A stretch of 32,370 nucleotides of DNA, taken from positions 1-32,370 of the forward strand of contig JADFIY010000009.1 in NCBI GenBank assembly GCA_022566415.1, read 5' to 3'. Under the pieces are notes generated by a model that did no database searches, was not told where the DNA came from, and saw nothing but the letters and a program-made list of their open reading frames with translations. Position numbers and translations under genes: made by a program. The number at the start of each line of letters is the position of its first letter. Position 1 is the stretch's first letter. Source of the stretch: Acidobacteriota bacterium (GTDB taxonomy: Bacteria > Actinomycetota > Acidimicrobiia > Spongiisociales > UBA5794). Positions 1 to 32,370 of this stretch are shown in pieces.

Positions 1-129
1 CATTCAACGTCGACACATCCGCCTCCGCGATGGCACGACGCACACTCATGGCAATCTCACTCCACATACCCCCAACACTGTCAGGGAAGACCCGCGACAT
101 GTGTCAGGGATGTGCTGCAACAGAACAGG
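1..129 (-). mobile_element. Partial end of an insertion sequence (IS481-like), truncated by the window edge; 5' start of a transposase-like ORF at about 49 on the minus strand (MSVRRAIAEADVSTLN...)
   Basis: Minus-strand start reads MSVRRAIAEADVSTLN, resembling N-termini of IS481-type integrases as I recall them. Upstream there are two TGTCAGGG direct repeats (79-86, 103-110) and a TGTCAGGGATGTGCTGCAACAGAACA end resembling IS481-type termini. Only about 16 codons are visible. Confidence 0.4.
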
Positions 130-397
130 TAGATATATCGCCCTGGGAACCCTTGGTTGGCTGGCTGGCTGGTGGCCGGGGACTGGTGGCTGATTGGTCC
201 CAATTCGCCGTTATCGCAGCAAACTAGATACAATCGCGTGGCGACCCGGCAACGGGTTCGTTTTCTCATGTAAGAACGACGTCGGTGATATCGGCGGCCG
301 CGTTTTCGGTCGCCGGAGTAGACGGTCGACTCCATGCGGGACCTCGGTTTCGTAACGGTGGCCGCCGCCACGTCACCGCCAACCGGGGCAGGATCCA

Positions 398-511
398 GTG
401 AAAGTCTCAGCCTCTACGAAAAAGATGTGCGACAAGTGCCGCATCATCCGACGCCATGGGCGCGTCTGGGTGATCTGTGAAAACCCGCGGCACAAGCAGC
501 GGCAGGGGTAA
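398..511 (+). CDS. rpmJ: 50S ribosomal protein bL36 (zinc-binding C+ form)
   Basis: GTG start; [37 protein letters not shown], with C-x2-C, C and H ligands; immediately upstream of rpsM. Too short for the supplied ORF track. Confidence 0.95.
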
Positions 512-514
512 TCG

Positions 515-895
515 ATGGCACGTATCGCAGGAGTTGATCTTCCGAGGGACAAGCGCGTCGAGATCGGCTTGACCTACATCCACGGTATCGGGCTGACGCG
601 TTCCCAGCAGATGCTCGAGGCCGTCGAAGTCCCCCCGGACACCAGGATCCGCGACCTCACCGATGCCGAGGTCGTTGCCATCCGCAACTTCATCGACAGC
701 AACTACCGCGTTGAGGGCGATCTGCGCCGCGAGGTGTCGCAGAACATCAAGCGAAAGATCGAGATCGGCAGTTACCAGGGCCTGCGCCACCGGCGCGGTC
801 TCCCGGTACGCGGGCAGCGCACCCACACCAACGCCAGAACCCGCAAGGGCCGCAGACCACCGGTCGCCGGGAAGAAGAGGGTCACCAAGACATGA
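515..895 (+). CDS. rpsM: 30S ribosomal protein uS13
   Basis: [26 protein letters not shown]...; canonical order after rpmJ. Confidence 0.98.
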
Positions 896-1461
896 CAACC
901 CCGTCAGACACCACACCCGACGCGCCCGACGAGGAAGCTCAGAAGGCAACGCCCGAGAAGGCCGCGCCCGAGAAGGCCGCGCCCGAAGAGGCAACGCCGG
1001 AGGTGATGCCGGCAGCGGAGACCCCGGCGGCTCCTTCGCCGGAGGCAACCCTGGAAGCGGCTGCGGCGGACGCCGATCCAGCTCCGGCACCGAGACGTCG
1101 CCGCGGCAAGCGCCAGCTGGCACACGCCCAGGCCCACATAAAGGCAAGCTTCAACAACACCATTCTCACCATCACCGACCTCAAGGGCGATGTGCTCGCT
1201 TGGAGCTCCGGCGGATCGGTGGGGTTCAAGGGCTCGAGAAAGTCCACCCCGTACGCCGCCCAGGTGGCGGCGGAGCAGGCCGCCAGGAAGGCCGGCGAGA
1301 TGGGGATCCGCAAGCTCGACATCATTGTGCGCGGCTCCGGTTCGGGCAGGGAGACCGCCATCCGGACCCTGCAGAACATGGGCCTCGAAGTGGCCAGCAT
1401 CAAGGACGTCACACCCGTGCCGCACAACGGATGCCGGCCCAAGAAGCGGAAGGGCCGTTAG
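892..1461 (+). CDS. rpsK: 30S ribosomal protein uS11 with a long N-terminal low-complexity extension
   Basis: ATGA overlap with rpsM; core [47 protein letters not shown]... is uS11; preceded by about 65 Ala/Pro/Glu-rich residues. Confidence 0.95.
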
Positions 1462-1463
1462 CG

Positions 1464-2069
1464 ATGGCTCGCTATACGGGACCACGAACCAAGGTCAGCC
1501 GCCGCGCCCGGCAGCTCCTCGACGAGAACAAGGCGAAATACTTCGACCGCCGACCCTACCCGCCTGGCGAGCACGGCAGGCGCCGTATCAGGGAGTCCCA
1601 GTATCAGATCCAGTTGCGTGAGAAGCAGAAGCTGCGTTTCATGTACGGAGTGCTGGAGAAGCAGTTCCGGCGCTACTACCGCGAGGCGGCGCGCCGCCCG
1701 GGGATAACCGGAACCAACCTGCTCGTCATCCTGGAGACCAGGCTCGATAACGTCGTCTATCGCTCCGGGCTGGCCCGTACCCGCCCGCAGGCACGACAGC
1801 TGGTGAACCACGGGCACTTCAAGGTCAACGGCAAGAAGGTAGACATCCCGTCGTATTCGGTTCGCGCAGGCGATGTGGTGTCGGTCAAGCAACGGAGCCT
1901 CGAGGTTCTGCCAATCCTGCATTCGATCGACACGTTGGACCGCGCCGTTCCCGAATGGGTGACGGTGGACACCGACGCCCGCACGATAACGATCCAGGAC
2001 CTGCCAAGTAGAGAGCAGATCGACACTGAAATCCAAGAACAGCTCATCGTTGAGCTGTACTCAAAGTAA
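1464..2069 (+). CDS. rpsD: 30S ribosomal protein uS4
   Basis: MARYTGPRTKVSRRARQLL...; S4 domain RLDNVVYRSGLARTRPQARQLVNHGHFKVNGKKVDIPSY. Confidence 0.97.
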   Translation: MARYTGPRTKVSRRARQLLDENKAKYFDRRPYPPGEHGRRRIRESQYQIQLREKQKLRFMYGVLEKQFRRYYREAARRPGITGTNLLVILETRLDNVVYRSGLARTRPQARQLVNHGHFKVNGKKVDIPSYSVRAGDVVSVKQRSLEVLPILHSIDTLDRAVPEWVTVDTDARTITIQDLPSREQIDTEIQEQLIVELYSK

Positions 2070-2081
2070 AGGAGTCACTCC

Positions 2082-3041
2082 GTGCTGATCACGCAGCGAC
2101 CCACGGTCGAGGAAGAGACCGTCAACGACACACGCTCGCGGTTCATCGTCGAGCCGCTAGAACCGGGCTTCGGTTACACACTCGGGAACACGCTGCGCAG
2201 GACCCTCCTGTCGCGCATTCCCGGTGCCGCCATCACCTCGGTACGCATCGAGGGGATCGACCATGAGTTCTCCACCATGGAGGGGGTCGTCGAAGACGTC
2301 GTCGACTTCATACTCAACCTGAAGCAGGTGGTGCTCCGGATCGAGGTCGACGAACCGCAGACCCTGTACCTGTCTGTAAAGGGCAAGGGCGAAGTCACCG
2401 CGGCCGACCTCAAGGTGCCTGCAGGCGTCGAGGTCGTAAACGGCGACTTCCACCTCGCCACGTTGTCTGCTTCGGGAAAGATCGAGGCCGAGATGAGCGC
2501 CAGCCGCGGTGTCGGCTATCGAAGCGCAGATAAGAACAAGACCGGGGACGTGATCGGTGCGATCCCGATCGACTCGATGTTCTCCCCGGTGCGCAAGGTC
2601 GCCTACCAGGTCGCCAGCACGCAGGTGGGTCAGATGACCGACTTCGACAAGCTGATCCTCGACGTCGAGACGGACGGGTCGGTGACGGCGAACGAGGCCA
2701 TGTCGTCTGCTGGAGGCACGCTGCGCAACCTGTTCGAACTGCTCGCTGATCTCGACGACTACGACGCACTCGAACTCGACGAGATCGTGCAGGCCGAGGT
2801 GTCTGGTCAGGAGCACCTTGACCTCCCCATCGAGGCGCTAGATCTCTCGGAGCGACCGCGCAACTGCTTGCGTCGCGCCCAGATCCAGACGGTCGGCGAG
2901 CTCATCGAGAAGACCGAAGATGATCTGCTCAACATCACCAACTTCGGGCAGAAGTCTCTCGAGGAAGTGGTCGCCAAGCTCGACGAGTTGGGCTTCTCGC
3001 TGCATTCGCATGCAGACGCGGAGCCAGAGATCGTCGTCTGA
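2082..3041 (+). CDS. rpoA: DNA-directed RNA polymerase alpha subunit
   Basis: GTG start after [47 protein letters not shown]-terminal alpha-CTD. Confidence 0.98.
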
Positions 3042-3391
3042 TGCCGAGACCGAAGAAGGGTCCGCGTCTCGGAGGTAGCCCGCACCATCAGCGGAAGATC
3101 CTGGCCAACCTCACCGCCCAGCTGATCGAGAACGAGCGGGTGACGACGACGCACGCCAAGGCACGCCAGGTACGGCCATACGCGGAGAAGGTGATCACCA
3201 AGGCCCGCCGCGGTGATCTCCACTCCCGCCGGCTGGTGTTGGCCAAGATCGGTGACAACGATGCGGTCACCAAGCTGTTCGACGACATAGGACCGCGTTA
3301 TGCCGATCGACCCGGCGGATACACGCGGATCATCAGGATCGGACAACGCAAGGGCGATGGCGCCGAGATGGCGATCATCGAGTTGGTGTAA
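3041..3391 (+). CDS. rplQ: 50S ribosomal protein bL17
   Basis: [53 protein letters not shown]. Confidence 0.97.
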
Positions 3392-3421
3392 CACCCGTCG
3401 GTCCTGAAGAGGGGATGTGTT

Positions 3422-3946
3422 TTGGGAGGCGTGCTAGAGCGGCTGATCGGGGCGATTCGCTTCGACCGTGAAGCCTTCGTATGGATGGAGTTCAACGACC
3501 GGGCAACCGGCGATGCGCTGATCCTGGTCGTGATCACCCAAGTGTTGTTCCTGATCGCCGGGGGTACTCCGCTGCTCGGCTTCGTCTCTGGGTTCACCGG
3601 CACGATCAGCGCCCTGGTCAGTACCGCGATCTTCTGGCTGGTGTACAGCGCCATCGTCTTTGCGGTGGCCAAGTACTTGTTCCGCGGCGACGGCATCTAT
3701 GCGTATTACCTGCGACTCGCCGGTTTCGCCTTCCCGACGTTGGTGATACTGATTTTCACCGGAATCGTCATCGACAACAACACGATTGCTTCCGTGCTCG
3801 GGTCGCTGTGGTTCCTTGCCGTGGTCGCATACGGTACCCATTACATCGCCGACCTGCCGTTGAGCCGGGCTGCCGTCGCCTCCTTCGGCGGGCTTGTGGG
3901 CTGGATCATCATCCAGGCGATTCTCGGCGGTTTCAGCGTGTTCTAG
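3422..3946 (+). CDS. Multi-pass membrane protein, Yip1-domain-like
   Basis: 174-aa ORF with about 5 hydrophobic segments; sits between rplQ and truA; start codon (TTG) uncertain. Confidence 0.6.
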   Translation: MGGVLERLIGAIRFDREAFVWMEFNDRATGDALILVVITQVLFLIAGGTPLLGFVSGFTGTISALVSTAIFWLVYSAIVFAVAKYLFRGDGIYAYYLRLAGFAFPTLVILIFTGIVIDNNTIASVLGSLWFLAVVAYGTHYIADLPLSRAAVASFGGLVGWIIIQAILGGFSVF

Positions 3947-3948
3947 CC

Positions 3949-4812
3949 ATGCCGACGTACCGCCTCGACGTGGCGTACGACGGCACGGGCTTTCGTGGAT
4001 ACGCCATTCAGCCCGATCAGCGGACGGTGCAGGGAGAGCTCGAAGCCGCCCTCGCTCATCACATTGGACCGGTCGGCACTTCCGTAGCGGGCCGGACCGA
4101 TCGTGGCGTGCACGCCGCCGGCCAGGTCATCGGTTTCACTCATGCTGTGGAGATCGACACCGAGCGGGTGCTGCGCAGCCTCAACTCTCAACTCGGCGAG
4201 GAGATCGCGATCCTCGAGCTCCGGCGTGTCGACGACGGATTCCACGCCAGGTTCTCCGCAACCGGCCGCGCCTATCGATATCAGGTGCTCAATCGAACGG
4301 TCCACGATCCGCAGCAGGCCCGCACCTCCTGGCACGTCGCTGAACGGCTCGATGTCGATGCGATGAACGAGGCGTCGGCCCTCCTTGTCGGTACACACGA
4401 TTTCGCATCGTTTTGCCGGAGCGCGGCCGGTGCCATGACGACGCGGGAGGTCAAGTGGGCTTCCTGGCGTCACCGCGGGGACCTCGTCGAGTTCGCCATT
4501 GCCGCCAATGCATTCTGTCATCAGATGGTGCGAGGACTGGTTGTTGTGCTGGTCGACGTGGGTCTCCGACGTGTTTCCCCGACGGAGATCAACGCCATGC
4601 TCGCGGCAGAGGACCGCTCCACAGGTGGTGGGGCGGCTCCGCCCCAGGGGTTGACGCTGATGGCGGTTGGCTACCCAGCAGAGCCGCTCGAGCCGCCGGA
4701 TTGGATTCGGTTCGTTTCTCCGCCTGTTGCGGAGAGTCCTGCCCAAACGGCGGGGAGGGGGGTTTTCCTGAGGGGAGTTCCGCCGAAGGCGGGGAGGAGG
4801 GATAGGCCGTGA
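3949..4812 (+). CDS. truA: tRNA pseudouridine(38-40) synthase TruA with C-terminal extension
   Basis: MPTYRLDVAYDGTGFRGYAIQPDQRTVQGELEAAL...GRTDRGVHAAGQV (catalytic Asp motif). Confidence 0.95.
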   Translation: MPTYRLDVAYDGTGFRGYAIQPDQRTVQGELEAALAHHIGPVGTSVAGRTDRGVHAAGQVIGFTHAVEIDTERVLRSLNSQLGEEIAILELRRVDDGFHARFSATGRAYRYQVLNRTVHDPQQARTSWHVAERLDVDAMNEASALLVGTHDFASFCRSAAGAMTTREVKWASWRHRGDLVEFAIAANAFCHQMVRGLVVVLVDVGLRRVSPTEINAMLAAEDRSTGGGAAPPQGLTLMAVGYPAEPLEPPDWIRFVSPPVAESPAQTAGRGVFLRGVPPKAGRRDRP

Positions 4813-4950
4813 ACCCGGAGCGCGCACCGATAGGTGACCGGTCGTCTCCATAGAAGTGCACCGATTTTTCCCGCACTTGCCCGAGCCACACCTTGCGTAG
4901 CCCATCCCCATCAACCCGATGGCTAGTGTCGCTCGCAACCGAGAGCGAGG

Positions 4951-5280
4951 GTGTCCGTGTACGTGATCAAGCGGGTATGGGTGACAAAGCGTCGCGAGGC
5001 GCGACGCGTGGCGTCGATCGTCGCCGAGGTCGGGGAGATCTACGAAGCGAGTGGTCAACGAGAGCCCGTTCGTGTCTACTTCAACGGGGGCACTCTGCCG
5101 GGTGAACGCGATGTCGTCTACATGGAGTGGACGGCACCGGTGATCGAGTCGCCGTATCGCGGCGACAACGAATCCCCCGACACGGGCAGCCTCGGACAAA
5201 AACTCCGCGACCTCACCGAGGACTCATGGATCGAGTTCTATGAGCTCCTGACGCCCGACAAGGCGATTGCGGTCGAATAG
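4951..5280 (+). CDS. Hypothetical small protein (109 aa)
   Basis: GTG-start ORF with normal codon usage and no competing ORF on the same strand; no recognised domain. Confidence 0.55.
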   Translation: MSVYVIKRVWVTKRREARRVASIVAEVGEIYEASGQREPVRVYFNGGTLPGERDVVYMEWTAPVIESPYRGDNESPDTGSLGQKLRDLTEDSWIEFYELLTPDKAIAVE

Positions 5281-5316
5281 CAGCGCGCGGCCGATATGGG
5301 CCGTTAGGAGGAACCC

Positions 5317-5898
5317 ATGGCCACGTTCGATAAGGACGAATTCGTTGCCGAGTGTTTGGCTGCAGTGCGGTCGGGTGGTCGCTCCAATGCCGCGGTCAAG
5401 GAGATCGTGGATCGCACGGTTGCCAATCCGTCGGCCATCGAGGCCGAGGTGGGCGACCGGACGGTGAGCCCGATGATGACGATTTGGCACCGGTCCGACG
5501 AGCTGACTGCACTTCACATCGTTTGGCCACCAGGCGTAGACCTCTTCGCTCACGATCACAACATGTGGGCGGTAATTGGCATTTACGGTGGCCGCGAGGA
5601 CAACCAGTTTTACCGCCGCCTCGAGGACGGTCGGATAGAGCCCCACACAGGGAAGACGATCACACAACGCGACGTGGTCATGCTCGGTTCCGACGTTGTG
5701 CACTCGGTCGCTAATCCGACAAGGGAGTGGACGGCGGCGCTCCATGTGTACGGCGGGGAATTCTTCACCACCCCTCGCACCATGTGGAGCAAGGAAACCT
5801 ACGAACCCATGCCGTTCGACGTCGATTTCGTCAGACAGACCCTCGAGGCCGCCGCGGCGAGCGCCCGTCTCGCCGATGTGCCAGGTGAACGTCCCTGA
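5317..5898 (+). CDS. Cupin-type/cysteine-dioxygenase-like metal-binding protein
   Basis: AGGAGGAAcccATG; [35 protein letters not shown] ... [22 protein letters not shown], a double-stranded beta-helix pattern with histidines. Confidence 0.65.
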
Positions 5899-5993
5899 AC
5901 CGAAACCCCATTGGCCTTACGCCGACGGAACCGATAGCATTCGGGTCCGCCCCCGACCGCTGGGGGTGGTTTCATGACGCCCGAGGGTTTCCG

Positions 5994-6458
5994 ATGAAAG
6001 CCAAGCTGCAAAGGACGTTCTCGCCGACTCCCGGCGACATCGAGCGGGAGTGGCACGTGGTCGACGCCGACGGGGTGCCGCTTGGTCGCGTTGCCTCCGA
6101 GGTTGCCCAGTTGTTGCGCGGGAAGCACAAACCGAAATTCGCTCCTCACATGGATATGGGTGACTACGTGATCGTCCTCAACGCGAAGAAGGTTGCCGTG
6201 ACCGGCAACAAGGAGACCGATAAGATCTACTACCGCCACTCCGGGTACCCGGGGGGGATCAGGTCAGAGACGGTGGAGAGGGTGCGGGAACGCTATCCCG
6301 AGCGACTCATCGTCAACGCGGTGAAGGGCATGCTCCCGAAGAACAGGCTGGGCCGAGCGACCCTCGGCAAGCTCCGGGTCTACGCGGGCGCCGAACACCC
6401 GCACCGCGCCCAGGATCCGAAGCCGTATACCCTCACGTATCGAAAAGGTGAAGCCTGA
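5994..6458 (+). CDS. rplM: 50S ribosomal protein uL13
   Basis: [57 protein letters not shown]. Confidence 0.97.
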
Positions 6459-6850
6459 TGACACAACCACTGATACAGGCCACCGGCCGCAGGAAGAGTT
6501 CGGTTGCCCGCGTCCGCTTCGTCGAGGGTACCGGCGCCTTCGTCATCAACGGTGATAGGAGCCTTGATGACTACTTCCCGCAAGCGTATCGGAGGCGGGT
6601 CCAGGAGCCGTTCGAGGTGGTCGATTACGTCGGACGCTACGACGTGCACGCCACCCTTCATGGTGGCGGGCTGACCGGTCAGAGTGACGCCCTCCGACTT
6701 GGCATCGCCAGAGCCCTGGTCGGGATCGACGCCGAGCTGAGGCCGACACTGAAGAAGGCCGGCATGCTCCGCCGCGACGACCGTAAGGTCGAGCGCAAGA
6801 AATACGGTCTTCGCAAGGCGAGGCGTGCGCCGCAATTCACCAAGCGGTAA
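6458..6850 (+). CDS. rpsI: 30S ribosomal protein uS9
   Basis: [32 protein letters not shown]-type N-terminus and [17 protein letters not shown] C-terminus. Confidence 0.97.
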   Translation: [130 protein letters not shown]

Positions 6851-6874
6851 TTTCTCTCCGACGGGGGGTCGGCG

Positions 6875-8194
6875 ATGACTGACGTGGAACGGCGCCTGTT
6901 TGGCACCGACGGCGTTCGCGGCGTTGCCAACGATGATATTACCGCCGAGATGGCATTCAACCTCGCCCGCGCCGCCGGGGATCAGCAGCGTGGCCAGGCG
7001 ATCATCGGCCGCGACACTAGGCGGTCCGGCCCGATGCTCGCTTCGGCACTTTCCGCCGGCTTCAATTCTGTGGGGATCGACACGATCGATCTCGGGATCA
7101 TCCCTGTGGGTGCCGTGTCTTGGCTGGTCAGGGACACCGGCTCCCGTTACGGGGTGATGGTCAGCGCCTCGCACAATCCGGCGGCGGACAACGGGATCAA
7201 GTTCTTCGGCGGCACCGGTTCCAAGCTCTCCGATGACGAGGAGGCGGCGATCGAGCATCGCTACTTCCAGGGACACCCCTGGAGCCTCGGTACCGGGGCC
7301 GACGTTGGAAGCCAGGAGCGAATGGCGCACCCGATCGATCGCTACGTCGATCTCATCACCGATGGAGTCGAGCTCGCAGGCGACGGGCTCGACCTCGTAG
7401 TCGATGTGGCCAACGGAGCGGCGGTTCTCGCAGCACCCTCGCTCTTCAATCGGCTTGGTGTGACCGCCCTGTTCGTCAACGACCAGCCCGATGGGATGAA
7501 CATCAACCTGGAGTGTGGTGCCCTGCACCCGGAGAACCTGGCCGCCGTTGCCGATGGCAAGGTCGGGCTGGCATTTGATGGGGATGCTGACCGCCTGATC
7601 GCGGTGGACGAGGACGGCGAGATCGTCGATGGTGACGCCATTATGGCCATCTTCGCCAAGTGGATGGCAGGGCGCGGCGTGCTCGAGAACGACGTGGTCG
7701 TGGTCACGGTGATGACCAATCTCGGTTTCCACAAGGCGATGGAAGCCCTCGGTGTGCGGGTCATCGAGACCGCGGTGGGCGACCGCTACGTCCTGGAGGC
7801 AATGCAGGCATCGGGTGCGGTGCTTGGTGGTGAACAATCCGGTCACATAATCTTCGAGGACCGGGCAACCGGGGACGGTTTGCGGACCGCGATGCGCCTG
7901 ATGCAGGTCATGGCCTCAACCGGTCGACCTCTGCGCGAGCTGCGCAAGGTGATGACCAAGTATCCCCAACTCCTCACCAACGTCCGCGTCGCCGACATGG
8001 AGTTCGAGAACAGCGGGCCGATCATGGAAGCGATCCGTGCCGGCGAGCAGGATCTCGCCGGTCGTGGCCGCATTCTGGTCCGCCCCTCCGGCACCGAGCC
8101 GCTGATCCGGGTGATGGTTGAAGCACCAACCGAATCCGAGGCTGCCGCGGTCGCCGGCTCGGTGGCCAAGGTCGTTGAGGCCGAACTCGGCTAG
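6875..8194 (+). CDS. glmM: Phosphoglucosamine mutase
   Basis: RRLFGTDGVRGVAND; catalytic MVSASHNPAADNGIKFFG; DGDADR; RPSGTEPLIRVMVEA. Confidence 0.97.
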   Translation: MTDVERRLFGTDGVRGVANDDITAEMAFNLARAAGDQQRGQAIIGRDTRRSGPMLASALSAGFNSVGIDTIDLGIIPVGAVSWLVRDTGSRYGVMVSASHNPAADNGIKFFGGTGSKLSDDEEAAIEHRYFQGHPWSLGTGADVGSQERMAHPIDRYVDLITDGVELAGDGLDLVVDVANGAAVLAAPSLFNRLGVTALFVNDQPDGMNINLECGALHPENLAAVADGKVGLAFDGDADRLIAVDEDGEIVDGDAIMAIFAKWMAGRGVLENDVVVVTVMTNLGFHKAMEALGVRVIETAVGDRYVLEAMQASGAVLGGEQSGHIIFEDRATGDGLRTAMRLMQVMASTGRPLRELRKVMTKYPQLLTNVRVADMEFENSGPIMEAIRAGEQDLAGRGRILVRPSGTEPLIRVMVEAPTESEAAAVAGSVAKVVEAELG

Positions 8195-8543
8195 CCCGTC
8201 GCGTGCCCAGGGTCGAAGACCCCGTATGCGCCGGGGTGAGCCCACAGGATGACCGGGCGGGCGTGCGACTCAGTTCCGCTTTTCCGCTGCTCAGCTTGTC
8301 GGCTACCCTTGTCGATACAACAGAAACCAAACCGACCGGAGAACCTTCCAGCGCCTGCCCTCGCCGAGGCGAGGTGACGAGGGAGAGGGAGAATCGATCA
8401 GTCGGCGGGTGCCCTCTCGGCCGCTCACGGTCGTGACGGGGCGGGTAAAACCCGGGAGCGATCCCGGGGACAACACCACCCCGATGTGAGGCGGGTTTCA
8501 CCCCGCAGCGCCCTCCGGTCATGGCCCAAAGGAGGACGCGCAC

Positions 8544-10367
8544 GTGTGCGGAATCATGGGATACGTCGGTTCTGCCGACGCGACCCCGATCATCATGGAC
8601 GGACTGCGACGGCTCGAGTACCGCGGCTACGACTCGGCAGGAGTTGCCGTCAACGACCACGGAATCAACGTACGCAAAGCCGAAGGAAAGATCGACCAGC
8701 TCGCCGCCCTGCTCGAAGACGAACCGCTCACCGGCACGATTGGCATCGGCCACACCCGATGGGCGACGCATGGACGGCCGAGTGATCTGAACGCCCACCC
8801 GCACACCGACGCCAGCGGCGAGTTCGTGGTGGTCCACAACGGCATCATCGAGAATTTCCAGACGTTGCGGGAGGAGCTACAGGCGAGCGGGGTCGAGCTG
8901 ACCTCCGAGACGGACACCGAGCTGCTCGCCCATCTGGTGGCCGCCGAGTACGACGGGAACCTCGCCGCCGCCGTGCGGGCTGCGGTGGATCGCGCCGAAG
9001 GTGCCTATGCCCTGGTGGTCATGAGCGATCGTGAGCCCCGCACCATTATCGCCGTGCGCAAGATCAGCCCGCTCGTGGTCGGCCTTGGTGAGGGCGAAAC
9101 GTTCCTCGCCTCCGACATCCCAGCGGTGCTCCACCGCACCAGAGACTTTCTCATCATCGAGGACGATGAGCTCGTCACAATCACCGCCGAAGGTGCGATC
9201 ATCGAGACCATCGAAGGGGATCCCGTCGAGCGTGAGGTGATGCACATCGATTGGGACGCCCAGCAGGCGGAAAAGGGCGGATATGAGCATTTCATGCTCA
9301 AGGAGATCTACGAGCAGCCGGCGGTGATCACCGAGACCCTGGCCGGGCGCCTCGACGAGGACGGGACGGTTTGGCTCGAGGACGTGAAGTTCAACGACGA
9401 TTTCGTCCGAGACCTCGGGACGATATGGATAACCGCTTGCGGTACGGCCTATCACGCCGGGCTCGTCGGGACCCAGATCTTCCAACGCCTGCTGCGACTC
9501 CCCACGATGGTCGAGTACGCCCACGAGATGCGGTACGCCGATCCGCTCGTCAAGTCGGGTGACCTCACCGTGGCCATCTCGCAATCCGGAGAAACGGCCG
9601 ACACCCTGGCTGCTGCTCGCCTGGCCGGTGGGCTGGGCACGCGGCTGCTCGCCCTCACCAACGTGGTTGGATCGACCCTGAGTCGGGATGCAGACGACAT
9701 CCTGTACACGCGGGCCGGGCCTGAGATCTCGGTGGGCTCGACCAAGGCCTACCTGGCGATGCTCGTCGGCCAGTACCTGCTGGCGTTGAAGCTGGGCGCG
9801 GTCACCGGAGCCATCGACGCCGATCGCGCGGCGCAGATCGCCCAGGGGCTCAAGCGGCTCCCCGCACAGGTTGAGACCATCCTCGAAGAAACCGACGATA
9901 TCGCCGCCGCTGCCGCGATGCTCGCCGACGCCGACGACGTGTACTTCATCGGCAGGGGGCTCGACTACGCCGTTGCCATGGAAGGGTCGCTGAAGCTCAA
10001 GGAGATCTCGTATCTGCACTCGGAGGCAATGCCGGCGGGGGAGCTGAAGCACGGGACCCTGGCCCTCGTCACCAAAGGTGTCCCCATAGTTGTGGTGATC
10101 ACGCAACGATCTGTCTACGACAAGACGATCTCGGCCGTGCAGGAGGTCAAGGCGCGGGGCGCTGAGGTGATCGCCGTCGCCTACGACACCGACACCGAGA
10201 TCGGCAAGTTCGCCGACATAGTCCTCCGGATCCCGGAGACCGAGGACCTATTGGCGCCCGTCAACGCTGTGGTTCCGCTGCAACTGCTTGCGTACCACGT
10301 TGCCAGGCTCCGTGGACTGGACATCGACCAGCCACGTAACCTCGCCAAGTCGGTGACGGTCGAGTAG
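8544..10367 (+). CDS. glmS: Glutamine-fructose-6-phosphate aminotransferase (isomerizing)
   Basis: GTG-initiated (M)CGIMGYVGSADATPIIMDGLRRLEYRGYDSAGVAV; two SIS domains; C-terminal QPRNLAKSVTVE. Confidence 0.98.
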   Translation: MCGIMGYVGSADATPIIMDGLRRLEYRGYDSAGVAVNDHGINVRKAEGKIDQLAALLEDEPLTGTIGIGHTRWATHGRPSDLNAHPHTDASGEFVVVHNGIIENFQTLREELQASGVELTSETDTELLAHLVAAEYDGNLAAAVRAAVDRAEGAYALVVMSDREPRTIIAVRKISPLVVGLGEGETFLASDIPAVLHRTRDFLIIEDDELVTITAEGAIIETIEGDPVEREVMHIDWDAQQAEKGGYEHFMLKEIYEQPAVITETLAGRLDEDGTVWLEDVKFNDDFVRDLGTIWITACGTAYHAGLVGTQIFQRLLRLPTMVEYAHEMRYADPLVKSGDLTVAISQSGETADTLAAARLAGGLGTRLLALTNVVGSTLSRDADDILYTRAGPEISVGSTKAYLAMLVGQYLLALKLGAVTGAIDADRAAQIAQGLKRLPAQVETILEETDDIAAAAAMLADADDVYFIGRGLDYAVAMEGSLKLKEISYLHSEAMPAGELKHGTLALVTKGVPIVVVITQRSVYDKTISAVQEVKARGAEVIAVAYDTDTEIGKFADIVLRIPETEDLLAPVNAVVPLQLLAYHVARLRGLDIDQPRNLAKSVTVE

Positions 10368-10388
10368 CACCTGGAAAGGAGCGGGTCG

Positions 10389-10769
10389 ATGCGCATCATC
10401 GGGCTGGGTGTAGACCTCGCCGAGGTGAGCCGGGTGCGCCGGCTGCTCGATCGGTACGGGGACTCGTTCCGGGTGCGGTGTTTCACCGACCACGAGTGGG
10501 AGTACGCGCATCGGTTCAAGGACCCGTCGGCACGTTTGGCCGGTCGCTTCGCCGGGAAAGAGGCCGTGATGAAGAGCCTCGGGACCGGGTGGCGCCGTCT
10601 GCGCTGGACCGACATCGAGATCACCGGCGGCGGGCCGCCCCGGGTCAAGCTCTCTGGGACGGCCGCTAAGCGGGCGGAGATTCTCGGTGTGAACGAGGTC
10701 AAGGTGACGATCACCTACGAAGGCGGCCGAGCCCTCGTCTTCGCCGTCTCGGTAGGGGAACACGACTAG
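10389..10769 (+). CDS. acpS: Holo-[acyl-carrier-protein] synthase
   Basis: MRIIGLGVDLAEVSRVRRLLDRYGDSF...RLAGRFAGKEAVMKSLGTG. Confidence 0.95.
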   Translation: MRIIGLGVDLAEVSRVRRLLDRYGDSFRVRCFTDHEWEYAHRFKDPSARLAGRFAGKEAVMKSLGTGWRRLRWTDIEITGGGPPRVKLSGTAAKRAEILGVNEVKVTITYEGGRALVFAVSVGEHD

Positions 10770-10790
10770 GAGACTGCTGCTCTTCCGATC

Positions 10791-10842
10791 CGTCGTACGT
10801 GTCTACGTACTCATTGAGCGTGACCCTAAGCACGTACGATGG
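10791..10842. repeat. 52-bp palindromic repeat, copy R1
   Basis: CGTCGTACGTGTCTACGTACTCATTGAGCGTGACCCTAAGCACGTACGATGG; arms CGTCGTACGTG/CACGTACGA. Confidence 0.95.
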
Positions 10843-10847
10843 TCGGG

Positions 10848-11717
10848 TTAGGGGTCGACGAGGACCCCGACGACTTCGTCGACGTCGTAGAGGATGGTGG
10901 TGGTCAGGTCGAGGGTCCCGATCGGGATCCAGGCTCCACCGATCCGGTATTCACCGAACCAGGTGAACGTCGCGGTGACCGGGTACGCCTCCAGGGTGGG
11001 GTGACAGTTCTGCCCGGAGGGATGTGTTGTCCTGTAATCCGGTGGGCAGGTCTTGGTTCGATAGGTGTGGGTGACGCTCCCGTTGGGGAACGGCAACGCA
11101 ACGGCAGGGTCTTCTGTCGTGGTGGCGCCGTCTCCCCAATCCACCGTGAGCGAGGCGACGGCGGCACGCACTTCGAAGAGACGGCCGTCGGGCAACAGTT
11201 CGCTGTGGGTGATCGTCGCCGGGTCGGACGTTGCGAGGTAGGTGAGGAGACCGGTGATCCCGTGGTTGGGCGGTTGGAACGATGGGGCAGGGACCGCCAG
11301 GGGGAAAGAGCGGAAGACCCGCCACGCCCGATCAGGGTCCGGGTCGGTGATGGCCGGGTCACACTCCGGAGTGAACAGGATGATGCCGTAGACGGTGTTC
11401 TCGTTTGCAGGATCCCAAGCGTCGAGACCCCCCGGGATACGGGACCAGTAGTAACACTCCCCCGTGCTGTACAGGTACCGGATCGGCGGCCGCGTCCGAG
11501 GCGGTTGCTCGTCCGGTTCCTCGGAAGGAGGATCGTCGCCGGGGATGGTGCCGGAGATGTCGCAGACCAACCTGTCAAGCTCTGTGTCGAGTATGCACTC
11601 TTCCCCTTCTGCCAGGCCCACCAGCAGCCAGCTGACCGCAGCGAGGAACAGAGCTATGTGTCGAATGGGTGCGGTCCGTTGCATATCCATCCTGTCCCGA
11701 CAAATGAGATCAGCCAC
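10848..11717 (-). CDS. Secreted protein with PKD-like domain
   Basis: N-terminal hydrophobic signal (IRHIALFLAAVSWLLVGLAEG); VDWGDGATTTEDPAVALPFPNGSVTHTY resembles the PKD WDFGDG...HTY pattern; start codon uncertain. Confidence 0.6.
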   Translation of the reverse strand: MADLICRDRMDMQRTAPIRHIALFLAAVSWLLVGLAEGEECILDTELDRLVCDISGTIPGDDPPSEEPDEQPPRTRPPIRYLYSTGECYYWSRIPGGLDAWDPANENTVYGIILFTPECDPAITDPDPDRAWRVFRSFPLAVPAPSFQPPNHGITGLLTYLATSDPATITHSELLPDGRLFEVRAAVASLTVDWGDGATTTEDPAVALPFPNGSVTHTYRTKTCPPDYRTTHPSGQNCHPTLEAYPVTATFTWFGEYRIGGAWIPIGTLDLTTTILYDVDEVVGVLVDP

Positions 11718-12142
11718 CGGCCCCCGCGGAGCTCAAGCACTTCGACCGTCGGATCGCTTGTCACCTGCCGATCAGTGCGGTCAACCACCGTCTCTGCTGC
11801 GATGCACTCTGCCCCGTCGTGAATCACCCTGATGACGTCAACATCGACCTTCGGTGGTCCATCGAACTCGACCACGTCGAACAGCTCCATGCTTCGTTCT
11901 AGATATCCGTTGTCGACGTGAACGGCTCGGAACGCTTCCCGATCCCCCCGGTACAGCGCATCGAGGCGTCGTTCCTCGAGGTCCTGGTAGATCGCCTCGA
12001 TCTCGGTGATCCGGTCCACGGTGGTGGTCGTCGCCAGCGTCGTCGTCGACGTGGTCGGTACCGAGGTTGGCGTCGTCGCCGGGGTCGACGAAGAGCACCC
12101 CACGACCACCAACGACGCCGCGACAAAACGCACCCACCGCAT
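11654..12142 (-). CDS. Putative lipoprotein (small secreted protein)
   Basis: MRWVRFVAASLVVVGCSSSTPATTPTSVPTTSTTT: lipobox VVGC followed by a Thr/Ser linker; 3' end overlaps the start of the 10848..11717 ORF. Confidence 0.65.
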   Translation of the reverse strand: MRWVRFVAASLVVVGCSSSTPATTPTSVPTTSTTTLATTTTVDRITEIEAIYQDLEERRLDALYRGDREAFRAVHVDNGYLERSMELFDVVEFDGPPKVDVDVIRVIHDGAECIAAETVVDRTDRQVTSDPTVEVLELRGGRWLISFVGTGWICNGPHPFDT

Positions 12143-12221
12143 GCCTCCACCCTACGGAACCAACCCACCGCTTCAAGAGTCCCGCCAAACCTGCTTTTCC
12201 CGACCTCCGCACCGTCCCTTC

Positions 12222-12273
12222 CGTCGTACGTGTCTAGGTACTCACTGAGGGTGACTCCAAGCACGTACGACTA
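12222..12273. repeat. 52-bp palindromic repeat, copy R2
   Basis: CGTCGTACGTGTCTAGGTACTCACTGAGGGTGACTCCAAGCACGTACGACTA; its end includes the stop codon of the 12271..13194 minus gene. Confidence 0.95.
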
Positions 12274-13194
12274 GGCCATCGAGGTCTGTTGTCCTGCGTT
12301 GAGGACGAGCTGGAGCACGGCGGCCGGGTCCTGCGTCAGGGCTCGATGGGTGAACCGCATGACCCGGTACCCATGCGCAGCCGCAAGGTTGTCCCGCTGG
12401 CGGTCGCGCTCGAAGTCGGCGCGCTTGGTGTGGAATGCACGTCCGTCGGATTCCAGGATCAAATTCCAATCGGGGATAACGGCGTCGACCCGGTGCGGCA
12501 AGACCGGCCACCAGGCGAGCCGAGCTTGACGATTCACATTCGGTACCCGTGGGTCGTCGATGGCACGTAGGAGCATCCGTTCGAGCTCGCTTTCCGTCGG
12601 CACGTAGTCGTCGGTGAGACCGGCGATCGTCTCTCGGAACGCCTTGGTGCCCTTGAGCCGCGATCCCGAGATCCGTTCGAGCACTACATGTAGGTCCCCG
12701 ACGCTCACCGTGTTCCGCACCAGGCAGTCGTCGACGGCTCCTTCGAGACCGAGACGTGGGAGGCGATTGGAGAGGTCGAAGAGAGTCTCAGCCACCGAGG
12801 CGGTCGGGATCCCGTCGACCGTGACCCTCTGAATGGCAGTGAAATCGGAACGTCGGCGAACGACTGCGACCGAGCTCGCCGCGCTCCCCGAGTACGGGAC
12901 GGTTATCTCCGGCCTGCCGAGCGGACAACCTGGGATGTTGTGTAGGGCGCCGGCAGACGACCCGGTCACGATTGCCCGGTTCTTGCTGAGCACCGATGCC
13001 ATGATCTGCCGTCGCCAGGTCGCCGGCGCCGATGCGAGTGCGTAGACACCTCGGTCCAACGACAGCCAGTCGCCAGAGGAGAGACGGTAGAAGGTCTGTC
13101 GCTTGGTCCCACCGGAGCCCACGACCTGTCGATGGTTGAAGACGCCGTGCTGAGCTCTCGCGAGGAGAGAGATAGCGCGATCGAGGTCGGACAT
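12271..13194 (-). CDS. AbiEi-antitoxin-like N-terminal domain plus DUF559/endonuclease-like C-terminal domain
   Basis: MSDLDRAISLLARAQHGVFNHRQVVGSGGTKRQTFYRLSSGDWLSLDRGVYALA...; C-terminal VDAVIPDWNLILESDGRAFHTKRADFERDRQRDNLAAAHGYRVMRFTHRAL is DUF559-like. The start is set at 13194 instead of the track's 13536, which runs through repeat R3. Confidence 0.75.
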   Translation of the reverse strand: MSDLDRAISLLARAQHGVFNHRQVVGSGGTKRQTFYRLSSGDWLSLDRGVYALASAPATWRRQIMASVLSKNRAIVTGSSAGALHNIPGCPLGRPEITVPYSGSAASSVAVVRRRSDFTAIQRVTVDGIPTASVAETLFDLSNRLPRLGLEGAVDDCLVRNTVSVGDLHVVLERISGSRLKGTKAFRETIAGLTDDYVPTESELERMLLRAIDDPRVPNVNRQARLAWWPVLPHRVDAVIPDWNLILESDGRAFHTKRADFERDRQRDNLAAAHGYRVMRFTHRALTQDPAAVLQLVLNAGQQTSMA

Positions 13195-13250
13195 GCGTAT
13201 CACCGTGCCACGCTGGGAGGGCGAGGAGAAGGGTGTCGACCGGAAGACCA

Positions 13251-13302
13251 CGTCGTACGTGTCTGTGGTCGCGTTCAGTGAGTCTCTAAGCACGTACGAC
13301 GG
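13251..13302. repeat. 52-bp palindromic repeat, copy R3
   Basis: CGTCGTACGTGTCTGTGGTCGCGTTCAGTGAGTCTCTAAGCACGTACGACGG. Confidence 0.95.
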
Positions 13303-13309
13303 CCAAAGG

Positions 13310-14095
13310 TCACAGGTTTGGGTTGACCTCGTTGGCGGCGAACTCGGCGGCGGGGTCGAGGGCGGATCCGAAATAGTCGTTGGAGTGGACCCAGATCGCC
13401 AGAGATCCCGACTGACACACCGGGTCTCCGCGCAAGCAGACCTGGATGGTTCGGCCGGCCAACTCGCCGTCGATAGAGACGCGGCCGACCAGGCCCCCCT
13501 GGTCAGGGTTGAAGTCGCCCGCCTTTTCCGTCGCATCGTCCGGGACGAACACGGGGTTGGCCAGCAAGATCATGGCGTCGATGGTTGCCTCACCGAGGTT
13601 GGCGAGGTCGGCGACGCTGATCACTTGCGCACCCTGGGAATACCCGGCCACCACGATGCGAGCCGCCGCACACTGCGATGCCAACACATCGACGGCGGCT
13701 CGGAGCTCCCCGGCGCCGGCGGCGACGCTCTCCTCGTATTTGGAGCTGTCGCCAAATCGACCTCGTGCCGCCGGATAGTCCAGCGGATATACCGCCACTC
13801 CGATGTCGCGACCCGGCCCGGGACGCAGGAAGGTCAGGAAGATGGAGTAGGCATCTGAGAGCTGGGGCCCGATGCCGGGGTCCTGGTCCGTCCCGCGGGC
13901 GCCAACGAAGAAGACGTTCGGGCAGCTCTCGGTCTCGATCCAGACCCCGAGATCGGTGACGCTTCCCGGTTCCGCGCTCTGTGGGAGGACCAATACGACA
14001 GCGACAACGATGGCGGCGGCGACAACCACGGCACCAGCGATCGCAATCCAAAACGAAGTTCGTTTATCCCCGGTGGCCACACCCGATTCAACCAC
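13310..14095 (-). CDS. Cutinase-family serine esterase, membrane-anchored or secreted
   Basis: N-terminal TM segment; CPNVFFVGARGTDQDPGIGPQ; nucleophile elbow IVVAGYSQGAQV; ...HSNDYFG C-terminus. Confidence 0.8.
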   Translation of the reverse strand: MVESGVATGDKRTSFWIAIAGAVVVAAAIVVAVVLVLPQSAEPGSVTDLGVWIETESCPNVFFVGARGTDQDPGIGPQLSDAYSIFLTFLRPGPGRDIGVAVYPLDYPAARGRFGDSSKYEESVAAGAGELRAAVDVLASQCAAARIVVAGYSQGAQVISVADLANLGEATIDAMILLANPVFVPDDATEKAGDFNPDQGGLVGRVSIDGELAGRTIQVCLRGDPVCQSGSLAIWVHSNDYFGSALDPAAEFAANEVNPNL

Positions 14096-14154
14096 CGGAC
14101 CGGGACTGTGATCGACGTGGGGAGCCGACGGCCCGACGAAGTACCCTCCTGCGC

Positions 14155-15276
14155 ATGCGCCAGTCCTGGATCGCCGTGGATCTCGACGCCATCGCGGCGA
14201 ACACCAGAGCCATTGCCCGCGCCGTTGATCCCGCCGCCCTCTGCGCGGTGGTCAAGGCTGACGCCTACGGCCACGGAGACGTTCCGGTTGCCGAGGCCGC
14301 CCTCTCCGGCGGAGCCACCTGGCTGGCCGTGGCCCTGGTCTCCGAAGGGGTGCGTCTACGCGAGGCCGGCATCGAGGCCCCGATCCTCGTCCTCGCCGAA
14401 CCGGAGGCAGGGGACATCTCGACCATGATCTCGTGGGATCTCACCCCCACCGTGTACCGGACCTCGTTCGCCAACGCCCTGGCCGAGTCAGCCGAGGCCG
14501 CCGACACCGTGGTCCCGGTTCACCTCAAGCTCGACACTGGAATGCACCGCGTCGGTGCCGACGCAGAGGAGGCGTTCGCAGTTGCTCGTCTCATCGACGA
14601 CCACGACCACCTGCGACTAGAAGCTCTGTGGACTCACTTCGCCGTTTCCGACGAAGACTCCGAGTTCACCGCACATCAGGCCCAGGAGTTCAGGGCATTC
14701 CGTAAACGACTCGACGACGAGGGAATCATCCCCGACATGATGCACGCCGCCAACACCGCAGGCGCCCTCGACTACCCGGACGCTCGCTTCGATCTGGTTC
14801 GGGTCGGGCTAGGCATCTACGGTCTGCGTCCGACCCCCGGTGTCGGAACCGACGTTTCGCTGTGGCCGGCGATGAGCGTTCTCTCCAAGGTGTCCTACGT
14901 GCGTGACCTCCCGGCCGGCGCCAGACCCTCGTACGGCAGGATCCGGCCGCTTCCGTCCGACGCCGGTGTCGCCACCGTTCCCATTGGCTACGCAGACGGC
15001 ATCGCCAGGCGACTGTCCTCGCGCGGCGGCGAGGTCCTGGTCAATGGGCGGCGCTATCCGTTCGCCGGAACCATCACGATGGACCAGGTGGTTATCGACA
15101 TCGGTGACGATCCCGTCTCCGTCGGCGACGAGGTCGTGTTCCTCGGACGGCAGGGGGCAGAAGAGATCACTGCGGAGGAGTGGGCCGACCGCCTCGACAC
15201 CATCAACTACGAGGTCGTGTGCCACTTCGGGCCGCGACTACCCCGCGTGTACACCGGGTCCTCCGATGGAGAATGA
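14155..15276 (+). CDS. alr: Alanine racemase
   Basis: MRQSWIAVDLDAIAANTRAI...CAVVKADAYGHGDVPVAEAAL; PLP-lysine motif; start moved to 14155 from the track's 13981. Confidence 0.95.
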   Translation: MRQSWIAVDLDAIAANTRAIARAVDPAALCAVVKADAYGHGDVPVAEAALSGGATWLAVALVSEGVRLREAGIEAPILVLAEPEAGDISTMISWDLTPTVYRTSFANALAESAEAADTVVPVHLKLDTGMHRVGADAEEAFAVARLIDDHDHLRLEALWTHFAVSDEDSEFTAHQAQEFRAFRKRLDDEGIIPDMMHAANTAGALDYPDARFDLVRVGLGIYGLRPTPGVGTDVSLWPAMSVLSKVSYVRDLPAGARPSYGRIRPLPSDAGVATVPIGYADGIARRLSSRGGEVLVNGRRYPFAGTITMDQVVIDIGDDPVSVGDEVVFLGRQGAEEITAEEWADRLDTINYEVVCHFGPRLPRVYTGSSDGE

Positions 15277-16165
15277 GACGATCACCGCCGTCCCAGGGGT
15301 CGCCGTCGGCCACTCGACCGACGCCGAGGCCGCCACCGGTGTGACCGTCCTCACCTTCCCGGAACCGAACGTCGCCATTGTCGACGTACGCGGCGGAGCG
15401 CCGGGGACGCGCGAGACCGATGCGCTTGGAAGCGCGATCAAACCCGTGACGGTGAACGCCCTTGTCTTTTCCGGTGGATCGGCCTTCGGTCTCGCCGCCG
15501 CCGACGGAGTCACCGCCGAGATCGAGAAGGAAGGAAGGGGGGCTCCGACCCCGTGGGGACCCGTTCCCATCGTGCTCTCAGCCATCGTATTCGATCTGAT
15601 GACCGGGGACGTGGCGCGACGGCCCGGCCCGGAAGACGGCGCCACCGCCTATCTCGCCCGCATCGAAGATCCCGCGGCCCTAGGCAGGGTGGGTGCAGGC
15701 TCGGGGACAACCGTGGCCGGATGGCGCGGCCCCGACTCGATGCGGTACGGCGGCGTCGGCTCGGCCGTCGTCCGCTTGGAGAATGAAACCGTCGGTGCCC
15801 TGGTGGTACTCAACGCCGTCGGTGACGTATTCTCGCTGGAGGGTCAGCCGCTCACCGGCGGTCTGCATGCGTCGATGGAGATGCCGGTGGGTCCGATGCC
15901 CGAGAACACCACCCTGGTCTGTATCGCAACCGACGCAGGAGTGGGCGACCGCAACGAGCTGCGCCGCATGGCGATCCGCGCCCACGACGCTCTGGGCGCT
16001 TGCATCCGCCCTACCCACACCCGGTACGATGGTGACTCGACGTTCGTGGTGTCCTTCGGAGACCAGCCGGACCCGAACATCGACATGATCCAACAGGCGG
16101 CCTTTGTTGTGGTAGGACGAGCGATCGAATCGGCGATCAACTCCGTGCCCGATGGTGCGCTGTGA
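15266..16165 (+). CDS. P1 (S58/DmpA) family peptidase
   Basis: ITAVPGVAVGHSTDAEAATGVTVL...RGGAPGTRETD...NALVFSGGSAFGLAAADGV; overlaps the alr 3' end. Confidence 0.85.
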   Translation: MENETITAVPGVAVGHSTDAEAATGVTVLTFPEPNVAIVDVRGGAPGTRETDALGSAIKPVTVNALVFSGGSAFGLAAADGVTAEIEKEGRGAPTPWGPVPIVLSAIVFDLMTGDVARRPGPEDGATAYLARIEDPAALGRVGAGSGTTVAGWRGPDSMRYGGVGSAVVRLENETVGALVVLNAVGDVFSLEGQPLTGGLHASMEMPVGPMPENTTLVCIATDAGVGDRNELRRMAIRAHDALGACIRPTHTRYDGDSTFVVSFGDQPDPNIDMIQQAAFVVVGRAIESAINSVPDGAL

Positions 16166-16824
16166 CCACGCAGTCCTCCGATCCGATCCTCCAGCTCAAG
16201 GTGGTCGAAACCGAGGCGCTGATCTGCACCAAGTGTGACCTTGCCGAGGGCCGGACCCAGGTCGTCTTCGGCGCCGGTAACCCTCAGGCCGATGTGCTGT
16301 TCGTTGGGGAGGCACCAGGCCAGCGCGAAGACGAGCAGGGAGTTCCGTTCGTCGGCCCTTCGGGACGACTCCTCGAAGAACTCCTCGCCGAGATCGACCT
16401 GACCCGCGATGCCGTCTACATCACCAACGTCGTCAAGTGCAGGCCGCCGGGCAACCGGGACCCGAGACCCCATGAAATCGACGCCTGCAAGGCCTACCTG
16501 CGGACCCAGCTAGAGCTGATCGACCCCGCTGTTGTCGTCACCCTCGGCAACTTCTCGACCAAGCTGGTGCTGAGAACCGAGGTCGGCATCACCAAGCTCC
16601 GTGGCATGGCCTACGAGTGGTGGGGCCGATATCTGGTGCCGACCTTCCACCCTGCTGCAGCCCTGCGGGGCAGGGGGCAGGTGCTCGAGGACATGCGCTA
16701 TGACTTCTCCCTCGTCCGCGACGTGTTGGACGGTAACCTCGCCACCGACACCGGCATAGAAGAGGAAACGCCGCCTCCGCAACCGGCGGATGACCCGCAG
16801 CAACTCGGCCTCTTCGGTCAATGA
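16162..16824 (+). CDS. Uracil-DNA glycosylase, family 4 (Fe-S type)
   Basis: CTKCDLAEGRTQVVFGAGNPQADVLFVGEAPGQREDEQGVPFVGPSGRLL...VVKCRPPGNRDPRPHEIDAC...VPTFHPAAALRGRG. Confidence 0.92.
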   Translation: MTTQSSDPILQLKVVETEALICTKCDLAEGRTQVVFGAGNPQADVLFVGEAPGQREDEQGVPFVGPSGRLLEELLAEIDLTRDAVYITNVVKCRPPGNRDPRPHEIDACKAYLRTQLELIDPAVVVTLGNFSTKLVLRTEVGITKLRGMAYEWWGRYLVPTFHPAAALRGRGQVLEDMRYDFSLVRDVLDGNLATDTGIEEETPPPQPADDPQQLGLFGQ

Positions 16825-16830
16825 GGCCCC

Positions 16831-17283
16831 ATGATCGAGGTTCGAACCGACGCTCCAAGTGAGACCCTTGCCCTCGGGCATCGCCTGGCGTCGATCCTGC
16901 AACCGGGTGACGTCCTGCTGCTGAGCGGGCGGCTTGGCACCGGCAAGACGCTACTGACGGGGGGGATCGCAGAAGGCCTCGGGATCACGGTCCCGGTGAC
17001 CAGCCCGAGCTTCGTGATCGCCCGCCATTACAACGACGGGTTTCTCGAGCTCATCCATGCCGACGTTTACCGGCTGGCATCGGTCGCAGAGTTCGAAGAT
17101 CTGGAACTCGAGGAATCAGCGGCCGACGGTGTGCTCGTCATCGAGTGGGGCGAGGCCGTGGCGCAGGCAGTCACCGAAGATCGGCTCGACATCGACATCT
17201 CCATGGAAGGGGAGACCGGCCGCACTTTCCGATTCATCCCGCGAGGGTCGTGGTCCTCCCGACCTCTCGAGGAGGTCGCGTGA
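16831..17283 (+). CDS. tsaE: tRNA threonylcarbamoyladenosine biosynthesis ATPase TsaE
   Basis: Walker A GRLGTGKTLLTGGIAEGLGI; TSPSFVIARHYNDGFLELIHADVYRL; IEWGE. Confidence 0.93.
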   Translation: MIEVRTDAPSETLALGHRLASILQPGDVLLLSGRLGTGKTLLTGGIAEGLGITVPVTSPSFVIARHYNDGFLELIHADVYRLASVAEFEDLELEESAADGVLVIEWGEAVAQAVTEDRLDIDISMEGETGRTFRFIPRGSWSSRPLEEVA

Positions 17284-17978
17284 AGGTCCTCGCCATCGAA
17301 ACGGCGACCCCGGCATCATCGGTGGCGCTCGGAGAAAACGGCGCCCTGACCGCGCTGAACGTCCGCGTCGACCGACGCGGCCACGTCGGGTTTCTCATCC
17401 CCGCCATCGACTTCTGCTTCGAGCGAACCGGCTGGGATCCAAGTGATATAGATATCGTGATGGTCGACTACGGCCCAGGTCCGTACACAGGGATCCGGGC
17501 AGGGATGGCGACGGCCCAGGCCTTTGCCGCCGCCCTGGGTGTTCCGCTGGTTGGCGTCTCCTCGCTCACCGTGCAGGCGGTGCGGGCGGCGACGGGGCAC
17601 CGCAGGATCTGGTCGGTGGTCGATATGCGGAGGGGACAGGTGGCGGTGGCACCGTATCGACCGTTGCCAGGCGGAGTCGCTCCCGATGGGGACGCCGAGG
17701 TCGTCGGACCAGACGAGTTCCGGGCAAGGTTGGATGCCGAGGCGGTGGACTCGCTCGTGGTCGGCGACTGGCAAGCCCTCCCCGAGTCGATCTGGTCGGG
17801 TCTGCACCGAGTACGTATGGGCCGGCCTCGATATCCGTCGGCCGATGTGATCTGTGAGATCGCGGCCATACAGTCGGGGCGAGAGGACTTCGGACAGCCG
17901 TCTGAGGTTCGTCCCCAGTACATGCGCGAGCCCGATGTGGATATCAAATGGGAAACCTTCCGCACGGAGACCTGGTGA
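17280..17978 (+). CDS. tsaB: tRNA threonylcarbamoyladenosine biosynthesis protein TsaB
   Basis: VKVLAIETATPASSVALGENG...DYGPGPYTGIRAGMATAQAFAAALGVPLVGVSSL; GTG start overlapping the tsaE stop. Confidence 0.93.
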   Translation: MKVLAIETATPASSVALGENGALTALNVRVDRRGHVGFLIPAIDFCFERTGWDPSDIDIVMVDYGPGPYTGIRAGMATAQAFAAALGVPLVGVSSLTVQAVRAATGHRRIWSVVDMRRGQVAVAPYRPLPGGVAPDGDAEVVGPDEFRARLDAEAVDSLVVGDWQALPESIWSGLHRVRMGRPRYPSADVICEIAAIQSGREDFGQPSEVRPQYMREPDVDIKWETFRTETW

Positions 17979-18466
17979 TGATCCGCGACGCCACCCTGGC
18001 CGATGTCGTCGCCATCGTGGCGCTCGAGCATCAGGTTTACGACGAGCCCTGGTCGGAAGCGATCATCCGCGACGAGCTGGCCCAGCGAACACGCGTCTAC
18101 CTCGTCGTCACCGAGGGTGACGGAATCGTCGGTTTCGGCGGGGTGATGCTGGTCGACGATGATGCGCACATCACCACCCTGGGGGTGGCGCCGGAGGCGA
18201 GGCGGCGCCGTCTCGGCACCCGGCTCCTCCTCGCCCTCGTCGAACGTGCCCTCGACTCGGGATCGCGGCACCTCACCCTCGAGGTGAGGGCGAGCAACAC
18301 CAATGCCCAGCGGCTGTACGAGCGGTTCGGTTTCACCGAGGTCGGCAAGCGGCACGGCTACTACCGGGGTGAGGACGCAGTGGTCATGTGGGCCCTCGAT
18401 ATCGATGCCGCCGAGTATCAGGAACGGCTGGATGGGATCCGCTTCGAGTTGGGGGAGGCGGCATGA
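17978..18466 (+). CDS. rimI: Ribosomal-protein-alanine N-acetyltransferase-like GNAT
   Basis: MIRDATLADVVAIVALEHQVYDEPWSEAIIRDEL...ITTLGVAPEARRRRLGTRLL; between tsaB and tsaD. Confidence 0.9.
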   Translation: MIRDATLADVVAIVALEHQVYDEPWSEAIIRDELAQRTRVYLVVTEGDGIVGFGGVMLVDDDAHITTLGVAPEARRRRLGTRLLLALVERALDSGSRHLTLEVRASNTNAQRLYERFGFTEVGKRHGYYRGEDAVVMWALDIDAAEYQERLDGIRFELGEAA

Positions 18467-19476
18467 GCGACCCACTCATCCTCGGAATCGAGACCAGCTG
18501 TGACGAGACCGGGGTCGCCGTCATTGAGGGTCTCGAGGTCCGATCATCGGTACTGGCATCGCAGACCGACATACACGCCCGATTCGGTGGCGTAGTTCCC
18601 GAGGTCGCCGCCCGAGCCCATGTGGAGGCGATCCGTCCACTCATGCACCAGGCGATGTCTCAGGCAGGTGTCTACTCGGATCAGATCGACGCGGTAGCGG
18701 CAACCCGCGGCCCCGGCCTCGTCGGGGCGTTGATGGTCGGGTTCGCCTTCGGCAAATCGCTGGCGTGGAGCCTTGGTAAGCCGTTCTTCGGCATCGATCA
18801 CATGGAGGGCCACCTATTCGCTCCCAGGCTGGAGTTCGAGGACTATCAGCCACCGGCAATCGTGCTCCTCGCCTCTGGTGGTCACTGTCAGATCGTCCAC
18901 GTCAAGGATTGGGGTGACTACGAAACGCTTGGCGCAACCATCGACGACGCCGCCGGCGAAGCGTTCGACAAGTTGGCCCGATTCATGGGCCTCGGCTATC
19001 CAGGTGGACCCGCCATCGACGCCGAATCCGAAGACGGCGATCCTGATGCGGTGGCGTTTCCCAGGGCCCTGGCCGACCGGCCCTATGATTTCTCGTTTTC
19101 AGGGCTGAAGACTGCGGTGGTCACCTATCTGGAGAAGGCCAGAGACGCGGGCAAGCTCCCACCGCGAGCCGATGTGGCTGCGTCGATCCAGGAGGCCATC
19201 GTCGACGTGCTTGTCGACAAGACGTTCAATGCTGTCGACTCCACCGGGGCGCAGGTCGTCGCAGGTGGCGGTGGCGTCCTGGCCAACCGCCGCCTGCGGG
19301 AAAGGCTGAGCGAGGAGGCGGATCGGCGCGGTGTTAGCCTGTACGTCCCGTCGCCGAGCCTGTGCACCGACAACGGCGCCATGGTCGCCGCCGTCGGCGT
19401 CGAGCGCCTATCCACAGGAGCGACGCCGGATGCGCTCGACACCGACGTGGACCCCGCCATGCGCCTCGGGGCATGA
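18463..19476 (+). CDS. tsaD: tRNA N6-adenosine threonylcarbamoyltransferase TsaD
   Basis: LILGIETSCDETGVAVIEG...HMEGHLFAPRLEF; GGPAIDAESEDGDPDA; start moved to 18463. Confidence 0.96.
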   Translation: MSDPLILGIETSCDETGVAVIEGLEVRSSVLASQTDIHARFGGVVPEVAARAHVEAIRPLMHQAMSQAGVYSDQIDAVAATRGPGLVGALMVGFAFGKSLAWSLGKPFFGIDHMEGHLFAPRLEFEDYQPPAIVLLASGGHCQIVHVKDWGDYETLGATIDDAAGEAFDKLARFMGLGYPGGPAIDAESEDGDPDAVAFPRALADRPYDFSFSGLKTAVVTYLEKARDAGKLPPRADVAASIQEAIVDVLVDKTFNAVDSTGAQVVAGGGGVLANRRLRERLSEEADRRGVSLYVPSPSLCTDNGAMVAAVGVERLSTGATPDALDTDVDPAMRLGA

Positions 19477-19523
19477 GCACCGCGATCCGCCTCGGGGCAT
19501 GAGCACCGCGATCCGCCTCGGGC
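19462..19523 (+). repeat. 26-bp tandem duplication (two full units plus about 10-nt partial)
   Basis: CGCCTCGGGGCATGAGCACCGCGATC at 19462-19487 and 19488-19513, identical, followed by CGCCTCGGGC. Confidence 0.97.
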
Positions 19524-20578
19524 GCATCCGTGGGGTGGAGGTCATCGCCGACGCCCCCGTGTTTGTCGTTGCCGTGGTTCTCGGTTGGCTCCACTACCTG
19601 GCTCTCCTGTCGTCGTACGACACCGCGTCGGTTGCGACCATCCTCGGCCTCGCCCTCGCCGTGCTCTACGTGGCTTCGCTGCTCCTCCATGAGTCTCTGC
19701 ACACCATCGTCGCTGCCAATCGTGGGCTGCACCCTCGCCGGATCCGGCTGCTGGTGTTCGGCGGTTACTCCATGATCGACCATAGAGACTCGACGCCATC
19801 CGATGATTTCTGGGTGGCGATGGCTGGTCCGCTGGCGTCGGTAGCAGCGGGTGGCCTGCTGTGGGTGCTGGCGCTGGTGGCCGGTGGGCACGAGCCGACG
19901 GCCGATACGATGCGGTTCCTCGGCAGCATCAATCTGTTGATCGCAGCTTTCAATCTGCTACCCGGCTTGCCGCTCGACGGTGGCCGGGCGCTGCGTGCGC
20001 TGCTGTGGAGGTCGACCGGAGATCGGATCCGTGCAACGCAACTGGCGACCGCTGCCGGGAAGGCGCTGGGTTGGGGAGTTGCCGGCATCGGCCTCCTCGT
20101 CCTCATCTTTGGCACCGACCCCGCCGGCCTGATCTTGATGCTGCTGGGCTGGTTCCTCTATCGCAGCGCCATCGCTGCCGGCAGGAAGGAGGAGCTCATC
20201 GCTCGGGCGGAGGGAGCCACGGCTCGAGAGGTGATGCGGGCAACGCCGGATGCCGTGCCTGGGACGATGCGTGTCGCCGAGGTGACGGAGCTGTTCCAGG
20301 TGGGGCCAAATCTGCGGGCACTCCCCGTCGCGGTCGACGGGCGAGTCACCGGCATCCTCGGGCAAGCCGAGGTCGATGGGCTCGCTCCGGCGCGGATCGA
20401 GCTCGGTCGTGCCGCATCCGTGATGTCCCCGATCGGCCCTGCGGACATCATCGCCGCCGACACACCGATCGACGACGTGATCGCAAGAAGCTCCAGCGCC
20501 AGCCGGTGGGTGGTGGTCGACGACGGCGTAGTCGTCGGCATGATCGAGGCGGAGGATCTCGAGGCACTCGGGCCTTGA
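19499..20578 (+). CDS. M50-family site-2-type intramembrane metalloprotease with C-terminal CBS domains
   Basis: LLLHESLHTIVAANRG (HExxH), NLLPGLPLDGGRALRAL (NxxPxxPLDGG), then two CBS-like repeats. Confidence 0.9.
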   Translation: MSTAIRLGRIRGVEVIADAPVFVVAVVLGWLHYLALLSSYDTASVATILGLALAVLYVASLLLHESLHTIVAANRGLHPRRIRLLVFGGYSMIDHRDSTPSDDFWVAMAGPLASVAAGGLLWVLALVAGGHEPTADTMRFLGSINLLIAAFNLLPGLPLDGGRALRALLWRSTGDRIRATQLATAAGKALGWGVAGIGLLVLIFGTDPAGLILMLLGWFLYRSAIAAGRKEELIARAEGATAREVMRATPDAVPGTMRVAEVTELFQVGPNLRALPVAVDGRVTGILGQAEVDGLAPARIELGRAASVMSPIGPADIIAADTPIDDVIARSSSASRWVVVDDGVVVGMIEAEDLEALGP

Positions 20579-20617
20579 GTCAAAAGTCCTCAGTCTTCAG
20601 CCCTCAGCCTTCAGCCC
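20577..20617. repeat. Heptanucleotide array A-left (four GRCTGAN heptads on the minus strand)
   Basis: Reverse complement reads GGCTGAA GGCTGAG GGCTGAA GACTGAG GACTTTTGACTC. Confidence 0.85.
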
Positions 20618-20667
20618 GGCCCGAAAGGGTTCCAACGTAATCGGGGATCTGATATGGGTTACCGGCG

Positions 20668-21033
20668 ATGCGTAGTTTTCGTAAGCTCGTAGTTTGGCAA
20701 CGTTCGCACGAGCTGGCCCTTGAGGTCTATCGCACCACGAGAGCATTTCCTCGAATCGAGAGGTTCGGTCTTGTTACTCAGATGAGGCGGTGTGCGACGT
20801 CGATCCCTTCAAACATAGCCGAGGGCGCTGGGCGCGGATCGGCCCGCGATTACGGACGATTCTTACAAATCGCTGCCGGATCGGCCAACGAATTGGATTA
20901 CCAGTTGCTGCTATCAAAGGAGCTCGGCTACATCGGTTCGGATCGCCACGCTGAGATGGCAAGCGAAGCGGAGGCGATTCGGCGAATGTTGGCCTCCCTG
21001 ATCCGGAAGGTCTTGGAGGATTCGTCTGGCTGA
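20668..21033 (+). CDS. Four-helix-bundle protein (23S rRNA intervening-sequence / S23 type)
   Basis: MRSFRKLVVWQRSHELALEVYRTTRAFPRIERFGLVTQMRRCATSIPSNIAEGAGRGSARDYGRFLQIAAGSANELDYQLLLSKELGYI, highly typical of the family. Confidence 0.92.
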   Translation: MRSFRKLVVWQRSHELALEVYRTTRAFPRIERFGLVTQMRRCATSIPSNIAEGAGRGSARDYGRFLQIAAGSANELDYQLLLSKELGYIGSDRHAEMASEAEAIRRMLASLIRKVLEDSSG

Positions 21034-21060
21034 CGACTGACGACTGATGACTGAAGACCC
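21028..21060. repeat. Heptanucleotide array A-right (four GRCTGAN heptads on the plus strand)
   Basis: GGCTGAC GACTGAC GACTGAT GACTGAA GACCC; the TGA stop of the four-helix gene lies inside the first heptad. Confidence 0.88.
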
Positions 21061-21071
21061 TTCTCTCTCCT

Positions 21072-21098
21072 CTAGCACTCTCGGTCCGAGAGTGCCAG
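21072..21098. promoter_or_regulatory. CIRCE operator (HrcA-binding site)
   Basis: CTAGCACTC-TCGGTCCGA-GAGTGCCAG versus consensus TTAGCACTC-N9-GAGTGCTAA, upstream of groES. Confidence 0.93.
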
Positions 21099-21111
21099 AA
21101 CCGTGCTAACC

Positions 21112-21138
21112 TTGGCAGTCGCACTCCGTGACTGCTAG
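21112..21138. promoter_or_regulatory. Second CIRCE-like inverted repeat with compensated substitutions
   Basis: TTGGCAGTC-GCACTCCGT-GACTGCTAG: 9-N9-9 architecture, with the C/G change at the same position in both half-sites. Confidence 0.55.
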
Positions 21139-21159
21139 ACCCCACGAAGGAGGGTTCGG

Positions 21160-21447
21160 ATGAAATTAAAGCCCCTGGGCGACCGTATTGTCGTGAAGCC
21201 CAAGGATGAGGACGAAGCCACTACCACAAGCGGCCTCGTCATACCCGACACGGCCAAGGAAAAGCCACAGCTTGGTGAAGTCCTCGCCGTCGGTCCGGGT
21301 GAATTCAGCGATGGGGACCGAGTCCCCATGGACGTGAGCGTCGGTGACCTCGTTTTCTACTCGAAATACGGAGGCACCGAGGTCAAGGTCGATGGCGAGG
21401 AGTACCTGGTGCTTTCTTCGCGCGACGTACTCGCCATATTGGCCTAG
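21160..21447 (+). CDS. groES: Co-chaperonin GroES
   Basis: [49 protein letters not shown]...[30 protein letters not shown]. Confidence 0.97.
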
Positions 21448-23106
<1,659 letters not shown>

Positions 23107-23112
23107 AGAGAA

Positions 23113-23213
23113 GTCCAGAGTCTGGAGTCAAGAGTCCAGAGCAGGAGGGGTGGTCCGCGGGACTGCCCCTTCTGCGCGTTCTGGCTCTCGACTCTTGACT
23201 GTTGACTCTCGAC
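23113..23213. repeat. Inverted pair of four-heptad arrays (element B) around a central GC-rich stem
   Basis: GTCCAGA GTCTGGA GTCAAGA GTCCAGA (23113-23140) ... TCTCGAC TCTTGAC TGTTGAC TCTCGAC (23186-23213); centre GCAGGAGGGGTGGTCC/GGACTGCCCCTTCTGC. Confidence 0.88.
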
Positions 23214-23217
23214 TGGC

Positions 23218-23826
23218 TTACGCCAGTACCCCGTCGGCTCTCAGCTTTCCATACAGGTCTGACCATTCGAAGTCGAGCAAGCTCCACGCCGTGTGATCCA
23301 CCCACTCGTCTCCGATCTTGACCTCGTCGCGCAGGGTTCCCTCGAAGGTGAACCCCAGGCGTTCGGCAATCCGCTCCGAGCCGACGTTGCCAACCGCGAT
23401 GCGCAGTACGAGCTTGTGGCAATCCATCTCTTCGAATCCGATCTGAATGGCACGAGCCGTCACCTCGGTACCAACCCCCTGTCCGGTCATGTCGGATCTG
23501 ATCCAGTACCCGATCTCGCCGATGCCGTTCTGGCGTGACGTCCACCAGATCGACACGTTCCCGAGGTGGTGGTTGGGGTCGCCCGAGGTGCGGACGGCGA
23601 AGTCGAAGGCCTTGCCCTCGGCCCAGGCGGCGGCCGAGTCGCGGACAAATCGCTGGGCGACTGATCGATCGTACGAACTCGCCCACGGCAGCCATGGTTG
23701 GAGCTCCTTTTGCGACGACAACACCGCTTCGTGCAGGGCGACCACGTCCCTACGCCGGAATGGACGAAGCGTGAACCGCGGGGTGGTTCGCAGACGAGAG
23801 TCGAGGTGTCGCGCCATCGGGAGCAA
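23218..23826 (-). CDS. GNAT N-acetyltransferase (RimJ/RimL-like)
   Basis: FTLRPFRRRDVVALHEAV...IGEIGYWIRSDMTGQGVGTEVTARAIQIGFEEMDCHKLVLRIAVGNVGSERIAERLGFTFEGTLRDEVKIG. Confidence 0.9.
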   Translation of the reverse strand: MLPMARHLDSRLRTTPRFTLRPFRRRDVVALHEAVLSSQKELQPWLPWASSYDRSVAQRFVRDSAAAWAEGKAFDFAVRTSGDPNHHLGNVSIWWTSRQNGIGEIGYWIRSDMTGQGVGTEVTARAIQIGFEEMDCHKLVLRIAVGNVGSERIAERLGFTFEGTLRDEVKIGDEWVDHTAWSLLDFEWSDLYGKLRADGVLA

Positions 23827-23849
23827 GCCTATCCCCTTATGCTCGTGGA

Positions 23850-24380
23850 ATGGACGTCTGGAAAGCTCTTTCTGCGCTGCCTCCGGTGGATGCGCCGCCG
23901 GATGCGCGCTACGCCGTGCTGGTTCCCCTCTACGACGACAACGGAACCACCAGGATCGTGTTCACCACCCGACCGGAGCACATGCGTACGCACCCCGGTG
24001 ACGTCGTGTTCCCCGGCGGCGCCATCGAAGATGGCGAGGATCCGATCGCCACCGCCAAGCGAGAGTCCTGGGAGGAGATCAAGCTTCCCTCCGACAGCGT
24101 CGTCGAGATCCTTGGCGGACTGCGGCCGTTGACGGCGCGGGATCCGAGCAGGGTGATCGTGCCGGTGGTCGCCAGGATCGAGCGGCCGGCCGAGTTGGTC
24201 CCGGACCCGGCGGAAGTGGAGAGCATCATCGAGCCCCTGCTGGACGACCTGCTCGACGACTCGCGGTGGACGAGCCAGGACTGGCAGGGCTTTGAGATGT
24301 GGTTCTTCGAGTTCGATGAAGGAATCCTGTGGGGAGCAACAGCTTTCATGGTCCGAGAGTTGCTGGAGTATCTGAGATGA
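23850..24380 (+). CDS. NUDIX hydrolase (CoA pyrophosphatase-like)
   Basis: NUDIX box GGAIEDGEDPIATAKRESWEEIKL preceded by RTHPGDVVFPGG. Confidence 0.9.
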   Translation: MDVWKALSALPPVDAPPDARYAVLVPLYDDNGTTRIVFTTRPEHMRTHPGDVVFPGGAIEDGEDPIATAKRESWEEIKLPSDSVVEILGGLRPLTARDPSRVIVPVVARIERPAELVPDPAEVESIIEPLLDDLLDDSRWTSQDWQGFEMWFFEFDEGILWGATAFMVRELLEYLR

Positions 24381-25849
24381 GCCGCCGGTCGCCCGCCTCC
24401 GGTCACCGACCCGAAGACGGCTCTCAGGACTCACGACTCGCGACTCGTGACGCGGCGGCAAAGCCGCCGTACCATATGCCGTTCGACGAGTTCCGTCGGC
24501 ACGGACACGAGGTGGTCGACTGGGTCGCCGACTACCTGGAGAGTGTGGGCGATCGACCCATCACGCCCGACGTCAAGCCGGGCGACATAAGAGCTCTGCT
24601 GCCCGAATCAGCGCCGGAGCGGCCGGAACCCTTCGAAGACGTTATGCGCGATCTCGACGAGATCATCATGCCCGGGATCACCCACTGGCAGTCGCCGGGG
24701 TGGTTCGGGTTCTTCCCCGCCAACTCGTCACCTCCGTCGATCCTCGGCGAGCTGGTATCCGCCGGGCTGTCGACACAGGGGATGATGTGGTCCACCAGCC
24801 CGGCGGCCACCGAGCTCGAGTCCGTTGTTGCCGACTGGTTGGTCGATCTCCTCGGGCTGCCCGAGACCTGGAAGACCACCGGTCCGGGCGGAGGAGTCAT
24901 CCAGATGAGTGCGTCAGACTCGACCCACCTTGCATTCGTCATCGCCAGAGAACAGGTCGAAGGGCCGGCAGAGTCCAAGGTCCTCTACGCATCGAACCAA
25001 TCGCACTCCTCGATCGAGAAAGGCGCCAAGATCGCCGGCTTCAAACAGGTGCGCCTCATCGGTATCGACGACGAGTATGCCCTCGATGCCGACGAGCTAC
25101 GCCGGACGATCGTCGACGACCTGGCGGCCGGCCTCAAGCCCACCACCGTTGTCTCCAACATCGGCACCACAGGGACGACCGCAGTCGATCCGGTGCGATC
25201 GATCGGAGAAATCGCCCGCGAATACGGCTTGTGGCACCACGTGGACGCTGCCTACGCGGGCACGGCGATGATCTGCGAGGAGTTCCGCCACCACCAGGAC
25301 GGTCTCGAGCTCGCCGACTCCTACACGTTCAACCCGCACAAGTGGATGTTCACCAACTTCGACTGCAACCTGTTCTACGTCGCCGACCGCAAGCCACTCA
25401 TCGACACGATGAGCATCCTCCCGCCCTACCTGCGCGACGAGGCGTCGGAGTCGGGTCAGGTCATCAACTACCGCGACTGGCACATTCCTCTCGGTCGCCG
25501 CTTCCGGGCATTGAAGCTGTGGTTCGTGATCCGGAGCTACGGGGCGGAGGGGATCCGGTACCACGTTCGAGAGCATCACCGCCTCGCCACCGACCTGGCA
25601 GCGCGCGTCGAGCGGCATTCATCGCTGGAGCTGATCGCACCCACGCCGTTCGGCCTGGTGTCGTTCCGCCACGTCGATGGAGACGAGGCGACCAATGCGC
25701 TCGCTGCGGCAATCAACGAGTCGGGCTGGGCGCACGTCTCACCGTCGACGATCGAAGACCGCCGCTTCGTCAGGGTGTCGATCGGCCAGACCTACACCAC
25801 GGCCGAGCACGTCGACCGTCTCTGGGACCTGATCGCGGCCCACGCCTAG
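24377..25849 (+). CDS. PLP-dependent group II decarboxylase (aromatic-L-amino-acid decarboxylase-like)
   Basis: HWQSPGWFGFFPANSSPPSILGEL...WHHVDAAYAGTAMICEEFRH...YTFNPHKWMFTNFDCNLFYV (PLP lysine); ATGA overlap with the NUDIX gene, though the true start could be ATG at about 24477. Confidence 0.93.
   Translation: MSRRSPASGHRPEDGSQDSRLATRDAAAKPPYHMPFDEFRRHGHEVVDWVADYLESVGDRPITPDVKPGDIRALLPESAPERPEPFEDVMRDLDEIIMPGITHWQSPGWFGFFPANSSPPSILGELVSAGLSTQGMMWSTSPAATELESVVADWLVDLLGLPETWKTTGPGGGVIQMSASDSTHLAFVIAREQVEGPAESKVLYASNQSHSSIEKGAKIAGFKQVRLIGIDDEYALDADELRRTIVDDLAAGLKPTTVVSNIGTTGTTAVDPVRSIGEIAREYGLWHHVDAAYAGTAMICEEFRHHQDGLELADSYTFNPHKWMFTNFDCNLFYVADRKPLIDTMSILPPYLRDEASESGQVINYRDWHIPLGRRFRALKLWFVIRSYGAEGIRYHVREHHRLATDLAARVERHSSLELIAPTPFGLVSFRHVDGDEATNALAAAINESGWAHVSPSTIEDRRFVRVSIGQTYTTAEHVDRLWDLIAAHA
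24423..24450. repeat. Single four-heptad array (element C)
   Basis: CTCAGGA CTCACGA CTCGCGA CTCGTGA, immediately followed by hairpin CGGCGGCAAAGCCGCCG (24453-24469). Confidence 0.8.
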
Positions 25850-25892
25850 ACATCATCTTATAATATGATATCATTTCAACAAAGATGTCTAG
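25846..25892. promoter_or_regulatory. Candidate vapBC promoter/operator: nested inverted repeats in an AT-rich island
   Basis: CTAGACATC (25846-25854) / GATGTCTAG (25884-25892); TATAAT at 25859-25864; perfect inner palindrome ATGATATCAT at 25865-25874. Confidence 0.65.
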
Positions 25893-26103
25893 AACTGTAG
25901 TTGATATCGATAGAAGGGCGCTGGAGGCGGCTCGCTCAGAGCTCGGGACGGCCACGGTCAAGGACACCGTGAACGAAGCACTCCGCCGGGTGGCCACCGC
26001 CCGTCTCAATCGGCAGCTTGCCGCGCTCGATGATTACCCGGTCGAGCCGATCGACGATTTTCTGAGCTGGCGCCGCTCGAGAGATGAGCGGCTCGAGCCA
26101 TGA
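25885..26103 (+). CDS. vapB: VapB-type antitoxin (ribbon-helix-helix-like)
   Basis: MSRTVVDIDRRALEAARSELGTATVKDTVNEALRRVATARLNRQLAAL; ATGA overlap with a PIN-domain gene. Confidence 0.85.
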   Translation: MSRTVVDIDRRALEAARSELGTATVKDTVNEALRRVATARLNRQLAALDDYPVEPIDDFLSWRRSRDERLEP

Positions 26104-26501
26104 GCCGGTGGATGATCGACACCTCGGCGCTCGCCCAGCGAGCTCACCCCGCAGTTGCCGAGCGGCTGAAAACGTGCCTCAGTGAAGGGGCGGCAGTGTG
26201 TGACATGGTTGTGGCCGAGTCGTTGATCCGGGCCCGGTCAATGGTCGACCTCGCAGCCCGGCAGCAGTTCTTTGCGACGATCGACGTACTGTCGGTCGAC
26301 GGTGTTGTATGGGAAGAGGTCTTTGACCTGGCGGGTCTGCTTGCCGACGGGGGCAGGACCGTTGCAACGGGCGACGCGGTCATCGGCGCTTGCGCCAGGG
26401 TGCATGATCTCACCGTGCTCCACTACGACGCGGATTTCGACACCCTCGGGGAGGCAGGGGACATCGACGCCGAGTGGGTCGTGCCCTCGGGAACCCTATA
26501 G
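26100..26501 (+). CDS. vapC: VapC-type PIN-domain toxin
   Basis: WMIDTSALAQRAHPAV...CDMVVAESLIRAR...TGDAVIGACARVHDLTVLHYDADFDTL (PIN acidic residues). Confidence 0.88.
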   Translation: MSRWMIDTSALAQRAHPAVAERLKTCLSEGAAVCDMVVAESLIRARSMVDLAARQQFFATIDVLSVDGVVWEEVFDLAGLLADGGRTVATGDAVIGACARVHDLTVLHYDADFDTLGEAGDIDAEWVVPSGTL

Positions 26502-26508
26502 AGTCGGC

Positions 26509-27557
26509 TTAACCCGCCCAGGCGAGCGTGAGGCGATTATCGCCCTTGAAATCGATCGGCATCGGCATCGGCTCACCGCCATTCGCGTCGATCGACCACA
26601 GCTGGTTGCCACGCATCCAGATGATGCGGTCACCCGCAGGTGACCATACCGGGGAGCCGGATAGATCACCGCTTCCCTCTGCCAGGACCACCTGGTCGGA
26701 CCCGTCGGCGTTGGCGACGATCAGATCGCGGCTGCGGTCTTCCAAGGAGACACGCGTGACCCGTCAGGGGAGGGAGACAGATCGCTGATCCGCCACGCGA
26801 TCGCGGTCTCGCTGCCCGATGCTCCGATCGGCCACAACCGGTAGATTTGTCCGAACTCGGTGTCCCGGTACTCGGAAACGGCGAGGGTCGAGTTGTCGAG
26901 AGGATCACCAGCGGAGCATGAGCTCGAGAAGCAGAGTGGATCGATGACCCTACAACCCTCATCTCTTTCAACGTCGGGCACGGATCGATCCCGTACAGCG
27001 TGCACTCTTCAGCGCTGAAGGTGCGTGTCACCGATGCACGTGCCTGAGCCAGCAACTCCTGCACGTCGAGACTCATCACTGCCCTGCGGGCACCCTCGGG
27101 GAGGGCGATCCCCATCGTGTCGTCGTCGATCCACATGGCGTCGGACGGGAAGTCCGCCGGAATCTTGTCCAGCAGCGTGTGGTCAGGCAGGCTCCAGATC
27201 TCGACAAAGTCGTCCTCGCCGGTTGTTGCCAGCATCGACCCGTCGGGTGAGAGGGCAAAGCCGCGCACCCCCTCCTCATGCGCCCGCCACGACTCGCCAT
27301 CCCAGTTGGTCGTGTCGAACATCCAGACCCTGCCGAAGTCAGACCAGCTGGCAAGAAAAACCGTTGAAACGTCGGCAGTGACCTGGCTGCCACGTTGGTA
27401 CACCTCGGCAGGCTCCAGGATGGCCAAGAGTTCTCCGGTCTCCGGATCGATGGCGCGGGCGATTGAGTCCCCACCGATGCCGACAAGCCATTGGTCGGTC
27501 AAACCAACCAGGAACTCCATCGACCACCTGGAAAGGGCCCAACAGTCGAAGGTCCAC
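26509..27557 (-). pseudogene. Decayed WD40/TolB-type beta-propeller gene with possible BTAD-regulator N-terminal remnant
   Basis: Coding-like segments in different minus-strand frames: VDLRLLGPFQVVDGVPG (27557-27507), LTDQWLVGIGG...EECTLYGIDPCPTLKEMRV, IDPLCFSSSCSAGDPLDNSTLAVSEYRDTEFGQIYRLWPIGASGSETAIAWRISDLSPSPDGSRVS, EDRSRDLIVANADGSDQVVLAEG...LTLAWAG. Confidence 0.7.
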
Positions 27558-27672
27558 GCAGCATCGATGCTTTCCGAGAACGTCGCTGGGGCGACAAGGT
27601 TGTGTCGGCGAGAGCACGGATTCGGTGAACACGTCGCCAAGGGCGTCCACGCCTGGACGTAGACTCGCCTAT

Positions 27673-28755
27673 ATGCCCTTACGGCTTGTCGCTCCGTACC
27701 TGGCGCTTCTACTCATCGCGGTCTCCTGCACCTCATCTGGCGGCGAAACGACGACCGGTGCTGGAGTGGTGACTGAGACCACGCCCCTCAGCACCTCGGC
27801 GGCCCAGCCCGGGCTCGCAGTCACACTGACGGATGTCTCCGAGTTGGTAAAGGCAGTCGAGGCCAGCGTGGTCACTGTGACCCAGACCCAGCTCCGACTC
27901 GATGACATACAGGGAGGCGAGGTTCCGAGCGGGACCGGGACCGGAATCGTCATCGACAACGAAGGACATGTTCTCACGAATGCCCACGTTGTAGCCGGCG
28001 CTCAGAGCGTGATCGTCGTGGGCTTCGACGGCAGTCCGCGTAATGCCCAGGTGGTGGGAATCTGGGCGGCGGATCAGAACAGCGACCTCGCTTTGTTGCT
28101 GCTCGAAGACCCTTCAGGCCTGGAACCTATCTCGATGGGCGACAGCGACCGGCTCGAGGTCGGTGATCCGGTGGTAGCCATCGGTAACGCCCTGGGTCTT
28201 GGGCTGTCGGTGTCGGTCGGGATCGTGTCTGCGGTCGGTCGCCAGATCCGCACCGATACATCCTCGATCGAGGATGTTCTCCAGACCGACGCTGCGATCA
28301 ATCCGGGAAACTCGGGGGGTCCCCTGCTCGACGCGGAAGCTCGGCTCATCGGCATCAACACGGCGATTGCGGGTAACGCACAGAACATCGGGTTCGCCAT
28401 CCCGGTGAACAGCGCGGTCCCCTTTATCGCTTACGTCGTTGCCGATGCCGGGCAACCCTTCATCGGAGCCAGCCTGCTAACCGTCACACCCCAGATCGCT
28501 GGGCAGTTCGGATTGCTTGTGGAGGAGGGAGCAGCCATCACTGAGGTCCTCGGTGGCAGCGCAAGCGCGGATGCGGGCTTGATGACGGGCGACATCATCA
28601 TCGCCGTCGACGGCGAGCCAATCACGACACGCGATGACGCTCTCGAACGGGTTGAAAGTGCCGGGGTCGGCGCCACGATCATCCTGACGATCCTGCACGA
28701 CCCGCAGCGCTCGCTCGAAGAAACAGAGATCGCTGTCACGATCAGGGCGCGGTGA
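27673..28755 (+). CDS. HtrA/DegP-like S1C serine protease, predicted lipoprotein, with C-terminal PDZ domain
   Basis: Lipobox LLLIAVSC; TNAHVVAGA (His), NSDLALLLLE (Asp), AAINPGNSGGPLLD (Ser); PDZ-like ADAGLMTGDIIIAVDGEPI. Confidence 0.92.
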   Translation: MPLRLVAPYLALLLIAVSCTSSGGETTTGAGVVTETTPLSTSAAQPGLAVTLTDVSELVKAVEASVVTVTQTQLRLDDIQGGEVPSGTGTGIVIDNEGHVLTNAHVVAGAQSVIVVGFDGSPRNAQVVGIWAADQNSDLALLLLEDPSGLEPISMGDSDRLEVGDPVVAIGNALGLGLSVSVGIVSAVGRQIRTDTSSIEDVLQTDAAINPGNSGGPLLDAEARLIGINTAIAGNAQNIGFAIPVNSAVPFIAYVVADAGQPFIGASLLTVTPQIAGQFGLLVEEGAAITEVLGGSASADAGLMTGDIIIAVDGEPITTRDDALERVESAGVGATIILTILHDPQRSLEETEIAVTIRAR

Positions 28756-29038
28756 CCGAATAGTTCCACCCGCTTGCTGCCCGAGGACCGGCAATCGGTG
28801 CTCGACTCGATCAGGCACCGCTATTCCAGGACGCTTTCATCTCACAGGTAGATCGACCACGTGACGAGCCTAACGATCCTGGTTCTCGCTATTGGAGGCA
28901 CCTCATCGACGGTGCATCGAGCGCGCCGACCCGAACCAGGACATCCTCAGACCCGCCATCCGTGGGTTCCCGGATCGAGGGCTCCTAGCCGACGTCGTCG
29001 CTGTTGACACCTCATTTGTGTCTCAGAGGTCAAACCGT

Positions 29039-30400
29039 ATGGCCGATGTTTCGAGAGCAACCATGACCGCCTACCTCAGCTACACGCGCAAGGTCGCCGA
29101 GGCGACTCCGGCGGCGCGCAACCGGATCATCGATTTCTGGAGGGCGGCCGCCATCCTGGTAGTGGTATTCGGTCACTGGCTCGCAGCCTCGATCTGGCTA
29201 CGAGCCGACGGGGAGATCGCCCTGCTGAACAGCCTGCAGTGGATCCCGTACTCGGCGTGGGTCACCTGGATCGTGCAGGTGATGCCGATTTTCTTCTTCG
29301 TCGGCGGCTACGCCAACGCCCGCGCCTTGCGCAGGGTCGAGGAAGGCGAACAGCTGCGGCGAGCGTGGATCACCACCAGGGTGCGCCGCCTGTACACCCC
29401 GGTGATCCCGCTGCTCGTGGTGTGGACGGTGCTGATCGTCGTCATGCGCCCGTTTATCCCCGCGGACGTGGTCCGCGCCGGGTCGATGGCGGCGACGGTG
29501 CCGTTGTGGTTTATCTCCGTATACATCGGTCTGGTCGCCCTGGCTCCGGTGACCCATCGGTGGTGGCGGCGCGCCGGCTTGGGCAGTGTCGCCGCGATCG
29601 CCGGGACCGCCATCGTAGTGGACATCGCCCGCTTCGTCTTCGGAGTGCCTGGCATCGGCTGGGTGAACTTCCTCTTCGTGTGGGGGGCGGTCCATCAGCT
29701 CGGTTACTGGTGGGCGAGCCGGGATGCCGCCGGCCATCCCATCTCGCCGGCGACCGGATGGGCGATCTCCGGCACCGCTCTCACCGCCCTTATCGCGGTC
29801 ACCTGGATCGGCTGGTACCCGGTGGCGATGGTGGGAATCCCCGGCGCAGAGCTGACCAACATGACCCCGCCTACCTTCGCCATCTTCCTGTTGGGTGTCG
29901 TCCAGGCGGGGGTCATCCTCGGCACCCAACCTGCCGTCGCCAAGGCCACGCAGCGTCTGGGGACGTGGAACGCGGTGGTTGCCATCTCCGGGGTGATCAT
30001 GACCGTCTACCTGTGGCATCTCACTGCGATGACCATCGTCGCCTCGATCGGGCTGTTCACCTTCGGCGGTGTGGCCTTCAAGATCGAGCCGGGCACCTTG
30101 GCTTGGTTCCTCACCCGACCGATCTGGATCGCGGTGCTGCTGGCTGTGACCGGGGTCCTAGTGGCGATCTTCGCCCGCTTCGAGTGGCGGATCAGCGACA
30201 AGCCGGCCCCCGCCCGCCGACGATGGGTCACCCTCGGTGTGCTGCTCACCGCCGGTTCCGCCGCCGCCGTCTCCTATTTCGGGCTGGCTACCGAGGACGC
30301 CGCCATCAACTGGATCATTCCAGCGGCAGCGATCTCCGGTGCTCTGCTGATGGGCGCCATGCCTCGACTCGGGAAGAGGCGGGAGAAGAGCGAGGTGTGA
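29039..30400 (+). CDS. Acyltransferase family 3 integral membrane protein
   Basis: RNRIIDFWRAAAILVVVFGHWLAASIWL; about 10 hydrophobic segments; start set at 29039. Confidence 0.85.
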   Translation: MADVSRATMTAYLSYTRKVAEATPAARNRIIDFWRAAAILVVVFGHWLAASIWLRADGEIALLNSLQWIPYSAWVTWIVQVMPIFFFVGGYANARALRRVEEGEQLRRAWITTRVRRLYTPVIPLLVVWTVLIVVMRPFIPADVVRAGSMAATVPLWFISVYIGLVALAPVTHRWWRRAGLGSVAAIAGTAIVVDIARFVFGVPGIGWVNFLFVWGAVHQLGYWWASRDAAGHPISPATGWAISGTALTALIAVTWIGWYPVAMVGIPGAELTNMTPPTFAIFLLGVVQAGVILGTQPAVAKATQRLGTWNAVVAISGVIMTVYLWHLTAMTIVASIGLFTFGGVAFKIEPGTLAWFLTRPIWIAVLLAVTGVLVAIFARFEWRISDKPAPARRRWVTLGVLLTAGSAAAVSYFGLATEDAAINWIIPAAAISGALLMGAMPRLGKRREKSEV

Positions 30401-30473
30401 TCAATCGGCGGAATTCCGGTCGCGGTGCCGGGGTTGTGCGATGTTCACGAGGCAAATAAGGGAGGCACAACAC

Positions 30474-31442
30474 ATGAGCAGTAAGAGCACCGCGCTGGTC
30501 ACCGGCGCCACTTCAGGGCTTGGGTTCGAGACCGCAGTCCAGCTGGCCGAAGCCGGATACGACCGGGTCACGATCACCGGGCGTACCGAGGAGAAGGCCG
30601 CCGATGCCAAGCAACGCCTAGAGGCGCGGACCGGCCGCGCCGTGTTCGAACCACTGACGTTCGATCTCGGCGAGTTAGCGACGGTCGAAGCGGCCTCCGA
30701 CGAGCTCAAGGGTCGTGGGACCTCCATCGACGTGCTGATCCTCAACGCCGGGTTGGTCTCCGGGAAGGAACTCGTCCGCAACGAGGACGGGGTTGAGCAG
30801 ACGTTTGCGCCCCTGATCGGACACCACCTGCTGACGATGCGTCTGATCGAGAACCAACTCCTAGCCGACGATGCCCGGATCGTGATCGCCGGCTCCGAAG
30901 CGGCGCGGGGCGACGTCCCCTTCATGGAGGTCATCGATCTCCCCGAGTTTGCTGGTGGAGCGTTCGACGGGGATCTGGAAGCGGCAGCGGATGCCGTGGC
31001 CCGTCAACAGCCGCCGGTGGAGTTCAAGCGGAACAATGCCTATGCCGACGCCAAGCAGTTCGGGGCAATGTGGGCCGGGGCGCTCGCCCGCCGCCTTCCC
31101 GACGGATCGACGGTCAATGCGGTCTCACCCGGAGCCACGCCCGAAACCAGCGCTGGCCGTCACCAGGGCTTCATGATGCAGCGGGTCATGCTCCCGCTGA
31201 TGACGAGGTTCGGCGGTCGTGTCGGCCTTGCGCACGATCTCGAGACAGGCGCAGGACGCTACGTGGGGGCCATCGACTTCGATGATGAGGTCAGCGGCAG
31301 GTTCTTTGCCTCGGCTCCGAAGAAGATGACCGGCCCGCTCCAGGATCTCACCGAACCCCGAATCGGCGACCAGGCGTCGCAGGAGGCCGTCTGGAACGTG
31401 ATCGTCGGCCTGGCCGGAGGCGTCGACTACCCGGAAACCTGA
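30474..31442 (+). CDS. Short-chain dehydrogenase/reductase
   Basis: KSTALVTGATSGLGFETAVQLAEAGYDRVTITGRTEEKA (TGxxxGxG), LNAGLVSG, YADAKQF (YxxxK). Confidence 0.92.
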   Translation: MSSKSTALVTGATSGLGFETAVQLAEAGYDRVTITGRTEEKAADAKQRLEARTGRAVFEPLTFDLGELATVEAASDELKGRGTSIDVLILNAGLVSGKELVRNEDGVEQTFAPLIGHHLLTMRLIENQLLADDARIVIAGSEAARGDVPFMEVIDLPEFAGGAFDGDLEAAADAVARQQPPVEFKRNNAYADAKQFGAMWAGALARRLPDGSTVNAVSPGATPETSAGRHQGFMMQRVMLPLMTRFGGRVGLAHDLETGAGRYVGAIDFDDEVSGRFFASAPKKMTGPLQDLTEPRIGDQASQEAVWNVIVGLAGGVDYPET

Positions 31443-31451
31443 GCTCCACCG

Positions 31452-31497
31452 TTCCTGCGTAAGAAGGCGCATCTATGTGCGGTTTCCTACGCAAGAA
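31452..31497. terminator. Long imperfect hairpin in a convergent intergenic region (candidate bidirectional terminator or palindromic repeat)
   Basis: TTCCTGCGTAAGAAGGCGCATCTATGTGCGGTTTCCTACGCAAGAA: 17 Watson-Crick plus 2 G-U pairs, a few mismatches, no bulges; no U-tract. Confidence 0.6.
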
Positions 31498-31506
31498 GTG
31501 CTGGGA

Positions 31507-32370
31507 TCAGCCGGCGGCGGCCCGCTCACCGAGCTGTTGCTCCCAGACGTGTGAGTAGTAGTCGAGATAGCCCTGGGCGCCGACCTCGGTGAACCAGTCG
31601 TAGGCCTCTTTGGCCGCGGCGTTGGCCTCCGGTCGGTCCGGCATCACCTCGGCGAAGAGGGCCTTCCACTGGGCGGCGAAACGCGGGCTCTCCACTTCGG
31701 CGAGTTGGTCGATCAGCCGGCCGAACATCGCAGCGGCACGATCGGGGTCGCCTTCGAGAAGCTCCAAGCCGGTGTCCCCGGCAAAGCGGAGCACGTCGTA
31801 TCGGCGGCCGATGGGCAGCTCGATGAGGTCGATGGCAGCGCGCACCTTGTCGGCATCCCCGAGCCTGATCGCCGCCGCCATTGCCACATGGCGGAACCGG
31901 TGGTACGGCTGCGCAGGGACAACCTGGGGTGCCAGCTCGATCACCTCATCCAGGCGGCCTTCGAGCCAGAGCAGGCTGATCTCGGTGTCCACGGCCCCGC
32001 TTTGGTATTGAGGCTCGGGGTGCTTGAGCAATGGGTCATTGGCCTGGCGTGCCCGTTCGATATGCACCGGGTCGCCGGTCTGGATCCAGCGGATCTGCTC
32101 TATGAAGATCGCAAAGAAGTCCGCCCACACCGATTCACCAAGGTCGAGCTCGCCCAACACGGTGATGGCCTCGTCGAACTCGCCGTCTTCGAAGAGGCCG
32201 CCGGCGTAGTTCCCGGCCATCCGAACCAATAGCCCTCCATCCATCACCCGTTGCGCCAGCTCGTATCCTCGTACCCAGGCATCCCGCAGGCCTGCGATGC
32301 CATTGACCGATTCGACGGTCACCAGGTTGTTGAGCGCGCGCAGCGTCTGGTAGGGCAGCGCGTGCTGCTC
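31507..32370 (-). CDS. C-terminal part of a TPR-repeat protein (as in large AAA/cyclase or LuxR-type regulators), extends beyond the window
   Basis: Minus-strand frame is open to the window edge (EQHALPYQTLRALNNLVTVESVNGIAGLRDAWVRGYELAQRVMDGGLLVRMAGNYAGGLFEDGEFDEAITVLGEL...); helical TPR-like pattern; first 48 nt are outside the track's Met-initiated ORF but in frame. Confidence 0.65.
   Translation of the reverse strand, partial: EQHALPYQTLRALNNLVTVESVNGIAGLRDAWVRGYELAQRVMDGGLLVRMAGNYAGGLFEDGEFDEAITVLGELDLGESVWADFFAIFIEQIRWIQTGDPVHIERARQANDPLLKHPEPQYQSGAVDTEISLLWLEGRLDEVIELAPQVVPAQPYHRFRHVAMAAAIRLGDADKVRAAIDLIELPIGRRYDVLRFAGDTGLELLEGDPDRAAAMFGRLIDQLAEVESPRFAAQWKALFAEVMPDRPEANAAAKEAYDWFTEVGAQGYLDYYSHVWEQQLGERAAAG

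Follow-up and report, generated by a model that had tools for sequence, protein, structure and literature searches.

Three imperfect palindromes, R1, R2 and R3, are present in the stretch of 32,370 nucleotides that we analysed (the window). They are probably copies of a REP-like repeat, the cognate protein of which would be an AbiEi-Vsr (DUF559) nuclease that binds the palindrome and is likely to disperse it. The association of nuclease and palindrome is practically certain: each lineage of the enzyme within Acidimicrobiia, and part of those from other Actinomycetota, bears its own distinct palindrome on both sides of its gene. This suggests a repeat-plus-enzyme system that is new, akin to REP elements and yet built on an unrelated enzyme. 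The system is probably widespread; of 347 Actinomycetota genomes sampled, 184 encode the nuclease family, and shared repeats flank such nucleases in several other classes as well. REP elements are common, and a dedicated enzyme is known only for those of the GTAG type, CGTC REPs being reported to have none (PMC3733652). If the reading is correct, a second enzyme family, unrelated to the first, is tightly paired with palindromes, and REP-like repeats would have more than one origin; a large unannotated protein family of actinobacteria acquires a function; and a single protein with a 51-bp DNA suffices for a direct test of how the repeats originate.

Three palindromes between acpS and alr

The repeats share arms, CGTCGTACGTGTCT...AAGCACGTACGA, set in one orientation, and they lie where the initial annotation of this DNA had placed them. 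The conserved unit is 51 bp long, not 52 bp as first proposed: base 52 is unconserved, and the length of 51 bp is constant across all good copies. The consensus of the element reads CGTCGTACGTG(TCT/CTT)GGAGTCACnCTCAnTGAGTnnCTA(AG/GA)CACGTACGACG. Its interior is asymmetric, and that of R3 is inverted relative to those of R1 and R2 despite the agreement of the arms; the strands given below for the repeats are those of the interior. An asymmetry of the arms, initially ascribed to every copy, does not extend to the whole family, in which CTT/AAG and TCT/AGA combinations occur. Strong hairpins are predicted for these sequences, and chance matches to them amounted to zero in whole-genome and reversed-sequence controls.

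R1 (10791..10841, minus strand) is an ordinary dispersed copy. It sits between the convergent 3′ ends of acpS, the stop codon of which is 21 bp away, and of a gene for a secreted or lipoprotein-like protein of unassigned family and uncertain start (10848..11717, minus strand). A second lipoprotein-like protein, again without assigned family, is encoded at 11654..12142 on the same strand. R2 (12222..12272, minus strand) abuts the stop codon (12271-12273) of the nuclease gene (12271..13194, minus strand), while R3 (13251..13301, plus strand) is located 56 bp upstream of its start codon and 8 bp from the stop of the gene for a cutinase-like secreted protein (13310..14095, minus strand; PF01083, 2e-23). 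Proximity to minus-strand stop codons had been noticed at the outset, and is confirmed with distances of 6, 0 and 8 bp for R1, R2 and R3. R2 and R3 are the 3′ and 5′ cognate flanks of the AbiEi-DUF559 nuclease gene, in exactly the layout that most of these genes have across the class. The first suggestion, that the repeats travel with accessory genes, was partly right; it missed the cause, namely that two of the three belong to the nuclease.

Some features of the neighbourhood deserve mention. In most of the relatives examined, a gene of about 470 codons that corresponds to nnr (NAD(P)HX dehydratase) in position and size directly precedes alr. The acpS-alr interval of the window (10770-14154) is devoid of this nnr-like gene, and an accessory block stands there instead. 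A simple empty site at acpS-alr was sought in relatives and none was found. Carriage by a plasmid was rejected, there being no full-length plasmid match. Against Rfam, the window gives a single match, a glmS ribozyme (8339-8493, plus strand; RF00234, 82 bits) that immediately precedes glmS.

Dispersed copies and gene 3′ ends

The window comes from an Acidimicrobiia-like MAG of 2.57 Mb, here G000. A search with the exact arms gave a fourth copy in this genome, with no match in controls, and a covariance model trained on 16 copies identified 15 places in G000 (hence at least 15 copies) and eight in a congener, G001 (MAG B11T1B8, record JACZST, 60% complete). That no other copy exists is true, as had been remarked, of the window only. 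In a scan of 84,980 species genomes with a strict IUPAC pattern, matches outside G000 were restricted to G001 and to the MAG CSMAG_650 (G018, record JAUVPA); the exact arm sequence is therefore a genus-level trait. The covariance model reaches two further genera, those of G018 and G010, with about 48 copies in one of them. The repeats found there keep the length of 51 bp, and their arms differ (for instance TCGAGTGTG or TCGAGCGTG, with changes on both sides); a reversed-sequence control of this search gave 0 matches against 72 real ones. Copies in G010 often follow one another at 20-21 bp (a period of 71-72 bp) and are sometimes identical. Arrays of two to four palindromes with near-identical neighbours are seen at its loci L090, L094 and L109. 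Other palindromes are dispersed elsewhere: a 48-bp family, TTCTCRGCAAT...ATTGCYGAGAA, in genus g22, and a family of 31 copies with a 34-bp core in G027.

Two side observations belong here. The copies G000:C237 and G000:C113 (L046 and L049) combine the usual arms with a divergent interior (CCTACGGTGGCGGTA / CATACCGCCACGGTC) and possibly form a second subtype. The record JACZST is labelled ‘Acidobacteria bacterium’, yet it groups in the genus of the Acidimicrobiia-like G000.

Tabulated against the surrounding genes, 24 of 51 placeable sites fall between convergent genes; in the background, formed by other intergenic gaps of at least 60 bp at the same loci, 13 of 155 do so (odds ratio 9.7, p 8e-9). 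Genes were called by a simple codon-usage caller. Divergent gaps are avoided, though some copies do lie between divergent genes, and the median distance from a copy to the adjacent gene 3′ end is 14 bp. The family thus has the general properties of REPs, extragenic palindromes dispersed genome-wide with a strong bias for gene 3′ ends, as the initial annotation had anticipated in calling the repeats REP-like. Its idea that they cap transcription units holds as a preference of the whole family, and fails as a strict rule.

This bias, together with the strong hairpins, might evoke punctuation at the RNA level, with the repeats maintained by selection as bidirectional terminators or as stabilizers of mRNA 3′ ends. 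Such an explanation is very improbable. No U-tract follows R1, R2 or R3, compensatory changes are missing from the alignment of the genus, some copies separate divergent genes, and the pairing with a nuclease is left unexplained. In particular, an intrinsic terminator was rejected because the U-tract required after a G+C-rich hairpin is missing, and the ‘terminator-like’ part of the first description finds no support; a structured RNA was rejected for want both of compensatory covariation in the genus and of any Rfam match to the repeats. Conservation without compensatory covariation is that of a DNA sequence, as expected for a copied element or for the site of a protein.

The nuclease and its palindrome

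The gene between R2 and R3 encodes a protein of 307 amino acids with an AbiEi-type N-terminal half (PADLOC AbiEi, 1e-19) and a DUF559 C-terminus (PF04480, 3.7e-8). Its AlphaFold model has a mean pLDDT of 94.7. Foldseek matches the model to an AbiEi antitoxin (6y8q, E 2.4e-5) and the C-terminal part to the homing endonuclease I-Bth0305I (3r3p), to the DUF559 protein 3hrl and to Vsr (1cw0, 1vsr). Residues of catalytic type, E205, D237, E248, D250 and H255, are kept in 47-50 of 50 relatives; among these relatives no substitution is seen at E248, H255 or D264, and few at E205, D237 and D250. A predicted Vsr-like fold with conserved acidic and histidine residues is what is expected of the Vsr/EDxHD group, and sequence-specific cutting of DNA, also proper to that group, is a putative activity. 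The protein has the AbiEi fold in common with type IV toxin-antitoxin systems of the AbiE family. It differs from them by its fusion to a nuclease and by the absence from the window of an adjacent gene for the AbiEii (DUF1814) toxin, its neighbours being the lipoprotein-like and cutinase genes. Likewise, its C-terminal fold and its pattern of acidic and histidine residues recall DUF559 proteins and EDxHD/Vsr-like homing endonucleases such as I-Bth0305I. Unlike the latter, it resides neither in an intron nor in an intein, and its gene is bracketed by its own repeats.

This arrangement is general. From 246 Acidimicrobiia genomes we retained 89 AbiEi-DUF559 genes with usable flanks, and scored the best repeat common to 350 bp of 5′ flank and to a 3′ flank running from −45 to +160. 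A score of at least 20 was reached by 70 of the 89, by 1.3% of the pairs made by exchanging flanks among genomes and by none of 82 neighbouring genes. In a larger control, 5 of 295 other genes scored as high (odds ratio 214, Fisher p about 2e-52), and these five are partly unclean, one being a truncated nuclease call and two lying in the nuclease contig of G027. The 5′ copy ends at a median of 45.5 bp (interquartile range 40-56) before the start codon, and the 3′ copy starts at a median of −1 bp from the stop (spread −26 to +6); R3 at 56 bp and R2 at 0 bp fit this class-wide layout. The palindromes measure 45-54 bp across lineages. When each of the 70 shared repeats was compared with shuffles of itself, 49 exceeded the 99th percentile in self-palindromic character. 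As regards orientation, 32 pairs match better as direct and 34 as inverted repeats, a distinction that palindromes make weak. The layout is missing from 19 of the 89 genes, including most of those sampled from genus g25, in which an AbiEi-DUF559 clade without flanking repeats (L185, L187, L188, L191, L196) is a possible domesticated form. Short canonical DUF559 genes (L119, L120) are devoid of such palindromes; DUF559 in general was rejected as the partner, the association being confined to the AbiEi-fused form of about 300 residues.

Palindrome and nuclease vary together. Over 62 genes, protein identity and repeat similarity are correlated (rho 0.30), a value reached in 0 of 999 permutations. 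All eight pairs of nucleases that are more than 70% identical and come from different genomes share repeats, while paralogues inside one genome mostly have unrelated ones. G010 has two nucleases, 49% identical, with different flanking palindromes, and 40 dispersed copies of this genome split 26/14 according to the nearest flank type. From this split, the correlation and the differences between paralogues it follows that the palindrome goes with the nuclease, not with the host genome. Dispersal of a cognate palindrome is also seen in genus g22 and in G027, where the 31 copies (L008, L014-L016, L302; CGTACGTG...CACGTACG, the centre being of TATA type) correspond to the repeats that flank the nuclease of contig C56. 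No DUF559 gene was found in G001, which is 60% complete and has eight copies.

One may ask whether the nuclease gene is but one of several passengers of MITE- or REP-like elements moved by another, undetected transposase. Lipoprotein genes do lie between R1 and R2, and in G001 (contig C50) a gene without nuclease homology is bracketed in the same manner. We consider this quite unlikely: the association is specific for the nuclease (70/89 against 5/295), it holds over dozens of unrelated palindromes, and it matches paralogue by paralogue.

Proposed binding and dispersal, and relation to known systems

A REP-like system served by the AbiEi-Vsr nuclease might work as follows. The AbiEi-like half would bind the two half-sites of the palindrome, as its fold and the behaviour of AbiEi antitoxins suggest. 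In the promoter of their own operon-like unit, which they repress, those antitoxins bind a pair of 23-bp inverted repeats separated by 3 bp (PMC7319586), and the sum of 23+3+23 = 49 bp is near the 45-54 bp of the present palindromes. By this analogy and from the predicted structure, the nuclease very probably binds its palindrome. The copy placed some 45-56 bp upstream of the start codon would then allow autorepression. Finally, the Vsr-like domain would nick or cut the palindrome, or its hairpin form, with the outcome that copies, and rarely units of gene plus repeat, are moved or duplicated into intergenic sites near 3′ ends.

This last step is the weakest, and we give an even chance to the view that the nuclease drives the dispersal. 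In its favour are the lineage-specific spread, the tandem amplification, the absence of Y1 transposases and the single gene-plus-element unit that G001 has and G000 lacks, which may also reflect a deletion by recombination. Against it, in the four genomes of genus g22 that were compared the nuclease occupies one and the same site, which makes it largely vertical in its inheritance; a polymorphic site was also sought in genera g22-g24, and the location was conserved wherever it could be compared. The 19 genes without the layout, and G001 with its eight copies but no DUF559 gene found in an incomplete assembly, also weigh against the proposed system. No target-site duplication came to light, nor any clean empty site for one element alone. 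The enzyme might instead be a self-regulator, its AbiEi domain acting on palindromic operators, and the dispersed copies being regulatory sites or road-blocks that no nuclease has moved. The promoter-like distance of the upstream copy and the repression exerted by AbiEi antitoxins through 23-bp inverted repeats (PMC7319586) would fit. We find this improbable, since a second copy is present at the stop codon, the dispersed copies are at gene 3′ ends and not at promoters, G010 has near-identical tandem arrays, and active-site residues are conserved in nearly all members.

A further possibility is that of integron-like cassettes, in which the repeat would be the recombination site and gene plus repeat the cassette. 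It is suggested by the succession R1-gene(s)-R2-gene-R3, and by an exact difference between congeners: where G001:C50 (L052 3397-4005) has element, gene (142 amino acids) and element, G000:C36 (L044 4415-4465) has one element between identical flanks. This is extremely unlikely to be the explanation. The ends of R1, R2 and R3 have no attC core (RYYYAAC/GTTRRRY), most copies stand alone or form tandems that enclose no gene, and the difference between G001 and G000 could be a deletion by homologous recombination between direct repeats. The notion of an integration mark is not borne out, despite this gene-plus-element unit present in one congener and absent from the other.

Turning back to the REP-like system, its closest parallel is that of the RAYT (TnpA_REP) ‘REPtrons’. 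There too the gene lies between imperfect palindromes, further copies of which are scattered, alone or grouped, over intergenic sites close to 3′ ends, and the pairing is specific to each family (PMC2817692, PMC3733652). By contrast, the repeats found here on both sides (70/89) surround a different enzyme, a Vsr-like nuclease with an AbiEi-like domain in place of an HUH/Y1 transposase, and the palindromes, of 45-54 bp, have no unpaired GTAG/CGTC tag. REPs driven by a RAYT were rejected in G000 for lack of a Y1 transposase; PF01797 is absent from this genome and from 14 of 15 relatives bearing the nuclease or the repeat. CGTC-tagged REPs, reported without a dedicated transposase, are also intergenic and biased to 3′ ends (PMC3733652). 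The R1-R3 family shares these two features and starts with CGTC. Those REPs are, however, 20-40 bp long, with stems of 8-9 bp and an unpaired CGTC, whereas in the 51-bp unit CGTC is paired with GACG inside the stem. A search of an open-access library of papers for DUF559, MTES_1575, AbiEi or Vsr with palindromes or REPs returned no earlier description. It is tempting, if still somewhat doubtful, to place these elements outside RAYT-REP, in a class of self-mobile or repeat-dispersing systems of its own where an AbiEi-Vsr nuclease would recognize and copy its cognate palindrome; the nuclease family is present in more than half of the sampled Acidimicrobiia and Actinomycetota genomes, and each nuclease would have a palindrome family of its own.
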